Positions 1 through 64,000 of a stretch of DNA of 64,000 nucleotides are shown here, one piece after another. Location of the stretch: assembly GCA_001657325.1 (NCBI GenBank), contig LWRO01000019.1:62001-126000 (forward strand). The letters run 5' to 3'. This stretch comes from Geitlerinema sp. BBD 1991-9. Its GTDB lineage: Bacteria > Cyanobacteriota > Cyanobacteriia > Cyanobacteriales > Geitlerinemataceae. Numbering within the stretch: the first letter of the stretch is position 1; each line of letters opens with the position of its first letter. The position numbers and the translations under genes are program-made. The notes under the pieces are model-generated. The model searched no databases. It was not told where the DNA came from and saw only the letters and a list, made by a program, of their open reading frames with translations.

Positions 1-303
1 AATCATACGCAGGGTAACGCCAGCCCAGATGGTTCCACTACCACCGACGACCATATAGAAATCTTCGTTCAGGTCGTGGATGTATTCTCCCGAAACGACT
101 AAGTTCTTTAAATCTTTGGGGGCGAGATATTTGGGATTTTGGTATAAGTAGAAAACTTCTTCTCGAAACTGAGGCTCGTGGGGATAAGGGTATTCAGGAC
201 CTCGCTCGAAGACTTCAACTTCATGTCCCTTTTGCGTTAATAGATAGGCTAGAGCCGATCCCACAATGCCAGATCCAACAATTGCAACTGCACCTTCGGT
301 CAT
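1..303 (-). CDS. GMC-family FAD oxidoreductase, N-terminal part (runs off window)
   Basis: The first 101 codons are present and the rest lies beyond the window edge. The protein opens with a beta strand and the dinucleotide-binding loop VGSGIVGSALA (about residues 9-19), followed about 20 residues later by an acidic strand end (EVFERG), which is a Rossmann FAD-binding fold. A second glycine-rich stretch, VVGGSGTIWAGVTLRM near residue 88, matches the GMC (glucose-methanol-choline) oxidoreductase motif that contacts FAD. It lies 34 bp downstream of a gene for a gluconate-2-dehydrogenase subunit-3-like protein, the usual small partner of such flavoproteins. The substrate cannot be told from this fragment. 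Confidence 0.75.
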   Translation of the reverse strand, partial: MTEGAVAIVGSGIVGSALAYLLTQKGHEVEVFERGPEYPYPHEPQFREEVFYLYQNPKYLAPKDLKNLVVSGEYIHDLNEDFYMVVGGSGTIWAGVTLRMI

Positions 304-337
304 TTCAAACTACTCCTTGAACGACTGCTCCACGAGA

Positions 338-934
338 TTAATTTTGAGTAGCACGTGGGCGGCGGTATTCCTCCAGTCCTCGCGGTTGTCCGAACCAGTG
401 TTTGTAGCCGATGGCTTTTAAGGCATCGGTTCGGGCAAATATTTGAAATATGTCGTTGATGATATGTTCCTGGAACAGCCATCGATCTCGCCCGAACAGA
501 AGCATTTGAGCTTCTTCTAACCTTCCCCTGCGAGCGCGACTTTGCGGAGGCAATACGTTTTGAATTAAGCTCAGGCTGGTTTCTCGATCGCATTGGGCAA
601 ATTCGCAATTTTGTTTTTGGCTTGCCTTTTGGTCGAGTGTTTCAGCAAATTTCTCGTAGAGATCTTTAAACCCGGCTAGATTCTCAGCACGCCAGCGGAA
701 GAAGTCTTGGTAGTGAGTTAATTCAATATCTTGGGGCAAGAGAGCCACCGTTACGGCTCCCAAGATATCCAAAGTAGAACTGGCGATCGATCCAGTTGGT
801 GTGGGATCGGGCTGACGTAAGCCCTGGTAGAAATTTTGAAGCTGCTTCTCGATCGATCTCCGCCTAATCGACGCGCTAACAACGACAACTCCAGCCGTCA
901 CACCCGCAACGATCAGAAATTTGCGTCTTTTCAT
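338..934 (-). CDS. Gluconate 2-dehydrogenase subunit 3-like small subunit
   Basis: About 198 residues. The N-terminus has a basic KRRKFL stretch followed by a hydrophobic segment (residues 7-23), which looks like a weak Tat-type or anchor signal without a canonical twin-arginine motif. The remainder is helical and rich in charged and aromatic residues, as in the subunit-3 family that accompanies GMC dehydrogenases. I chose the ATG at 934 because it overlaps the TGA stop of the upstream HAD gene (TGATG), which suggests translational coupling; a GTG one codon earlier is also open. The GMC oxidoreductase follows directly. The family assignment rests mainly on this pairing and overall character, so it is moderate. 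Confidence 0.55.
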   Translation of the reverse strand: MKRRKFLIVAGVTAGVVVVSASIRRRSIEKQLQNFYQGLRQPDPTPTGSIASSTLDILGAVTVALLPQDIELTHYQDFFRWRAENLAGFKDLYEKFAETLDQKASQKQNCEFAQCDRETSLSLIQNVLPPQSRARRGRLEEAQMLLFGRDRWLFQEHIINDIFQIFARTDALKAIGYKHWFGQPRGLEEYRRPRATQN

Positions 935-1467
935 CACAAATTCTCCAGGGAAGCGTCAAAAGACCATAACTCGTGCTTGTCGGGATAAGGAACTTGCACC
1001 CAACGGCCGAGCAGATGTTCCCACCACCGAGGCGGGTGAGGCAGACTTGCAACCTGAATACAAGGGCAGCCGACTAACCAGGCTCCTAAGACATCAGTAT
1101 GACGGCTATCGCCGATCGCGATGGCTTGTTCGGGTTTCAGTTGCAAATGCTTTAGGGCTTTGCGGAACCCAAACAGGGGTTTGCGAGCTGGGCTGAGCGC
1201 GGGAATATCGAGACGGTGAGACCAATATTCGACGCGATATCGCCGCTTCCCGTTGGAGAGGATAAAGAATTTTATCCCCTGCGCTTTGGCTCGTGCGATC
1301 CAGGTTTCAAAGTGAGGAGAAAGGTATCGATCGTCTTCTGAGACGATGGTATTGTCGAGATCGAGAATGACTCCTAGAATACCACGATGGTGCAGTACAT
1401 CTAGTCGAATCAGCGACAACTGTTTGACGATCTTTGGAAATATGGGCTGAGTCACTTTCAACACCAT
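934..1467 (-). CDS. YqeG-family HAD (subfamily IIIA) phosphatase
   Basis: 177 residues, the normal size of YqeG-type proteins. The nucleophile motif I reads LDLDNTIVSEDD (about residues 35-46), motif II is ILSNGKRRYR (about 68), and motif III/IV includes a lysine in PARKPL and GDSRHTDVLGA (about 118-128). This order is that of HAD superfamily IIIA phosphatases. The physiological substrate of the cyanobacterial members is not established. The stop codon overlaps the start of the next minus-strand gene. Confidence 0.85.
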   Translation of the reverse strand: MVLKVTQPIFPKIVKQLSLIRLDVLHHRGILGVILDLDNTIVSEDDRYLSPHFETWIARAKAQGIKFFILSNGKRRYRVEYWSHRLDIPALSPARKPLFGFRKALKHLQLKPEQAIAIGDSRHTDVLGAWLVGCPCIQVASLPHPPRWWEHLLGRWVQVPYPDKHELWSFDASLENL

Positions 1468-1600
1468 TAAGGGGAGATATGAGCGCGAGTTGGCTGCGTG
1501 ACAGGATTCACGTTTGAAATATTCAACAAAATATTTAAAACCGCATTCGTTCAGTCACACACTTGAGAGAGAGGTAAACGATACACGAGCAGCACTTGCT

Positions 1601-2584
1601 CTAATTAAGCCAACCTATGTAGTGAAGTAGCTCGATGACAAAAACTGTAACGAGCCAGCCGATGACGCAGAGGAGGATCGGTCGATCGGACAGTAGTACT
1701 TCTTCGGGTCGCTCGCTTCGCTCTTGTGGCTGCTCTTCCCCTTGGGTTTGACGGGCTGTCGCCCTGAAATCACTAATCAGTTGATAGCGGAAGATGCCAT
1801 AGAGTACGAAGGGAACAGTGACCAGCATCCAGGCCGTTGGCGCGCCGCCCACTAAAGGCCCCGAACTCCAAAGGGCATAGCTGATTACTGTTCCCGTGGT
1901 CACGACGCTTTCCATACGCAGCAGGAGCGGTAGGGAATAGCGACGCAGGACATAGCGTCTGGGGCGTTTGCCTATACGTTGTAGTAACCGTAGTTCTGCC
2001 TTGCGTTTCTCAATTCCCAAAAACAATGCCAGCATTGCCGTACAGAGCAGAAACCACGAAGAAACGGGTGTTTGAGTGGCGGCTCCCCCGGCACAGGCTC
2101 TGAGAATAAAACCGGTTGCAATGGCAATGACATCAGCGATGGGAGCGTGTTTGAGCTTCAGATTGTAGGCAACCTGCAAGATGGCGTAACCCAGCAGGAT
2201 GAGACCTAAAGCTGGGGTGTGAAGCCAGCCGATGAGTAATGCACTGCTCAATAACACTAACGCCATCGTCAAAGCCGCTGGAATACTGACTAATCCAGCC
2301 GCAATCGGACGCTTGCACTTCACGGGGTGCTGACGATCGGACTCGACATCGACGATGTCGTTGAGTAGATAAAAACTACTTGAAGTCGCGCAGAAAAGCG
2401 CGAAGGCGAGAAGTCCACTCAGCGCAGATTGCCAGGTAATATTAAACGCAAATAGGGGTGCGGCAAAGACAACTAAGTTTTTAGTCCATTGGTGAGGACG
2501 CAGTGCTGCCAGATAAGGAAGCTTTTCAATTTTGAGTCGGATGCTCCAAGGGAAGCGATCGAAGAGATTCACGTTCTTTTGCAT
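1601..2584 (-). CDS. UbiA-family prenyltransferase, decaprenyl-phosphate phosphoribosyltransferase type
   Basis: About 327 residues from the ATG at 2584; a longer frame to 2653 is open, but the added 23 residues do not look like family sequence. The protein begins with the conserved LRPHQWTKNLVVFAAPLFA motif and has the aspartate-rich NDIVDVESDRQHPVKCKRPIAA motif (about residues 75-95), which binds the Mg-diphosphate of the prenyl donor. A second region near residue 150 (YNLKLKHAPIADVIAIA) carries the other Asp motif. About eight hydrophobic membrane segments follow. The RPHQWTKN form is typical of the enzymes that move phosphoribose onto polyprenyl phosphate rather than of quinone prenyltransferases. 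The exact acceptor here is inferred. Confidence 0.8.
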   Translation of the reverse strand: MQKNVNLFDRFPWSIRLKIEKLPYLAALRPHQWTKNLVVFAAPLFAFNITWQSALSGLLAFALFCATSSSFYLLNDIVDVESDRQHPVKCKRPIAAGLVSIPAALTMALVLLSSALLIGWLHTPALGLILLGYAILQVAYNLKLKHAPIADVIAIATGFILRACAGGAATQTPVSSWFLLCTAMLALFLGIEKRKAELRLLQRIGKRPRRYVLRRYSLPLLLRMESVVTTGTVISYALWSSGPLVGGAPTAWMLVTVPFVLYGIFRYQLISDFRATARQTQGEEQPQERSERPEEVLLSDRPILLCVIGWLVTVFVIELLHYIGWLN

Positions 2585-2653
2585 ATCCCAAATAAATTTT
2601 AATCTAAAACAATTTTTGGGGTGTCTAATGGCATGAAGCCAGGACGATCTCAA

Positions 2654-3131
2654 TCTCTGGTTCGGACACCCAATTTAAATTCTTCTCGGATCGGAGTGAC
2701 CCGTTGTCAGTTGCTTAAAAGGAATATCTTTCGCCGACTTGAAAAATAGATTTTTTTTATTTTCTATGAGATATATAGCACGATGCTGTCAGTCATTTCT
2801 TAAAGATTTGGTAAAGTCGGATTCAGATTGTAAAGCAAAAATAAGGATATGAAGCTCCCCAGGAAATGATTTATCATAGCCGAAAAAGATCTATCTAGGC
2901 AATCCCAGGCTGGTTCAAGACCGTTCCTAAGCGAACGTTATTGATAAAAAATGTAACGAACTTCGGAGTGTCTCATAACCGTTTTAGCCTAAACTCTCGT
3001 CGCCATCCAACTTTTCGGGGAGATTAGTAGAGAAGTCGGCACGAAAAGTATAGAATTGTGAAGCCCAACTGCAAGCCGCTGCCCCATCGGGCAGATTGGT
3101 GACTGACGGCCGTTGCACCGATAGGAATTTA
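2654..3131. other. Intergenic region upstream of purC
   Basis: About 480 bp between the divergently read prenyltransferase and purC. It is AT-rich (for example the TTTTTTTAT run near 2750) and must hold the promoters of both genes. I see no convincing RNA gene or conserved ORF, and no clear rho-independent terminator. Confidence 0.4.
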
Positions 3132-3866
3132 ATGTCTGTCGATCGAAAACTCTACGAAGGGAAAGCCAAAATTCTGTACGCGACCGACGATCCCGAAGTC
3201 CTCGTCGCCCACTTTAAAGACGACGCAACCGCCTTCAATGCGGCGAAGCGGGGTCGCATCGTCCGCAAGGGAGAAATTAACTGTACGATTTCCACCCATT
3301 TGTTCGCTCAACTCGAATCCAGTGGCATTCCCACCCACTGGATCGACACGCCTAAAGTCGATCGAATGCGAGTGAAGGCGGTGAAAATTATCCCTCTCGA
3401 AGTGGTCGTGCGGAACATCGCCGCCGGAAGTTTGTGTCGTCAGACGGGAATTTCCTTGGGAACGCCGATCGAGCCGCCGCTGGTAGAATTCTTTTACAAA
3501 AACGACGAGTTAGGAGATCCGCTTCTGACCGTCGATCGACTGCGCCTGCTGAACGTAGCAACCCCCGAACAGATCGATCGACTGCGAGAATTAGCCTTAC
3601 AGGTGAACCGCTACTTATCGACATTTTTCGCCAGTTGCCAAATTACCTTAGTCGATTTCAAACTCGAATTCGGAACGACTTCCGACGCTCAGATCGTCTT
3701 GGCTGACGAAATTAGTCCCGACACCTGTCGCCTATGGGATCGACTCGAAACCGATCCCGAGCGCCGAGTGATGGACAAAGACCGCTTTCGCCAAGATCTC
3801 GGCGAGGTCGAAGCGGCTTACGAGCGCGTGTTAGAGCGAGTTCTCACCCGAGTCGAACCTCGATGA
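3132..3866 (+). CDS. purC: Phosphoribosylaminoimidazole-succinocarboxamide synthase (SAICAR synthetase)
   Basis: 244 residues from the ATG at 3132, where the family consensus LYEGKAKILYATDD begins; an upstream in-frame extension to 3096 does not match the family. PurC joins CAIR and aspartate using ATP in purine biosynthesis. Recognisable parts are the ATP-binding N-terminal lobe, the motif VKIIPLEVVVRNIAAGSL (about residues 84-101), and the C-terminal LVDFKLEFG and LADEISPDTCRLWD (about residues 178-206) with metal- and substrate-binding acidic residues. It lies 28 bp upstream of the Omp85 gene, and the same gene order (purC, omp85, lpx genes) is familiar in cyanobacteria. Confidence 0.96.
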   Translation: MSVDRKLYEGKAKILYATDDPEVLVAHFKDDATAFNAAKRGRIVRKGEINCTISTHLFAQLESSGIPTHWIDTPKVDRMRVKAVKIIPLEVVVRNIAAGSLCRQTGISLGTPIEPPLVEFFYKNDELGDPLLTVDRLRLLNVATPEQIDRLRELALQVNRYLSTFFASCQITLVDFKLEFGTTSDAQIVLADEISPDTCRLWDRLETDPERRVMDKDRFRQDLGEVEAAYERVLERVLTRVEPR

Positions 3867-3894
3867 CACGACGTTCGAGCATTGGGGTTTTGGT

Positions 3895-6183
3895 GTGTGG
3901 AGGATACAGACAACCGTGGACAGACTGCAGTGGTCTCTTGTAACGATTTTGCCCGTCGCGCTCCTCGCCGTTTGGGGAGAGCCAGTGCGCTCGAGCGAAC
4001 TTCCGCCGGCAAAGGCGAAGGAATCGCTCGAAGCGGAAGTCGCCATCAAGCCCTCTGACGGGTTGGCGGCAACGGTGGTGTCAGACGAGATCTCCGAGAA
4101 CGGACGAGGGAAGCCCAACTCAACCCAGACGATTCCTGAAGAGAGGGATCGATCGATTCCAGCCAAACCGCAACTCAATCCGGTGACTCCCACCGACAAC
4201 AGTGCGGAAGTGGACGAGATCGATCGACCCGCATCTGCCCTCCAGGCTCCGGTTGGGGAGACTCTGCCCTTCCCGTCTGAACCACAGCCGGCGGAGACGT
4301 TAGCAGCAGCCGTTCCCCCGTCCGAGGCCCCAACGCTTCAAGCCCAAGACAGCGCACCCCAAGTTCTAGTGTCCGAAGTCGTCGTGCGGGGGACAGGGGG
4401 CCGTCCCGTTCCACTAGACCTACAAGAGTTGGTTTACGACACCGTTCGCACGCAACCGGGACGGACCACGACGAGCCGACAACTGCAAGAAGACGTGAAC
4501 GCCGTTTACGCCACGGGGTTTTTCGGGCGCGTCGAACCCCTCGCCGAAGAAACACCTTTGGGGGTGCGCGTCATCTTCGAGGTGCTACCGAACCCCACCC
4601 TCAACCGCGTGGTGGCTCAGAACAACCAAGCCTTGACGCAAGCAGAAATCGACGAAATTTTCGGCAACCAGTACGGACAGATTCTCAACCTGCGCGATTT
4701 CCAACGGGGCGTCGATCTCGTCAACCAGTGGTATCAAGATAACGGCTACGTCCTAGCTCAGGTCATCGATCCACCGCCGATTCCCGACGAAGGCCCCGTT
4801 TCACCGCCACCGGTGACCGATGACGGTGTCGTGACCTTAGACGTAGCAGAAGGCGAGATCGAAGCCATTGAAATTCGCTTTCTCAGCGAAGAGGGCGAAC
4901 TCGTCGACGAAGACGGCGAACCGGTAGACGGGCGAACTCGCAACTTTATCATTACCCGGGAAATGCGGTCGCAGCCTGGGGGCGTTCTCAACCGCGATAT
5001 TATCCAAGAAGACTTACAGCGTATTTTCGGGCTAGGTCTGTTCGAGGACGTCAACTTATCCGTGGAGCCAGGGGTCGATCCCCGCAAAGCCGTACTGGTG
5101 ATTAACGTCATCGAAGGAAGTTTCGGCTCGATCGCGGCTGGGGGGGGGTTTAGTTCTTCAACCGGATTTTTCGGCACCGTCAGCTTCCAAGAACAAAACC
5201 TCGGCGGAAACGACCAAATTTTAGGGGCCGAGTTGCAAGCTGGGACGCGGGGTATCTTCTTCGATCTCAACTTCACCGATCCTTGGATCGGTGGCGATCC
5301 GTTCCGGACCTCGTACAACATCAACTTGTTCCGGCGGAGATCGATCTCCTTGGTTTTCGACAGCGGCCCCGATCAACGGGAGGTCGAGCTGCCGAACGGA
5401 GACCGACCTCGGATCGATCGAATCGGGGGCGCTGTTACGTTTAGTCGTCCCTTTACGCGCGATGTGTTTAACAACCGCCGGGCTTGGACGGGGTCGTTAG
5501 GCTTAGAAGTTCAGCAAGTCACCATTCGCGATGCCGATGGCGATCGAGAACCCCGAGACGAAGAAGGTAACCTCCTCTCAGCGAGCGACGATGGAAGCGA
5601 CTTCATTGCCAGCGTGCGCTTCGGGATCGGACGCGACCGGCGGAACAATCCCCTCGATCCCACGAGCGGTTATCGCGTCAGCTTTAGCACCGAGCAAGCG
5701 CTTCCCTTCGATCCCGACATTTTCTACAATCGCCTTCGGGCGAGTTATAGCTATTACCTGCCCATTGAGTTTTTGAGCTTTACGGAAGGCCCGGAAGCGC
5801 TTGCATTCAACGTGCAAGGGGGAACCATCATCGGCGATATGCCTCCCTACGAAGCATTTGTTTTGGGGGGAGTCAACTCGGTGCGCGGCTACGCTGAAGG
5901 GGCCTTGGGGTCGGGACGTTCTTTCCTGCAAGCGACGGCAGAATACCGCTTTCCCATCTTTTCGATTTTGAGTGGTGTGGTGTTCCTCGATGTCGGCACG
6001 GATTTGGGAACTGGGGAGGACGTCCCCGGGGAACCCGCAGAAATCCGAGACAAACCGGGATCGGGCTTCGGTTACGGCCTCGGGATTCGCATTCAGTCTC
6101 CCATCGGCCCGATTCGGATCGACTTCGGGATTAACGACGATGGAGAAAATCGTTTCCACTTCGGGATCGGACAGCGGTTTTAG
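3895..6183 (+). CDS. bamA: Omp85/BamA-family outer membrane assembly protein
   Basis: 762 residues from a GTG start. A hydrophobic signal (about residues 12-30, SLVTILPVALLAVWGE) is followed by a proline- and glutamate-rich linker of about 120 residues. Then come three POTRA-like repeats: the first near VLVSEVVVRG, the second near NPTLNRVVAQNNQALTQAEI and the third near VAEGEIEAIEIRFL. The C-terminal 350 residues form the 16-strand Omp85 barrel, with the VRGY motif (NSVRGYAEG, about residue 661) that marks the family's lid loop, and a terminal strand ending in FHFGIGQRF. It inserts and folds beta-barrel proteins in the outer membrane. Cyanobacterial members usually have three POTRA domains, as here. 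It lies just before the lipid A genes. Confidence 0.93.
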   Translation: MWRIQTTVDRLQWSLVTILPVALLAVWGEPVRSSELPPAKAKESLEAEVAIKPSDGLAATVVSDEISENGRGKPNSTQTIPEERDRSIPAKPQLNPVTPTDNSAEVDEIDRPASALQAPVGETLPFPSEPQPAETLAAAVPPSEAPTLQAQDSAPQVLVSEVVVRGTGGRPVPLDLQELVYDTVRTQPGRTTTSRQLQEDVNAVYATGFFGRVEPLAEETPLGVRVIFEVLPNPTLNRVVAQNNQALTQAEIDEIFGNQYGQILNLRDFQRGVDLVNQWYQDNGYVLAQVIDPPPIPDEGPVSPPPVTDDGVVTLDVAEGEIEAIEIRFLSEEGELVDEDGEPVDGRTRNFIITREMRSQPGGVLNRDIIQEDLQRIFGLGLFEDVNLSVEPGVDPRKAVLVINVIEGSFGSIAAGGGFSSSTGFFGTVSFQEQNLGGNDQILGAELQAGTRGIFFDLNFTDPWIGGDPFRTSYNINLFRRRSISLVFDSGPDQREVELPNGDRPRIDRIGGAVTFSRPFTRDVFNNRRAWTGSLGLEVQQVTIRDADGDREPRDEEGNLLSASDDGSDFIASVRFGIGRDRRNNPLDPTSGYRVSFSTEQALPFDPDIFYNRLRASYSYYLPIEFLSFTEGPEALAFNVQGGTIIGDMPPYEAFVLGGVNSVRGYAEGALGSGRSFLQATAEYRFPIFSILSGVVFLDVGTDLGTGEDVPGEPAEIRDKPGSGFGYGLGIRIQSPIGPIRIDFGINDDGENRFHFGIGQRF

Positions 6184-6352
6184 GATGACCGACAACCGGC
6201 AACGGGTCAGAGATAACGGGTTAGAACGGGATGTGAGGCTCGATCGGATATCCTACAAATTGAGAACGAACCCATTGGCAACAGTAGGAAGATCCGTCGT
6301 CCCGCCCCTACGCCTTGGAAAATCCAACACCCAAACGATCGAGGCCCAAATC

Positions 6353-7230
6353 GTGTTACCGACAGACATCGCTAGTGCAACCACGCTCCCGCCTATCGTA
6401 GTCGGGAGATCGACGTTACGAGAAGGGTTCGAGCGCACGGGGGTCGGGTTGCACTCAGGGCGACTCGGGTGCGGGTGATGCCTGCTTCACCGGGAAGTGG
6501 CCGCTATTTCGTTCGCGTCGACCTGCCCAACACGCCGTCTGTCGAAGCTCGTGTCGAAGCTGTCGCCCAAACTCAACTGTCTACCGAGCTGGCGAAGGGT
6601 GAAGCCAGAGTGCGAACGGTCGAACACCTGTTAGCCGCGTTGGTGGCACGAGGCATCGATCGAGCGCGAATCGAAATCGACGGGCCGGAAGTGCCGTTGC
6701 TCGATGGATCGGCAAAAGCCTGGATCGACGCCATCGACGAAGTCGGTCTCGCGGATTCCGAATCCCTCGCCTTTGCACCGATCGACGCGCCTGTTTGGGT
6801 TCGCGACGGTGATGCCTTTGTTGCTGCCGTGCCATCTGACGAATTGCGGTTCAGCTACGGCATTGACTTTAAAGCGCTCCCTATCGGCAACCAGTGGTAT
6901 AGCTGGTCTCCCCATCGGGAGGACTTCGGCGAACAAATCGCGCCAGCTCGAACCTTTGGCCTGGCTGAAGATGTCGATCGACTGCGGGCAGACGGCTTGA
7001 TTCGCGGTGGAAGCTTGGAAAACGCTCTCGTTTGCGACCTCGATCGTTGGCTCAATCCTCCCTTAAGATTTGCAAATGAACCAGTGCGTCATAAAATTTT
7101 AGACTTAGTAGGAGATCTGAGCTTGCTCGGAACGATTCCAGTCGCTCATTTTATCGCCTATAAAGCCAGTCACCGCCTGCACGTTCAGTTGACTCAACGC
7201 CTGCGAGAACGCGGTTTGTCGCAGGTGTGA
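6353..7230 (+). CDS. lpxC: UDP-3-O-acyl-N-acetylglucosamine deacetylase LpxC, reading frame interrupted by a frameshift
   Basis: LpxC is the zinc deacetylase that commits UDP-acyl-GlcNAc to lipid A. The main frame (6469-7230) shows the zinc and catalytic motifs [18 protein letters not shown] and YKASH. It starts inside the family, however. The expected N-terminus [17 protein letters not shown] lies just upstream in another frame, ending at the TGA at 6476. In E. coli LpxC seven residues separate GLHTG from RPA. Here R-L-?-V-R-V-M would fit if one nucleotide were missing around 6461-6470. I therefore infer a single-base deletion, real or a sequencing error. The GTG at 6353 is the most plausible start of the intact gene. 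A shortened protein from 6469 would lack the first beta strands. Confidence 0.85.
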
Positions 7231-7303
7231 GGGTATTCGCTTGGCACTCGATCCAGAGAGGCTTGCCCGTATTTCGCATTTCAGCAGCGATCGAATCTCA
7301 ATT

Positions 7304-7816
7304 ATGTCCCCACTTACCGATACGACTTCTTTAAAATCGAACTCGACGACCGCGACGGACACACCGTCCGAACCGATGCCGACGGTCTTGACCATCGAAC
7401 AAATTCAAAACCTCTTACCCCATCGCTATCCTTTTAGTTTGGTCGATCGCATTATCGAATACGTGCCGCGCCAACGAGCGGTCGGTGTTAAAAACGTGAC
7501 GATCAACGAGCCTCACTTTCAAGGTCACTTCCCCGGACAGCCCATCATGCCTGGGGTTCTGATCGTGGAAGCCATGGCGCAAGTTGGCGGGATCGTCTTG
7601 ACGCAAATGTCAGAAATGAACGAGGGACTGTTTATGTTTGCCGGAATCGACGGCGTGCGCTTCCGTCGCCCGGTCGTCCCCGGAGATCGGCTGATTATGA
7701 CAGTCGAATTGCTCTGGACGAAGCGGCGGCGTTTCGGAAAAATGCGCGGTCGTGCCGAAGTGGACGGGCAACTGGTCACGGAAGGCGATTTAATGTTCTC
7801 CCTGTTAACCGAGTAG
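7304..7816 (+). CDS. fabZ: 3-hydroxyacyl-[acyl-carrier-protein] dehydratase FabZ
   Basis: 170 residues from the ATG at 7304; the family core begins at [17 protein letters not shown] about 30 residues in, and the N-terminal Thr/Ser-rich stretch is a variable extension. The hot-dog-fold active site is the motif [23 protein letters not shown], with its catalytic His and Glu. FabZ dehydrates beta-hydroxyacyl-ACP for fatty acid synthesis, and placing it between lpxC and lpxA balances hydroxyacyl-ACP use between phospholipid and lipid A, as in many Gram-negatives. A TTG-initiated longer frame opens at 7241, 11 bp after lpxC. Confidence 0.94.
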
Positions 7817-7839
7817 GGGCAGTGCTTTTACAGTGAAGC

Positions 7840-7860
7840 GTGAAACGTGAAACGTGAAAC
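7840..7860. repeat. Three tandem copies of a 7-bp repeat (GTGAAAC)
   Basis: Three perfect head-to-tail copies of GTGAAAC occupy 7840-7860 in the 185-bp gap between fabZ and lpxA. Short tandem heptanucleotide repeats are common in intergenic DNA of filamentous cyanobacteria. No function is inferred. Confidence 0.75.
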
Positions 7861-8001
7861 TGAAGGCATTCGATCGCTCTTCGCATTTTACGCTCCCGAG
7901 CGGGCAGTCCTTCACGCTTGCCCTGCTTCGTGTCTGACTAAGCTCGCGACGCGACAAATGTCGTTCTCTCGACGCGCGGCACTCTAACTCGTCAAGCAAA
8001 G

Positions 8002-8817
8002 ATGATTCACCCAACGGCTGTCATTCATCCCAGCGCACAACTGCACCCGACCGTGCGAGTCGGGGCGTATTCAGTCATCGGCGAAGGCGTACAGGTCGGG
8101 CGCGATACCACGATCGAGCCTCACGTCGTCGTCGACGGCCATACCGAAATCGGGGAACGCAACCATATCTTTCCCGGTGCGGCCATCGGTCTAGAGCCCC
8201 AAGACCTCAAATACGATGGGGCCCCCAGCGGTGTCAAAATTGGCAACGACAACCGCATTCGCGAATACGTTACCGTAAACCGCGCCACTCGTGCGGGCGA
8301 AACGACCTACATCGGCAACGAGAATTTGTTGATGGCCTACGCTCATATCGCTCATAACTGTACGATTGAAGACCGGGTCGTGATTACGAACGCCGTCGAA
8401 TTGGCGGGACACGTGCGTGTCGAGTCGGGGGCGCGCGTGGGGGGGGTCGTCGGCGTCCACCAGTTCGTCCACATTGGCGAACTCTCTATGGTCGGCGGTA
8501 TGAGCCGTATCGATCGAGACGTTCCACCCTATATGCTCGTGGAAGGAAATCCCAGTCGCGTGCGCGCCCTCAACCAAGTGGGCTTGAAGCGGGCAGGGCT
8601 AGTCGAGACCGATGACGGTCGAGCCTTTAAAGTGCTGAAAAAGGCGTTTCGACTGCTATATCGATCTCAGTTAACTTTGGAGGAAGCCCTCCAACAATTG
8701 GACTTGTTACCCGATACCCCCCAACTGCAACACTTGCAGCAGTTCCTTTACTGTTCTATGCAGCCCGGACGGCGCGGTCCGATCGCCGGCCGCCGACGGA
8801 TCGCCGACGGATCGTGA
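8002..8817 (+). CDS. lpxA: Acyl-ACP--UDP-N-acetylglucosamine O-acyltransferase LpxA
   Basis: 271 residues, close to the usual 260-275. The first two thirds are hexapeptide repeats (IHPTAVIHPSAQLHP, VRVGAYSVIGEGVQVG and so on) that fold as a left-handed beta helix. The catalytic His lies in AYAHIAHNCTI (about residue 118), and the C-terminal helical domain is present. LpxA performs the first step of lipid A synthesis, acylating UDP-GlcNAc at the 3-OH. Its stop codon overlaps the start of lpxB by 4 bp (GTGA). Confidence 0.95.
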   Translation: MIHPTAVIHPSAQLHPTVRVGAYSVIGEGVQVGRDTTIEPHVVVDGHTEIGERNHIFPGAAIGLEPQDLKYDGAPSGVKIGNDNRIREYVTVNRATRAGETTYIGNENLLMAYAHIAHNCTIEDRVVITNAVELAGHVRVESGARVGGVVGVHQFVHIGELSMVGGMSRIDRDVPPYMLVEGNPSRVRALNQVGLKRAGLVETDDGRAFKVLKKAFRLLYRSQLTLEEALQQLDLLPDTPQLQHLQQFLYCSMQPGRRGPIAGRRRIADGS

Positions 8818-9980
8818 CTTATCGCGTTTTTATCAGTACGGGCGAAGTCTCTGGAGACTTACAGGGGGCGCTGTTAGTCGAAGCGCTTTACCAACAGGCG
8901 CGGGAACGATCGATCGACCTTGAAATTCTCGCGCTCGGGGGCAACCGCATGGAAAACGCGGGAGCGGAAATCCTCGCGAAAACAGACGGTATTGGGTCAG
9001 TCGGACTGCTCGAATCGTTGCCCTTCGTTCTCCCGACGTTGAGCGTCCAGCGGCGCGCCCTCGCTGCGTTGAAAACCAATCCGCCGGATATAGTCGTTCT
9101 GATCGACTATATGGGTCCGAACCTGAGTTTGGGCAACACACTCAAACACCGCTTTCCCGGGCTTCCAGTGGTGTACTATATCGCCCCGCAAACCTGGGTG
9201 TGGTCGCCGAGCGATCGAGATGCTTTACGCTTGGTGGAATTGAGCGATCGATTGCTGGCAATTTTTCCCGAGGAAGCCCGCTATTTTGAGGAAAAAGGGG
9301 CATCGGTAACATGGGTGGGGCATCCACTCGTCGATCGCCTAGCCGACGCCCCCAGTCGCGACACAGCGCGGATGGCGTTAAACCTCGAGCGAGATACCTG
9401 CTCGATCGCGTTGTTACCGGCTTCTCGCTATCAGGAACTCAAGTCCCTCGTGCCACCGATTTTCCAAGCGGCCCGACAGTTACAGGATCGATTACCCAAC
9501 GTGCGCTTTTGGATTCCCCTATCGTTAGAGATTTATCGGGAAGCCTTAGCGCACGCAGTAGACGAATACGGACTACGGGCGGAAATCGTCCGCGATCGAA
9601 CCTTGGAAATTCTCGCCGCTGCCGATCTCGCCATCACCAAATCCGGAACCGTGAATTTAGAGTTAGCGATCCTCGACGTCCCGCAAGTGGTCGTGTACGC
9701 CGTCCATCCCGTCACCGCTTGGATTGCCCGCAAACTGCTCGGCTTCAATATTCCCTTTATGTCGCCGCCGAACTTGGTGCAAATGAAGTCGATCGTTCCA
9801 GAACTCTTACAGGAAGCGGTGACGCCCGACAACATCGTTCGCGAATCCCTCGATCTACTGTTAGATCTCGATCGACGGCGAAAAACCCTCGACGACTATC
9901 GCGAAATGCGAACCTGTCTCGGAACGCTTGGGGTCTGCGATCGAGCCGCACGGGAAATTTTGGGAATGATGAAGTTATGA
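8814..9980 (+). CDS. lpxB: Lipid-A-disaccharide synthase LpxB
   Basis: 388 residues from a GTG that overlaps the lpxA stop, so the two are translationally coupled. The N-terminus FISTGEVSGDLQGALLVEAL is the LpxB signature, and PQTWVWSPSDRDALRLVELSD and WVGHPLVDRL are later conserved blocks; the GT-B fold glycosyltransferase C-terminal motif includes ITKSGTVNLELAI. LpxB joins UDP-diacylglucosamine and lipid X into the beta-1,6 disaccharide of lipid A. The last five codons are part of a 19-bp tandem duplication. Confidence 0.95.
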   Translation: MTYRVFISTGEVSGDLQGALLVEALYQQARERSIDLEILALGGNRMENAGAEILAKTDGIGSVGLLESLPFVLPTLSVQRRALAALKTNPPDIVVLIDYMGPNLSLGNTLKHRFPGLPVVYYIAPQTWVWSPSDRDALRLVELSDRLLAIFPEEARYFEEKGASVTWVGHPLVDRLADAPSRDTARMALNLERDTCSIALLPASRYQELKSLVPPIFQAARQLQDRLPNVRFWIPLSLEIYREALAHAVDEYGLRAEIVRDRTLEILAAADLAITKSGTVNLELAILDVPQVVVYAVHPVTAWIARKLLGFNIPFMSPPNLVQMKSIVPELLQEAVTPDNIVRESLDLLLDLDRRRKTLDDYREMRTCLGTLGVCDRAAREILGMMKL

Positions 9981-10003
9981 GGTGATGATGAAGTTATGAG
10001 GTG
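9966..10003. repeat. Perfect 19-bp tandem duplication at the lpxB 3' end
   Basis: The 19 bp ATGATGAAGTTATGAGGTG at 9966-9984 are repeated exactly at 9985-10003. The first copy contains the lpxB codons Met-Met-Lys-Leu-stop, so the second copy is a non-coding echo of the gene end. It looks like recent slippage or unequal exchange. The rest of the gap up to 10160 contains another short direct repeat (CTGAATTCTCAAT, two copies near 10126-10151) and no gene. Confidence 0.85.
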
Positions 10004-10174
10004 ATGAGATGGGGCAACGAACGGATAAGGAAGTCCGGTAACGACTGGGTGATGGGGTGAAGACCTAACTCAATAATCTCTGAGCCTGAAACCGCTTCGC
10101 CGGCTCAACGGCTCGCGATCGATCTGAATTCTCAATTCTGAATTCTCAATATTATCAACTAGGAGTTGTTCGTC

Positions 10175-10831
10175 ATGGAAAATCCCCGTCAATCTCATCG
10201 TACTCTCGGCCTCGTTGTCGGTATCGCTGCTATCGCTCTCTTAGCAGGCGGTGCGGCGACCTGGTGGACGCGCCAAACGCCCGAACGAGAGACCGAGATC
10301 ACTGACAATCCCTCTCCGAGTTCGACGGTATCGCCCGCGACACCTGCCGTGCCAACGCCGAGTGCCTCTTCCCAACAAACCCAGCAGAACGCCCCAAGCG
10401 AACAAACGGTTCGGGCCTATTGGCTAAAAGACACGGGAACAGCCTTTGAACTCGTACCCATTTCCCTCTCGGTGAAGACCGACGGTACAGAACCCGAAGC
10501 GATTTTGAAAGCGACTTTCGATCGACTGTTCGAGACCCCCGAACAGAACGGTTCCTTTAGTACCATTCCCTCCGACACGACCCTGCAAGATTTGAGCGTT
10601 CGCGAAGACGGCATTCACGTCAACTTATCCGAAGCGTTTACCTCCGGTGGTGGTAGCGCGTCCATGACGGGACGGTTGGGACAGGTGGTGTACACGGCAA
10701 CCAGCCTCGATCCCAAGGCTCCGGTTTGGCTGTCCGTCAACGACGAACCGCTGCGCTTGTTGGGAGGTGAAGGCTTAGAAGTGCCTCAACCCATCACGCG
10801 ACAAACGTTCGACACCGACTTTCCACTCTAA
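10175..10831 (+). CDS. GerMN domain-containing membrane-anchored protein
   Basis: 218 residues from the ATG at 10175, which has AGGAG at 10161-10165. One N-terminal membrane segment (about residues 10-30) is followed by a Ser/Thr/Pro-rich linker (about 35-75) and a GerMN-like domain. The domain begins at VRAYWLKDTGTAFELVPISLSV and continues with PEAILKATFDRLFETPE, IHVNLSEAF and GRLGQVVYTATSL. GerMN domains occur in spore-germination lipoproteins and in many periplasmic proteins of unknown role. The protein is probably held in the plasma membrane facing the periplasm. It converges on the ArsR-type regulator with 13 bp between the stops. Confidence 0.8.
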   Translation: MENPRQSHRTLGLVVGIAAIALLAGGAATWWTRQTPERETEITDNPSPSSTVSPATPAVPTPSASSQQTQQNAPSEQTVRAYWLKDTGTAFELVPISLSVKTDGTEPEAILKATFDRLFETPEQNGSFSTIPSDTTLQDLSVREDGIHVNLSEAFTSGGGSASMTGRLGQVVYTATSLDPKAPVWLSVNDEPLRLLGGEGLEVPQPITRQTFDTDFPL

Positions 10832-10844
10832 CGGATCGATTCGG

Positions 10845-11249
10845 TCAACGAGTTTCCGAATCGGAGCTAGACTTCGCATCCTTGGACGATTGCGCTCGGC
10901 TCGAGAGATTGCTGAAGGCGCGAAAGTGCAGGGCTTGTTGTTCGATACGTGCGGCGAGTCGATCGCAGACGAGATGACACAGCTCAAAGGTCAGTTCGTC
11001 TTCCACTCGATAGTATGCTGACGTTCCTTCCGTGCGACGGCTGAGAATGCCAGCTTGTAACATCACTTTCAAGTGCTTCGAGACGTTCGCCTGACTCGTT
11101 TTCGTCGCCTCGACGAGTTCTTGAACGCACTTTTCGCCGTCACGCAACAAATTTAAAATTCGCAAGCGCATCGGTTCGCTGAGGATGCTGAAATACTCAG
11201 CCACGTGTTTGGTTACTTCTTGAGGTATTGAGGGCTGCACGGGTTTCAT
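10845..11249 (-). CDS. ArsR/SmtB-family winged-helix transcriptional regulator
   Basis: 134 residues from the ATG at 11249 (a TTG-initiated frame to 11291 adds 14). The winged helix is clear: AEYFSILSEPMRLRILNLLRD, then CVQELVEATKTSQANVSKHLKVM as the recognition helix, and the wing AGILSRRTEGTSAYYRV. The alpha-3 ELCVCD metal-binding motif of SmtB is absent; only single cysteines in EKCVQ and ELCHLVC remain. Metal sensing through the classic site is therefore doubtful, and the signal sensed is unknown. It has a Glu/Ser-rich C-terminal tail. It stands alone upstream of accB on the same strand's far side, so no obvious target neighbour. Confidence 0.88.
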   Translation of the reverse strand: MKPVQPSIPQEVTKHVAEYFSILSEPMRLRILNLLRDGEKCVQELVEATKTSQANVSKHLKVMLQAGILSRRTEGTSAYYRVEDELTFELCHLVCDRLAARIEQQALHFRAFSNLSSRAQSSKDAKSSSDSETR

Positions 11250-11344
11250 CGAAGTTAACGCCAAAGGGTTGAGATCCCAAAATTGTACCAAGCGATTTTG
11301 TCAATGACGATTGAGTGATTCGGGAAAACTCAACCCACACCTTC

Positions 11345-11851
11345 TCAGGATGGCAAAATTCGCATTAAGGGTTGGTTGTATTCGACCGGTTCGCCGTTCT
11401 CGACTAAAATTTCGATCGCTTCCCCGGCCACTTCTGCTTCCACCTCGTTCATGAGCTTCATCGCTTCAATAATACACACCGTTTGACCAATTGCAATTCG
11501 ATCTCCAACCGCCACGAACGGGGGTTCGTCGGGTGCAGGAGCGCGGTAAAACGTTCCGACCATGGGTGAGACGATCTCTACCCACTTCGGTTCTGAGGTG
11601 GGTGGAGGCGTAGAAGACGATGCGGGTGTATCGGAAACGGCCGGAGCTGGAGGGGTTGAAGTCGACGGACTCGGAACTGGTGATGTCACGGTCAACGCCG
11701 AAAGATCGACTGGGGAGGCTGTTCCCACAATCGAGCCGCTCGGCTTGCGAATCGTTAGTTCTAACTCGTCACTTTTGAGTGTTAGCTCTGCTATATCCGT
11801 TCGATCTAACGTGGCGAGAAGCTCGCACAGTTGGTTGAAATCTAGTTGCAC
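11345..11851 (-). CDS. accB: Biotin carboxyl carrier protein of acetyl-CoA carboxylase
   Basis: 168 residues. The C-terminal 80 residues form the biotinyl domain, with the biotinylated lysine in EAMKLMNEVEAE at about residue 132. A Ser/Thr/Pro-rich linker (about residues 50-85) joins it to the N-terminal helical part (LDFNQLCELLATLDRTD). It carries carboxybiotin between the biotin carboxylase and carboxyltransferase parts in fatty acid synthesis. It follows efp on the same strand by about 120 bp, an arrangement common in cyanobacteria. Confidence 0.95.
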   Translation of the reverse strand: MQLDFNQLCELLATLDRTDIAELTLKSDELELTIRKPSGSIVGTASPVDLSALTVTSPVPSPSTSTPPAPAVSDTPASSSTPPPTSEPKWVEIVSPMVGTFYRAPAPDEPPFVAVGDRIAIGQTVCIIEAMKLMNEVEAEVAGEAIEILVENGEPVEYNQPLMRILPS

Positions 11852-11971
11852 TGTTTACGTCCGCTACCTAATAAATCGCTTCGCGTTCCAAGTTAAGAAG
11901 TTTGAGGTGTTGAGAGGCTTGAGGTTGCCACCGCCGGAACCCCTCACCCCCATCAAGCTTCCGATCTGGGT

Positions 11972-12529
11972 TTACTCGCGTCCCAGATACGTATCGTTTC
12001 GGGTATCGATCTTGATGCGTTCGCCGATCGAAATAAATAATGGCACCATTACCTGTGCGCCTGTTTCCACAATAGCGGGTTTCGTACCGCCTGTTGCGGT
12101 ATCGCCTTTGACTCCCGGGTCGGTTTCCGTCACTTCCAGCACCACGGAGTTGGGGAGTTCCACCTCTAAGACTTGGTCGTTCCAGCTAACGACGTTAACT
12201 TCCATGCCTTCAATGAGGTATTTGACACCACTGCCAATTTGGTCTTCGTTCAAGCGACTTTCTTCGTAAGTTTCCATATCCATGAAAACAAGCTGGTCGC
12301 CTTCCCGATAGGTGTGCTGCATGACCCGCTTTTCCAAAGTTGCTTGTGGTACTGTTTCGCCAGCTCGGAAAGTGCGCTCGACGACACTACCACTTTGCAC
12401 GTTCTTCAGCTTCGTGCGGACAAAGGCCGAACCTTTTCCCGGTTTGACGTGCAAGAATTCGACGACGCGCCACACTGCGCCATCGAGTTCGATCGTAACA
12501 CCAGTTCTAAAATCGTTTGAGGAGATCAT
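11972..12529 (-). CDS. efp: Translation elongation factor P
   Basis: 185 residues, the standard length. The domain I tip [16 protein letters not shown] carries the loop lysine (about residue 32) that enters the ribosomal P site, and the C-terminal signature [17 protein letters not shown] is intact. EF-P relieves stalling at proline runs. No modification enzyme (epmA, ymfI or rhamnosyltransferase) is seen in the window. It is divergent from the cyclophilin gene, with about 295 bp between starts. Confidence 0.96.
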
Positions 12530-12824
12530 GAATCTCGTCCGTGCAGAACAATCGGCAACCTATTTTACCTCTGAGCGGCTCGTTTCCAGCAATTGTATCG
12601 CTGAAGTCTCGATCGATCGAGCAAATCTCAAACGACTCCCATCACAAGGCTTGGTTCTTGCCTTCCCTTAACACCACCACGTCGAGATCTTCTACTCTCC
12701 TCTTCTCCCCCAACAAAACTCGATACCGTTTCGATAAAATCGCAGCTCTGTCAGAACCGACTCCCCCTTGTGGCACTATGGTGAAGGAAGAAATCCCGAT
12801 AACAAAATCACACCATAAAACGTT

Positions 12825-13946
12825 ATGGAGAGATGGAAACACTGGCTCAAAATTGGCTTGTTAGCGGTTGCCTTCATTCCCCTATCCCTCAGTTTGAGTG
12901 CTGCTGGATGGGGAGGTAACGACGATTACCGCACCAGCCGTATGCCACAAGGAAACGCCATTACCGATCCGCAGGCAATCCTGCAATACGCACTTCCCAT
13001 CGAGAATAATGCCGTGCGCCGCGTTCAAAGCAGTTTAGAAGACATGGCAACGCACCTGCGCGCTCGGAGACGCTGGTTTGCTGTGGCGAGCGATGTTAGA
13101 AGTGTGAAATCGGTTCTGGCCTACCGCAGAGAAGACTTATTAGAAAGTGTTCCTCCCGAACAGCGGGCTGAGGGCAAGGTGAAACTGGACGAAATCGACA
13201 GTGGAGCCACCGAACTCGAAGCGGCAGTCGAAGCTCAGGATAGAGAGCAAACTTGGCAGCTGCGCCGTCAGCTTCTCAATCTTCTCGGCGATTTTGAAGC
13301 GCTGATGGTCGAAGATTTCCCCTTTGAAGTCCCGCCCGAATACGCGAACTTGCCACAACTCAAAGGACGGGCAACGGTAGAAATGACGACCGACAAAGGA
13401 ACGATCTCGATCGTCGTCGATGGCTACAACGCTCCCGTGACGGGGGGTAATTTCGTCGATCTGGTACAACGAGGGTTTTACGACGGTTTGCCGTTCGTGC
13501 GTGCTGAAGATAATTACGTGCTACAGGTGGGCGATCCGCCCGGTTCGGAAGACGGTTTTGTCGATCCGAACACGGGCGAAGAGCGCACCATTCCCTTAGA
13601 AATTCGCGTTCGCAGCGAAAACGAGCCGATTTACGGCTTTACCTTGGAAGAAATCGGTTTGTATCGCGAGCAGCCCGTACTTCCCTTTTCGGCTTACGGC
13701 ACGGTCGCCATGGCACATCGCGATTCTGATGTTAACAGTGCTTCATCTCAATTCTTTTTCTTCCTGTTCGAGCCGGAACTGACACCAGCTGGGTTGAACT
13801 TGCTCGACGGTCGCTATGCTGTATTCGGCTACGTGGTGGACGGAGCGAAGGTGTTAGAACGTTTGGCGAAAGGCGATCCCATCCGAACGGCGCGAGTCGT
13901 CGAGGGATTAGAAAATTTAGTTGTTCCCGAAGCACCTGCAGCTTAA
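12825..13946 (+). CDS. Cyclophilin-type peptidyl-prolyl isomerase, CYP38/TLP40-like
   Basis: 373 residues. An N-terminal signal-like hydrophobic stretch (GLLAVAFIPLSLSLSAAGWG, about residues 9-28) suggests export to the thylakoid lumen or periplasm. Residues 55-150 form a helical domain (NAVRRVQSSLEDMATHLRARRR) like the PsbQ-like part of plant CYP38. The C-terminal 190 residues are a cyclophilin domain with VEMTTDKGTISI, GGNFVDLVQRGFYDGLPFVR and SSQFFFFLFEPELTPAGLNLLDGRYAVFGYV cut into typical blocks. Plant and cyanobacterial relatives assist photosystem II assembly. Some catalytic residues differ from classical cyclophilins, so isomerase activity is not assured. A strong terminator follows. 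Confidence 0.88.
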   Translation: MERWKHWLKIGLLAVAFIPLSLSLSAAGWGGNDDYRTSRMPQGNAITDPQAILQYALPIENNAVRRVQSSLEDMATHLRARRRWFAVASDVRSVKSVLAYRREDLLESVPPEQRAEGKVKLDEIDSGATELEAAVEAQDREQTWQLRRQLLNLLGDFEALMVEDFPFEVPPEYANLPQLKGRATVEMTTDKGTISIVVDGYNAPVTGGNFVDLVQRGFYDGLPFVRAEDNYVLQVGDPPGSEDGFVDPNTGEERTIPLEIRVRSENEPIYGFTLEEIGLYREQPVLPFSAYGTVAMAHRDSDVNSASSQFFFFLFEPELTPAGLNLLDGRYAVFGYVVDGAKVLERLAKGDPIRTARVVEGLENLVVPEAPAA

Positions 13947-13977
13947 TTGTCTCTTAATCTTTTAAAATTGCCCCCGT

Positions 13978-14008
13978 AGCTGCGTTGCATACAACGCAGC
14001 TATTTTTG
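13978..14008 (+). terminator. Rho-independent terminator of the cyclophilin gene
   Basis: A perfect 10-bp stem AGCTGCGTTG / CAACGCAGCT with a 4-nt loop ends in ATTTTTG. It starts 32 bp after the cyclophilin stop codon. Confidence 0.9.
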
Positions 14009-14128
14009 TAAATTCCCAGAAATCGAGTATCTTCAAGAACTTAGAAATCCGAAACCTGAGATATTCAAGATACCCGGTTTCCCAAAAGTCTATTTTGGAA
14101 ACTTTGAGATGTACCCGTCAGTTGGGTA

Positions 14129-14764
14129 TCAGCGACTCGAACGATTTAATTCCTGAATGCGTCGTTCTGTTAAGCGAATACGACAGTTTTCAAAAGCCGC
14201 ATTGCCCCCACCACTTCGCTCGAATTCACACGCTGTATTCCGATAATTTTGCCACGCACGTTCAGAGGCATCGACCAATCTGACGTTGCTTCGACTGCAC
14301 CGAGTGTTGAACGCATCGCGATGCTGTCGATCGACTGTTGCCAGATCGCTCGCATTGCTGCCGGGATAGCGATTTTCACCGTAAGCTGATAACTCCGCCG
14401 TTCGGACTTCCGTTAAAGTCGTTTTGCAGGTGCTGATGTATAACGGTTGTAGCGCCCCTCCCGCAACGGCGCTTCCGGCCAGTTCGCATTGAGCATCGCG
14501 ATAGTCAATCCAATCGAGTTGTGCGTCAATGAGTAACTCGCGCCGAGTTTCTGATAAATTCCCGATGACTCGGTTGTACACGCAGTTGAGTTCTGCATCG
14601 ACTTCTGCAAACTCTTCGTTAGCACAGAAATTTATCTCGGCTTGTGTCATGGGAGCAGAACAATCGGGACGATTCTGCGCGGTTACGGGAAGACGATCGA
14701 TCGTTGCACTATCAACGATCGCGATCGCTGTAAGATGCGTTGGGATGGAAAACATAATTTTCAT
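14129..14764 (-). CDS. Secreted LprI-like (DUF1311) protein with two repeats
   Basis: 211 residues. A weak N-terminal signal region (about 1-30) is followed by two copies of an LprI-type unit. The first runs from CSAPMTQAEINFCANEEF to CELAG; the second is a shorter version with DAFNTRCSRSNVRLVDASERAWQNYRNTACEF. Conserved cysteines in each copy likely form disulfides. Relatives include the mycobacterial lysozyme inhibitor LprI, but the role of cyanobacterial members is unknown. No operon partner is seen. Confidence 0.72.
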   Translation of the reverse strand: MKIMFSIPTHLTAIAIVDSATIDRLPVTAQNRPDCSAPMTQAEINFCANEEFAEVDAELNCVYNRVIGNLSETRRELLIDAQLDWIDYRDAQCELAGSAVAGGALQPLYISTCKTTLTEVRTAELSAYGENRYPGSNASDLATVDRQHRDAFNTRCSRSNVRLVDASERAWQNYRNTACEFERSGGGNAAFENCRIRLTERRIQELNRSSR

Positions 14765-15017
14765 GAAGGTCTACCGTTCGTCAAACTGTTAATGTTGGCA
14801 ATTCGATATAAATTCGCAAAATTCTGTCAACCCTGAAGATCGAGAAATTTCTATTTCAAGCTGAGATGAGATTGAATCCTGCTGTTTGAGTATTGATTGC
14901 TTTGAGTTTGGGATAGGTGAGATGACTGCAACTAAGGAATTTCAAAAACAAGTCAAACCGAACAAGGTGGACAAACAAAGTTTCGCGATCGCTTTCATGA
15001 TTGAGGTCGAGCTAAAA

Positions 15018-16064
15018 TCATCGAATAGATAGTGTAAAACTCATATTTCGAGATGTTGACGTTAACCAGCCTCTGGAGGAATGACCAGCGCCAAACATCA
15101 AGGTTTCTCCACTATCTAAACGGAGTTGAATCGGAGCTTTCGGATCGCCACTGTACATGAATCCTGATTTGATATCGACATAAGTTCCTGAAGAATTACA
15201 GGTTGGAGTTATTTCTAAACGCCAGATTTTCATGGGAGGATCGTCACATGAAAGTTGAACTCGGCGAGTTGGCTTGCCTTGAATGCGTCGAATGACAAGA
15301 GAAATCTGTCTTTCTCGAGAGTTATTAGTGAAGAAGAAAAGTTCTTCTTCACTAGGTGCAATTAATCTGAAACCGTCGCTAAACTTAACTTCGTACCAAT
15401 TTGAGCTGTAATTCTTCAGGAATGCTTTTGGGTATAGTGAATGACAATATTTTAGCTCTACGTCCTGATATCGTTCTGGAAGTTGCGAACATCGAGTCTC
15501 GAAACGATCGAAATTTCCTACACGAGAAGGGTTAGATCGATTGGCCGATCTGGGGCTACGAGTGGGGGCAGGCGTGGGAGATGAATTTGGGCGAGCAGCA
15601 ATAACGGTTGGTGAACCAACCTCAGCACCTTGGTACTCACTCGATAGTAGTTCTCGAAAAAATGTAGCTCGCTCTCGTCCGTTAAAAGAGGCGACTTGAA
15701 TTGAATCTTTTTGCTTTTCTTTTCGATAGTTTTGGAAAGCATCTCTACAGTATTTTTGTTGGATGCTACTTAAATTAGCTTCAGAATATTCGACAAAAAC
15801 GGGAAAGAAGCTAACGGGATATTCTGTGTCATTGGATGGTAAAGTATCGCCACAGCTTGGTTTCGGAAAATTTTCATTTTTGAAGGGGTTGGGGGGATCT
15901 GGAGGGGGCTTTGGGGTTGCTGCTTCTGTCGGTGAAACTTGTAGTGCGCTCGGCTTGGCTCCATCAGAATTAAGATTTTGACTGGTCTTGTCTACGCAAG
16001 CAGATAAAAAAAACAAGATCGAACTCGCCGATAAAATGATTCTCTTTTGAAAATTTATATTCAT
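15018..16064 (-). CDS. Putative lipoprotein of unknown function
   Basis: 348 residues from the ATG at 16064; the ORF opens at 16100, but the signal peptide fits the later start. The signal (KRIILSASSILFFLSAC) ends in the lipobox LSAC, so the cysteine near residue 22 should be lipidated. After that come a Pro-rich linker (about 45-75), a cysteine-containing region with repeated motifs of the type CHSLYPKAF / CRDAFQNYR, a second Pro/Ser-rich linker and a C-terminal beta-rich domain. I do not recognise the family. Base composition is more AT-rich than the neighbours, as is the surrounding intergenic DNA. Confidence 0.65.
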   Translation of the reverse strand: MNINFQKRIILSASSILFFLSACVDKTSQNLNSDGAKPSALQVSPTEAATPKPPPDPPNPFKNENFPKPSCGDTLPSNDTEYPVSFFPVFVEYSEANLSSIQQKYCRDAFQNYRKEKQKDSIQVASFNGRERATFFRELLSSEYQGAEVGSPTVIAARPNSSPTPAPTRSPRSANRSNPSRVGNFDRFETRCSQLPERYQDVELKYCHSLYPKAFLKNYSSNWYEVKFSDGFRLIAPSEEELFFFTNNSRERQISLVIRRIQGKPTRRVQLSCDDPPMKIWRLEITPTCNSSGTYVDIKSGFMYSGDPKAPIQLRLDSGETLMFGAGHSSRGWLTSTSRNMSFTLSIR

Positions 16065-16478
16065 GTGCCGACTTGAAAGGGAATAACGAATAAACTGCAA
16101 ATCCCAATAATTTATCGAACGTTAATTATCGATCAGTATACAAGAAATAAAGGAGTCTTGAAAAGCAATCGACACAAATCTTATTAAGCTCGCATATTCG
16201 CAAAAATAGGTAGATTAAAACTCTATATTTGTATCGCTCAAAAAGACAGATTTTTACGAAAAGCCCGTTGAATCTTTACGTTTTTTCACAATTTCGAGCT
16301 TTCTCCTCAAACCTTGGCCAACAGGTGGGGAGATCGGGGTTGGCAGAGCAACCGAGACCTTTTCAAGGCCGAAACTTGCAAACAGCCAGAACTAACTGTT
16401 TTAAACGAATTGGAAAGTGCCAGATCGGGATCGATCTGGAGTATCGTTGTAGAAAGTTTTTCAAGCCGCGATTTGGAT
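16065..16478. other. Intergenic region between two secreted-protein genes
   Basis: About 410 bp between the divergently read lipoprotein gene and the plus-strand secreted protein. The first half is AT-rich and likely holds both promoters. An open frame from 16314 runs into the next gene, but its N-terminal part does not look like coding sequence. No RNA gene seen. Confidence 0.35.
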
Positions 16479-17378
16479 ATGTTTCGACGTTTTCACGCGA
16501 TTCTCGTCACGAGTTCGATCCTGCCAGCTATTTTCACCTCGCTGCCCGTTCGGTCTCAGACTTGGTATCCGGTGCGAGGCTCGATCGAATTCGGCATCAG
16601 TGGCATGGCTGTTATCGATCGAGTGGGAACGACGGTTAATTTACTCGTGGTTCACGATAATAAGGACGACGGTCAGGGGCGGTTGGCAACCATTTCGCTT
16701 CGGGTCTCGGACTGGCCGACCTACCGAGAAATCGGATGGGCGGATGGCGAACCCCTACCAGTGGATTTGGAGGCGTTGTCTGCCGTTCCGGGAACGGATA
16801 CGTTTGTGGCAGTTAACAGTCGCGGAACGGCTTATCACGTTGCCTTGGGTGTGGAAACCGATAGGGTTCGGCTGCTGGGGACTTTTGTGTTACCCGATTT
16901 GCCTGAAGGCAGTAACGTGGAATCCTTCGCACTTCAGAACGTGGAAGGAAGACTCTTGGCAGTCTGGGCCCATCGCGGTCAAGGAGAAGATCCGGCCGTG
17001 CTGTATTGGGCAGAGTTCGACGCGCAAACGTATGCATTTTCAGCGGTATCGTCTGAGGAAATCCGTGTTCCCTATCCGATCGGGGCCGTGCGCCACATTT
17101 CAGATTTGAAGGTCGATACGGCGGGTGTCGCATACGCTACTGCAGCCTCGGACAACGGCAATGACGGCCCGTTTGCTTCGGCCGCTTACGTCTTGGGACG
17201 GTTCGATCTCGATCGAGGAACGACGACTTTTCATCGATCGCCTCTCGTCTCGATGACGAGCGATCCCGTTCATAAAGTTGAAGCAATCGAACTTCTCCCT
17301 GGGGAAGGTGGCGGCTTGTTATTGGGAACGGATGATGAGTCGTTTGGGTCGTTTATTTGGCGATCGCACGAGTTTTAA
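16479..17378 (+). CDS. Secreted beta-propeller-like protein of unknown function
   Basis: 299 residues from the ATG at 16479, which gives a good signal peptide (FHAILVTSSILPAIFTSLPVRSQ, cleavage likely after Ser/Gln near residue 25); the open frame extends upstream to 16314. The mature part is made of repeating beta segments (GMAVIDRVGTTVNLLVVHDN, LEALSAVPGTDTFVAVNSRG, HISDLKVDTAGVAYATAAS), consistent with a propeller or esterase-like lactonase fold. I see no catalytic signature. The next gene, a cation exchanger, starts 36 bp later. Confidence 0.65.
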   Translation: MFRRFHAILVTSSILPAIFTSLPVRSQTWYPVRGSIEFGISGMAVIDRVGTTVNLLVVHDNKDDGQGRLATISLRVSDWPTYREIGWADGEPLPVDLEALSAVPGTDTFVAVNSRGTAYHVALGVETDRVRLLGTFVLPDLPEGSNVESFALQNVEGRLLAVWAHRGQGEDPAVLYWAEFDAQTYAFSAVSSEEIRVPYPIGAVRHISDLKVDTAGVAYATAASDNGNDGPFASAAYVLGRFDLDRGTTTFHRSPLVSMTSDPVHKVEAIELLPGEGGGLLLGTDDESFGSFIWRSHEF

Positions 17379-17413
17379 CGCTATAGTAACCTCAGAGATA
17401 CTTTTATGTCGTG

Positions 17414-18379
17414 ATGCTAGAAATATCGATCTGGCTGGGGATCTTTATCGTTAGCTTGTTTCTACTCATTAAAGCTTCTGATATCTTTACTGATTCAGCT
17501 GAAAAAATTGGCTTGTTTTTAGGATTTCCGCCGTTTGTTGTCGGGGTTGCGATCGTCGCAATCGGAACGTCTTTACCAGAGTTAATGTCTTCAATTTCTG
17601 CGGTATTTCAAGGATCTTCAGAAATTGTTTTCGGTAACGTTATCGGATCGAATGTTGCTAATATTTTTCTGATCGTTGGTATCGCATCTATTTTGGCGAA
17701 CCGTATTCAACTCAAATATGAAATTGCAAGTGTCGATTTGCCTTTGTTTGTAGGCTCTGCTTTTTTATTGACCTTAATGCTTTTAACCGAGGGCTTTTCA
17801 ATTGGAGAAGCATTGCTTTGTATTTTAGCATATTTCGTGTATTTAATGTATACAATGAACCATGCCGATCTGGACTTCGGGTTAGGCAAAGAAGAAGGCT
17901 CTAACTCTCAAATAGAGACATCGATCGAGGGATTTCCAGTTCGCTCGATTATCTTTCTAGTGTTGAGTACAGTTGCAATTTATTTGAGTGCAAAATATAC
18001 TGTTCGCTCGATCGTTATGCTCTCCGAAATTCTCGACATCGGCAAAGATGTGATTGCGGTGAGCGTGTTGGCGTTTGGAACCTCTCTTCCCGAACTGATG
18101 GTGAGTATTGTTTGTGTCAGAAAAGGGAAGGGTGAAATGGCGGTGGGGAACGTCTTAGGATCGAATATTTTTAATTCACTCGTCGTCATGGGTGTGCCGA
18201 GATTATTTGGAAATCTCGTCATTCCCACAACCACCTTAAATGAAGGTCTACTAGAAATGATGTTTGGCACGATTTTAATGTTTTTTGTCGTGCAAGACAA
18301 ACAAATTACCCGCTGGGAAGGATATCTGTTTTTAATTTTTTATACATGGTTTATCGCACAGATTTTTTATCTCGTTTAA
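17414..18379 (+). CDS. Ca2+/cation antiporter (CaCA family) exchanger
   Basis: 321 residues with about ten membrane segments. The two alpha-repeats that form the ion site are plain: GTSLPELMSSISAVFQGSSE...GNVIGSNVANI (about residues 50-85) and GTSLPELMVSIVCVRKGKGE...GNVLGSNIFNS (about 220-255), with the conserved acidic residue in each PEL. The half-repeats are joined by an acidic loop (about 155-175). This is the bacterial K-dependent Na/Ca exchanger-like group; the transported ion cannot be fixed from sequence. The ATG at 17414 directly follows an in-frame GTG. Confidence 0.88.
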   Translation: MLEISIWLGIFIVSLFLLIKASDIFTDSAEKIGLFLGFPPFVVGVAIVAIGTSLPELMSSISAVFQGSSEIVFGNVIGSNVANIFLIVGIASILANRIQLKYEIASVDLPLFVGSAFLLTLMLLTEGFSIGEALLCILAYFVYLMYTMNHADLDFGLGKEEGSNSQIETSIEGFPVRSIIFLVLSTVAIYLSAKYTVRSIVMLSEILDIGKDVIAVSVLAFGTSLPELMVSIVCVRKGKGEMAVGNVLGSNIFNSLVVMGVPRLFGNLVIPTTTLNEGLLEMMFGTILMFFVVQDKQITRWEGYLFLIFYTWFIAQIFYLV

Positions 18380-18428
18380 ATTTCCGGATTGGGTTTAAAC
18401 CTCATTGAGTTTAGAATGGAGTTTTTTT

Positions 18429-18758
18429 GTGCAAAACACTCGCTTAAATACTTTGTTCGATGTGACGTTTGAACGATTGCAGCAGTGGTTGGGCAATCCT
18501 TGGCGGCGAATTTCGATCTTGACGATTGGGTTGTTGTTTGGCTTTTTTCTGGGAACAGCGGTTTCGACCATTGCCGGACAAAAGGCACTGTTGGACATGA
18601 CGGTGTCACTGTTGCTATTGTTGGTCACGGAGGCAATTAACTGGTTAGTGTACGCCCGCCGTCGATCGACCCCTTCATTTCTGGTCGATACCCTGAGCGC
18701 CACAAAAATTGGCTTGGTGTATAGTCTGTTTGTAGAAGCCTTTAAACTCGGTTCCTAA
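18429..18758 (+). CDS. ycf20: Ycf20 family (DUF565) membrane protein
   Basis: 109 residues from the GTG at 18429, which gives the family-like N-terminus QNTRLNTLFD; a TTG frame starts at 18405. Two hydrophobic helices follow the conserved QWLGNPWRRISILTIGLLFGFFLG block. Ycf20 is encoded in cyanobacteria and algal plastids; mutants of the algal and plant versions are affected in thermal dissipation, but the mechanism is unknown. It is probably co-transcribed with glycerate kinase, whose start lies 17 bp after the stop. Confidence 0.82.
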   Translation: MQNTRLNTLFDVTFERLQQWLGNPWRRISILTIGLLFGFFLGTAVSTIAGQKALLDMTVSLLLLLVTEAINWLVYARRRSTPSFLVDTLSATKIGLVYSLFVEAFKLGS

Positions 18759-18775
18759 GTTCGGCAAACTCACCC

Positions 18776-19825
18776 ATGGACGACCTGAAATCGCAACTAA
18801 TACAAGCGATTGAAACTCTGGACGATACGCTGTCGTCCTGGCTGCAACAGCGAGAATTACAAAACGATCGACGGGCGAAGGCATTTGGTATTATATCGGA
18901 GACGGTTGGCGAATCGATCGATCGACGGTTGCAGCTTTTACGGAAGTTGGCAGATACTGAGTTTGTCGGAATGCCCTTAAAGGATCGATCGAACGCTCAC
19001 TTCTGGCCGACCCTCTGGGATTTGTGGCTTCCCCTGGCGTTGCAACTGGCCGAAGAACGCCGTCAGCTCGATCGACCCTTCGTTCAAGGAATTCTCGGCG
19101 GCCAGGGAACTGGGAAAACCACCCTCGCCGCCGCCCTGACGCGGATTCTCAATCGTTTGGGATTCACCGTGGTTAGTGTGTCGATCGACGATCTCTATAA
19201 AACTCACGAAGAACGCCAACAACTCAAACGGGAAGACCCCCGTTTCGTCCGTCGCGGCCCCCCAGGAACGCACGATATCGCCTTGGGACTCGAAGTCCTC
19301 GATCGTCTGCGTCAATCCCAAACCCCGCTTGAAATTCCCCGCTTTGACAAATCGGCTTATGGCGGCGACGGCGATCGATCGACACCGGAAGTCGTGGAAA
19401 AGGCGGATATCGTTTTATTTGAAGGTTGGTTTGTGGGGGCGCGTCCCGTCGATGAAGCTGCGTTCGACAATCCGCCCCCACCCATCGCGACATCGGAAGA
19501 CCAAAACTTCGCCTGCCACTGCAATCGCCTTTTGCGAGACTATCTCCCTTTATGGGAACGACTCGATCGATTGATGGTTCTCTATCCCGTCGATTACCAC
19601 CTCAGTCAACAGTGGCGATTGCAAGCCGAACACGATGCGATCGCCCAGGGAAAAGACGGAATGTCAGATGCGGAAATCTTCGAGTTCGTGGAATACTTTT
19701 GGAAAGCCTTACATCCCCAACTCTTTGTCGATCCGCTCTTTCACGATCGATCTCGGGCGCAATTAGTCGTCAAAATCGAGGCCGATCGATCGATCGGTGA
19801 AATCTCAGGATCGGTTGAAACTTAG
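18776..19825 (+). CDS. glyK: D-glycerate 3-kinase
   Basis: 349 residues. The P-loop is GGQGTGKTTLAAAL (about residues 108-121). The substrate-binding region SIDDLYKTHEERQQLKRED and RRGPPGTHDIALG matches the plant/cyanobacterial GLYK family, as do DIVLFEGWFVGARPV and the DYHLSQQWRLQAEHD block. The enzyme makes 3-phosphoglycerate from glycerate, the last step of photorespiration. Upstream neighbour ycf20 is on the same strand. Confidence 0.9.
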   Translation: MDDLKSQLIQAIETLDDTLSSWLQQRELQNDRRAKAFGIISETVGESIDRRLQLLRKLADTEFVGMPLKDRSNAHFWPTLWDLWLPLALQLAEERRQLDRPFVQGILGGQGTGKTTLAAALTRILNRLGFTVVSVSIDDLYKTHEERQQLKREDPRFVRRGPPGTHDIALGLEVLDRLRQSQTPLEIPRFDKSAYGGDGDRSTPEVVEKADIVLFEGWFVGARPVDEAAFDNPPPPIATSEDQNFACHCNRLLRDYLPLWERLDRLMVLYPVDYHLSQQWRLQAEHDAIAQGKDGMSDAEIFEFVEYFWKALHPQLFVDPLFHDRSRAQLVVKIEADRSIGEISGSVET

Positions 19826-19845
19826 CTGGTAATTCAGGTCGAAAC

Positions 19846-21111
19846 TCAGTTCGCGGACTGACTCGCCACGATGCGATCTTGTAAAATATCGATGGCGCGG
19901 GCGTATTGCGGATCGTCTAAGGTTCCGATTAACGTTCGATCGGTTCTCAAGCTTTCGCGGTCTTCTTCCATCAGTTCCACTTCGATATCTGGTGGAATGC
20001 CTTCTTGGTTGATATCGCGGCCGTTCGGCGTGTAGTATTTGGCGATCGTCACTGCCAGTCCCGAGCCGTTCCCCACTGGACGTACCGATTGCACGAGGCC
20101 TTTTCCAAACGTTTGCGTTCCCACCAACAGAGCGCGGCCGTTATCTTGCAATGCCCCTGAGAGAATTTCGCTGGCGCTAGCCGAACCACCATCGACCAAG
20201 ACCACGAGGGGCTTGTCCGTTAGGGAACGGCCGTTCGCGCGTTGAACTTCAGAAATCCCTTGACGGTTCACCGTTGAAACGATCGTTCCTTCGTCAAACC
20301 ACATCCGCGCGATCTCGATACTTGCTTGCAACAAGCCACCGGGATTCGCTCTCAGGTCGAGGACATATCCTCCAACGTTTTGTTCTTCTAATTCGAGAAT
20401 GGCATCTCGCATTTCCTCGGCGGCAAGTTGGCTGAATTGTGTCAAGCGAACGTAACCAATACCGCCGGAGAGGTCTTCGCGATAGCTGTAGCGAACTGGG
20501 TGAATTTCAATGCGGGCGCGAGTAATCGGAAATTCGATTTCTCGATCGTTGCGGCGGACGGTGAGGACGACTTGCGAGCCAACTGGCCCGCGAATCAAAT
20601 TCACCGCCTCGTTAATATCCATACCTTCTGTGCTGCGTCCGTCAATGGCAACGATGATATCTTGGGATTGAATTCCGGCATTGAACGCTGGTGTATCTTC
20701 AATAGGCGCAACGACAATTAACTTGTTGGTTTCTTCGTCTTGGGCGAGTTGAATTCCAACTCCCGTTAACTCACCCGACGTATCGATTTGCATACTGCGA
20801 AACTCGTCCGGGTCCATGAAGCGGGTATACGGATCGTCGAGTTGTGCGAGCATCTCGCGGATAGCATCGTAGGCTTCTTCAGGAGAACCGTAAGATCGAT
20901 TGAGATAGTCGTTACGAACGGCGCGCCAATCGACCTGATTAAAGGTCGCATCTACATAATTCTTATCAATAATTTGCCAAACTTCATCAATTAGCTCTTT
21001 GGGACTATCCTGAAAAAAAGCTTGCCCCTTCATATGAATGCCCGCACCGATAATCGTCACGGTACTGAGCATTACGACCGTTGCGCCGACGACCAGCCCA
21101 CGAGTTGTCAT
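19846..21111 (-). CDS. Carboxyl-terminal processing protease (S41, Ctp family)
   Basis: 421 residues. It has a signal anchor (GLVVGATVVMLSTVTIIGAG), a PDZ domain (about residues 100-185, with GVGIQLAQ and GIQSQDIIVAIDG) and an S41 protease domain. The catalytic serine lies in GGSASASEILSGAL and the lysine in TQTFGKGLVQS, which give the Ser-Lys dyad. Cyanobacteria carry several such proteases; CtpA processes the D1 precursor, whereas CtpB and CtpC roles are less defined. I cannot tell which paralogue this is. It lies 200 bp downstream of ispG on the same strand. Confidence 0.92.
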   Translation of the reverse strand: MTTRGLVVGATVVMLSTVTIIGAGIHMKGQAFFQDSPKELIDEVWQIIDKNYVDATFNQVDWRAVRNDYLNRSYGSPEEAYDAIREMLAQLDDPYTRFMDPDEFRSMQIDTSGELTGVGIQLAQDEETNKLIVVAPIEDTPAFNAGIQSQDIIVAIDGRSTEGMDINEAVNLIRGPVGSQVVLTVRRNDREIEFPITRARIEIHPVRYSYREDLSGGIGYVRLTQFSQLAAEEMRDAILELEEQNVGGYVLDLRANPGGLLQASIEIARMWFDEGTIVSTVNRQGISEVQRANGRSLTDKPLVVLVDGGSASASEILSGALQDNGRALLVGTQTFGKGLVQSVRPVGNGSGLAVTIAKYYTPNGRDINQEGIPPDIEVELMEEDRESLRTDRTLIGTLDDPQYARAIDILQDRIVASQSAN

Positions 21112-21309
21112 GTCGATAATGCCTTAACTGAGTTTGCCAGAAACACTTGAAACCGGCTACGCCTACTCTAACACAAGCAAATCGATCGAGTCGGGACAGT
21201 TTTCAGACTCGATCGACGATTTGAGAAAAAGAAACAGTGGTCGATGGGGAAGATTGTCCAACACCAGGTTGAGAGTTGGGTTCAATGGTCTTCTATTTAA
21301 GGATGAACT

Positions 21310-22530
21310 TTAAGGATCGACCCAACGACCGTCTGCTTTAATTAAATTAATGAGTTCTTCAACACCGGAATCTTCTGGAACTTTCTTAATTTCTTCCCGT
21401 CCGCGATACAGCGAAATAAAACCTGGCTGTTTGCCAACATATCCATAATCGGCATCGGCCATTTCACCTGGACCATTGACGATACAGCCCATCACAGCAA
21501 TATCTAATCCCGTTAAGTGCTGGGTGGCTTCGCGAACTTTATGCAAGACTTCTTCTAGGTTGAACAACGTGCGACCGCAAGACGGACAAGCGACGTATTC
21601 CACCATCGTCTTCCGCAATCCCAGCGCTTGCAAAATGCTGTAGCAAACGGGAATTTCTTTTTCTGGGGCTTCAGTCAGGGACACGCGAATTGTGTCGCCA
21701 ATCCCTTCAGCTAATAACGTTCCGATTCCCGCTGTAGATTTGATGCGTCCGTACTCTCCATCTCCAGCTTCCGTTACCCCTAAATGTAAGGGATAGTCCA
21801 TTCCCAGTTCGTCCATGCGTTTGGCCATGAGCCGATAGGCTGCCAGCATGACGGGGACGCGGGAAGCTTTGAGGGAAATGACGAGGTTGTGATAGTCGAG
21901 GGATTCGCAGATGCGGATAAATTCTAAGGCCGATTCCACCATGCCTTCGGGGGTGTCGCCATAGCTAAACAGCATCCGTTCGGCGAGAGAACCGTGGTTG
22001 ACACCGATTCGCATCGCTTTGCCTTGGTCGCGCAGGGAAACCACCAAGGGTTCCAGAGTTTCGCGGATTTTGTCACCGATTTCGTCGAATTCGGCTTGGG
22101 TGTATTCGGTTCGATCGACTTTGGGTTTTTCAAAAACGTACAACCCGGGATTAATACGAACTTTATCGACGTGTTTTGCGACTTCGAGCGCGATTTTCAT
22201 GCCGTTGTGGTGGACATCGGCGACGAGGGGAACCTCTTGGTAGGTGTCGCGTAGCTTTTGTTTGATGTCAGCTAAGGTTTTGGCGTGCGCCATGCTCGGA
22301 ACAGTCACGCGCACGATTTCGCACCCGATTTCGTGGAGGCGGCGAATCGCAGCGATAGAACCCTTTACGTCCATCGTGTCTTCGTTGATCATCGACTGCA
22401 CGACGACGGGATGACCTCCGCCAATGGTAACGTTCCCGACTTTGACCGGACGGGTTTTGCGGCGATGGATGGTCGTGTCGAAGGCGGCGGCGGGCGATGC
22501 GCTTTGAGTCAGTGTTGGCAGTGTTTGCAT
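21310..22530 (-). CDS. ispG: (E)-4-hydroxy-3-methylbut-2-enyl-diphosphate synthase
   Basis: 406 residues, the usual size of the bacterial enzyme without the plant insert. An N-terminal TIM-barrel part ([24 protein letters not shown]) is followed by the iron-sulfur domain, where CPSCGR and, 30 residues on, [10 protein letters not shown] supply the three cysteines for the 4Fe-4S cluster. IspG makes HMBPP in the MEP isoprenoid pathway, in cyanobacteria with ferredoxin as reductant. No riboswitch or regulatory site was recognised upstream. Confidence 0.97.
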
Positions 22531-22696
22531 GATTCCTGTGCAGTGTTTCTGGTAGCAAGGAGATCGGGAATAGGTTACCTTTCAGGTTGCCACAGATGGG
22601 GACGCTTTGGGACGGTCTTAGACTCGCTACCGCTTAAAAATACCGAAATCCCGCTGAGGATTTCGGCGTATTCGTCGGTGTATTCGCTAGAAGATG

Positions 22697-23161
22697 TTAG
22701 ATCGAAACGGTTAGATTACTGTCCGATTTCTTCGAGAACTTCTTCTCCGTATTCTTCGACGACTCCTTCAATGTCTTCGAGTCCGAACTCTTCTTCTTCA
22801 AACTCCTCTCCGAACTCTTCTTCTTCAAATTCTTCCCCGAACTCTTCTTCTTCAAACTCCTCTCCGAACTCTTTTCTTCCCCGAACTCTTCTTCTTCAAA
22901 CTCCTCTCCGAACTCTTCCTCTTCAAACTCCTCTCCGAACTCTTCTTCTTCAAATTCTTCCCCGAACTCTTCTTCTTCAAATTCCTCCTCTTCAAACTCC
23001 TCCTCGAACTCTTCTTCCTCAATTTGGGAGATCGAACCGTTATCTCGATCGATCGTTTCAGCCTTGGCCGGCCTGAGCATTATGAAGATTGAAGTCGAGC
23101 CAGCAATGGCAAATGCCATCAAAGCAGAGGCAGTTCGGTTCAACTTAGTTAGATTAGACAT
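22697..23161 (-). CDS. Secreted Glu/Phe-rich 9-residue-repeat protein with frameshifted tail
   Basis: 154 residues from the ATG at 23161, preceded by AAGGA. A signal peptide (about residues 5-35, ending RPAKAE) leads into repeats of GEEFEEEEF encoded by 27-bp units. One unit (22864-22880) is only 17 bp long, so the frame shifts. The present frame then reads KSS- and LKKKSS-type basic repeats to the stop at 22697. In the frame before the deletion the repeats would stay acidic and end GLEDIEGVVEEYGEEVLEEIGQ, stop at 22716. That conserved-looking end suggests the acidic form is ancestral. Function unknown; the acidic form might bind cations. Confidence 0.6.
   Translation of the reverse strand: MSNLTKLNRTASALMAFAIAGSTSIFIMLRPAKAETIDRDNGSISQIEEEEFEEEFEEEEFEEEEFGEEFEEEEFGEEFEEEEFGEEFEEEEFGEEKSSERSLKKKSSGKNLKKKSSERSLKKKSSDSKTLKESSKNTEKKFSKKSDSNLTVSI
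22716..23034 (-). repeat. 27-bp microsatellite-like coding repeat array
   Basis: Degenerate 27-bp units with TTCTTCTTC-type and CCGAACTC-type segments span this interval in the repeat protein. One 17-bp unit at 22864-22880 breaks the period. Such arrays are prone to slippage. Confidence 0.75.
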
Positions 23162-23197
23162 TGTGAACTCATCCTTAAAATAGTTGCAAAACTTCAC

Positions 23198-23635
23198 AAA
23201 AAATCAGGCAAAACACACTAAATCTCTCCAAAATAATGCAAAAAAATAAATTTGACAACAAGCAAATGCATCGATTTGTTAAAAGGAGAAGTCATTCCGA
23301 TCTCCAGTATCGATCGAACTGCCAACAGCACTTGTGCGATCGTGTTTTGACGAGTCGCCCTTTAAAAAGCTCGATCGATGCGAGAAACCGCACTTGAGAT
23401 CGAGCTTGGTTCGCAGTGAGACAAACGCCATCCGAACCCATCACAAGCCCCTCGCGCATCTGAACTCGGCCGAGGTATCCGTGACGGTTTTGCAACGTGT
23501 GAGCTATATATAAGTGAAGATATCGAAAAACACCCACCCCTCGAGATTCCCGACCTGTAAACTGACATCAGAGCGTTTCCATCCACTGCAATAGAGGGTG
23601 TCGTACCCGTTCCCTTGACGTCTCTGTCATATCCC
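23198..23635. other. Intergenic region upstream of the adenylate cyclase gene
   Basis: About 440 bp between divergent genes. It is AT-rich near 23200-23280 (promoter side of the repeat-protein gene). A TATATAA near 23511 could be a -10-like element for the cyclase, but no clear -35 is paired with it. No RNA gene recognised. Confidence 0.3.
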
Positions 23636-25156
23636 ATGACCCAGTCTCCCCAAAACTCTCCTGCCGATCCTAAAGCAACACTGTTACTCATAGACGATCG
23701 ACCCGAAAACTTACGATTGCTATCGCGGATGTTGGCGAGAAAAGGCTACGAGACGCGCAGTGTAACCACAGGAAAAATGGGTCTGGTCGTTGCCGAAGCC
23801 GATCCGCCCGACTTAATTCTCCTCGATATCAGTATGCCGGAAATGGACGGCTTTGAGGTGTGCCAGCATCTCAAAGCCAATTCGAGTACAGCGGGAATTC
23901 CCGTCATTTTCATTAGCGCCCTCGACGATGTCATGGACAAAGTGAAGGCGTTCTCCTCGGGGGGGGTCGATTACATCAGCAAGCCGTTTCAGTTTGCCGA
24001 AGTTCTCGCCCGCATCGAAAACCAACTCAAGCTCAAACGCCTGCAAGCACAACTCGAAGCACAAAACGCCCAATTGCAACGAGAGATCGGCGAACGAATT
24101 CGCGCTGAAGAAGCCTTACGAGAAAAAGAACAATATCTCCGATTAATTCTCGACAACATTCCGCAACAAGTGTTTTGGAAAGATACGAACCTCGTTTTCT
24201 TAGGATGTAACCAAAATTGGGCGAACGCGGCTCAATTAAGCAGTCCCGATGAGGTTGTTGGCAAGACTGACTACGATTTGTTCGACGATCCCGAAATTGC
24301 CGAACAGTTTCGCGAACAAGACCGTCAAATTATTGAATCCGATACGCCCCAACTCCACGTCGTCGCCACGAAACAAAAACTCGGCCCTGGCGGACAGCGC
24401 GTTTGGCTCGATATCAACAAACTGCCCATTCACAACGATCGAGGCGAAGCGATTGGGATTTTAGGGGTTCTCGACGACATTACCCAACGAAAACTCGCAG
24501 ACGAAGCCCTCAAAGCGGAAAAGCAAAAGTCCGAGCACCTGTTGTTGAACATTTTGCCCCGTGCCATCGTCGATCGACTCAAGCAACTCGAAGGGCCGAT
24601 CGCCGATCGATTTGACAACGCCACCGTCCTGTTCGCTGATATTGTCGGATTTACCGCCTTAGCCTCTCAAACGTCTCCAGTCGAACTCGTCAACTTACTC
24701 AATCAAATTTTTTCGATTTTCGATCGACTGGCGGAAAAACACGGCTTAGAAAAAATCAAGACCATCGGCGATGCCTACATGGTAGCCGGTGGACTGCCAG
24801 TTCCCCGTCCCGACCATGCTGAAGCCATCGCCAACATGGCCTTGGATATGCTCGAAGCGATCTCCAACTTCCAATTGGACTTGCATACGCCCGTGCAAAT
24901 TCAAATTCGCGCTGGAATTAACAGCGGTCCCGTCGTGGCCGGTGTGATTGGTATTAAAAAGTTCATCTACGATTTATGGGGAGATGCCGTCAACGTTGCC
25001 AGTCGCATGGAATCGACCGGCGTACCAGGGCGCATTCAAGTCACGAGCGACACTTACGATCGGCTCAAAGATCGCTTTATCTTTGAAGAACGGGGTATTG
25101 TGTCGGTGAAAGGAAAAGGCGAGATGACGACCTATTGGCTCGTCGGACGGTGTTAG
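23636..25156 (+). CDS. Response regulator-PAS-class III adenylate cyclase
   Basis: 506 residues from the ATG at 23636. Domain order: receiver (about residues 10-125) with the acidic pair LLIDDRPEN, phospho-acceptor LILLDISMPEMDG and SKPF lysine; a coiled coil (about 125-165); PAS (about 170-290, ILDNIPQQVFWKDTNLVFLG); and a class III cyclase domain (about 320-506). Metal aspartates are in LFADIVGFT and KTIGDAYM. The Lys in EKIKTIGD and Asp in YDLWGDAVN are the ATP-type specificity pair, and the Arg in NVASRMES is present. It therefore likely makes cAMP in response to phosphorylation and a PAS signal. The hybrid kinase 140 bp downstream is a candidate partner. Confidence 0.92.
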   Translation: MTQSPQNSPADPKATLLLIDDRPENLRLLSRMLARKGYETRSVTTGKMGLVVAEADPPDLILLDISMPEMDGFEVCQHLKANSSTAGIPVIFISALDDVMDKVKAFSSGGVDYISKPFQFAEVLARIENQLKLKRLQAQLEAQNAQLQREIGERIRAEEALREKEQYLRLILDNIPQQVFWKDTNLVFLGCNQNWANAAQLSSPDEVVGKTDYDLFDDPEIAEQFREQDRQIIESDTPQLHVVATKQKLGPGGQRVWLDINKLPIHNDRGEAIGILGVLDDITQRKLADEALKAEKQKSEHLLLNILPRAIVDRLKQLEGPIADRFDNATVLFADIVGFTALASQTSPVELVNLLNQIFSIFDRLAEKHGLEKIKTIGDAYMVAGGLPVPRPDHAEAIANMALDMLEAISNFQLDLHTPVQIQIRAGINSGPVVAGVIGIKKFIYDLWGDAVNVASRMESTGVPGRIQVTSDTYDRLKDRFIFEERGIVSVKGKGEMTTYWLVGRC

Positions 25157-25299
25157 GACGAGATCGATGTCACAATGGAAACATTCAATCCGTTTCGTGC
25201 ATCTTTACGGTTTAACGGACGTCATTTCAGGGTGAAAGGCTTTTTGTGTTGCAAGTCATCCCATTTTAGGCGGGTGACAACTCGTTCGTTTTTTTACCG

Positions 25300-27258
25300 A
25301 TGACTGTCGAATCTCAAGCGCACGCCGTCATTCTTATCGTAGACGACAACCCGACCAATCTCGGTGTGCTGTCGGCCCATCTAGAATGTGCGGGTTTTTC
25401 GTTGCGGGTTGCTCAAGATGGCGAAAGTGCTTTGCAGGCAGTTACGTATCGAGTTCCCGACCTCATTTTGCTCGATATTCTCATGCCGGGACTCGATGGA
25501 TTTGAAACCTGCCGCCGTTTGAAGAACAATCCCCTCACCCGGGAAATTCCAGTGATTTTCATGAGCGCCTTGTCCGATGCCGTCGATAAGGTGAAAGGCC
25601 TGTCGATCGGTGCAGTCGATTACATCACGAAACCGTTCCAGCGAGAGGAAGTTCTCGCGCGAATTCGCCTGCACTTAAAACTGAGCCGCCTCGCACAAGC
25701 CCTTGCCGATCGAAACCATCGTTTGGAAGAAGAAATTCAGCAGCGACATCACGCAGAAGGTGCCAATCGGGCGAAAAGTCAGTTTCTCGCCAAGATGAGC
25801 CACGAGTTACGAACCCCTCTAAATGCCATTCTGGGCTTCAGTCAACTGATGGCGCGAGATCCGAGCTTAACGTCGCAACAGGAGGAGTACTTAAGAATTA
25901 TCTGTCGCAGTGGCGAACACCTGTTAACGCTCGTTAACGATGTCTTGGAACTGTCGAAAATCGAAGCGGGGAAAGTGACCCTGAAAGAAACACCGTTCGA
26001 TCTCGATCGACTCCTGCAAGGTTTGCGGGATATGTTGCAATGGCGGGCGAACGCGAAACAGCTGGCGTTGGAGTTTTACCGAGCCGACGACGTACCGCAG
26101 TACGTATGCGCTGACGAAGGCAAGTTGCGACAGGTGTTGATTAATTTACTCAGTAACGCGATTAAGTTTACAGAGATCGGTCACGTGATGTTGCGGTTGG
26201 GTGCCAAACGACAAGGGGGCGATCGCGTGATGTTGTATTTCGAGGTAGAAGACACCGGTTCCGGTATCGCTCCCGACGAGTTAGATGTGATTTTTGAGGC
26301 CTTCGTGCAAACGCAAACCGGACATCGCGCCCAGGAAGGGACGGGATTGGGGTTACCCATCTGCCGTCAGTTGGTGCAATTAATGGGGGGCGAAATCACG
26401 ATCGATAGCGCTGTGGGCGTCGGGACGATCTTACACTTCCACGTTCCAGTGACGGTCGAGGTCAAACCCGAACCCGAATTGGCGAGGTCGATTGCTGTTG
26501 AAGAACGATCGAACGCTCGTGTGGTTAGCTTGATTTCTGAAGGTGACGTTCCTCGGATACTCGTTGTTGACGATTTGCGCGAAAGCCGACAGCTTCTCAC
26601 CAATTTGTTAGAGATGACGGGGTTTGAAGTCCGCGAGGCTGAAGACGGACGAGTGGCGATCGACCTCTGGAGATCGTGGCAACCGGATCTGATTTGGATG
26701 GACGTGCGAATGCCGGTGATGGATGGATACGAGGCCACGCGACAAATTAAAGCGGAACGAGACGAGAAGGGACTGGTCAACCCAAAAGCCATTATTGCGT
26801 TGACGGCTAGTGCGTTTGAAGAAGATCGAGCGGCGGTGTTAGCCGTCGGATGTGACGATTTCGTGCGGAAACCGTTTCGCGAAGCGGAAATCTTCGATAA
26901 AATTGCCCGACATTTGGGGGTTCGGTATCGCTACGAAGCGCGAGGTGACGTGCCTTTCGATCGAGAATCGGATGGGGTTCGAGAACCGGTGTTAGAGGAC
27001 TTAGCGCAGATGTCTGAGGCTTGGTGCGAGCGGCTGCGCTGGGGAGCGATGTCGGCGAACGAGACGGTGGTTCGAGAAGCGATCGCGGAAATTCCGGAAT
27101 CCCAGGAAAGTTTTGCAAGAGGGTTGATCGCTTGGGTCGAAGATTTCCGCTTCGATAAGATTTTTGCCTTGATGCAGGTATGGGAGACGGAAGTTAGCGA
27201 GATCGAGAATGCCGCCAATTGGCAAGAATCTTTGAGTCGAGATTCTTCGAGTCTCTGA
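25300..27258 (+). CDS. Hybrid sensor histidine kinase (REC-HisKA-HATPase-REC)
   Basis: 652 residues, no membrane segment. Receiver 1 (about 10-125: IVDDNPTN, LILLDILMPGLDG, TKPF) leads through a coiled coil to HisKA with the phospho-His in AKMSHELRTPLNAI (about 164-177). The ATPase follows (about 270-385: N box LINLLSNAIKFT, EDTGSGI, EGTGLGLPI). Receiver 2 (about 418-545) has ILVVDDLRES, LIWMDVRMPVMDG and RKPF. A C-terminal helical tail of about 90 residues follows. It is a soluble kinase fed by another kinase through its N-terminal receiver, and may pass phosphate to the cyclase's receiver; this is inferred from adjacency. Confidence 0.92.
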   Translation: MTVESQAHAVILIVDDNPTNLGVLSAHLECAGFSLRVAQDGESALQAVTYRVPDLILLDILMPGLDGFETCRRLKNNPLTREIPVIFMSALSDAVDKVKGLSIGAVDYITKPFQREEVLARIRLHLKLSRLAQALADRNHRLEEEIQQRHHAEGANRAKSQFLAKMSHELRTPLNAILGFSQLMARDPSLTSQQEEYLRIICRSGEHLLTLVNDVLELSKIEAGKVTLKETPFDLDRLLQGLRDMLQWRANAKQLALEFYRADDVPQYVCADEGKLRQVLINLLSNAIKFTEIGHVMLRLGAKRQGGDRVMLYFEVEDTGSGIAPDELDVIFEAFVQTQTGHRAQEGTGLGLPICRQLVQLMGGEITIDSAVGVGTILHFHVPVTVEVKPEPELARSIAVEERSNARVVSLISEGDVPRILVVDDLRESRQLLTNLLEMTGFEVREAEDGRVAIDLWRSWQPDLIWMDVRMPVMDGYEATRQIKAERDEKGLVNPKAIIALTASAFEEDRAAVLAVGCDDFVRKPFREAEIFDKIARHLGVRYRYEARGDVPFDRESDGVREPVLEDLAQMSEAWCERLRWGAMSANETVVREAIAEIPESQESFARGLIAWVEDFRFDKIFALMQVWETEVSEIENAANWQESLSRDSSSL

Positions 27259-27489
27259 GAAAACGCGCAGTCTCAGTATCGATCGAACTCGGACTTCCCC
27301 GAAATTCTACAACGCTCGATCGATTTCAAATTGAGTAAAATCTCTATTTTACAGAATCGATCGTCTTGATAAGCTTCGAGACATCTTATCAGTCCATACC
27401 TTCTCAGTCATCCGTCACCCGCGTTGGCTCGTCTGGGTCGTGGATGCCTGTTCGAGGGGAACTGAATAACGGTCGATCGGGGTGCATTG

Positions 27490-27996
27490 ATGTTCAGACT
27501 GCATCGAACAGCTTCAAGTGGGTTTACGCTGGTTGAAGGGTTAGTCGTCATAACGATACTCGGGATTCTCACTGCCATTGCCGCACCGAGCTGGCTAGCC
27601 TTCGTCAACCAACAGCGACTCGCTGAAGCGAACGAAAAAATTTATCTGACGATGCGAGACGCGCAAACCCGCGCGATCGCCAATAAAAATATCTGGCAAG
27701 CGAGTTTTCGCGAAATTGACGGTCGCATTCAAGCTGCCGTTCATCCAGCCAACGAAAATCCGAGTTTTTGGGACAGTTTATCGCCATCGGTTCGCTTCGA
27801 CACCGTGAATACGTCGTTGCGAGAATCTGGTGGGTTGCACTACATCCGCTTCAACGATCGCGGACGTATCCACGGACAACTCGGGCGCGTTACCCTCGTC
27901 ACTCAGCACGGCGGTGAAGCAAAGCGCTGTACGATCGCTTCGACGTTACTCGGTGTCGTTCGCAAAGCGCGAGACCGACAGTGCAATCGAAACTAA
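27490..27996 (+). CDS. Type IV pilin-like / GspH-FimT-type pseudopilin
   Basis: 168 residues. The N-terminus has a class III signal: a short basic leader, then SSGFTLVEGLVVITILGILTAIAAPSW, where prepilin peptidase would cut before Phe, with the usual Glu replaced by position +5 Glu in TLVEG. The rest is beta-rich as in FimT/GspH minor pilins (VNQQRLAEANEKIYLTMRDAQTRAIANK). No pilus operon surrounds it; cyanobacteria often scatter minor pilins. Two cysteines near the C-terminus could form a disulfide. Confidence 0.82.
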   Translation: MFRLHRTASSGFTLVEGLVVITILGILTAIAAPSWLAFVNQQRLAEANEKIYLTMRDAQTRAIANKNIWQASFREIDGRIQAAVHPANENPSFWDSLSPSVRFDTVNTSLRESGGLHYIRFNDRGRIHGQLGRVTLVTQHGGEAKRCTIASTLLGVVRKARDRQCNRN

Positions 27997-28010
27997 CATC
28001 CAACCTCCCG

Positions 28011-28667
28011 TCAAGGCAAAGATGGGTGATGCGAGTATTCATCGAACTTGAAGTTTGCCAACACCTCATAGGCGTTTTCTACGGCACGCTTCCCCCTTAA
28101 AAAACCCGTGTTGCTCCCCGGACAGAGTAAGGCAAGGGTTTCGGGAGAAAATCGATCTCGTAACGTTTTGACGCTACGCAGTTGCCGTCGCCAGTGAAAG
28201 GTTTTCGAGGTTTGCTGGGGACGGGCCATACCTTCTCGATTCGGGAGAAGGTGACGGCCGCTAAATAAAACACCGCCCGCGTTAGCATAGTACGCGCAGG
28301 ACGAACCCGGCGAATATCCTGGCGTCCAAATTCCCGTCAGGTTCGGCAAAATAGCAATCTCGTCTTGAAAGGTTTTCACGTCTGCGTCGGGAAGCAAATA
28401 TGCCTCTTGTTCCTGAACGACGAGGGTGCATCCAGTATCGTTTTGGATTTGGGTCGCTTTGCCCCGATTGTCTCGGTGCGTGAGGAATATCGTTCGAACC
28501 CCACCCCGTTCGGCTAGAAAGTCCTGGATTTCTGCAATCCAGGGGGGAGCGTCGATGAGGATATTCCCATCGTTTTCTACAATGAGATAAGCGGTTCCCC
28601 CGAGAGTATCCCGGTTGGGTGGAAAGGCAAATACGTTTTCTAAAACAGCCCGGGGTTGTTTGGGCAT
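28011..28667 (-). CDS. Metallo-beta-lactamase-fold protein with a degenerate metal motif
   Basis: 218 residues. The fold is suggested by GGTAYLIVENDGNILIDAPPW, then IFLTHRDNRGKATQIQND, SSCAYYANAGGVLFSGRHLLP and a late LLCPGSN. The usual HxHxDH metal motif is reduced to THRDNRGKA, so at least two metal ligands are missing and hydrolase activity is doubtful. Similar degenerate members are widespread in cyanobacteria. Its start codon is only 3 bp from that of the site-2 protease on the other strand, so their promoters must lie inside coding sequence or a start is further in. Confidence 0.75.
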   Translation of the reverse strand: MPKQPRAVLENVFAFPPNRDTLGGTAYLIVENDGNILIDAPPWIAEIQDFLAERGGVRTIFLTHRDNRGKATQIQNDTGCTLVVQEQEAYLLPDADVKTFQDEIAILPNLTGIWTPGYSPGSSCAYYANAGGVLFSGRHLLPNREGMARPQQTSKTFHWRRQLRSVKTLRDRFSPETLALLCPGSNTGFLRGKRAVENAYEVLANFKFDEYSHHPSLP

Positions 28668-28670
28668 AAG

Positions 28671-30149
28671 ATGACTTTCTTATTACTCCTTTTACTCGGT
28701 TTGCTTACATACACTATTTTGCAACATAGTGTTGCCCGAATCACACGCACGCCGATTTGGCTGTTGTGGTTGGTGATGATGACCCCCGCACTGTTTCTTT
28801 CTGTGTGGGCGGCCGTTGCGGGAGATGATGGTTCGGTACCGGCGATTGTCGCTGTTGGCGTGTTCGTGACCTGCTTCGTCTTGTATTTGTGGCTGTTGTA
28901 TCTCGGTCGTCCGACAACGAGCAAAACGCCAGTCGATCGATCGAGTGAAGTTGCGGGGTCAGTCAAAACACCACCGTCGCCCGGAAATCTTATCTCTAAA
29001 TTGCGGCCGATCGCGCCGTCGGAGGAAAGCCAGTTGCGAAATTGCTTCAACTGGTCGGTGTTTGTCCTGCAAAACCTCGAATATCGCCCGCAAGCGGTAA
29101 TTTGTCGTGGAAAACTGCGAACGAATCCCGAGCGTGCCTATCAAACCATTCGCCAAAATGTGGAACGCCAGTTCGGCGATCGATTTTTGGTGGTGTTGCA
29201 GGAAGGCCCCAACGATCGACCACTGTTCGTTCTCGCCCCGAATCCTCAGTCGAAGGCATCGCCGAAATCTCACACCTCGAGTCAAAATATCTGGCTCGCT
29301 TGGGGCTTGTTTGTGATTACGTTGTTTACGACAACGGTGGCGGGTGCGGAATTTGTAGGACTGACAGCGGAACAGTTGCAATCTGAACCGGGTGGGTTAC
29401 TTCGTGGCTTGCCTTACGCGCTGTCGCTGTTGGCAATTCTCGGTTTTCACGAGTCCGGACATTATTTTGCAGCTCGCTGGCACAAAATTCGCACGACGCT
29501 GCCGTATTTTATCCCGATACCGTTCTTTTTGGGAACGTTGGGTGCGTTCGTGCAGCTTCGCTCTCCGATGCCCAATCGTAAGGTGTTATTCGATATTAGT
29601 GTGGCCGGGCCAATCGTCGGGTTTCTCGTGACGCTGCCGATGTTGTGGTGGGGACTGGCACATTCGGAAGTGGTTCCGGCTTCAGACCAGTCGGGATTGT
29701 TGAATTTCAACGAACTACAGCCAGCCGTTTCGCTGCTTCTATCGCTTGTCTGTCAGTTCACCCTCGATGGTGCCCTCGATCCTCAAAAGGCTATCGACCT
29801 CCATCCCGTCGCGATTTCGGGATATTTGGGGTTGATCTTGACGGCATTTAATTTGATGCCGATCGGACAACTCGATGGCGGACACATGGTTCATTCCATG
29901 TTCGGGCGACGCACAGCTCTGTCGATCGGACAGGTGACGCGATTCCTGATGTTGATGTTGGCCCTGATTCACCGGGAGTTATTGTTGTGGGCGCTGTTGC
30001 TGTTTTTTATGCCGCTGCGCGACGAACCCGCGCTCAATGACGTGACGGAGTTGGATAACAAACGCGATTTCCTGGGCTTGCTTTGTTTGGCTCTGTTGGC
30101 TGCGGTACTGTTGCCTGCTCCGCGAATGTTGCTCGCCTCCCTGGGATGA
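28671..30149 (+). CDS. Site-2 protease family (M50) membrane metalloprotease
   Basis: 492 residues from the ATG at 28671. Two N-terminal membrane segments precede a soluble stretch (about residues 75-205). A C-terminal membrane domain holds the zinc motif FHESGHYFAARWH (about residue 260) and the downstream NLMPIGQLDGGH (about 400) with the third ligand Asp. The layout matches the EGY-type S2P proteins of cyanobacteria and chloroplasts. Such enzymes cut membrane-bound substrates; the substrate here is unknown. Confidence 0.88.
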   Translation: MTFLLLLLLGLLTYTILQHSVARITRTPIWLLWLVMMTPALFLSVWAAVAGDDGSVPAIVAVGVFVTCFVLYLWLLYLGRPTTSKTPVDRSSEVAGSVKTPPSPGNLISKLRPIAPSEESQLRNCFNWSVFVLQNLEYRPQAVICRGKLRTNPERAYQTIRQNVERQFGDRFLVVLQEGPNDRPLFVLAPNPQSKASPKSHTSSQNIWLAWGLFVITLFTTTVAGAEFVGLTAEQLQSEPGGLLRGLPYALSLLAILGFHESGHYFAARWHKIRTTLPYFIPIPFFLGTLGAFVQLRSPMPNRKVLFDISVAGPIVGFLVTLPMLWWGLAHSEVVPASDQSGLLNFNELQPAVSLLLSLVCQFTLDGALDPQKAIDLHPVAISGYLGLILTAFNLMPIGQLDGGHMVHSMFGRRTALSIGQVTRFLMLMLALIHRELLLWALLLFFMPLRDEPALNDVTELDNKRDFLGLLCLALLAAVLLPAPRMLLASLG

Positions 30150-30183
30150 CGTTGATAGCGAACCGCTATCTCGGGTTGAGGTG

Positions 30184-30217
30184 AGGTGTCTTCGATTGGG
30201 ATGTCCCCGAGGCACCT
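30184..30217 (+). terminator. Possible terminator of the site-2 protease gene
   Basis: Imperfect stem AGGTG-TCTTCG with CGAGG-CACCT, followed by TTGAAAAAAATTGG; the A-rich tail makes it an unusual plus-strand terminator. A second small hairpin GATAGCG / CGCTATC sits at 30154-30170, right after the stop codon. Confidence 0.35.
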
Positions 30218-30249
30218 TGAAAAAAATTGGTGTCGCGAGAGGTCGATCG

Positions 30250-30828
30250 ACACCGATCGATCGAGGGATTTGAGAGAGGCGACTTTGGCTGAAAGTCTTG
30301 TTACATCGAAAATATTGACTATAAAATCAATATTTAAAATGAATGAAAAATTTTAATATATAATATATGAAATACTATTTTTGAGGTTTTGTCAAGTTTT
30401 TCAAGTCTCAACGCCCAAAACTGAGCTTAAAAATCAAAAGCCACAAAAAATTGGATTGATAAAAAAATAGCTATTAAGGAGACAAAAGACAGCTCTTTTA
30501 GGAGAAAATGATTTTTTAAGGTTTTTATTTATTAGTATTAAGTCTTGTTGAATCAAGCTAGGCTGGTCTTTGGTTTTCTGTCTAAACTATTTAAAACAAA
30601 GCATTAAAATTAAGATTTATATTTTTTTATCTGTGGCAACGATTCAATCGATCTTAGATTTTAATGTTGCCTCAAAATCTGAGATCGATCGAACAGTTAT
30701 TAAAACTAAAATCCCAGAACAAGCCAAAATTTTGCCAAAAAGCGAAGGAGTATCTCTCTCGATCGAGTAACGAGATGTTAAGATGTCAAAATCATCCCAT
30801 TTTATCGATCTCATTCCCGAGCTGAAAC
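30250..30828. other. AT-rich intergenic island before trmFO
   Basis: About 580 bp with clearly lower GC than the flanking genes, full of A and T runs (for example the TATATAATATATGAAATAC stretch near 30356). I find no gene; a 66-codon TTG frame at 30570 has no family look or ribosome site. It may be a promoter region, a decayed sequence or a nucleoid-binding tract. Confidence 0.5.
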
Positions 30829-32157
30829 ATGACGAAGGTTCGCGTAATTGGAGGAGGACTCGCCGGAACCGAAGCCGCTTGGCAGGTTGCCCAGTGGGGC
30901 GTTCCCGTAGAACTATACGAAATGCGCCCCACGTGTCAGTCTCCCGCGCACCATACCGGAGACCTGGCCGAGCTGGTGTGCAGTAACTCCTTCGGTGCAA
31001 AAGCCACCGATCGAGCAGCGGGATTACTCCACGAAGAACTGCGTCGCTTGGGATCGATCGTCATTGGAAAAGCGGACGAACACGACGTTCCAGCCGGAGG
31101 GGCGTTAGCTGTCGATCGATCGGTCTTCAGCAGCGATCTCACCGCAACGCTCGATCGACACCCTCTCATCGAACTACGCCGTGAAGAAATCCGCGAAATC
31201 CCCCACGATGGCATTGTCGTCCTCACCACTGGACCGTTGACCAGCGAAGCGCTGGCGGACGACTTGCAGCGTTTTACCGGAACCCAGTACATGAGTTTCT
31301 TCGATGCCGCCAGTCCGATCGTCGTCGGCGACTCGATTAACTTCGACGTAGCATTTCGTGCCTCTCGCTACGACAAAGGAGAAGCCGACTATGTCAACTG
31401 TCCGATGAACCGCGAACAATACCTTCACTTTTGGCAAGAACTCTGTCAGGCAGAACAGGCAGATTTAAAAGATTTCGAGCGAGAAAGTGCCAAATTCTTC
31501 GAGGGATGCCTGCCCGTTGAAGAAATGGCGAAACGCGGCGAAGATACCATGCGCTACGGGCCCTTAAAGCCCGTGGGTTTGCGCGATCTCCGTCGTGACG
31601 AAAAATTTTACGCCGTCGTGCAATTGCGCCGAGAAGACAAAGCGGGGCAGTTGTGGAACATGGTCGGGTTTCAAACGAACCTACGTTGGGGCGAACAAAA
31701 ACGGGTGTTTCGATTAATTCCAGGGTTGGAAAATGCGGAATTCGTGCGGATGGGGGTCATGCACCGCAATACCTTTATTAACGCACCGGAATTGCTCGAT
31801 CGAACCCTACAGTTTCGCAAGCGTTCCACCGTTTTGGCGGCGGGACAACTCACGGGAACCGAAGGATATGCCGCTGCATCTGCCGGAGGGTGGTTGGCGG
31901 GAACGAATGCCGCGAGAATTGCCTTGGGACTCGACCCCGTCGCACTGCCCGAAACGACGATGATGGGTGCGCTGTTTGAATTTATTACTTCAGCGTCGCC
32001 GAAACACTTTCAACCGATGCCACCCAATTTTGGCATTTTACCCCCATTCCCTCAAAAAATTCGGAACAAACGGGAGCGTTACGGCAAATACCGCGATCGA
32101 TCCTTAGAGGATCTCGCCAGTTGGCAAGACATTCTCCAACATCCCATTGCGGTTTGA
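30829..32157 (+). CDS. trmFO: Methylenetetrahydrofolate--tRNA-(uracil-5-)-methyltransferase TrmFO
   Basis: 442 residues. The FAD loop [18 protein letters not shown] opens the protein, followed by the family blocks [28 protein letters not shown] (in parts), [18 protein letters not shown] and [24 protein letters not shown] (in parts). TrmFO makes ribothymidine at position 54 of tRNA using methylene-THF and FADH2. Proteins of this kind were earlier annotated as Gid. It ends 59 bp before the stop of the convergent metallophosphoesterase gene. Confidence 0.95.
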
Positions 32158-32215
32158 GAACGTTGGTGTCGAGCTGGAACGTCAAGCAGTCGCTCCAGCA
32201 TGGCACAACCTACGT

Positions 32216-33991
32216 TCACTTCTCGGAATGCAGCTGAAACTCATCAAACTTCACAACTTCAGAATTGGGGTTTCGCGTGTCGAAGTAGTAACTCGCCACC
32301 GTTCCCGTTTCCGTCTCGAAAACGCTGAACGCGGTAATATCGTTGCTGGCAACATAAGGCAGTGGCGATCCCGACTCGTCTCGTAACGGCGCAATCGAGG
32401 GAAAAACGGGTTCTAAGCCGTTGGGATCTCCCTGTGCCCTGTAATTCGGATCGTTTTCCCTCAGCACCTTCCGCCTCTCAGTTTTCCAAAATGCGCCGTA
32501 AGTGTTCCCGACGTTCGACGACTCCAGATAGTGAGTTCCTCGATCGCTCACAAAACGATTCCACAGGTGAGAGTGACCGAAATAAACGAGTTGCACTCCC
32601 GCCGATTCGAGTAGCGGAATGACATCGCGCACGAGATAATCGTCAGCTTTGGGATATTCGTAGCGAACGGCGAGGAGATTGCCATCATCATCTCGATCGA
32701 TCTTTGGAACGGGATTCGTGTACGGCGGAACGATATTTCCCCCCAAGGTATGAGGTGGATGGTGCAACATGACAATCTTGTACTTCGCCGATTGAAATTC
32801 GGGGCTGGTCAGCTCTCGTTCCAACCATTCGTACTGCGGACTGCCTCGATCGATCGGTTCAAAAATATGCTGTCCGTATCCCCAGGCCATCGGATTGTCG
32901 AGATCGTCAGTTCGTTCCTGATAGCGTCCTTTCACCGTCTCGTCGGTTTGGGGTTTGCGCCAAATGTTCGTCGCAAATAAAACGACGAGCCGCACGTCCC
33001 CAAAACTGGCAGCGTAGTAGGTTTTACCACCGGGATACTTCTCGGGAATTGAAAAAAGTTCCTCGAAGGTGTCAGTATTGAACGAATAGGTTTTCATCCA
33101 GGCTTCGCGCAAACCCGGATCGCCGGTAATATTAGCCGCTTTTGGATCTCTGTCGTACCAATCTTTCACCGCCGATCGTGCAATCGCATCGTTAAACTGT
33201 TCGTCAAGGGTTCTCACTTGGCTGTAACGTCCCATGACTTCGTGATTGCCAATGGTGGGAAATAGCGGTGCGTTTTGGATTATTGGCGCACCCCGGTAGC
33301 GCGTTGTGACCCCGTCTTTTTCGAGGTCGTAACTCGCATATCCTTGCAAGCAGGGAAAAAAGGCATTTCCGTCTCCATCGTCGAACCATTCCGAAGCGCG
33401 ATCGGGAACGTTGACTAAATCTCCCGCGTGGAAGACCGCATCGATAGCTCCCACTGTCTCGAAAGCTTTTTGCAAGTTCGCCGCCGTCATTGGCATCAAT
33501 TGATGATCGGACGTCAGAAGAATTTTTAACGGCGTTCCCGGTTTGGGAGTGGCAGCGAGAGAAAATTCTGCGCTGTTTGAAATTTCGCTGTCCTCTCGCT
33601 GACTGCTGACGAAATAGGGGACGTGCTTTCCAGGCGTTAAACCTGAAACTTCCGCTTCGTGTCGCCAAACCTCGCGATGTTGCGGTCTGTCCGAGTTCTC
33701 ACGGTTGGGAGTTTGAGAGTTTTTATCTTCGCGGGTGCGACTGAGACGGGTGGTGTTCGCGATGTAGGTTTGGTTCCCAGCGGTGACTTCGTGGCGCAAG
33801 CCGCGAAATTCGGTGAACCAGACCACCCGAACAGACGTCGGTGTGGGAAACTGTAGAAACGGATCGCTCAGAAACGGGGATTTGTCAGACATCGTCGTGA
33901 AGGAGGTTTCTCGAACGGCCATCGAAAACGTTAAACCCAATCCTAAGAGCGAAATTGCCAGGATGAGAAGATAGTAACGGAAAGGAGACAT
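32216..33991 (-). CDS. Secreted metallophosphoesterase, purple-acid-phosphatase-like
   Basis: 591 residues. A signal or anchor segment (about residues 5-25, YYLLILAISLLGLGLTF) is followed by a beta-sandwich-like N-terminal domain (about 40-150, PTPTSVRVVWFTEFRG). The calcineurin-like catalytic domain has LTSDHQ, HAGDLVN, GNHEVMG, MLHHPPH and FGHSHLWNR, giving most metal ligands. The first motif is SDH instead of the usual DxH, so one metal site may be altered. The arrangement resembles purple acid phosphatases. It probably acts outside the plasma membrane in phosphate scavenging; the substrate is not known. Confidence 0.85.
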   Translation of the reverse strand: MSPFRYYLLILAISLLGLGLTFSMAVRETSFTTMSDKSPFLSDPFLQFPTPTSVRVVWFTEFRGLRHEVTAGNQTYIANTTRLSRTREDKNSQTPNRENSDRPQHREVWRHEAEVSGLTPGKHVPYFVSSQREDSEISNSAEFSLAATPKPGTPLKILLTSDHQLMPMTAANLQKAFETVGAIDAVFHAGDLVNVPDRASEWFDDGDGNAFFPCLQGYASYDLEKDGVTTRYRGAPIIQNAPLFPTIGNHEVMGRYSQVRTLDEQFNDAIARSAVKDWYDRDPKAANITGDPGLREAWMKTYSFNTDTFEELFSIPEKYPGGKTYYAASFGDVRLVVLFATNIWRKPQTDETVKGRYQERTDDLDNPMAWGYGQHIFEPIDRGSPQYEWLERELTSPEFQSAKYKIVMLHHPPHTLGGNIVPPYTNPVPKIDRDDDGNLLAVRYEYPKADDYLVRDVIPLLESAGVQLVYFGHSHLWNRFVSDRGTHYLESSNVGNTYGAFWKTERRKVLRENDPNYRAQGDPNGLEPVFPSIAPLRDESGSPLPYVASNDITAFSVFETETGTVASYYFDTRNPNSEVVKFDEFQLHSEK

Positions 33992-34118
33992 TCGTTTTGG
34001 GGAGGATGGGGAAACGATCGGTTCGGAGATCGCCGATCTCGATCTCCGAGCGAATGGGTTTGTCGATCGAAGGTGGTCATGGAAGATCGATCGGGTCTCA
34101 TGACAAAATTCTCATACA

Positions 34119-34157
34119 AAAAGCCTACCAATCTCCTAGGAGATTGAATAGGCTTTT
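34119..34157 (-). terminator. Terminator of the tRNA-Pro gene
   Basis: On the minus strand a long stem (AAAAGCCTA with TAGGCTTTT outside, CAATCTCC with GGAGATTG inside) ends in TTTTTG. It lies about 30 bp downstream of the tRNA 3' end. Confidence 0.8.
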
Positions 34158-34186
34158 CAGGGGATAAGTTTCTTAAGGATTACAAT

Positions 34187-34259
34187 CGGAGCGGCGGGAT
34201 TTGAACCCACGACCCCCACTACCCCAAAGTGGTGCGCTACCAAGCTGCGCTACGCCCCG
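34187..34259 (-). tRNA. tRNA-Pro (anticodon GGG)
   Basis: 73 nt that fold as a tRNA: acceptor CGGGGCG / CGCTCCG, D arm GCGC-AGCTTGGTA-GCGC, anticodon stem CCACT / AGTGG with loop TTGGGGT, and T arm GTGGG-TTCAAAT-CCCGC. The loop places GGG at 34-36, reading CCC and CCU codons. CCA is not encoded. Its D arm and T loop match the E. coli proline tRNA pattern. Confidence 0.95.
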
Positions 34260-34302
34260 TTGCAGGATCTCATCATAGCATATTCAGAGTGTTAAGCAAG
34301 TG

Positions 34303-35139
34303 ATGCTCGGAAAATTTTTATCAACCGTCCAGAACGCTTCTGAGGAAACTCAAGCGGAAGAAAGAATTTGGCGAATTTCCCAACGCCATCTCAATTTGCT
34401 AGAGTTTTGTCCGCGTTCGTTCCAAGAGAAGATTCTCGAACGCCGCGAACCTCCCCTCGCCGCGACACAACGGGAGTCTCAAATGGCGGGAAGTCACTTT
34501 CACTTACTCATGCAGCAGCGGGAGTTGGGATTGCCGATCGATCGATTCCTCGCCGATGACGAGAAACTGGCTGCGTGGTTGAACGGCTTTTTGGAAAACG
34601 CGCCAACTCTCCTTTCTCCTAATCCTCTGACAACGCCTCCTGAATTTCGCCAAGCGGAACACGAACGAACGCTGAGTTTTCAGGGCGTCTTGCTCGTGGT
34701 TCGTTACGACTTACTGGTGGGGGTCGATCGAAACGCACAAATTCTCGATTGGAAAACCTATCCCCGTCCCCAAAATCCCAAATGGCTAGAACGAAACTGG
34801 CAAACGCGCCTCTATCCGTTTGTACTAGCAGAAACGAGCGAGTACGAACCCTCGGAAATTTCGATGACGTACTGGTTCGTCACGTCTCAGGGGTCTGACG
34901 AACCACAATGCTGGCGGTTTGAGTATTCTCAAGCGAAACACGATCGAACCCGCCGCGATTTAACGCGACAACTCGATCGATTTCAAACGTGGTGGCAAGC
35001 TTATCAAAACGGCGTACCGTTTCCGTCGCGGTGGGATTTAGAACGAACCTGCGATCGAACCGATTGCACCTGTCCCCGAAACGAAAGCACGAACGAGGCC
35101 GTTTTGTCTGTAGCCGATATTTCCGAAGTCTCCATTTAG
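34303..35139 (+). CDS. PD-(D/E)XK nuclease superfamily protein
   Basis: 278 residues from the ATG at 34303 (an in-frame GTG precedes it). The N-terminal RISQRHLNLLEFCPRSFQEKIL resembles the AddB/RecB/Cas4-type entry block, and GVDRNAQILDWKTYPRP carries the D...DWK core of the nuclease fold, near residue 148. C-terminal cysteines (CDRTDCTCPRN, about residue 253) could form, with the early Cys, a 4Fe-4S cluster as in Cas4/AddB proteins, though only four closely placed ones are visible. Role likely in DNA metabolism; no CRISPR genes are near. Confidence 0.7.
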   Translation: MLGKFLSTVQNASEETQAEERIWRISQRHLNLLEFCPRSFQEKILERREPPLAATQRESQMAGSHFHLLMQQRELGLPIDRFLADDEKLAAWLNGFLENAPTLLSPNPLTTPPEFRQAEHERTLSFQGVLLVVRYDLLVGVDRNAQILDWKTYPRPQNPKWLERNWQTRLYPFVLAETSEYEPSEISMTYWFVTSQGSDEPQCWRFEYSQAKHDRTRRDLTRQLDRFQTWWQAYQNGVPFPSRWDLERTCDRTDCTCPRNESTNEAVLSVADISEVSI

Positions 35140-35189
35140 CGATATTGTAGACATCGTCGTGACCGAACCGGAACGCGGGCGTAACCAGA

Positions 35190-35537
35190 GTGAAATACTT
35201 TTTTTTGTCGGAAGGATGGACGGTTTCTCGGGTTTGGGGAACGCAGGGATTGTGGAACGTCACGGCGTGGCGACGACAACCCGATATCCAGCGCCTAAAT
35301 CTCTGTTTGACCGAGCGTGAAGAACGATTTTGGCTGTACCAAGTCGAAGATGCCGTATTAATGGTAGAAGTTCGTCCCCCAGCAGATGCGAACGGCTCGA
35401 CAATTTCTCACGTGGTTCTCAAACGGTTGATGAGTTCCGAACAGGTGATCGCTCGACTGTGTTCGTCCTTTGCAACGTGCGAGTTGACCCAGATCTCAGG
35501 CGATCGATCTCCTAGCGAACAGTCGGGCTGGCAGTGA
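35190..35537 (+). CDS. Conserved hypothetical protein
   Basis: 115 residues from a GTG. It starts MKYFFLSEGWTVSRVWGTQGLWN and has several Trp and Arg residues with a beta-sheet-like pattern; no signal, membrane segment or catalytic motif. It follows the nuclease-like gene by 50 bp and may be co-transcribed. I do not recognise a function. Confidence 0.65.
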   Translation: MKYFFLSEGWTVSRVWGTQGLWNVTAWRRQPDIQRLNLCLTEREERFWLYQVEDAVLMVEVRPPADANGSTISHVVLKRLMSSEQVIARLCSSFATCELTQISGDRSPSEQSGWQ

Positions 35538-35993
35538 ACATCGACGCCACAAATCCTTTCCCCAATTTGCCTGAGTTTCGATCGACACTTGGATGTCAAC
35601 CCCGAGTCTTTTAGTTCATATCTTAGGCTTTTTGTCAAGTTTTCGTATTAAAAATTTACGTTGTTAATGTATCTCGACAAACTCGATCGATCCGAGATCG
35701 ATCGAGCCAAAAATAGCTGTATCCGAGCAAATCGATAAAAACATCGCATTGAAAAAGATTCGTTTCGATCGCTGCTACCGTAAGCGAGTCTTAAAATCTC
35801 TTGCCATCGGCTCTCACAATCGATACACTTCTTTAATAATCTTTATTTAAGCAGCGTCTAGCTCAACCTGCGATTGCACCGATCTACATCTCGTCTTTTT
35901 TTGAGAAATCGGCGATTGCTAAAGCGGACGCAATTGCAGACCCGTAGAATAGACAAGCGTTGACTAACCCGTCATAAAGGAGGAGCGTAGTCA
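35538..35993. promoter_or_regulatory. psbB upstream region and ribosome binding site
   Basis: A 456-bp gap that must hold the psbB promoter. AAAGGAGG at about 35977-35984 is a strong Shine-Dalgarno site for the ATG at 35994. A -10-like TAGAAT lies near 35946, without a well-spaced -35. No gene seen. Confidence 0.5.
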
Positions 35994-37529
35994 ATGGGAC
36001 TACCTTGGTATCGCGTACACACAGTCGTCCTGAACGATCCAGGTCGTCTGATTGCTGTACACCTGATGCACACTGCCCTCGTGGCAGGATGGGCGGGGTC
36101 GATGACCCTCTACGAACTCGCCGTATTCGATCCGAGCGATCCGGTTCTCAATCCCATGTGGCGTCAAGGGATGTTCGTACTGCCCTTCATGTCCCGCCTG
36201 GGAGTAACCGGCTCGTGGAGCGGTTGGAGCGTTACGGGCGAAACGGGAGTCGATCCCGGTTTCTGGTCGTTTGAAGGTGTCGCCCTCGCTCACATCGTCC
36301 TGTCCGGGCTGCTGTTCCTAGCAGCGTGCTGGCATTGGGTGTACTGGGATTTAGAACTTTTCAGAGATCCGCGTACCGGAGAACCGGCGCTCGACTTGCC
36401 GAAAATGTTCGGCATTCACCTGTTCCTCTCCGGTCTTCTGTGCTTCGGTTTCGGAGCCTTTCACCTCACGGGGCTGTGGGGCCCGGGAATGTGGGTATCC
36501 GACCCCTACGGTTTAACGGGAAGCATCCAAGCCGTCGCGCCATCCTGGGGGCCGGAAGGCTTTAACCCCTTCGATGCCGGCGGTATCGTTGCCCACCACA
36601 TCGCCGCTGGGGTGGTTGGAATTATCGCTGGCTTGTTCCACTTATCCGTTCGCCCCCCCGAACGGCTCTACAGAGCTTTGCGGATGGGGAATATCGAAAC
36701 GGTTCTATCGAGCAGTATTGCCGCCGTGTTCTTTGCCGCCTTTGTCGTGGCCGGTACGATGTGGTACGGCAGTGCAGCGACTCCCATCGAACTATTCGGC
36801 CCGACCCGCTACCAGTGGGATAAAGGCTACTTCCAAGAAGAAATCCAGCGTCGCGTTCAAGCCAATGTGGCTGAAGGCGCGAGCTTATCTGAAGCTTGGT
36901 TGCAAATTCCCGAGAAACTGGCATTTTACGATTACGTAGGTAACAACCCCGCAAAAGGCGGTTTGTTCCGCACCGGGCCGATGAACCGAGGCGACGGTCT
37001 CGCTCAGGTTTGGTTGGGACATCCGGTGTTTACAGATGGAGAAGGACGGGAACTGACGGTGCGTCGCCTCCCCAACTTCTTCGAGACTTTCCCAGTCGTG
37101 CTGACGGATAAAGACGGCATCGTCCGCGCCGACATCCCCTTCCGCCGCGCTGAATCGAAATACAGCTTCGAGCAAGCCGGTGTGACAGCAACCGTCTACG
37201 GCGGTCAGTTGGACGGTCAAACCATCACCAACCCCGCCCAATTGAAGAAAATTGCCCGGAAAGCTCAACTGGGCGAACCCTTTGAGTTCGATCGCGAAAC
37301 GTTGAACTCTGACGGTGTGTTCCGAACCAGCACGCGCGGTTGGTTTACCTACGGACACGCTTGCTTCGCCTTGTTGTTCTTCTTCGGCCACATTTGGCAC
37401 GGTTCTCGGACGTTGTTCCGCGACGTGTTTGCAGGGATCGACCCCGACCTCGACGAAGATCAAGTCGAATGGGGCGCGTTCCAGAAAGTGGGTGACAAAA
37501 CCACTCGTATCGATAAAGAAATGGCGTAA
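35994..37529 (+). CDS. psbB: Photosystem II CP47 chlorophyll-binding protein
   Basis: 511 residues, the expected length. The start [19 protein letters not shown] is the CP47 N-terminus. Six membrane helices carry many His residues that bind chlorophyll, and a large lumenal loop lies between helices 5 and 6 (about residues 265-440). CP47 is the inner antenna of photosystem II. psbT, nrdR and rps1 follow, an order familiar in cyanobacteria. Confidence 0.98.
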
Positions 37530-37553
37530 GGTTTCGATCGAACGCCTCAACGT

Positions 37554-37601
37554 AGTCTAACGAGGATTGTGTTCTGCGTAACATCAATCGCTCGTTAGAC
37601 T
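37554..37601 (+). terminator. Inverted repeat between psbB and psbT
   Basis: 11-bp perfect arms AGTCTAACGAG (37554) and CTCGTTAGACT (to 37601) flank a 26-nt loop, followed by TTCTGATTTGG. It starts 24 bp after the psbB stop. The lack of a T run and the large loop favour RNA processing or partial attenuation over full termination. Confidence 0.5.
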
Positions 37602-37650
37602 TTCTGATTTGGTAAACTGTTCGTAACGACAAACTCCTGCGGAATCCCCC

Positions 37651-37746
37651 ATGGAAAGCGTAATTTACATCTTTTTCCTCGTTGCCGCGCTTGCGGTGCT
37701 GTTTTTCGCCATTGCCTTTCGGGATACTCCGAAAATCGGTAAATAG
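37651..37746 (+). CDS. psbT: Photosystem II small subunit PsbT
   Basis: 31 residues, one membrane helix. The sequence starts MESVIYIFF and ends AIAFRDTPKIGK, matching PsbT, which sits near the PSII dimer interface by CP47. It is located 121 bp after psbB as in many cyanobacteria. The ORF is easily missed because of its size. Confidence 0.95.
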   Translation: MESVIYIFFLVAALAVLFFAIAFRDTPKIGK

Positions 37747-37900
37747 TGCGAATCTCAGCTCGATCTCGCGATCGAGTTGGCATCGAAACTTCTCGGAAAT
37801 TCTGCTTCAATAAACTCAGGCGTGTGGCTTGGTAAAAGCCGCACGTCTGTTATCATTTTTTCTAAAACTTGTCAAGACTGGGTTTTGAACCCCCGATATT

Positions 37901-38455
37901 ATGCGTTGTCCTTTCTGCCAACATACGGAAAGCCGCGTTTTAGAATCTCGATCGACCGAATCAGGTCAGAGTGTGCGACGGCGGCGACAGTGTCTAAAAT
38001 GCGAGCGACGTTTCACCACCTACGAACGCATTGAGTTCGTCCCGATTACTGCGGTGAAACGAGATGGAAAGCGCGAGTCCTTCGATCGATCGAAAGTGCT
38101 GCGAGGCATGGTGCGGGCTTGCGAAAAAACCCCGATTTCCCATTCGCAACTCGAATCCATCGTCGACGAAATCGAAGCCAAACTCCAACAGCGTCCCACC
38201 CGCGAAGTCCATACCCGCGAGATCGGGGAGATCGTGTTGAGCTATCTAAAAGATCTCAGCGAAGTCGCCTACGTGCGATTTGCATCCGTTTACCAACAAT
38301 TTCAAGGCATTCGAGATTTTGTCGATACCCTCGACCAACTCCGTGCGAGCCGCGTTGCACTTTATCCCGACTCTCCCCCCGACGCCGCTATCTCCCCAGA
38401 CGTTGAGTCTGAAGGTTGTTCGGAAACCTCTGCGTCGTGCATCGCTCGATCGTAA
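37901..38455 (+). CDS. nrdR: Transcriptional repressor NrdR
   Basis: 184 residues. The zinc ribbon has Cys3, Cys6, Cys31 and Cys34 (MRCPFC and [14 protein letters not shown]), followed by an ATP-cone domain ([21 protein letters not shown]). NrdR senses dNTP/ATP and represses ribonucleotide reductase genes. The C-terminal 35 residues are a low-complexity extension. NrdR boxes were not searched genome-wide; no nrd gene is in the window. Confidence 0.95.
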
Positions 38456-38732
38456 ACCCCTCGTCTCCACAGAAACGAGACTCGATCTCGATCGATCTGC
38501 AAATTTTAACGAGGGATGCCGTTAAATAAAAGCCAAATCTTCTAGAGTAAGGTAAAATTCGATTTGTGCGATCGAATCGCCTTCACTTGAAGGTGATGTG
38601 GTGTTTCGTCATAAGGAGGGCTAGTCCGAACGCTAACAACTCCCAGTCCGTCTAGCATCTCGCCTGCTTTGTAACACCCATCAGCCGGAGGCAAACACAA
38701 GTTATGGAGATCCAGTCCTAGGAAAAACACGC

Positions 38733-39710
38733 ATGGTCAATCAGAACGTAAAGCAAAGAGATATTGGTTTTACCCACGAGGACTTCGCCGCCTTACTCGA
38801 TAAATACGACTATCACTTCAGCCCTGGCGACACCGTAGCGGGTACAGTTTTTAGTATAGAGCCGAAGGGCGCTCTGATTGACATCGGTGCGAAAACCGCC
38901 GCCTATATTCCCCTACAGGAGATGTCAATCAACCGAGTGGAGTCTCCTGATGAAGTATTACAACCGAACGAGACGCGGGAATTCTTCATCCTGATGGATG
39001 AAAACGAAGACGGTCAACTCACGCTGTCGATTCGTCGGATCGAGTACATGAGAGCTTGGGAGCGCGTTCGCCAGCTCCAGGCTGAAGATGCGACCGTTCA
39101 TTCGGGCGTGTTTGCCACGAATCGAGGCGGTGCTTTGGTTCGCATTGAAGGACTGCGCGGATTCATTCCGGGGTCGCATATTAGTACGCGCAAACCGAAA
39201 GAAGAACTCGTTGGGGAAGATCTTCCCTTGAAATTCTTAGAGGTCGATGAAGAACGCAACCGTCTGGTGCTGAGCCATCGTCGGGCGTTGGTCGAACATA
39301 AGATGAACGGTCTCGAAGTCGGCGAAGTGGTGGTCGGAACCGTTCGCGGCATCAAGCCTTACGGTGCTTTCATCGATATCGGTGGTGTCAGCGGCTTGTT
39401 GCACATTTCCGAAATTTCTCACGATCACATCGATACCCCTCACAGCGTCTTCAACGTCAACGACCAACTGAAGGTCATGATTATCGACCTAGATGCCGAG
39501 CGGGGTCGGATTTCACTCTCGACCAAGCAATTGGAACCGGAGCCGGGCGATATGGTGAAAAACCCAGAGCTCGTTTACGAGAAAGCGGAAGAAATGGCCG
39601 AGAAATTCCGCCAGCAAATGGCCGCTCAGTCTCAGGGTGGGGACGATCTCAACGGAGATGCAGCCCTGGAATTTCTCGACGACGAAGACGCTCCGTCTGC
39701 TGTCGAGTAA
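38733..39710 (+). CDS. rps1: 30S ribosomal protein S1 (cyanobacterial short form)
   Basis: 325 residues with three S1 RNA-binding domains: the first begins GDTVAGTVFSIEPKGALIDIGAKTAAYIP (about 32), the second near TVHSGVFATNRGGALVRIEG (about 112) and the third at GEVVVGTVRGIKPYGAFIDIGGVSGLLH (about 195). E. coli S1 has six; cyanobacterial rps1A-type proteins have about three and are acidic at the C-terminus as here. A leader of about 200 bp precedes it. A strong terminator follows. Confidence 0.93.
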   Translation: MVNQNVKQRDIGFTHEDFAALLDKYDYHFSPGDTVAGTVFSIEPKGALIDIGAKTAAYIPLQEMSINRVESPDEVLQPNETREFFILMDENEDGQLTLSIRRIEYMRAWERVRQLQAEDATVHSGVFATNRGGALVRIEGLRGFIPGSHISTRKPKEELVGEDLPLKFLEVDEERNRLVLSHRRALVEHKMNGLEVGEVVVGTVRGIKPYGAFIDIGGVSGLLHISEISHDHIDTPHSVFNVNDQLKVMIIDLDAERGRISLSTKQLEPEPGDMVKNPELVYEKAEEMAEKFRQQMAAQSQGGDDLNGDAALEFLDDEDAPSAVE

Positions 39711-39766
39711 ACGATCGAGTGCGAAGGGCGGCTGTTCGCTACATTTTCAGCCGCTACTTCTTTTAC

Positions 39767-39790
39767 AGAGGGTTCGTCCCTCTTTTTTTT
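39767..39790 (+). terminator. Rho-independent terminator of rps1
   Basis: Stem AGAGGG / CCCTCT with loop TTCGT, followed by eight T residues, 57 bp after the rps1 stop. Confidence 0.92.
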
Positions 39791-39818
39791 GGGTGTACTG
39801 ATGATGTGAGGGAGTCCT

Positions 39819-40568
39819 TTGGTTTGCATTCAATGCCGTGACGTAACGTTTCGCGATATCCAGGCAATTGTCTTCGATAAAGACGGTACCCTGGCCGACT
39901 CCCAAGATTTCATGCGGAATTTGGGTTTCAAACGCGCGCGTCTGCTCGACGCTCAAATTCCCGGTGCGGGGGAAGCGCTGCTCGTTGCCTGTGGCATTGA
40001 GGGCGATCGCGTCGATCCGACGGGTTTGATGGCTGTCGGTAGTCGTCACGAAAACGAAATTGCAGCCGCAGCGTTCGTCGCCGAAACGGGCCGAAGTTGG
40101 TGGGAGTCGTTAGCGGTAGCGCGGAAAGCATTTGCACAAGCCGAGCGAGCGATCGATGTGGCGACACCTTCGCCGCTGTTCGTGGGGTCTTTGGACGTGC
40201 TGCAAAACCTGGCAGATGCAGGCTTGAAGCTGGGAATCCTGTCAGCAGATACCCCCGAGCGCGTGCAGCAGTTCGTTCGCGAACACCAACTCGATCGATA
40301 CATCCGAGTTCAGATGGGAGTCGATCTCGGTCCGAGCAAACCCGATCCGGTTCTGTTCGAGCGCGCCTGTGCTTCTCTCGGTGTCTCACCTCACGAGGCC
40401 TTAATGGTCGGAGATTCACCCCTCGATATCGAAATGGCAAAAAAGGCCAACGCCGCTGGATGTATTGGCATTTGTTGGGAATCGCCGATAGCCGCACATC
40501 TCCAAACAGCAGACGTAACGATTGCCCAACTCGATGAAATTCGCGTTCTCGCAGAAACATCGCGTTAA
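39819..40568 (+). CDS. HAD-superfamily hydrolase (phosphoglycolate phosphatase-like)
   Basis: 249 residues from a TTG start at 39819; no ATG or GTG is available before the catalytic motif. Motif I is VFDKDGTLADS, motif II lies in LGILSADTPERV, motif III has the Lys of GPSKPDP, and motif IV is MVGDSPLDIEMAKKA. The long helical cap between motifs I and II (about residues 30-115) is type C1. Phosphoglycolate phosphatase would suit a cyanobacterium, but many similar HADs have other substrates. Confidence 0.8.
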   Translation: MVCIQCRDVTFRDIQAIVFDKDGTLADSQDFMRNLGFKRARLLDAQIPGAGEALLVACGIEGDRVDPTGLMAVGSRHENEIAAAAFVAETGRSWWESLAVARKAFAQAERAIDVATPSPLFVGSLDVLQNLADAGLKLGILSADTPERVQQFVREHQLDRYIRVQMGVDLGPSKPDPVLFERACASLGVSPHEALMVGDSPLDIEMAKKANAAGCIGICWESPIAAHLQTADVTIAQLDEIRVLAETSR

Positions 40569-40598
40569 TCGGAAAACTCGCTTGTGAGGCTTTCCTTC

Positions 40599-42560
40599 CT
40601 AACGCTCGATCTCTGCTTGCCAATCCAGCCATTTCACCGCACTATCAAACCCACCGCTCCACAACTTTGTCCCATCAGGACTAAAGGCTAAGTCTAACCA
40701 ACCGGCATGGGGTTTCAAGCGGACAAAACTCCCGCTCTCACTGTGCAACAGAAAAACGGTTCCCGTTGGATCGGCGCTGGCGAGAACGTATCCTGTACCC
40801 ACCGACGACGATACCGCCATCGGACTAAACGCTAACGACTGCACGATTTTTGAGTGTTCTGTAAACACCCGCAACCGACGACCGTTCCCCATATCCCACA
40901 GACGCACCGTTGTATCGCCACTTCCCGTAGCTACCATTTGTCCGTCGGGACTTACCGCCACCGACCAAATTGGCACATCTAAATCCACCAAGGTTTTCAA
41001 ATATTTTCCCGTTTGGAAATCCCATAACTTCACCGTGCCGTCTTTACTGGCTGTCGCCAAAACGCGACCGTTGTCGCTGAAGTCGATCGAGGTGACCGCT
41101 GCACGGTGTCTCGTGAGGGTGTGAAGTGGTTTTGAGCGCTGGGAGTGGCGAGATCGGGTCGCATCCCATAACTTCACCGTTCCATCTTCACTGGCACTGG
41201 CCAGCACGCGGCCGTCAGGACTGAAGGCAATGTCGTACACTTCACCGCTGTAGCCGTCCCAAGTCGCGATGAGTTCTCCCGTTTGGAAATCCCATAATTT
41301 AATCGTCTTGTCTTCGCTGGCAGTTGCTAGGGTACGATTATCAGGACTCACGGCCACCGACCACACGGGATCGGTATGGGCAGCGAAACTCACTTGCGGC
41401 GGACAGTCTTCATTGAGACACGCTCGACTGAATTGACGGATTTCTACAGACCCATTCGCTTTTCCGATAACGATCGAGCGTCCGTCTGGACTCACGGCCA
41501 CCGACCACACGACTCCCGTTCCTTCTACGAGGGTATTGACGGGAAGTTCCCTCGATAAAACAGCTGTTTCGGGAACCCGAGTTTGGGTATCGAGCGGGGA
41601 TGGTGTCGATCGAGCGTTCCACAGACTCTGTAAAGCGCTACTGCCAAAGGAGATCGCCAGGAGTATCAGCAGTGCCGGACGCACGAGTAACATCGGGGCG
41701 AACAATGGTGTGATATCGAACCCGTGCAAGTCTTTCAAGATAGCTTTGGCACTCGGATAGCGGTTGGGAACTTCTCGCGCCACCATACGATCGAGAATTC
41801 GTCCGAGTTGTGCGCTCACGGGAAATCGGCATCGATCGCGCCAGTTCCAAACGTCATTTTTGTCGTCGTATAACTCGAACGGCGGTGCGCTCGTTAAGAG
41901 GTGCAGGCAAACAATTCCTAAACTATATAAGTCACTGCTTGGAACGGGATGTCCTTGCAGTTGCTCCGGGGCGGCGTATTCTGCCGATCCGGCCCAGTTG
42001 CTCGTCATGCCAGGAACGGCCGTGCAGTGTAACGAGCCGAAATCCACTAAAATCCATCGATCGTCCGCTTGTCGGCGGATGAGGTTTTGAGGTTTGATGT
42101 CGCGGTGGACGAGATGTCGATCGTGCAGTTCGCTGAGGACGGGCAGCACGTCATCGAGCAGTTTGCGGATTTGGCGCTCGCGCCAAGCCCCCGACTGGGC
42201 TAGGCTTTGTTCGGCGTTCTGTCCCATCACGTAGGCTTGGACGAGGTACTGTCGATCGTCTCGATCGAAGCTTGCCAAGAGATGGGGAATGTGGGGATGT
42301 CGGCTCAGTTGTTCCCAACGGATGAGAGATTCGCGAGAAAGTGCAACCTTGAGCGGATGGCTGCGGATGACACAAAAGGTTTGAGTGGGTTTATCTTCGT
42401 CGATCGCAAAGAACGTGTCCGCACTGGCACGACAACTCAGGGGGGTTAGCACGCGGTAACGGTCTTTGAGTAATACCGAAGCGGATCGATCGAGCGGTGC
42501 TTGTTGCGATTGCCCATCGCGGATGGGGACGTGAGGAGGGAAAGGGGAATGTTCGCTCAT
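40599..42560 (-). CDS. Ser/Thr protein kinase-like protein with WD40 repeats
   Basis: 653 residues. The kinase lobe (about 30-285) has HRDIKPQNLIRRQADD with catalytic Asp and LVDFGSLH for the metal Asp. The invariant ATP-anchoring Lys of subdomain II appears to be Arg (FCVIRSH), and the glycine loop is poorly kept (LTPLSCRASADTFFA). Activity is therefore uncertain. A membrane segment follows (about 293-312), then a WD40 propeller with seven blades (GVVWSVAVSPDGR; DGTVKLWD repeats). The repeats probably lie on the far side of the membrane or bind partners. Many such hybrids exist in filamentous cyanobacteria, with unknown targets. It is divergent from cpcL. Confidence 0.85.
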   Translation of the reverse strand: MSEHSPFPPHVPIRDGQSQQAPLDRSASVLLKDRYRVLTPLSCRASADTFFAIDEDKPTQTFCVIRSHPLKVALSRESLIRWEQLSRHPHIPHLLASFDRDDRQYLVQAYVMGQNAEQSLAQSGAWRERQIRKLLDDVLPVLSELHDRHLVHRDIKPQNLIRRQADDRWILVDFGSLHCTAVPGMTSNWAGSAEYAAPEQLQGHPVPSSDLYSLGIVCLHLLTSAPPFELYDDKNDVWNWRDRCRFPVSAQLGRILDRMVAREVPNRYPSAKAILKDLHGFDITPLFAPMLLVRPALLILLAISFGSSALQSLWNARSTPSPLDTQTRVPETAVLSRELPVNTLVEGTGVVWSVAVSPDGRSIVIGKANGSVEIRQFSRACLNEDCPPQVSFAAHTDPVWSVAVSPDNRTLATASEDKTIKLWDFQTGELIATWDGYSGEVYDIAFSPDGRVLASASEDGTVKLWDATRSRHSQRSKPLHTLTRHRAAVTSIDFSDNGRVLATASKDGTVKLWDFQTGKYLKTLVDLDVPIWSVAVSPDGQMVATGSGDTTVRLWDMGNGRRLRVFTEHSKIVQSLAFSPMAVSSSVGTGYVLASADPTGTVFLLHSESGSFVRLKPHAGWLDLAFSPDGTKLWSGGFDSAVKWLDWQAEIER

Positions 42561-42624
42561 GGTTTGAAAACAGCGTGCCGATGCTGTCTATGTTACTGAG
42601 GGATTTCTCAGATGACATCTCGAT

Positions 42625-42667
42625 CGATCGAACGCCTCTCGAGCGTCACTCGAGAGGCGTTCGATCG
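42625..42667. promoter_or_regulatory. Perfect 19-bp inverted repeat between the kinase gene and cpcL
   Basis: Left arm CGATCGAACGCCTCTCGAG at 42625-42643 and its exact reverse complement at 42649-42667, with a 5-nt loop CGTCA, then CAATTTTTC. It sits 65 bp upstream of the kinase start and about 375 bp upstream of cpcL, so it does not follow any gene's stop codon in either direction. It could be an operator, an RNA structure in a leader or a terminator of an unseen transcript. Confidence 0.65.
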
Positions 42668-43042
42668 CAATTTTTCAAGAGTATTGAGCAATGTAAAGAA
42701 AGCAAATCGCCATCCCTCACTTAAAATCCCCCAATTGACTAGCTTTTTGGGGTTATAAAGTGACGGCAAAAACTCATATTCAACTCATATTCGGCACACA
42801 CTGTTGCGTTACATCACAAATCATTGATTTCTGTAAAAATTATTACACCAAGTCTAGACTCGATCGACACAGCCCCGTACAGTGAAAAACAATCGAACGC
42901 TTCACAACAGATTTGTTTGGAGCGTTCGAGTTGCTTATCTAACCCAGTTGTGTTATCGCTCCTGCGGGCAGATGTCTGAGGAGAGGTAGCCTTTAACGAT
43001 CCAAGCTTTGTCTGAAGATCTCCATTCTTACGGAAGTTTTCC
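42668..43042. promoter_or_regulatory. cpcL upstream region
   Basis: About 375 bp with the cpcL promoter. A second, shorter inverted repeat with arms TCGAACGCT and AGCGTTCGA lies at about 42891-42928 and shares the CGAACGC core with the 19-bp palindrome upstream. A weak purine-rich site (CGGAAG) is present about 10 bp before the ATG. I do not see the direct repeats known as CcaR-type sites, by eye. Confidence 0.35.
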
Positions 43043-43822
43043 ATGACACTCCCTTTACTTAGTTATCCGACTTCAAGTCAAAACCAGCGTGTCGCTGGCT
43101 ACGAAGTACCAGGGGACGAACAGCCACGAGTTTACTCAACTGACAACATCCCCACCGGGGGTGAGATGGACGAGTTAATTCGCGCCGCTTATCGCCAGGT
43201 TTTTCACGAACAGCAGATTCTGCAGTGCAACCGTCAGATCGATCTAGAGTCGCAGTTGCGGAACGGCCAAATTTCTGTGCGGGAATTTATTCGAGGTCTT
43301 GCAACCTCTGAAGTATTCCGCTCGCGCAGCTACGAGCCGAGCAATAACTATCGATTCGCGCAAATGTGCGTTCAACGCTTGCTCGGACGGGAAGTTTATA
43401 ACGAGCGAGAAAAGTTCGCCTGGTCGATCGTCCTAGCCACCAAAGGACTTCAAGGATTTATCGACGCACTCGTCAATAGCGAAGAATATCTGAGCCAGTT
43501 TGGTGACGATACGGTTCCCTACCAACGACGACGCATCATCCCACAGCGCAGTCTCGGCGATTTGCCCTTCGAGCGAATGCCCCGTTATGGCGCTGACCAC
43601 CGCGCAACGCTAGAGTCCTTGGGTTACTTCGCTCACGAGGCGAAGGATTACCCCTGGTCCAAACGTTCGTATCAATGTCCGCCACCTCGGTGGGCGTGGC
43701 AGAAACAACCGACCCCAGCGAACCTTCGCATTTGGACAACTCTGGTCAACGTGGGAGGGATACTCTTAGCCATCGGGACGCTGGCTATCGCCCTGTCTGC
43801 TTGGGGAATTATCGATTTGTAA
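43043..43822 (+). CDS. cpcL: Phycobilisome rod linker CpcL (membrane-anchored CpcG2 type)
   Basis: 259 residues. Residues 10-190 are a PBS-linker domain (LIRAAYRQVFHEQQILQCNRQ, VREFIRGLATSEVFRSRSYE, RFAQMCVQRLLGREVYNEREK). The last 30 residues contain a hydrophobic helix, IWTTLVNVGGILLAIGTLAIAL, absent from CpcG rod-core linkers. That is the defining feature of CpcL, which builds phycocyanin rods without an allophycocyanin core and ties them to the thylakoid membrane next to photosystem I. It is about 540 bp upstream of cpcB, probably with a separate transcript. Confidence 0.92.
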   Translation: MTLPLLSYPTSSQNQRVAGYEVPGDEQPRVYSTDNIPTGGEMDELIRAAYRQVFHEQQILQCNRQIDLESQLRNGQISVREFIRGLATSEVFRSRSYEPSNNYRFAQMCVQRLLGREVYNEREKFAWSIVLATKGLQGFIDALVNSEEYLSQFGDDTVPYQRRRIIPQRSLGDLPFERMPRYGADHRATLESLGYFAHEAKDYPWSKRSYQCPPPRWAWQKQPTPANLRIWTTLVNVGGILLAIGTLAIALSAWGIIDL

Positions 43823-44360
43823 CATTGACCCGCACCGAAGATTGCGAGTTACAAACTTTCTGAGAAAAGTTGACGAACCGAGCCGAGTGGCACATCGGGG
43901 GTCAGCTTAGAAGTTATCTTAGGTTGACCTGTGCCTCGATCTGTTGCCAGGTCAGTGCTTGTGCCGTTTGGTGAGTGTGCCTGGCAGGGAGCAAAACCTC
44001 ACTCGCAGTTCGTTAATTGTAGGAATGTTTTTTTACAAAACGTAACTCAAAAACGCTCGGTAGCAGTGTATAAAGTTTATCGGAAGGTCACAAACGACAA
44101 GTGAAAGTTGAGTTTCAGCCACTTACCCCGTCTCTCATATAACTGTTAAGCAACGATTAAGTTTTTTCAGTTTTAGGCAAATGTCCGTTGGTGGTGAAGA
44201 TAACATCACTAGATCGGATTAAGAGGTTTGGTGGGGTGAGCCGGTCGCTCGAGTGAAGGACTTATCGGTTGACCGAGGTTCCGTCTGGGAGCCACAGTAA
44301 TAACAGATCTCGTTTGAATCTAGACCAAGCCCATCTGAAAATCCTGTAGGAGATTCGTTC
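43823..44360 (+). promoter_or_regulatory. cpcBA upstream leader and promoter region
   Basis: A 538-bp gene-free stretch. It has an inverted repeat GCCAGG / CCTGGC (43946-43951 and 43980-43985) and several AT-rich candidates for a -10 (TATAAAG near 44067, TATAACT near 44138), none with a convincing -35. A GGAG ribosome site lies about 10 bp before the cpcB ATG. Long leaders are usual for cpc operons. Confidence 0.45.
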
Positions 44361-44879
44361 ATGTTTGACGCATTCACCAAGGTCGTCTCTCAAGCTGATG
44401 CTCGCGGCGAGTACCTCTCTGCTGGTCAGCTCGACGCTCTGCAACAAATGGTTTCTGACAGCAACAAGCGTATGGACGCTGTTAACCGCATCACCAGCAA
44501 CGCCTCTGCTATCGTTGCGAATGCAGCTCGCGCCCTGTTTGCCGAGCAGCCCCAACTCATCGCTCCCGGCGGCAACGCTTACACGAGCCGTCGCATGGCT
44601 GCTTGCTTGCGCGATATGGAAATCATCTTGCGCTATGTGACTTATGCAATCTTCTCGGGCGATGCAAGCGTCCTCGAGGATCGCTGCCTGAACGGTCTTC
44701 GCGAAACCTACGTCGCTCTCGGAACCCCTGGTGCTTCCGTGGCTGCAGGCGTTCAAAAAATGAAAGATGCTGCCCTGCAAATCGCTGGCGATCCCAGCGG
44801 AATCACCCCCGGAGATTGCAGCGCTCTGATGTCTGAAATCGGAACTTACTTCGATCGTGCTGCTGCTGCTGTTGCTTAA
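44361..44879 (+). CDS. cpcB: C-phycocyanin beta subunit
   Basis: 172 residues starting [20 protein letters not shown]. Bilin-binding cysteines are at 82 ([10 protein letters not shown]) and 153 (GDCSAL). Asn72 in GGNAYTSRR is the site methylated by CpcM in this family. It pairs with CpcA to form rod hexamers. The CpcS-type lyase serves Cys82, while Cys153 needs CpcT, which is not in the window. Confidence 0.98.
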
Positions 44880-44969
44880 GCCCTACAGCGAACGATAGCA
44901 ATCGATCCCGTCCAGCGGGCAATTGAGTTTGAAAACCGTTTTGAAACCCCCAAAGGAGATTCCTCAACA

Positions 44970-45458
44970 ATGAAGACCCCGTTAACTGAAGCAGTTGCTG
45001 CCGCAGATTCTCAAGGTCGTTTCCTGACCAGCACCGAAATTCAAACTGCTTTTGGTCGTTTCCGTCAGGCCAATGCTAGCCTGCAAGCTGCTCGCCAATT
45101 AACCAACAAAGCGCAAACGCTGGTTGACGGTGCAGCTCAAGCGGTGTACAGCAAATTCCCTTACACCACCCAAATGCAAGGACCGAACTACGCTTCGACC
45201 CCCGAAGGTAAAGCGAAGTGCGCTCGTGACATCGGCTACTACCTGCGTATGGTGACCTACTGCTTGGTTGCTGGTGGTACGGGGCCCATGGATGAATACC
45301 TTATTGCAGGTATTGACGAAATCAACCGCACGTTCGAGCTTTCTCCGAGCTGGTACGTTGAAGCACTGAAATACATCAAAGCAAACCACGGTCTGAGTGG
45401 AGATCCGGCTGTTGAAGCAAACTCCTATCTCGACTATGCAATTAACGCTTTGAGCTAA
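44970..45458 (+). CDS. cpcA: C-phycocyanin alpha subunit
   Basis: 162 residues starting [20 protein letters not shown]. The single bilin Cys84 is in [11 protein letters not shown]; CpcE/CpcF, encoded next, attach it. The start has AAAGGAG 12 bp upstream. The gap to cpcB is 90 bp, so both are in one transcript. Confidence 0.98.
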
Positions 45459-45471
45459 ATTGCGTTTCTAG

Positions 45472-45540
45472 CCCGGAATGGCAAAGAGCTAACAGCATCG
45501 ATCGTGCTTGTAGTTGTTTGCGATTCCGGGCAGTTTTTTT
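45472..45540 (+). terminator. Strong terminator after cpcBA
   Basis: Arms CCCGGAATGGCAAA and TTTGCGATTCCGGG (one mismatch) enclose about 31 nt, then CAG and seven T residues. It should separate abundant cpcBA mRNA from the lower-level lyase genes. Confidence 0.85.
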
Positions 45541-45641
45541 ATGCAAAACCCTCGTCAATTTGTGCGATCGACGCTCTCAATCGTTGAGTGAAATGCCAAG
45601 GTTGACAAAGACTCTTAAAAAACGTTTTAGTACGGTCGTTC

Positions 45642-46472
45642 ATGCAAACGTCATCTAAGGAAACTTCGATTTCGGCTGAATCGATGACGATCGAGCGAGC
45701 GCTCGCGAATCTCAAACAAACGGACGACCCAAGCGCTCGCTATTACGCTGCATGGTGGCTGGGAAGATTTCGCATTCGGGACAATGCCGCGATCGAGGGC
45801 TTGCTGGATGCCCTTTCCGATGAGGTCGATCGATCTCCCGATGGCGGTTATCCCCTTCGCCGTAACGCAGCCGATGCTTTAGGTAAACTCGGAGATCGAC
45901 GAGCCGTCCCGTCTCTGATTGCCTGCTTGGACTGTGACGATTATTACGTGCGCGAGTCAGCCGCTCAGGCGCTCGAGGCCATTGGCGATTCTCAAGCCAT
46001 TTCCTCCTTGCTCGCTTTACTCGAAGGTGGTGTCGAAGCAGCTGTTGCGGTATCGGGGAAACCTCACCTGGTTCAACCCTACGATTCTGTTATCGAAGCA
46101 CTAGGAACGCTCGATGCTGTTGATGCAATCTCTCAAATTCAGCCGTTTTTAGACCATTTCGTCCCCAAAGTGCAGTATGCTTCGGCTCGAGCCATGTACC
46201 AACTGACGGGTGAGTCTCAGTATGGAGATCGGTTAGTGGAGGCACTTGCCGAAGCTGACCTACAGCTTCGGCGTGCAGCCCTGATGGACTTGGCAGCAAT
46301 CGGCTATCTCAAAGCTGCTCAACCTGTTTCTGAAACCTTAGCTGAAAACAGTCTCAAACTGATCGCGCTGAAAGGAATTTTGGAAGCCCGTCTCAAAACT
46401 GAAGATAGGTCATGGCAAGACCTCGACGATCGATCGATCGAAGTGATGCAATTAATGGATGATTTACTTTAA
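45642..46472 (+). CDS. cpcE: Phycocyanin alpha-subunit phycocyanobilin lyase, subunit CpcE
   Basis: 276 residues of HEAT-like repeats (SARYYAAWWLGRFRI, PLRRNAADALGKLGDRRAVPSLIACL, YYVRESAAQALEAIGD). With CpcF it forms the heterodimer that attaches phycocyanobilin to CpcA Cys84 (or, in relatives, phycoerythrobilin). It is 183 bp after cpcA and 39 bp before cpcF. Length and order are normal. Confidence 0.95.
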   Translation: MQTSSKETSISAESMTIERALANLKQTDDPSARYYAAWWLGRFRIRDNAAIEGLLDALSDEVDRSPDGGYPLRRNAADALGKLGDRRAVPSLIACLDCDDYYVRESAAQALEAIGDSQAISSLLALLEGGVEAAVAVSGKPHLVQPYDSVIEALGTLDAVDAISQIQPFLDHFVPKVQYASARAMYQLTGESQYGDRLVEALAEADLQLRRAALMDLAAIGYLKAAQPVSETLAENSLKLIALKGILEARLKTEDRSWQDLDDRSIEVMQLMDDLL

Positions 46473-46511
46473 AATCGTTGACTTTAAAATCGATAGCAAG
46501 CTGCGAAAATC

Positions 46512-47144
46512 ATGCCCGTTGAAGTCCTGATCGAAGCCGTCGATCGAGCTGATTCTGCTGACGACCTCCTCGCCGCTGTCGAAGACTTGGCGGATAGCTG
46601 TGATGAAACGGCGATTCCCACCTTGATTCAAGTTCTCGGCTTCAACAATCCCGGTGCGGCGGTGGCGGCGGTCGATGGACTCTCGCGTATTGGAAAACCG
46701 GCCGTTTTACCGCTCCTCGAACAACTCGACGGGTATAACTATGGCGCACGCGCCTGGGCAATTCGCGCGTTGTCGCAAATTGGAGATCCCCGCGCTTTTG
46801 AGATTCTCGTCACCGCAGCAGTGGATTTCTCCCTCAGTGTTCGACGAGCAGCGGTGAAAGGACTTGGCTCCCTACAGTGGGAAGAGTTGGAGATCGAAGA
46901 TCGATCGAGTTTCCAACAAAAAGCCCGAGAAATCCTCTTACAAACGACGAGCGATCCGGAATGGGTTGTCCGGTATTCAACCATCGTGGGGCTGGAAATC
47001 CTCAGTCGCAACTTGACAACGACTGATGCTCGAGCTGTTCGATCGATCGAAATTCGCTTGCAGGAAATCGAGCGAGAAGATACCGAAATCGCCGTTCGCG
47101 CCCGTGCAGCTCTAGCACGCCAGCGTCTCGTACGAGAGAGGTGA
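46512..47144 (+). CDS. cpcF: Phycocyanin alpha-subunit phycocyanobilin lyase, subunit CpcF
   Basis: 210 residues of HEAT repeats (AIPTLIQVLGFNNPGAAVAAVDGLSRIGKPAVLPLLEQL in parts). It partners CpcE. The C-terminal part (IEIRLQEIEREDTEIAVRARAALAR) matches CpcF. It is followed by pebB after 70 bp, so pebB may be in the same transcript. Confidence 0.94.
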   Translation: MPVEVLIEAVDRADSADDLLAAVEDLADSCDETAIPTLIQVLGFNNPGAAVAAVDGLSRIGKPAVLPLLEQLDGYNYGARAWAIRALSQIGDPRAFEILVTAAVDFSLSVRRAAVKGLGSLQWEELEIEDRSSFQQKAREILLQTTSDPEWVVRYSTIVGLEILSRNLTTTDARAVRSIEIRLQEIEREDTEIAVRARAALARQRLVRER

Positions 47145-47214
47145 ATTTCGATCGGCGACAAGCGGTTTTTCGATCGCGAACCCAAAAACTAACATCTATT
47201 GATGCAAAATTGTC

Positions 47215-47952
47215 ATGACTCTCTATCAGCCATTTTGGGATTACGCGCAAACTTGCTTAGAAGAGCGCTTAGATTTACAACCTTATCCAATTCCTGAAGG
47301 ATTTGAATATAAAGAAAGTATAGTTGGAAGAGGCAAAAGACAAGAATCTGTCATCACGGAAAGTCATGCTTTTCAGTCCTTAAAACTGAGACAGATTCGT
47401 GCAGCTCACGTTCGAGGTGGGAATTCCCTACAAGTTTTGAACTTTGTCATCTTCCCCCAATTAAATTACGATTTGCCGTTTTTTGGGGGAGATTTAGTGA
47501 CCTTACCCGGCGGACATCTCATTGCGATCGATATGCAGCCGCTCTTTCACGATGATGCTTACCGTGCAAAGTACACAGAACCGCTTTTGCCGATGTTTGA
47601 AAAACACCAACAACACCTTCCCTGGGGAGGTGATTTTCCCGAGGAAGCCAAGCCCTTCTTTTCTCCAATTTTCCTGTGGACGCGCCCCCAAGAAACGGAA
47701 GTAGTGGAAACGCGAGTTTTTGAGGCATTTAAAGACTATCTCAACGCCTATCTAGATTTCGTCGAAAAAGCTCAACCCGTCTCAGACGAACAGCAGCTTA
47801 AAGCCATACAAGAGGCTCAGTTACGCTATGTGGACTATCGTGCCGAAAAAGATCCGGCTCGGGGGATGTTTTCACGCTTGTACGGAGCAGAATGGACGGA
47901 GGAGTACATTCACGGATTTCTTTTCGACTTAGAGCGTAAATTAGTGGCTTAG
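47215..47952 (+). CDS. pebB: Phycoerythrobilin:ferredoxin oxidoreductase PebB
   Basis: 245 residues of the ferredoxin-dependent bilin reductase family. [65 protein letters not shown] (in parts) are PebB-like. The Asp in IDMQPLF is the conserved catalytic one. PebB reduces 15,16-dihydrobiliverdin to phycoerythrobilin. The PebA gene lies 12 kb away on the other strand, though pebA and pebB are usually adjacent. Confidence 0.92.
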
Positions 47953-47957
47953 AACCC

Positions 47958-47998
47958 CCCGGCCAAACAGGTGAAACCTGACCGTATCGCTTGCCGGG
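47958..47998 (+). terminator. Nested stem-loop after pebB
   Basis: Outer stem CCCGGC / GCCGGG encloses an inner hairpin CAGGT-GAA-ACCTG. There is no T run. It starts 5 bp after the pebB stop; it may be a processing or stabilising element. Confidence 0.5.
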
Positions 47999-48201
47999 TA
48001 AACAGATTATCTTGATGGCAGAAGCGGAGTTGAGTGAATCGAAGAAATTTCTTCAGTCAATTCCCGGTTTAACGCTTTCACGATCGCCTATCTACGCTCG
48101 AGAATGTGTTAAAACTCTGGCGTCCCCCGAAGTCTTTTAAAACGATCGTTCGTATAATATCGATCGAGTCAGTTAACGAATAAGTCAATCAGAACAATGC
48201 C

Positions 48202-48774
48202 ATGACCACACATCTAAGCGAACGGGCCAAACAACTGATCCCCAAAGCAAAAATTTTCAATTTCGATTCTTGGGAGTCCCGCTACCCCGAAAGTTCGATC
48301 GAACGGGGCAGAATTGCCGATGCTGAGGGACGTTATCTCAACGACAAAGATCTCGTAGCGCTCGGCGAAACGGGAGGCGATCCACAATCTCTTGAAACCG
48401 TTCGTTTTCTGCGGGATAATGCGACAGAAATCGTTGCTGAAGCACGTGGGAAGGTTCTCGACGAATTCCCCGGCATTAGCGAAGCGGGAGGGGATCTCTA
48501 TCCCACTGAACGCGCCGAAGCCTGTTGGCGGGATTTCTGGCATTTCCTGCGCTCCATTACCTACGGGATTGCAGGCAGTACGGTCAACTATACCAATGCC
48601 GATGGATTAGAAAACATGAATTTGCTCTATCGGGAGTTGAAAGTTCCCCTTCCCGCGATGGTGTGTGGGCTGGAAGCTTTGAAAGCTTCGAGTTTGAAGC
48701 GCATGGTCGATCGATCGGAAACGCTGGCTCCTTATTTCGATTGGCTTGTCGAACAGTTGCGTCAGTTTAAGTGA
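48202..48774 (+). CDS. Divergent phycobiliprotein-like protein with an N-terminal extension
   Basis: 190 residues. Residues 65-190 match the globin-like phycobiliprotein fold. RAEACWRDFWHFLRSITYG (about residues 104-122) aligns with [19 protein letters not shown] of CpcB, so Cys108 sits at the bilin-binding beta-82 position. The first 60 residues have no counterpart in rod subunits, except for ADAEGRYL near 40, which resembles ADARGEYL at the CpcB start. Similar genes are annotated phycobilisome protein in other phycoerythrin clusters, without a known role. It could be a minor bilin subunit, a lyase-linked carrier or a regulator. It stands between pebB and the linker operon. Confidence 0.8.
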   Translation: MTTHLSERAKQLIPKAKIFNFDSWESRYPESSIERGRIADAEGRYLNDKDLVALGETGGDPQSLETVRFLRDNATEIVAEARGKVLDEFPGISEAGGDLYPTERAEACWRDFWHFLRSITYGIAGSTVNYTNADGLENMNLLYRELKVPLPAMVCGLEALKASSLKRMVDRSETLAPYFDWLVEQLRQFK

Positions 48775-49365
48775 TGCAGTGAAGTGCGGCGTCCTATCTA
48801 CACTTGATGAAAGATAAGTTATATAGGGTAAACGCATCGAACTTTCCTTGACCCAAAGGCTTGCGCTTTTCGCGACTCTCTTAGTAAAGTGGTTGCAAAA
48901 AAAGGAATCCAGATTTCGATCCGTTTACCCTGGCGCTTGCTCTCGAGAGCAATGGTCACTTCAACGCTTCTGATACGAATCGAGGTCGAAATTTCAGGGA
49001 GTCAGCAACGGCTGTAGCTTGATGAGGGCGAACGGTGTCGAGGTAACAATCTGTTTACAGGATGTCGAAGAAAGTTTACATTTTGTTAAAACCAGAAGCC
49101 CCCTAAACATTATATAAATATACCTAGCTGAAAATACTGTCCTTTCAACCTATGAGGCGATCTCGGTCTCCGGCTGAATGAAGCGACAGGAGATCGAGAA
49201 TTCAGTCAACTTCTTGAGAGTTTTGCGTTTCCAGTTTTTGGCTCAGACGCTCTCTCGAACCGGTCGAACGCAAAGTTCTATTAAAAAACTAAGAACCCAA
49301 AGCGTTCGAGCTTACGGAGTTTTTTTGAAAAACACGGAAATTTCTTTACTCAAGGAGATTTGTTA
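48775..49365 (+). promoter_or_regulatory. cpeC upstream region
   Basis: A 591-bp gap with the promoter of the linker operon. The AT-rich TATATAAATATACC near 49114-49127 is a possible -10 area. GGAG at about 49354 is the ribosome site for the cpeC ATG. No gene was recognised; a 62-codon frame at 49178 ends just before cpeC and does not look conserved. Confidence 0.45.
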
Positions 49366-50241
49366 ATGGTTTTTGGACCTGCTTCCCGACTCGGGGTTAG
49401 CTTGTTTGAAGAGACCGAACCCATGGAACTGACCCCAGGACGTTCGGAAGAAGAGGTAGAAAGCATCATCCGTGCCGTTTACCGCCAAGTTTTGGGTAAC
49501 GCCTACGTCATGGAAAGCGAGCGTGCCTCGATCCCCGAATCCCAATTCAAACGGGGAGAGTTGAGCGTTCGCGAGTTTGTGCGAGCGGTTGCTAAATCAT
49601 CAGTTTACTCTTCTCGCTTCTTCGAGACTTGTCCGCGCTACCGCTTTATCGAGCTGAACTTCAAACACCTGTTGGGACGCACCCCTGACGGTTTGGAAGA
49701 AATGCGGGCGCACAGCACCATCCTCGATACTCAAGGCTTCGAGGCAGAGATAGACGCTTACCTCGACAGCGACGAGTATCAAGATGCCTACGGGGAAAAT
49801 ATCGTCCCCTACTATCGCGGTTACAAAACGCAGCCCGGTCGCAACATGGTTGGGTTTACCCATATGTTTGCCATGCTGCGGGGCGCGAGCAGCAGCGACT
49901 TCAAAGGCAGTGTTTCTGGCAAGGAACCCATCCTGAACAAACACGTGATTCAGGAAACACCACTGCCCGTCATTCCGCCTTCGGGTGGAAGTGCGGGGAA
50001 CAGCTGGTCTTTCCAAGAACCGGCTCTGGGCGCTCGGTCTCGCCAGGGCGCTGGTGCCACCAGCGAAGGCAAGGTCTTCCGCATTGAAGTTACGGGCTAC
50101 CGCTCGCCGAGCAAAGTCAACCGTGTCTCCAAGTTCCGCCGTAGCAACCAAGTCTACCTCGTTCCCTTTAACAAGCTGTCCCAAGAATACCAGCGCATTC
50201 ATGCCTCGGGTGGCGTAATTTCCAGCATTACACCTGTTTAA
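49366..50241 (+). CDS. cpeC: Phycoerythrin-associated rod linker CpeC
   Basis: 291 residues from the ATG at 49366. The start VFGPASRLGVSLFEETEPMEL is close to Fremyella CpeC as I recall it. A PBS-linker domain (about residues 20-155; SIIRAVYRQVLGNAYVMESE, VREFVRAVAKSSVYSS, FIELNFKHLLGRTP) is followed by a variable hinge (about 190-230) and a C-terminal CpcD-type domain (FRIEVTGYRSPSKVN to IHASGGVISSITPV). It joins phycoerythrin hexamers in the rod. Confidence 0.93.
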   Translation: MVFGPASRLGVSLFEETEPMELTPGRSEEEVESIIRAVYRQVLGNAYVMESERASIPESQFKRGELSVREFVRAVAKSSVYSSRFFETCPRYRFIELNFKHLLGRTPDGLEEMRAHSTILDTQGFEAEIDAYLDSDEYQDAYGENIVPYYRGYKTQPGRNMVGFTHMFAMLRGASSSDFKGSVSGKEPILNKHVIQETPLPVIPPSGGSAGNSWSFQEPALGARSRQGAGATSEGKVFRIEVTGYRSPSKVNRVSKFRRSNQVYLVPFNKLSQEYQRIHASGGVISSITPV

Positions 50242-50263
50242 CTTGGGAAAGGGTAGAGTGTTC

Positions 50264-50293
50264 GCGCAAGATTAAGCCAGCCTTATCTTTGCG
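50264..50293 (+). other. Imperfect stem-loop between cpeC and cpeD
   Basis: CGCAAGATTAAG pairs, with a shift, with CTTATCTTTGCG across a 4-nt loop. No T run. It lies 20 bp after the cpeC stop and may slow transcription or protect the 3' end of cpeC mRNA. Confidence 0.45.
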
Positions 50294-50354
50294 TGATACT
50301 CGATCCCTTTTTAGCGTGAAGATTTGTACCCAATTTATCAAAGGAGCCATATAT

Positions 50355-51122
50355 ATGAGCGTCGTGTTAGATGCCTCTATTGAGCTACAAGCAACGAGCA
50401 GCCCTGATGAAGTGGCTGCCGTTATCGGGGCAGTTTACAAGCAAGTGTTGGGCAATCCCCACGTGATGGAAAGCGAACGGCTTGTGACAGCAGAATCTCA
50501 GCTAGCTGACGGTACGCTCACGGTTCGCGAGTTCGTGCGCGCTGTAGCCCAATCCGCATTCTACCGCCGCCGCTACTTCGAGACTTGTGCGCCCTATCGC
50601 TTTGTCGAACTCAATTTCAAACACCTGTTAGGACGCGCCCCCCAAAGCCAAGCAGAACTGTCTCAACACATTTGCCTCTGTGTCGAGCAAGGCTACGATG
50701 CAGAAATCGATTCCTATATCGATAGCGACGAGTATCAAGAGAAGTTCGGCGAAAACATCGTGCCTTACTACCAAGGTGCGAAAACTCGCCTCGGACAATC
50801 GCAACTCGGGTACAACCGCACCCTGTCTCTGTATCAGGGTTATGCCGGTGTAGACAGCGCGTTCAAAGCATCTCGTTTAGTCGAGGCAATCGCGACGAAC
50901 AGCAGCAGCAAAGCCGCTGTGCCCGGCACGGGCGGCCGCGTGGCAGGATACAAAGATGCCACCGAAAAAACCTTCAAGATTCTGGTGAAAGGGTCTAAAT
51001 TCGACAGCCCTCGTCGTATCAGCACGACGGAGTACATCGTTCCCGGTAACCGGATGACCCCGCAAATCCAGCGGATTCACCGTGCGGGGGGTTCGATCGT
51101 CAGTATCACCGAAGTCGCCTAG
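50355..51122 (+). CDS. cpeD: Phycoerythrin-associated rod linker (CpeD type)
   Basis: 255 residues from the ATG at 50355, with AAGGAG 9 bp upstream. It starts MSVVLDASIELQATSSPDEV, then the PBS-linker domain ([55 protein letters not shown]) and a C-terminal CpcD domain (FKILVKGSKFDSPRRI to RAGGSIVSITEVA). The second linker of the series. Whether it equals CpeD or CpeE of Fremyella is a judgement from order and N-terminal resemblance. Confidence 0.88.
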   Translation: MSVVLDASIELQATSSPDEVAAVIGAVYKQVLGNPHVMESERLVTAESQLADGTLTVREFVRAVAQSAFYRRRYFETCAPYRFVELNFKHLLGRAPQSQAELSQHICLCVEQGYDAEIDSYIDSDEYQEKFGENIVPYYQGAKTRLGQSQLGYNRTLSLYQGYAGVDSAFKASRLVEAIATNSSSKAAVPGTGGRVAGYKDATEKTFKILVKGSKFDSPRRISTTEYIVPGNRMTPQIQRIHRAGGSIVSITEVA

Positions 51123-51142
51123 ATTTCGGCGTTGAATGATGG

Positions 51143-51175
51143 GAATAGAGACGAGATCGATTCACGTCTCTATTC
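51143..51175 (+). terminator. Perfect hairpin between the second and third rod-linker genes
   Basis: Arms GAATAGAGACG and CGTCTCTATTC are exact complements with an 11-nt loop. It is 21 bp after the stop of the upstream gene, followed by TGCTATTTCTCGATTTTT. It looks like an attenuator or partial terminator inside the operon. Confidence 0.7.
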
Positions 51176-51236
51176 TGCTATTTCTCGATTTTTGGAAAAA
51201 ACCGTTTGTATTCACATTCAAATTGAGGAAAACAGC

Positions 51237-52001
51237 ATGAGTGGATTAACTGAAACCTTGGTCAACGATCCGGTAGAACTGCGCCCCAACGCACTGGAAG
51301 ACGAGTTTGAAATGGTGATTCGTGCCGCGTACAAACAGGTACTCGGTAACGCTCACGTTTTAGATGCTGAGCGTCTCGTCAGTGCAGAGTCCATGCTCCG
51401 GAACGGCGACTTAACTGTTCGCGGTTTCGTGCGGGCGATCGCTCGTTCCGAGCTGTACAAATCTCTCTTTTTCAACGGGAATCCTCCCTATCGTTTCATC
51501 GAACTCAACTGCAAGCATTTACTCGGCCGCGCACCGTTCGACCAAGCTGAAATTTCGAGCCACGTTCAACTGTGGGGCGAACAAGGCTATGAGGCTGAAA
51601 TCGATTCCTATCTCGACAGCGACGAGTATCTCTCGAACTTTGGAGAAAACATCGTCCCCTACCCCCGTTGCATTCGCACTCAAACTGGGGTTAAAAACAA
51701 CGTCTTCAATCAAACAGTTTCGTTAGTCGGTGGTTTTGCCACCAGTGATAGCAGCAATCGGGCGCAGCTCGTTTCGAGCTTGGCTGCCAACCTGCCTCAG
51801 AAGATTAAAGTCTCAGCTGGAACGGCCGGTGCTGCAAGCACAACGGAAAAACGTTTCCGGATTGCAGTGGCTAAAGGCGGCGTGACCCCTGTTGCCAAAC
51901 AGAGCAATACGACCTACGAGGTGAGCTACACTCAGCTCTCTCAGCGCATTCAGACGATCCATCGCAGCGGTGGCTCGATTCTGAGTATTACGGAAGTGTA
52001 A
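51237..52001 (+). CDS. cpeE: Phycoerythrin-associated rod linker (CpeE type)
   Basis: 254 residues from the ATG at 51237; the frame opens at 51132, but the extra part crosses the hairpin and is not linker-like. PBS-linker domain ([55 protein letters not shown]) and C-terminal CpcD domain ([16 protein letters not shown] to [13 protein letters not shown]). Third linker in order; the D/E naming is not certain. Confidence 0.87.
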
Positions 52002-52050
52002 TCGACCAAACGTCCAACTTCGCATTTCCTAAAAATTGGAGTTTTTTATC

Positions 52051-52245
52051 ATGGATCGCACCGTTGTCATCGAAGTGACTGGTTTGTGCCGACAAAATGT
52101 CGCTCGGACGAGCAACTATTCGGTCAAGGTTCCGTTTAGCTCGATGTCTGAAGTCATGCAGAACATCAGCCGTATGGGTGGAAAGGTCGCATCTGTTCGC
52201 GTCTTTCCCGCTACGACGACTGAAGGCGAAGGCGGCGAAGGTTAA
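52051..52245 (+). CDS. Small CpcD-like rod-capping linker
   Basis: 64 residues from the ATG at 52051. The whole protein is a CpcD/ApcC-type domain (TVVIEVTGLCRQNVARTSNYSVKV, ISRMGGKVASVRVF). Such small linkers cap rod ends and limit their length. Here it closes a phycoerythrin linker series rather than a phycocyanin operon. The C-terminus is Gly/Glu-rich (TTTEGEGGEG), more acidic than usual. Confidence 0.85.
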   Translation: MDRTVVIEVTGLCRQNVARTSNYSVKVPFSSMSEVMQNISRMGGKVASVRVFPATTTEGEGGEG

Positions 52246-52333
52246 AAGATCGAGTGGAATCCACTTTCTCTGATGAGATAGCGTTCTGGTTTATATCCAC
52301 GTCGGTTTAGACCGTAGCCGTATCCAATTTGTT

Positions 52334-52373
52334 CTAGAGCGGATATTTTATTCGCTCTAGGATTTTTCTCTCG
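52334..52373 (+). terminator. Terminator between the linker genes and cpeS
   Basis: Perfect 8-bp arms CTAGAGCG and CGCTCTAG with an 11-nt loop, followed by GATTTTTCTC. It lies about 90 bp after the small linker stop. It should reduce read-through into the lyase and regulator genes. Confidence 0.75.
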
Positions 52374-52433
52374 CGTTTGGATAAGCTTGTTACCATGAAA
52401 TAATTATCGTTCACCTTTTGTAGCGATTCTGTT

Positions 52434-52991
52434 ATGGATATTACTAAATTCGTCGAACTCTCTTTAGGCTGCTGGCGATCTCAGCGCAGTGTTCACCATT
52501 TAGCTTTCGGACATTTTGAGGAAGTCACTTCAACAATTAAGATCGAACCTTTAACAGCTGACGACTCAGCAGCGATCGAGGTTTGTAAGTTACATCAGAT
52601 CGATCCCGATCGAGTCGTTTGTCCGTTTCGCATGAGTTGGGAAGGAACATCCGACTGGGATGAGGAAGAGGACGTTCGAGGAACGACAGTTTTAGTTCCC
52701 ATTCCCAATCCAGACAACCCAAAAGTCGGACAACTGCTGAGAGATCGAGGGTATGCAGAAACAATCCCCTCGATCGGCGAATATCGAATTACTGAAGAGG
52801 GAACTTTCATTCTCGTTACACCCTACGATCGAGCAATGGCTGAAGAAAAAATTTGGTTTGTCAATCCGAATTTTAGACTTCGCACTTCACTCATTAAAAC
52901 TAATCAAGGCTCGGGTGTGGTCACCGCTTCGTTTTCATCCGAAATCCGTACTTTGTCTTCTTCTACTGACGACTCGACAGCGTCTGAATAA
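52434..52991 (+). CDS. cpeS: Phycoerythrobilin lyase CpeS
   Basis: 185 residues. The N-terminus FVELSLGCWRSQRSVHHLAF carries the CpeS/CpcS-family signature WRSQRS.HHL. A beta-barrel (lipocalin-like) pattern follows, with RTSLIKTNQG near the end. CpeS attaches phycoerythrobilin at Cys82 of phycobiliproteins. cpeT starts 31 bp later and cpeR follows, the Fremyella cpeSTR order. Confidence 0.93.
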   Translation: MDITKFVELSLGCWRSQRSVHHLAFGHFEEVTSTIKIEPLTADDSAAIEVCKLHQIDPDRVVCPFRMSWEGTSDWDEEEDVRGTTVLVPIPNPDNPKVGQLLRDRGYAETIPSIGEYRITEEGTFILVTPYDRAMAEEKIWFVNPNFRLRTSLIKTNQGSGVVTASFSSEIRTLSSSTDDSTASE

Positions 52992-53022
52992 AAAAACATC
53001 CGTTAATTTCTTGCAATCGATA

Positions 53023-53631
53023 ATGTCTGCCATTGATAACCATTCCATGTTGACTCTAGCCCGCTGGATGGCCGGTGAGTTTAGCAATCAAAAGCAAGCC
53101 TCTAAAGAACCTGCTAATTACGCCCATATTCGAGTCTTTTTTCGCCCGTTACCGTTTGACTTTTTTTCAGGGCTTGGATTTTATTCCGAGCAAGTTTACG
53201 ATTACGATCTTTGGTCGCCTTACCGCCAAGCCGTTCATCGAGTTGTCAACCGAGGAGAAGATATTTACATTGAAAACTATGGCTTAAAAGATCCGTTGCT
53301 TTATGCCGGATCGGGCCGGAGTTTAGAGATTCTCCACACGATTCAACCTGCATCGATCGAACGTCGATATAACTGCTCGATGATTTTTCGACGAGATGGA
53401 GATAAATTCATCGGTCGAGTAGAAGGAAAACAATGTTTCCTCGAACGCAAAGGCCGTCAAACTTATTTGATCAGCGAAGTTGAAATCACCGATCGAACCT
53501 TTGTGAGTTTAGATCGAGGGATGGATATCAACACGGACGAACAAGTCTGGGGTTCGGCGGTCGGCCCGTTGAGATTTGAAAAACAAACGAGCTATGCCGA
53601 TGAAATTTCATTCGATCGACTGTCACAATAA
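53023..53631 (+). CDS. cpeT: Chromophore lyase CpeT
   Basis: 202 residues from the ATG at 53023, where the family-like LTLARWMAGEFSNQKQAS begins. The blocks RVFFRPLPFDFF, FYSEQVYDYDLWSPYRQAVHRV (in parts), CSMIFRRDGDKFIG and DRGMDINTDEQVWGS are CpeT/CpcT-type. These lyases serve the beta-subunit Cys near 153/165. The longer upstream frame overlapping cpeS is not used. Confidence 0.93.
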   Translation: MSAIDNHSMLTLARWMAGEFSNQKQASKEPANYAHIRVFFRPLPFDFFSGLGFYSEQVYDYDLWSPYRQAVHRVVNRGEDIYIENYGLKDPLLYAGSGRSLEILHTIQPASIERRYNCSMIFRRDGDKFIGRVEGKQCFLERKGRQTYLISEVEITDRTFVSLDRGMDINTDEQVWGSAVGPLRFEKQTSYADEISFDRLSQ

Positions 53632-53692
53632 ATGAGAATGAATGCCATAGACAGCTTCACCAAGATTGAACTTAGATCGAGTTTTAGAAAGA

Positions 53693-53998
53693 ATGCTTCC
53701 ACCCGTTGCCCAACAAAAAATGCAGGCTTGGATTCGGAGAAGACAGCTCATCTGCTCGGGAAACTTCTTTGTCTTTGAAACTTTAGATTATTCTGCTATC
53801 GAGAGGTTTGAAGAATGTGTCAAAGCCCTGGGAGGAACGCTCATTTGTGTCGATCCTAAAAAACGAATTTGGATGGGCAACCACCGGCAAGTTCTTCTAT
53901 ACCAAGCCAAAGCAAGTTTACATACGCCCAAGCACGATCTCAAACAATATTGGTTTAAATACGGAAGTCACTACACCCGTTTTGACGAGCGAGCTTGA
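53693..53998 (+). CDS. cpeR: Phycoerythrin operon activator CpeR
   Basis: 101 residues from the ATG at 53693 (a TTG at 53666 is open). MLPPVAQQKMQAWIRRR, CSGNFFVFETLDYSAIERFEECVKALGG (in parts) and HDLKQYWFKYGSHYTRFDERA are close to CpeR as I remember it. CpeR is needed for cpeBA expression in Fremyella. It is a small protein without a classical DNA-binding motif. cpeBA, its likely target, is 9 kb to the right. Confidence 0.9.
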   Translation: MLPPVAQQKMQAWIRRRQLICSGNFFVFETLDYSAIERFEECVKALGGTLICVDPKKRIWMGNHRQVLLYQAKASLHTPKHDLKQYWFKYGSHYTRFDERA

Positions 53999-54096
53999 AC
54001 TTCTAGCAGTTGGAGGGTAACTAATTTTCAACCAAGCGTTTAATTAAAACTGGTTCAACGATCGATGTTCGATCTCAATCCAATGAGGACATTACA

Positions 54097-55890
54097 ATGA
54101 CAATTAATACGATGACTTCGACTCTGGGAAAAGCATCTCAGCTGGGGGTCGGTTTTTTTGAAGATACGTCACCCGTACAACTCCAGAATGGATCGTCAAT
54201 CGAGGAGATCGACGTTGCCATTCGTGCCGTTTACCGACAAGTTCTCGGCAACATCCATATTATGGAAAGCGAACGGCTTGTCGTGCCAGAATCACAACTG
54301 CAAGAGGGTGAAATTACGGTTCGGGACTTCGTTCGGCAAGTGGCTTGTTCTGAACTCTACCGCAGTCGTTTTTTCGAGGCATTGCCTCAACTTCGCTTCA
54401 TCGAACTCAATTTCAAGCATTTCCTCGGACGCGCACCGGAAAGCTCCGAGGAACTCAGCTTTCACGTTGAAATTCTCGATCGAGAAGGTTATGAAGCAGA
54501 AATTGATTCTTACGTATTGAGTGACGAATACTTAACGGCATTTGGCGAAAATACGGTTCCCTACTACCGAGGCTATAAAACTCAGACGGGTCGGAGTGTT
54601 GTCGGCTTTACTCATCTATTTCAGCTCTTGCGGGGATCTTGCAGCAGTGATTTTTCGAGCGTTCAAGGCGCTCAAGCTCGCTTGCAACAATCTCTTTTCA
54701 CGAGCCAGCCCAGCACAGTCACTTCTTTTCCATCCTCTTATTCATCGCTTCGAGCAGGATGGTATCGTCCTCCAACTGATGCCAACCGTCTCATCGCACA
54801 GGCTTTAGGGCTATCGAGCTACGCGTCGAGGGTTTCTCGGAAACAGGCTCCTGTACCTTACCAGGAAGCTTTGCAGCGTCAGTATCAGGCCTTTCAAGAT
54901 GTCCCCGTTGTCGAGTTGTTACCCGGTCGTTCGGAAGCAGATGCGGAAACGGTCATTCGTGCGGTTTACCGCCAAGTCTTTGGGAACGCTCACGTGATGG
55001 AAAGCGAACGCCTCACCGTGGCGGAATCTCAGTTGAAACGTGGAGAACTCAGCGTCCGCGAATTCGTCCGTCTCGCGGCGAAATCTGAATTATATCGATC
55101 TCGTTTCTTCGATAACTGTCCCCGTTACCGCGCGATCGAGTTGAATTTCAAACACCTTCTCGGCCGTGCGCCGGCTGACTACTCAGAAACCTTCGTTCAC
55201 AGCCAAATCCTCGATCGAGGCGGTTTTGAGGCAGAAATCGACTCCTATCTCGACAGCGACGAGTACCAAGATGCATTTGGGGAAAACATCGTTCCCGACT
55301 ATCGCGGATACCAAACCCAAACGGGTCAAAAGCTCCTTCAGTTCGCGAATTCGTTCAAACTGTACACGAGTTACTCAACTAGCGATAAAGCTGGAGAGGA
55401 CGGACTTCAACCTCGCTTGGCGAAGGGGTTAATCTACAACAATCCAACGGGCAGCACTCCCGTTACCGATGTCAACAAATTGTTGTCCGATCTCTTTAAT
55501 CTGGGAACCAAACCCAAACCTCAGCCCATCGAACCCGCTATCCTCAGCTCCGATTTGGCCTTGCAACGTCAGTATCGGGAACAAGCCGATCGCATTGAGG
55601 TGTTGCAAAAGCAACTCGCCGACTTGCAGCCTCTGGCCGCGATCGGACAAAGCACGTTGAACAAATGGAATGTTTCCGGTTCCGCATCTCAACCAACTGA
55701 GGGGACGATACCCTCCAATCGCTTCTCAACCGAAGCGCCCCAAGTGTCCTCACAATCCTTGTCTCAACGTCTCCAAGAACAAAGCGAGACCCTCACTCGT
55801 TTACAAGCTAAAATTGACGACGCACGGCGCTTTTCAGCTATAGGAGAAGCGCGTTTGAACAAGTGGCGGAAGCGGTCGTTTTCTCGCTAA
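54097..55890 (+). CDS. Tandem rod linker with two PBS-linker domains and coiled-coil tail repeats
   Basis: 597 residues. Linker domain 1 (about 35-165: AIRAVYRQVLGNIHIMESER, FIELNFKHFLGRAP) starts with a CpeC-like KASQLGVGFFEDTSP. After a Ser/Pro-rich hinge (185-270) comes domain 2 (about 280-410: [33 protein letters not shown]). There is no CpcD domain. Instead the last 115 residues hold two copies of a predicted coiled coil plus AIGxxxLNKW (about 485-524 and 552-590). Double-linker proteins are known, for example in marine Synechococcus and Gloeobacter, but I do not recall this tail. It may couple two rods or a rod to something else. Confidence 0.85.
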   Translation: MTINTMTSTLGKASQLGVGFFEDTSPVQLQNGSSIEEIDVAIRAVYRQVLGNIHIMESERLVVPESQLQEGEITVRDFVRQVACSELYRSRFFEALPQLRFIELNFKHFLGRAPESSEELSFHVEILDREGYEAEIDSYVLSDEYLTAFGENTVPYYRGYKTQTGRSVVGFTHLFQLLRGSCSSDFSSVQGAQARLQQSLFTSQPSTVTSFPSSYSSLRAGWYRPPTDANRLIAQALGLSSYASRVSRKQAPVPYQEALQRQYQAFQDVPVVELLPGRSEADAETVIRAVYRQVFGNAHVMESERLTVAESQLKRGELSVREFVRLAAKSELYRSRFFDNCPRYRAIELNFKHLLGRAPADYSETFVHSQILDRGGFEAEIDSYLDSDEYQDAFGENIVPDYRGYQTQTGQKLLQFANSFKLYTSYSTSDKAGEDGLQPRLAKGLIYNNPTGSTPVTDVNKLLSDLFNLGTKPKPQPIEPAILSSDLALQRQYREQADRIEVLQKQLADLQPLAAIGQSTLNKWNVSGSASQPTEGTIPSNRFSTEAPQVSSQSLSQRLQEQSETLTRLQAKIDDARRFSAIGEARLNKWRKRSFSR

Positions 55891-56001
55891 GCTTCCCCGT
55901 TCGATCGAGTTTCAAATAGAGAGGCTTGTTTGAGGAGGAAGACAGAATGGAAAAGGCTTTTCTGTCTTCCTCGATCGCAGCTTTTAACGGTCTGGAACGC
56001 T

Positions 56002-56592
56002 TTAACTCGCAGAAGCTCGAAGGTGATTTTGTTCCATCAACGCTTCGAGTTGGCTTTGCGAAACACAACGGCGTTCAGAGCAATACGTCATCAAGTTGAC
56101 ACCATTCATCAATTTGACCGTGCTGACACGCACGCGAAAGTCATCGGTGACAAACCAGGCTCGTTCCTGACCCTGATTCTTTTCGTATTCGGTTTCGATC
56201 GTCAAAACCCCATCATTGGCAAAGTGATAATTCCCCACCACCGGAATTCCTTCAACATATCCTTTATTTCGTAAGAATTTTCCAAAACGACTGTTGTTAG
56301 GATTGGGGACGTCTACTAAAATAGCTTCGTAGTCAGGATTCGGTTCGCCTTCACTTAAATTACCTTGCCACATAAAGCTGGCTCCTCCACTCGCTAAACT
56401 CGGATCGACTGCCTGCGATTGGCAAACTTCAAGAACTTTGGGATGGTCTTTTGACAAAACTGTAACGATCAAATTAGATTCTCCAGACTCGTCTGAAAAA
56501 GAATCAAAGCGATGAACAGTCCGCTGAGAAAACCAAACACCCTCACTTTTCTGAAAAAAGTCCATCATTGTCATGGGAGACGCAACTAACAT
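56002..56592 (-). CDS. CpeS/CpcS-family bilin lyase paralogue (CpeU/CpcU type)
   Basis: 196 residues from the ATG at 56592; an ATG at 56634 is also open. MMDFFQKSEGVWFSQRTVHRF is the family start with WFSQRT in place of WRSQRS. A lipocalin-like barrel follows (VLVDVPNPNNSRFGKFLRNKGYVEGIPVVGNYHF in parts, FRVRVSTVKLMNGVN). In other organisms CpcS works with CpcU or CpeS with CpeU. It runs antisense to the linker genes, converging on the tandem linker. Confidence 0.8.
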   Translation of the reverse strand: MLVASPMTMMDFFQKSEGVWFSQRTVHRFDSFSDESGESNLIVTVLSKDHPKVLEVCQSQAVDPSLASGGASFMWQGNLSEGEPNPDYEAILVDVPNPNNSRFGKFLRNKGYVEGIPVVGNYHFANDGVLTIETEYEKNQGQERAWFVTDDFRVRVSTVKLMNGVNLMTYCSERRCVSQSQLEALMEQNHLRASAS

Positions 56593-56733
56593 TTTAATTT
56601 CAACCTCATGCTCTTTATGTATTAAAATTAGCAAAATCGAACGACCAAAATCAAGAACAATTTAATCTGCGTTTTTTGGATTTTACAAACCATAAAACAC
56701 AGCCCTTGTCCGACTCAGCATCAATCGTTTTCT

Positions 56734-57549
56734 ATGACTTCTCTAACTGTCAACGTCAGCTTTCCCAATCTCTCAACTCAAGCGATTCAAGAAAAACTTG
56801 CGAACGGAGAGAGTCTCGCACGGACTAATCTACAAGGAGCAAATCTCAGTCAGATGGATTTGTCGGGTGCCGATCTCTCCGGTTCCGTTCTGATCGGCGT
56901 CAATTTCAGCCATGCCAACCTCAGCGATGCTAAGCTGCAGGACTGCGATCTACGAGGTGCGAATTTAGACTCGTGCGATTTAAGTGGTGCTGACTTGGAA
57001 AGCAGCATCTTGTTTCGGGTGAATTTACAAGGCTGCAACCTGAGCGAGGCCAAACTCACAGAGGCTCGACTGGAACTCGCACTGTACAGCGCTCAGACGA
57101 CTTGGCCGGAAGGATACGACTATAGAAATTCTGGGGCAGTGGGACCGAGAGCCAACTTGAACGGTGCGTTTCTCAACAGTGCCAATTTGAGAGGTGTCGA
57201 TCTGCGCGGGGCGAACTTGAGAGGTGCTTATTTGAGTGGCGTTGACTTGACAGGAGCGAACTTAGAGGGGGCTTATTTAAGCGGCGCGAATCTCCAACGA
57301 GCGTTTTTGACCGGGGCGTACTTGCGAAACGCACGACTGATCGGCGTTGAGTTGCAGGGAGCTGATTTGCGAGGGGCCGATCTGACCGATGCCAATTTCG
57401 AGCAGGTTCAAAATATTGCCGGTGCTGACTTCAGCCACGTTCGGGGGTTGAGTGAAGCCGAGCGAGCGGTATTGCGTAGCTTTCCCGCTGAAGATTTAGG
57501 AACGTGGAACGCTTTTACTCGCTCGAACACAGCACGGAGTCTTGCTTAA
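56734..57549 (+). CDS. Pentapeptide-repeat protein
   Basis: 271 residues. About 30 pentapeptides of the A(N/D)Lxx type run in two blocks (NLQGANLSQMDLSGADL and on, about 33-110; ANLNGAFLNSANLRGVDL and on, about 140-225), separated by an insert with WPEGYDYRNSGAVGPR. The fold is a right-handed quadrilateral beta helix. The C-terminal 45 residues are helical. Its role is unknown, but its place in the phycoerythrin island suggests rod assembly or a partner of the lyases. Confidence 0.9.
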   Translation: MTSLTVNVSFPNLSTQAIQEKLANGESLARTNLQGANLSQMDLSGADLSGSVLIGVNFSHANLSDAKLQDCDLRGANLDSCDLSGADLESSILFRVNLQGCNLSEAKLTEARLELALYSAQTTWPEGYDYRNSGAVGPRANLNGAFLNSANLRGVDLRGANLRGAYLSGVDLTGANLEGAYLSGANLQRAFLTGAYLRNARLIGVELQGADLRGADLTDANFEQVQNIAGADFSHVRGLSEAERAVLRSFPAEDLGTWNAFTRSNTARSLA

Positions 57550-57575
57550 CGCTCGACGGCGGATTGTTGTCGAAC

Positions 57576-58856
57576 TTATTTCGCGCTCGCTTTCGCTCCC
57601 ATTGCCTTCGATCGAATCAGGACGTTTGGATCGTTGGCGAGCTGCTCCCAACATTTGTCATCGCCAATTTGCTGCAATGCCAGTAAACTCGCATATTGCA
57701 ACATGAAAATTTTGCTGTCTAAAGCCTCTTGTAACAGCGGAATGGCTCGATCGTCGCCCAAATTCCCCAGCGCGATCGCCGCCGCCGCTCTCGATTTTTG
57801 AAATTGAGGGGCTGTGTTTTGTAGAGACTCGACCAGCAAATCGTAAGCTGGGGCGTATTTGAGCCACCCGAGTAGTTTCAGAACGTGGTAGTGCGCTCCG
57901 TAATCGTTGTGAGCTTCTTGCTCCCAAGTTTTCAAGAGCGCTTTGGGCGCTTCTTCAGCATACAAATCGAGTAACGTGCGACTTGCCAGATAACACCGGC
58001 CGAAATCAGTATGGTAAAGTTCCTGAACGGCAAATTCAAGTGTCGGCGTTCGATCGTATTCGTGAACCAAATCGATGTCGTAAGGACGGTCTAAAATGAC
58101 GCGATCGAGATCGGGTTCGATCGACTCGAATTCAAGTTTTCCAGCTTGAATACCCGATGCTGCTAACGTGCGAATTCCTCGAAGGCGAAAGACCACGGAA
58201 ACCGGACACCGGGAGATTTGTGGAATCGCTTCGCAATATTGCGCGTCAATTAAATCTTGAATACAGCCCCGTCGAGCGTTCACGCTTTCATGCTGTAAAA
58301 ATTCCACGACTCGGCTCATTAAGGTCGAATCTCCAGTCAAGCGAGCGATGGCTGAAATAGCCGCACTCGCAATCGGTTCTGAAGCATCTTCCGTAAAGGG
58401 TTGAATCCGCGCCAGAGCGGGTTTGTAGTTAAATTTTGCGAGGGTTTGAATAATAACTCGGTAGTTTTGTCCGTCGCGTTTTAATAACTGAGCAATTTCT
58501 TCCAAGATGGTTTCGTCTTGCGTTCCGATTTCCCCAATTGCCCAAACCGCTGTTTCAACCGTATAACAATCTTCGTCCGCCAAACATTCACGGATAACCG
58601 GCAGTGCTTCGGAAGATTGCAAGCGTCCCAAGCTTTCGATCGCTTTGCGTCGAGCAATACGATTGTAGAGATCTGAATCGGAACTACGAACGACGCCAAT
58701 CAACGCTTCGATCGAGCGCTCCGTTGGAAAATTCATCAAGTGAGACGCAGCCACGTAGCGAGCTGTCGGATCTTCAAGTTGCTCCAAAGGAGTTGCAATT
58801 ATATCAAGAGCCTGCTCTTCCGTCAATCCAAAAATATTTAAAAAACGCTTATCCAT
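57576..58856 (-). CDS. cpeY: Phycoerythrobilin lyase CpeY
   Basis: 426 residues of HEAT-like repeats (ARYVAASHLMNFPTERSIEALIGV, IARRKAIESLGRLQSSEALPV, YTVETAVWAIGEIG). The middle block ILDRPYDIDLVHEYDRTPTLEFAVQELYHTDFGRCYLASRTLL, seen in parts, is the CpeY hallmark. CpeY attaches phycoerythrobilin to CpeA Cys82, helped by CpeZ. It is divergent from the 88-residue gene. Confidence 0.93.
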   Translation of the reverse strand: MDKRFLNIFGLTEEQALDIIATPLEQLEDPTARYVAASHLMNFPTERSIEALIGVVRSSDSDLYNRIARRKAIESLGRLQSSEALPVIRECLADEDCYTVETAVWAIGEIGTQDETILEEIAQLLKRDGQNYRVIIQTLAKFNYKPALARIQPFTEDASEPIASAAISAIARLTGDSTLMSRVVEFLQHESVNARRGCIQDLIDAQYCEAIPQISRCPVSVVFRLRGIRTLAASGIQAGKLEFESIEPDLDRVILDRPYDIDLVHEYDRTPTLEFAVQELYHTDFGRCYLASRTLLDLYAEEAPKALLKTWEQEAHNDYGAHYHVLKLLGWLKYAPAYDLLVESLQNTAPQFQKSRAAAAIALGNLGDDRAIPLLQEALDSKIFMLQYASLLALQQIGDDKCWEQLANDPNVLIRSKAMGAKASAK

Positions 58857-58986
58857 TCTATTGCTTCACAATCGCGACCACTTAATACCATACCGCTTGT
58901 TTGAAAAGATTCCCCAAAGATGAAACAATTAGAGAAGATCTAATCAATGCACTTAATATACAATTGAAATTTAGAGCATAGAGCAA

Positions 58987-59253
58987 ATGAGCGATTCTCA
59001 AGAATTCACCATGGCAAACTCGGATAACGCTACCCCAGACACGAACGATATTACGCCTCAAGATGTCGCCGACACGATCGAGGAACTCCAGCAATATCGA
59101 GAACGCTTACTCAACGAAACGCTAAACACTGCACAACGGGCAAAGATGAAAAAATCGGCGGTTCTTAAAAAGCTCGAACCCGAACTCGAGCGAATTGACG
59201 CAATTCTCGAACAACTTCGCAACCGTCAAGCCGAACTGACTCAAAACAACTGA
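58987..59253 (+). CDS. Small helical protein of unknown function
   Basis: 88 residues, or 80 from the ATG at 59011. The middle and C-terminal parts look like a coiled coil (IEELQQYRERLLNETLNTA, LEPELERIDAILEQLRNRQAEL). It is 44 bp upstream of the cpeF-like gene and probably co-transcribed. I do not recognise the family. Confidence 0.65.
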   Translation: MSDSQEFTMANSDNATPDTNDITPQDVADTIEELQQYRERLLNETLNTAQRAKMKKSAVLKKLEPELERIDAILEQLRNRQAELTQNN

Positions 59254-59297
59254 AACCAAATAGCTCGGACAAACGAGTTTATCATTCCTGGTCAATC

Positions 59298-60209
59298 ATG
59301 AGTGACACTTCCCACTCCAATACGCAGTTGTTCGAGATCGAACAGTTGTCTCCTACTGAAACAGACACTTTACTCCAAACTGTCAACCAACAACTCGCTT
59401 CAAAAACCTTCGACAGCAGTGACCAAAAGCTCGTTCAGCTAATGATCGAAAGTCTGGGTGATTCGCGGGGAATGGTCAGACTTGGATTTGCTGAAGCCTT
59501 GGGGCAGGTGGGAAAACCCGCCATGCCATTCCTACTCGACGCATTGATCCATCATCCTAACGTTGTCGTTCGGCGGGCGAGTGCCAAAACGCTAACGCTG
59601 ATTACCGATCCGAGTGCAATTCCCACGTTACTCAACGCGCTTTTCAACGACGAGGACGAGGTGGTGAAAGCATCGTCAGTCGGGGCACTCGCTAGAACGG
59701 GATCGGCTTCCGTTCCCGCGTTACTCGAGATTCTGGAATCGCCGGAACGTTCGGAAAAAGAGAAGGGCTATGCAGCTTGGGCGTTGAGCTTTATCGGTGT
59801 CGAAGCCAAAGAGCAGCTCTATGCGGCGATGACTTCTAACACGCCAGAAGTTCGCTGTGCTGTCATTGCAGCCATTGCCAACTTTGCGGAAGAACACCCC
59901 GAACAGCGTGCCTTCGATCTCCTGATCGAATCGCTCGAGCAATCTGAAACCAGTGTTCGGAACGAAGCGATAACGGCTTTGGGTAAGCTATCTTACAAAC
60001 CTGCTATTCCTCAGCTTGTCGAACTCTTGCAGCATCCTGAAGGGGAGAGCCGAAAGTCAGCAGCACTGGCTTTAATGAAAATCAGAGACCGAACTGCCTT
60101 AGATGCGCTGCGATCGGCACTCGAACGCGAAGAGGATGAGGCAATCGCACCCGTCATTCAACTATCGATTTTGCAACTTTCCAAAGTGGAAGATGTCGAA
60201 GACACTTAA
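59298..60209 (+). CDS. cpeF: CpeF/MpeV-like HEAT-repeat bilin lyase
   Basis: 303 residues. An N-terminal helical stretch (IEQLSPTETDTLLQTVNQQL) is followed by HEAT repeats (VRLGFAEALGQVGKPAMPFLLDAL, VVVRRASAKTLTLITDPSAIPTLLNAL, VKASSVGALARTGSASVPALLEIL). Length and sequence fit CpeF (once MpeV), which attaches the doubly linked bilin at Cys50/Cys61 of CpeB; a related lyase is an alternative. It converges with pebA. Confidence 0.7.
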   Translation: MSDTSHSNTQLFEIEQLSPTETDTLLQTVNQQLASKTFDSSDQKLVQLMIESLGDSRGMVRLGFAEALGQVGKPAMPFLLDALIHHPNVVVRRASAKTLTLITDPSAIPTLLNALFNDEDEVVKASSVGALARTGSASVPALLEILESPERSEKEKGYAAWALSFIGVEAKEQLYAAMTSNTPEVRCAVIAAIANFAEEHPEQRAFDLLIESLEQSETSVRNEAITALGKLSYKPAIPQLVELLQHPEGESRKSAALALMKIRDRTALDALRSALEREEDEAIAPVIQLSILQLSKVEDVEDT

Positions 60210-60274
60210 CCCACAAGCGGAGGCGTTCTGCTTGAAATCGATATGAAGATTCTGCCGTTCCGAGTTGTCCGACT

Positions 60275-61006
60275 CTAATGACTCTCGGCTGCAACCAAGG
60301 GAACGGCATCTTCAAACAAGAACTCATAGAGGAAACGTTCCGACCATTCTTTCCCAAAGTAGCTGTTAAACAGACCTGCTGCCGGATCTCGATCGGCACT
60401 ATATTGGTCGTAGTCTTTTTGAGCCTTAACGATGTGCTGAATCGATTCAGGATCGGTCAGCGATTCAGCTTGTTCGACGAGCTGGATGTAGAGCCGAACG
60501 TACTCTTGGTAGGCAGGAAACAGACGCTGGCGAACGGTTTCTTCGTCTGTTTTTGCAAACAGTAAATACTTAGAAAAATATCGATTTGCATCGTAAAACT
60601 TCATTTCTAAATCTTGTGCCAAATCGTTGTATTTGTCACGCAGAGAGCGCATTGGCCCAATATATTTTTCTAAATATTTCTCGTCTTGAAACAGTGGTTG
60701 AAAATCCAAAACGACCAATGTTTTTTTAGGACTAAAGGTTAAAAAATCAATACCGAGTAGGGGAAGATCGTAATGATAGCTCGGATAAATCACACTATTA
60801 AAAATTTGTGTCGAGTCTCCCGCATCGATGTAAGTATAGCGAATCTTTCGCAATTCCGAACAAGACCAACACCAGCTTTGAATCGTTGCTGGATTTCGTC
60901 CGCGTTCGCTTACTTTTCGCTCTAGAACGGGGTCGATCGAACGCGGCTTTAACTCAAAGTGGCTAGAAAGCTCTTGCTCTAAAAATTCGCGAAAGGGCTG
61001 ATACAT
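60275..61006 (-). CDS. pebA: 15,16-dihydrobiliverdin:ferredoxin oxidoreductase PebA
   Basis: 243 residues. YQPFREFLEQELSSHF, IQSWCWSCSELRKIRYTYIDAGDSTQIFNSVIYPSYHYDLPLLGIDFL in parts, and VVLDFQPLFQDEKYLEKY match PebA. The Asp in VLDFQPL is the conserved catalytic one. PebA reduces biliverdin at the 15,16 bond; PebB (47.2 kb) takes the product on. FGKEWSERFLYEFLF near the end matches the family. Confidence 0.93.
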   Translation of the reverse strand: MYQPFREFLEQELSSHFELKPRSIDPVLERKVSERGRNPATIQSWCWSCSELRKIRYTYIDAGDSTQIFNSVIYPSYHYDLPLLGIDFLTFSPKKTLVVLDFQPLFQDEKYLEKYIGPMRSLRDKYNDLAQDLEMKFYDANRYFSKYLLFAKTDEETVRQRLFPAYQEYVRLYIQLVEQAESLTDPESIQHIVKAQKDYDQYSADRDPAAGLFNSYFGKEWSERFLYEFLFEDAVPLVAAESH

Positions 61007-61100
61007 TTTGAAGAAACCAAAAACACTGAAATACGACTTAATACAGCATACAAGATAATTGATGCTCGAGTTTCACTTTGTACGTCAGTGTAATATTTCT

Positions 61101-61763
61101 TCAATTAGCAACCGAGCCTTCCAATGCCGCTCCAACCACTCGATGGTCGTCATCTTCTCTCAATCGACTCAGAGCCAAGTGTGCTTCTTCAACATCAAAT
61201 GCTCTGAGGGCTAAAGCCACACGCATACGAACCCGAACTCGCGGATCGTCAACTCTCGATAGAAGTTGTTTTAAAGCAGCGGCTTGGTAGGAGGTTTGAG
61301 CGAGAAGTCCGAATCCGTCGATCGAAGATTCTCGAACTGTTTCGTCGTCCCCAACCACACCGCTCAAACACACTTCAAAGAGTTCTTCAGAAGCATTTAA
61401 ATCCGCTAAAGCACCCAAAATACTGCGACGAACCAGCCAGTTTTCATCTTGAATAAAAACTTGTACGAGATGAGACGCAGAAACTCGGCCAAACATTGAA
61501 AGAGAGTTCGCCGCCTCTGCCCGCACGTTCGAGTCTCGATCGAACTTTACCATTTCCAGCAAAGCACTAAAAGAGTCCGCTGTTAGCTGTTTTCCCAGAC
61601 CCATCGCGACGAAAGAACGGACGAGAAAATCAGCATCTTGTCGGACACTGAGAAGCAACGGAACGGCGACTTCCGCCTCAAACTCTCGGAGCTGCGCGAT
61701 GGCCTTGAGTTGCTGCTTAGACTTAGAATCGCTGAGGTGGGCTTCGATTTGACGGATATCCAT
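61101..61763 (-). CDS. HEAT-repeat protein, unassigned phycobilisome lyase or chaperone
   Basis: 220 residues with about six HEAT-like repeats (QQLKAIAQLREFEAEVAVPLL, FLVRSFVAMGLGKQLTADSF, SNVRAEAANSLSMFGRVSASHL, WLVRRSILGALADLNASEELF). It lies between pebA and cpeZ on the same strand (gaps of 94 and 80 bp), so it is probably in a phycoerythrin transcript. It resembles the CpcE/F-NblB superfamily but not clearly CpeY, CpeZ or CpeF. Function unknown. Confidence 0.8.
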   Translation of the reverse strand: MDIRQIEAHLSDSKSKQQLKAIAQLREFEAEVAVPLLLSVRQDADFLVRSFVAMGLGKQLTADSFSALLEMVKFDRDSNVRAEAANSLSMFGRVSASHLVQVFIQDENWLVRRSILGALADLNASEELFEVCLSGVVGDDETVRESSIDGFGLLAQTSYQAAALKQLLSRVDDPRVRVRMRVALALRAFDVEEAHLALSRLREDDDHRVVGAALEGSVAN

Positions 61764-61843
61764 AGAACTGCGCGAGACGTGACTACATTGATTATCGACG
61801 AGAGAACGCAGACATTACAAGTTCGCTCGATCTCTCCGCCTAC

Positions 61844-62461
61844 TCACGCCGATCCCAAATTGCGAAATCCAATCACTTGATCCAAACGGGATAACGCACT
61901 CGTGGCCGACTCGCGAATGTAAGAATCCTTGGATTCGTCTTGCTCCAGTCTGGAAAGAACTTCCTTCGCTCGACTGTCACCCATCGAACCCAAAGCATTG
62001 ATGAGCGCAACCGCCAATGCTAAGTTTTCTGTCGTTTCTAAAACTTCAACCACCAACTCGAACACCGGAGAGCCGATTTGACCTAACGCCATTGCACCCG
62101 CAATGTGAACGACGGGATTCGGATCGTCGATCGCTGCTTTTAATCCACGAATCCCCTCTTCGGGAAAGGGATCGCCAGGATGATTGAAAGAAACCTGTGC
62201 AAGTGCCTTGGTACAACTCGCCCGAACTGTTGCGTTGTCACTCTCGAGCAAAACTTCAACCAGTGAGGGAACAGCATCTTCACCAATAACCCCCAAAGCT
62301 TTCACCGCCGCCCGTCGGTATGCCACATCTTCCTCATCTAAAATTTCCATCAAACGAGGAATCGTTTGTTCGTCCCGAACCTCGGCCAGCTCTTGCATTG
62401 CCCGCTCCTGCAAGCGAGGGTTGGGATGTTTTAATTGTTCAAATAGAGAATCGATGGTCAT
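61844..62461 (-). CDS. cpeZ: Phycoerythrin chaperone-like protein CpeZ
   Basis: 205 residues, HEAT repeats. It starts with SLFEQLKHPNPRLQERAMQELAEVRDE and RLMEILDEEDVAYRRAAVKALGVIG in parts, which is typical CpeZ. CpeZ helps CpeY and stabilises phycoerythrin subunits. It follows cpeA on the same strand. Confidence 0.9.
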   Translation of the reverse strand: MTIDSLFEQLKHPNPRLQERAMQELAEVRDEQTIPRLMEILDEEDVAYRRAAVKALGVIGEDAVPSLVEVLLESDNATVRASCTKALAQVSFNHPGDPFPEEGIRGLKAAIDDPNPVVHIAGAMALGQIGSPVFELVVEVLETTENLALAVALINALGSMGDSRAKEVLSRLEQDESKDSYIRESATSALSRLDQVIGFRNLGSA

Positions 62462-62480
62462 GACGTTCAGACTTACAACA

Positions 62481-62546
62481 AACTAGGGAACCCTCAGCCC
62501 CTTACTCACTCACTCGGCAGAGCAACAGACTGAAAGCTCCCTAGTT
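62481..62546 (-). terminator. Stem-loop between cpeA and cpeZ
   Basis: Perfect 9-bp arms AACTAGGGA and TCCCTAGTT, about 50 nt apart, start 37 bp after the cpeA stop in the direction of reading. No long T run follows. It probably stabilises cpeBA mRNA or limits read-through into cpeZ. Confidence 0.6.
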
Positions 62547-62582
62547 AATTAAATCAGACAGACCGTCCGATCGACTCTGTCA

Positions 62583-63101
<519 letters not shown>

Positions 63102-63173
63102 CTAAATACAGGTTGGATTAAGGTCTTCTTAGAGTTGTACTCCACGAATGGAGCCAAAGCTGGATGATAAATC

Positions 63174-63885
<712 letters not shown>

Positions 63886-64000
63886 GTGAGGGAATTTGCC
63901 GTGAGCGATATCCTTGTAATCGTTACTGGTGAAGCGATTGAGAAGCTGGCGCTCTATTCTCTTGAGGGTGGCTTCTCTATGGCTGTTCTGTTAGCCAAAC
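63886..64000 (+). CDS. Possible partial ORF at the window edge
   Basis: A plus-strand frame is open from GTG at 63886 (and GTG at 63901) to the end, reading SDILVIVTGEAIEKLALYSLEGG. It is divergent from cpeB. No ribosome site or family is recognised, and it may be a chance frame. Confidence 0.25.
   Translation, partial: MREFAVSDILVIVTGEAIEKLALYSLEGGFSMAVLLAK

Follow-up and report, generated by a model that had tools for sequence, protein, structure and literature searches.

The window analysed here, a stretch of 64,000 nucleotides from contig LWRO01000019.1 of the cyanobacterium Geitlerinema sp. BBD 1991-9, holds a phycoerythrin (PE) gene island (Table 1), in which a phycobilisome (PBS) linker gene comes right after a run of genes resembling cpeCDESTR. 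All three adjacent PE linkers contain PF01383 (E 3e-20, 1e-10 and 2e-12). Because PF06206 begins at residue 101 of the ORF containing CpeT, the true start of CpeT is probably downstream of the start of this frame. The 110-aa ORF, which has no Pfam or NCBIfam match, is presumably cpeR, given its place in the cpeCDESTR gene order. The 190-residue phycobiliprotein-like protein scores far under every NCBIfam subunit cut-off that it matched, and its relatives precede cpe linkers in many Nostoc loci. Terminator-like sites round the linker gene are not in excess (3 against a shuffle mean of 3.1), and a plasmid search gave no match to a near-identical copy of the operon.

Table 1. Features of the phycoerythrin island, in window coordinates.
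Feature	Position	Strand	Remarks
CpcL-type linker	43043-43822	+	same island
cpcB, cpcA	after CpcL-type linker	+	
CpcE/CpcF-like genes	between cpcB/cpcA and 47215	+	provisional labels
PebB-type bilin reductase	47215-47952	+	
Phycobiliprotein-like protein	48202-48774	+	190 residues; PF00502
CpeC-type rod linker	49360-50241	+	PF00427 + PF01383
CpeD-like rod linker	50289-51122	+	PF00427 + PF01383
CpeE-like rod linker	51132-52001	+	PF00427 + PF01383
CpeS-type lyase	52434-52991	+	PF09367
ORF containing CpeT	52753-53631	+	PF06206 from residue 101
110-aa ORF, putative cpeR	53666-53998	+	named by position; stops 98 nt upstream of linker
Tailed double PBS linker	54097-55890	+	597-aa ORF, ATG start
First PF00427 (REP) domain	54187-54582	+	about residues 31-162; Pfam and PDB match
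Second PF00427 (REP) domain	54931-55305	+	residues 279-403; Pfam
Tail repeat 1	55537-55668	+	predicted helix 481-524 ending AIGQSTLNKW (515-524)
Tail repeat 2	55750-55881	+	predicted helix 552-595 holding AIGEARLNKWRKRSF; AIGEARLNKW at 581-590
CpeS-like gene, CpeY, more HEAT-repeat genes, second bilin reductase	downstream of tailed linker		
cpeA, phycoerythrin alpha	62583-63077	-	NF058506, 301 bits (cut-off 225)
cpeB, phycoerythrin beta	63174-63728	-	NF058508, 333 bits (cut-off 275)

The first-pass annotation had described this linker as two PBS-linker domains in one 597-residue protein with a C-terminus devoid of CpcD, and both points hold. PF00427 occurs twice (whole-protein E 6.4e-100; best stretch, residues 279-403), with 330 bits over the two stretches against a cut-off of 28.7, which places the protein among PBS linkers, and PF01383, the CpcD domain, was not found by Pfam at E<=1. 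With two PF00427 domains and PF01383 absent, the protein does not have the layout of CpeC/CpcC rod linkers, in which one PF00427 is followed by PF01383; it has that of the multi-domain CpcN, CpcJ and Glr linkers (at least two PF00427 domains, CpcD absent). Its best NCBIfam CpcG score, 198.6 bits, lies under the cut-off of 420 and does not place it in CpcG/CpcL, a cut-off under which the window's own CpcL likewise falls, at 241. Pfam detected no ribbon-helix-helix (RHH) family in it, so it is not an RHH-like protein of the kind discussed below. The best PDB match is CpcN, over residues 9-443 (E 3e-228).

The tail and its distribution

The two halves of the tail, which had been noted as coiled-coil copies ending in AIGQSTLNKW and AIGEARLNKW, align with a score of 78, against a best of 44 among 2000 plain shuffles and of 54 among 2000 shuffles that preserve the hydrophobic/polar pattern. 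Because both shuffle scores are lower than 78, the likeness exceeds coiled-coil composition, and the halves are a true internal repeat. The tail, unfamiliar to the first-pass annotation, is no known domain of Pfam, NCBIfam or the PDB: no Pfam or NCBIfam family matched it at cut-off (weak Pfam matches, KxDL at E 0.21 and WWC1 at E 0.6), and its PDB matches are weak (E 0.2-0.6) and limited to linker-proximal residues. No description of the tail or of a tailed double PE linker was found in the accessible parts of the open-access literature, including those of PMC12525769, PMC10696076, PMC9415938, PMC3877281, PMC4417701, PMC2246261 and PMC6416890.

The profile search of cyanobacteria that had been proposed at the outset matched many genomes. 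Among 386 genomes sampled over the phylum, 33 match the tail alone (E<=0.01), and of 388 from the order, 144 match the tail profile (E<=1e-6). Within the family to which the window belongs, the tail is present in 2 of 14 genomes, and no tail relative was found in viral contigs. The profile matches examined are of at least three kinds, namely PBS linkers, RHH-like coiled-coil proteins and an HMA_2-domain protein. When named genomes were scanned with the bait pattern IG[ED][AL][RK]LN[KR]W, 59 stretches yielded 53 confirmed loci, among them loci of Candidatus Paraprochloron terpiosi, Symploca, Hormoscilla, Mastigocoleus, Nostoc, Komarekiella, Calothrix and Pseudanabaena, and 50 of the 53 (all except L088, L092 and L097) encode a tailed linker, with two PF00427 domains in 13 cases and one in 37. 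The tail is thus not unique to the window, and the doubled PE linker belongs to a wider set of tailed linkers. A cpeR-like ORF lies directly upstream of the tailed linker in 38 of the 50 baited loci and does not in the other 12. In Pseudanabaena sp. PCC 7367 a single-domain tailed linker (WP_015146286.1), annotated as a rod-core linker, is located on plasmid pPSE7367.01, where cpe-type linkers, CpeS, CpeT and a cpeR-like gene precede it and a CpcL-type linker follows; this linker/lyase cluster (L126, 263106-284086) lies on a plasmid typed as conjugative, and the stretch analysed contains no PE subunit genes. Two further relatives are peculiar in themselves: one from the window's family (L004:802-2514 in genome G006) has two in-frame stops between its linker domains, and a contig whose title, Candidatus Gracilibacteria, is probably wrong (L053) encodes both a tailed linker and a cpeR-like gene.

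AlphaFold predicts the region past residue 403 of the whole linker (mean pLDDT 65, pTM 0.33) mostly with low confidence and then as two helices, whose blocks are of moderate confidence (pLDDT 64-85). Both motifs fall inside uninterrupted predicted helices, at the end of helix 1 and near the end of helix 2, and a tail-only model (50 rows) again gave two long helices (pTM 0.43). The single-chain models of the whole protein and of the tail contain no confident hairpin, packing or oligomer of these helices, and an intramolecular tail hairpin was dropped as a candidate because the tail-only prediction gave no confident model of it. Across 65 distinct tailed linkers, I, L, I, A, A, G, L, W and V recur at 3-4 spacing, and the 3.5-residue periodicity is above shuffles (P 0.006 and 0.021). 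In the same set, L, N, W, R and R of LNKWRxR are constant, a constancy partly made by the bait, since 52 of the 65 sequences contain the search pattern; the two Arg fall outside that pattern. The sequences compared were those matching a loose motif, which none of the distinct tailed linkers available for this comparison failed, and further relatives deviate at the motif (ANKWQRR, LNKWQRR, INKWRSK and LGKWRTK).

The C-terminal 18 residues of the 65 linkers are basic (mean charge +3.1), and RLNKWR..F resembles the membrane-targeting tail of FtsA. This basic, Trp-containing C-terminus might be an amphipathic membrane-targeting helix, in which case the protein would be a membrane-anchored rod linker working like CpcL. 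The rod-membrane linker CpcL likewise joins PF00427 to a docking C-terminus, and the next recognised gene is of the CpcL type in 8 of the 50 baited loci (at L066 another ORF perhaps intervenes), as it also is in Pseudanabaena sp. PCC 7367. However, neither in the 65 linkers nor in those other proteins with the motif that are long enough to score (18 of 29) is amphipathicity of the last 18 residues above shuffles, and since the hydrophobic moment does not surpass that of shuffles (a median fraction of 0.59 of which equal or exceed it) an amphipathic anchor has to be downgraded. Moreover, the hydrophobic residues hold coiled-coil spacing, repeat 1 is internal, and the same island already encodes a CpcL, the C-terminus of which is a hydrophobic helix whereas that of the tailed linker is a charged coil. 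A membrane anchor is accordingly quite unlikely in our judgement.

Domain number, descent and association with phycoerythrin

The number of PF00427 domains in front of the tail extends beyond two. The tailed linker of genome G525 has three, and two linkers of one genus have seven (L141:2505-8534 on the minus strand in G568, 2,009 residues; L142:2818-8841 on the minus strand in G428, 2,007 residues), which exceeds the five reported for CpcN. Genome G428 also holds a second candidate tailed linker. Because the tail is present with one, two, three or seven domains, it behaves as a module.

In two trees, the first domain of the window's linker (D1) clusters with the first domains of other tailed doubles (support 0.90 and 0.91), and the second (D2) shares a clade with the second domains of other doubles and with many tailed linkers that have a single domain (0.97 and 0.92). 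Both fall within a clade that includes 27 CpeC domains (0.82 and 0.70, with low support inside), and the two PF00427 domains of the window's linker therefore belong to the CpeC lineage in these trees, which did not include CpcC. CpeC-type PE rod linkers, which have the nearest PF00427 domains in the tree, differ in having one PF00427 plus CpcD and in lacking the coil tail. CpcL forms a separate clade (support 1.0). In the seven-domain linker, domain 7 groups with D2 and is 73% identical to D2 of the window, while domains 1-6 group with D1-type domains (0.96); all three domains of the G525 linker group with D2. Single-domain linkers group sometimes with D1, as L073 and L084 do next to the doubles L076 and L077, and often with D2, as L075 does next to L063, L067, L070 and L091. 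This mixed placement of singles and multi-domain forms suggests, in trees where several deep nodes are poorly supported (0.2-0.8), that a domain was lost more than once and that domains multiplied at least twice while the tail was kept; because the tail was used as bait, losses of the tail itself are invisible to the named scan.

Descent from the CpcN/Glr linkers, a possibility prompted by the best PDB match, is not supported by the domain trees, in which the nine gloeobacterial domains separate as a clade (0.94 and 0.92) that excludes the window's domains. According to the accessible text on CpcN of Anthocerotibacter panamensis, this linker has five PF00427 domains without CpcD and strings phycocyanin hexamers into a chain, no homologs of CpcN or ApcH above 50% identity were found outside Aurora or in crown cyanobacteria, and Aurora has multi-domain linkers of another kind (PMC10696076). 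CpcN and CpcJ share tandem PF00427 domains with the tailed linker but serve phycocyanin in a thylakoid-free lineage and belong to the gloeobacterial clade, in which the tail has no match. Glr1262 and Glr2806 of Gloeobacter violaceus, with three PF00427 domains each, are called unique to Gloeobacter in the excerpted source, which has Glr1262 bundling three rods (PMC12525769); as described there, they differ from the tailed linker in joining phycocyanin hexamers to the core, and they are of another clade and have no match to the tail. MpeD of marine Synechococcus, a PE linker for PEI and PEII that is a chimera of two linker domains (PMC2246261, in part), is like the tailed linker in having two linker domains for PE, a likeness by description alone; the part of that source consulted does not mention a coiled-coil tail.

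The association with PE extends to whole genomes. CpeB (E<=1e-68) is found in 54 of 62 tailed-linker genomes, compared with 110 of the other 326 in the sample (Fisher p 2e-15). The 62 were defined as tail-profile matches down to 63.8 bits; 43 of them are confirmed to have PF00427-type domains, and 19 are counted by their score and the length of the frame. A hand count by genus, which allows for relatedness only in part, gives 29 of 34 against 33 of 115 (p 4e-9). Left out of the 62 were G125 (L021), G258 (L017) and G377 (L019), with HMA_2-type proteins that have no linker domain, G559, assumed to be of this type from score and length, and G600, in which the linker domain is absent. CpeB is missing at this cut-off in eight tailed-linker genomes (G499, G018, G516, G547, G006, G549, G580 and G428). 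In G499 the tailed linker adjoins a divergent PE pair that exceeds the NCBIfam PE cut-offs. A second PC-like alpha/beta pair, under the C-phycocyanin cut-offs and accompanied by CpcE/CpcF-like genes, occurs in G018 and G516, as would be expected of phycoerythrocyanin. In G547 a CpcF-like gene and CpcL adjoin the tailed linker, G006 has cpe linkers, CpeS, CpeT and a cpeR-like gene, and in G549 a cpeR-like gene adjoins the linker; no context accounts for the missing CpeB in G580 (76% complete) and G428. At L137 and L138, tailed linkers adjoin a second PC-like alpha/beta pair and CpcE/CpcF-like genes, probably in phycoerythrocyanin operons.

Proteins sharing the tail motif and the proposed dock

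The C-terminal motif also ends 29 other proteins, including RHH-like coiled-coil proteins, the coils of which resemble the linker repeats. L047:8491-9396, L049:8723-11041 and others make up an RHH-like coiled-coil family, most members of which end in an IGExxLNKWR-like sequence. Proteins at L017, L019 and L021 have a twin coil and the tail motif at the C-terminus; HMA_2 is N-terminal in the first, and the other two look alike.

An RHH-like gene is the next recognised gene downstream of the linker in 7 of the 50 baited loci (L047, L048, L049, L051, L079, L072 and L094, the last two cut by contig ends, and that of L072 about 1 kb on), and one adjoins the linker in further genomes, e.g. G036, G380, G418, G437, G493, G496 and G505; such neighbours were seen in seven families (f5, f9, f14, f16, f19, f24 and f29). 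Symploca and Hormoscilla have both genes. The common motif and this adjacency raise the possibility that the tail pairs with an RHH-like coiled-coil protein, through which unassembled linker would signal the state of the antenna to a DNA-binding regulator, and one family member, from L026, does carry RHH_1 above the Pfam cut-off (24.8 against 20.5). Among four linker-neighbour proteins scanned, however, RHH_1 reached 17.9 and 13.5 bits in two, under the cut-off, and was not matched in the other two, so that their RHH label rests on likeness to the L026-type N-terminus. The neighbour is absent from most tailed-linker loci, and the motif of the Paraprochloron neighbour is without Trp. With short proteins counted, the RHH-like profile matches 120 of the 243 genomes searched in the order (E<=1e-8), so these proteins are not specific to tailed linkers, being common without them. 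In the window's genome no RHH-like coiled-coil protein was found (best E 0.22), and an obligatory partnership is rejected on that ground. Signalling by such a pair is unlikely.

It is established from known structures that PF00427 sits in the hexamer cavity, and from this we infer that each CpeC-type PF00427 domain of the tailed linker would occupy the cavity of a PE hexamer, which would give two hexamers per chain. Because CpcD is missing, the chain cannot pass to the next hexamer by the standard rod route. The two 44-residue helices with coiled-coil spacing at the chain end would instead form a dock, most likely pairing tailed linkers with each other or with a coiled-coil partner, and docking would hold hexamers or rods side by side or tie them to a scaffold. 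The first-pass annotation had suggested that the protein could bind two rods or dock rods to a non-standard partner; the doubled linker, its place among PE genes and the conserved tail standing where CpcD would be support this in part, and gene context offers one candidate partner, the RHH-like coiled-coil protein. The tail is kept while the domain number changes, which is why a docking role is suggested for it; doubling is not essential, because 37 of the 50 baited relatives hold one hexamer domain. Our main reading, to which we give a probability of roughly 55%, is that the protein is a distal-rod multi-hexamer PE linker in which the coiled-coil tail replaces CpcD as the dock.

An ordinary rod linker whose coiled coil caps the chain or serves as a spacer where CpcD would be, and which has no special partner, would also agree with CpeC-type domains within a PE operon and with models that show no docking with confidence. 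The conserved Asn, Arg and Arg, which are not core positions, and the occurrence of the motif in unrelated proteins instead suggest specific recognition, although this conservation is partly bait-biased, and the domain number varies with the tail kept; we therefore regard an ordinary linker as rather improbable.

Building on the dock reading, we tentatively propose, as something that may well prove wrong, an undescribed family of multivalent distal-rod linkers in cyanobacteria outside Gloeobacteria. Its members would combine a constant coiled-coil dock with between one and seven domains that bind hexamers, and would tether PE hexamers in chains or bundles that replace stacked rods or exist alongside them. 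The putative DNA-binding coiled-coil proteins that are encoded next door in several lineages would share this dock module.

Multi-domain hexamer linkers without CpcD have so far been described as gloeobacterial, at least in the accessible text of the two reports (PMC10696076; PMC12525769). If tailed linkers work similarly, assembly of the chain or bundle type would have arisen again, for phycoerythrin, in other lineages. The seven-domain relatives and Pseudanabaena sp. PCC 7367 make this idea testable, and tailed linkers suggest that a way of tethering red antenna pigments has been overlooked.
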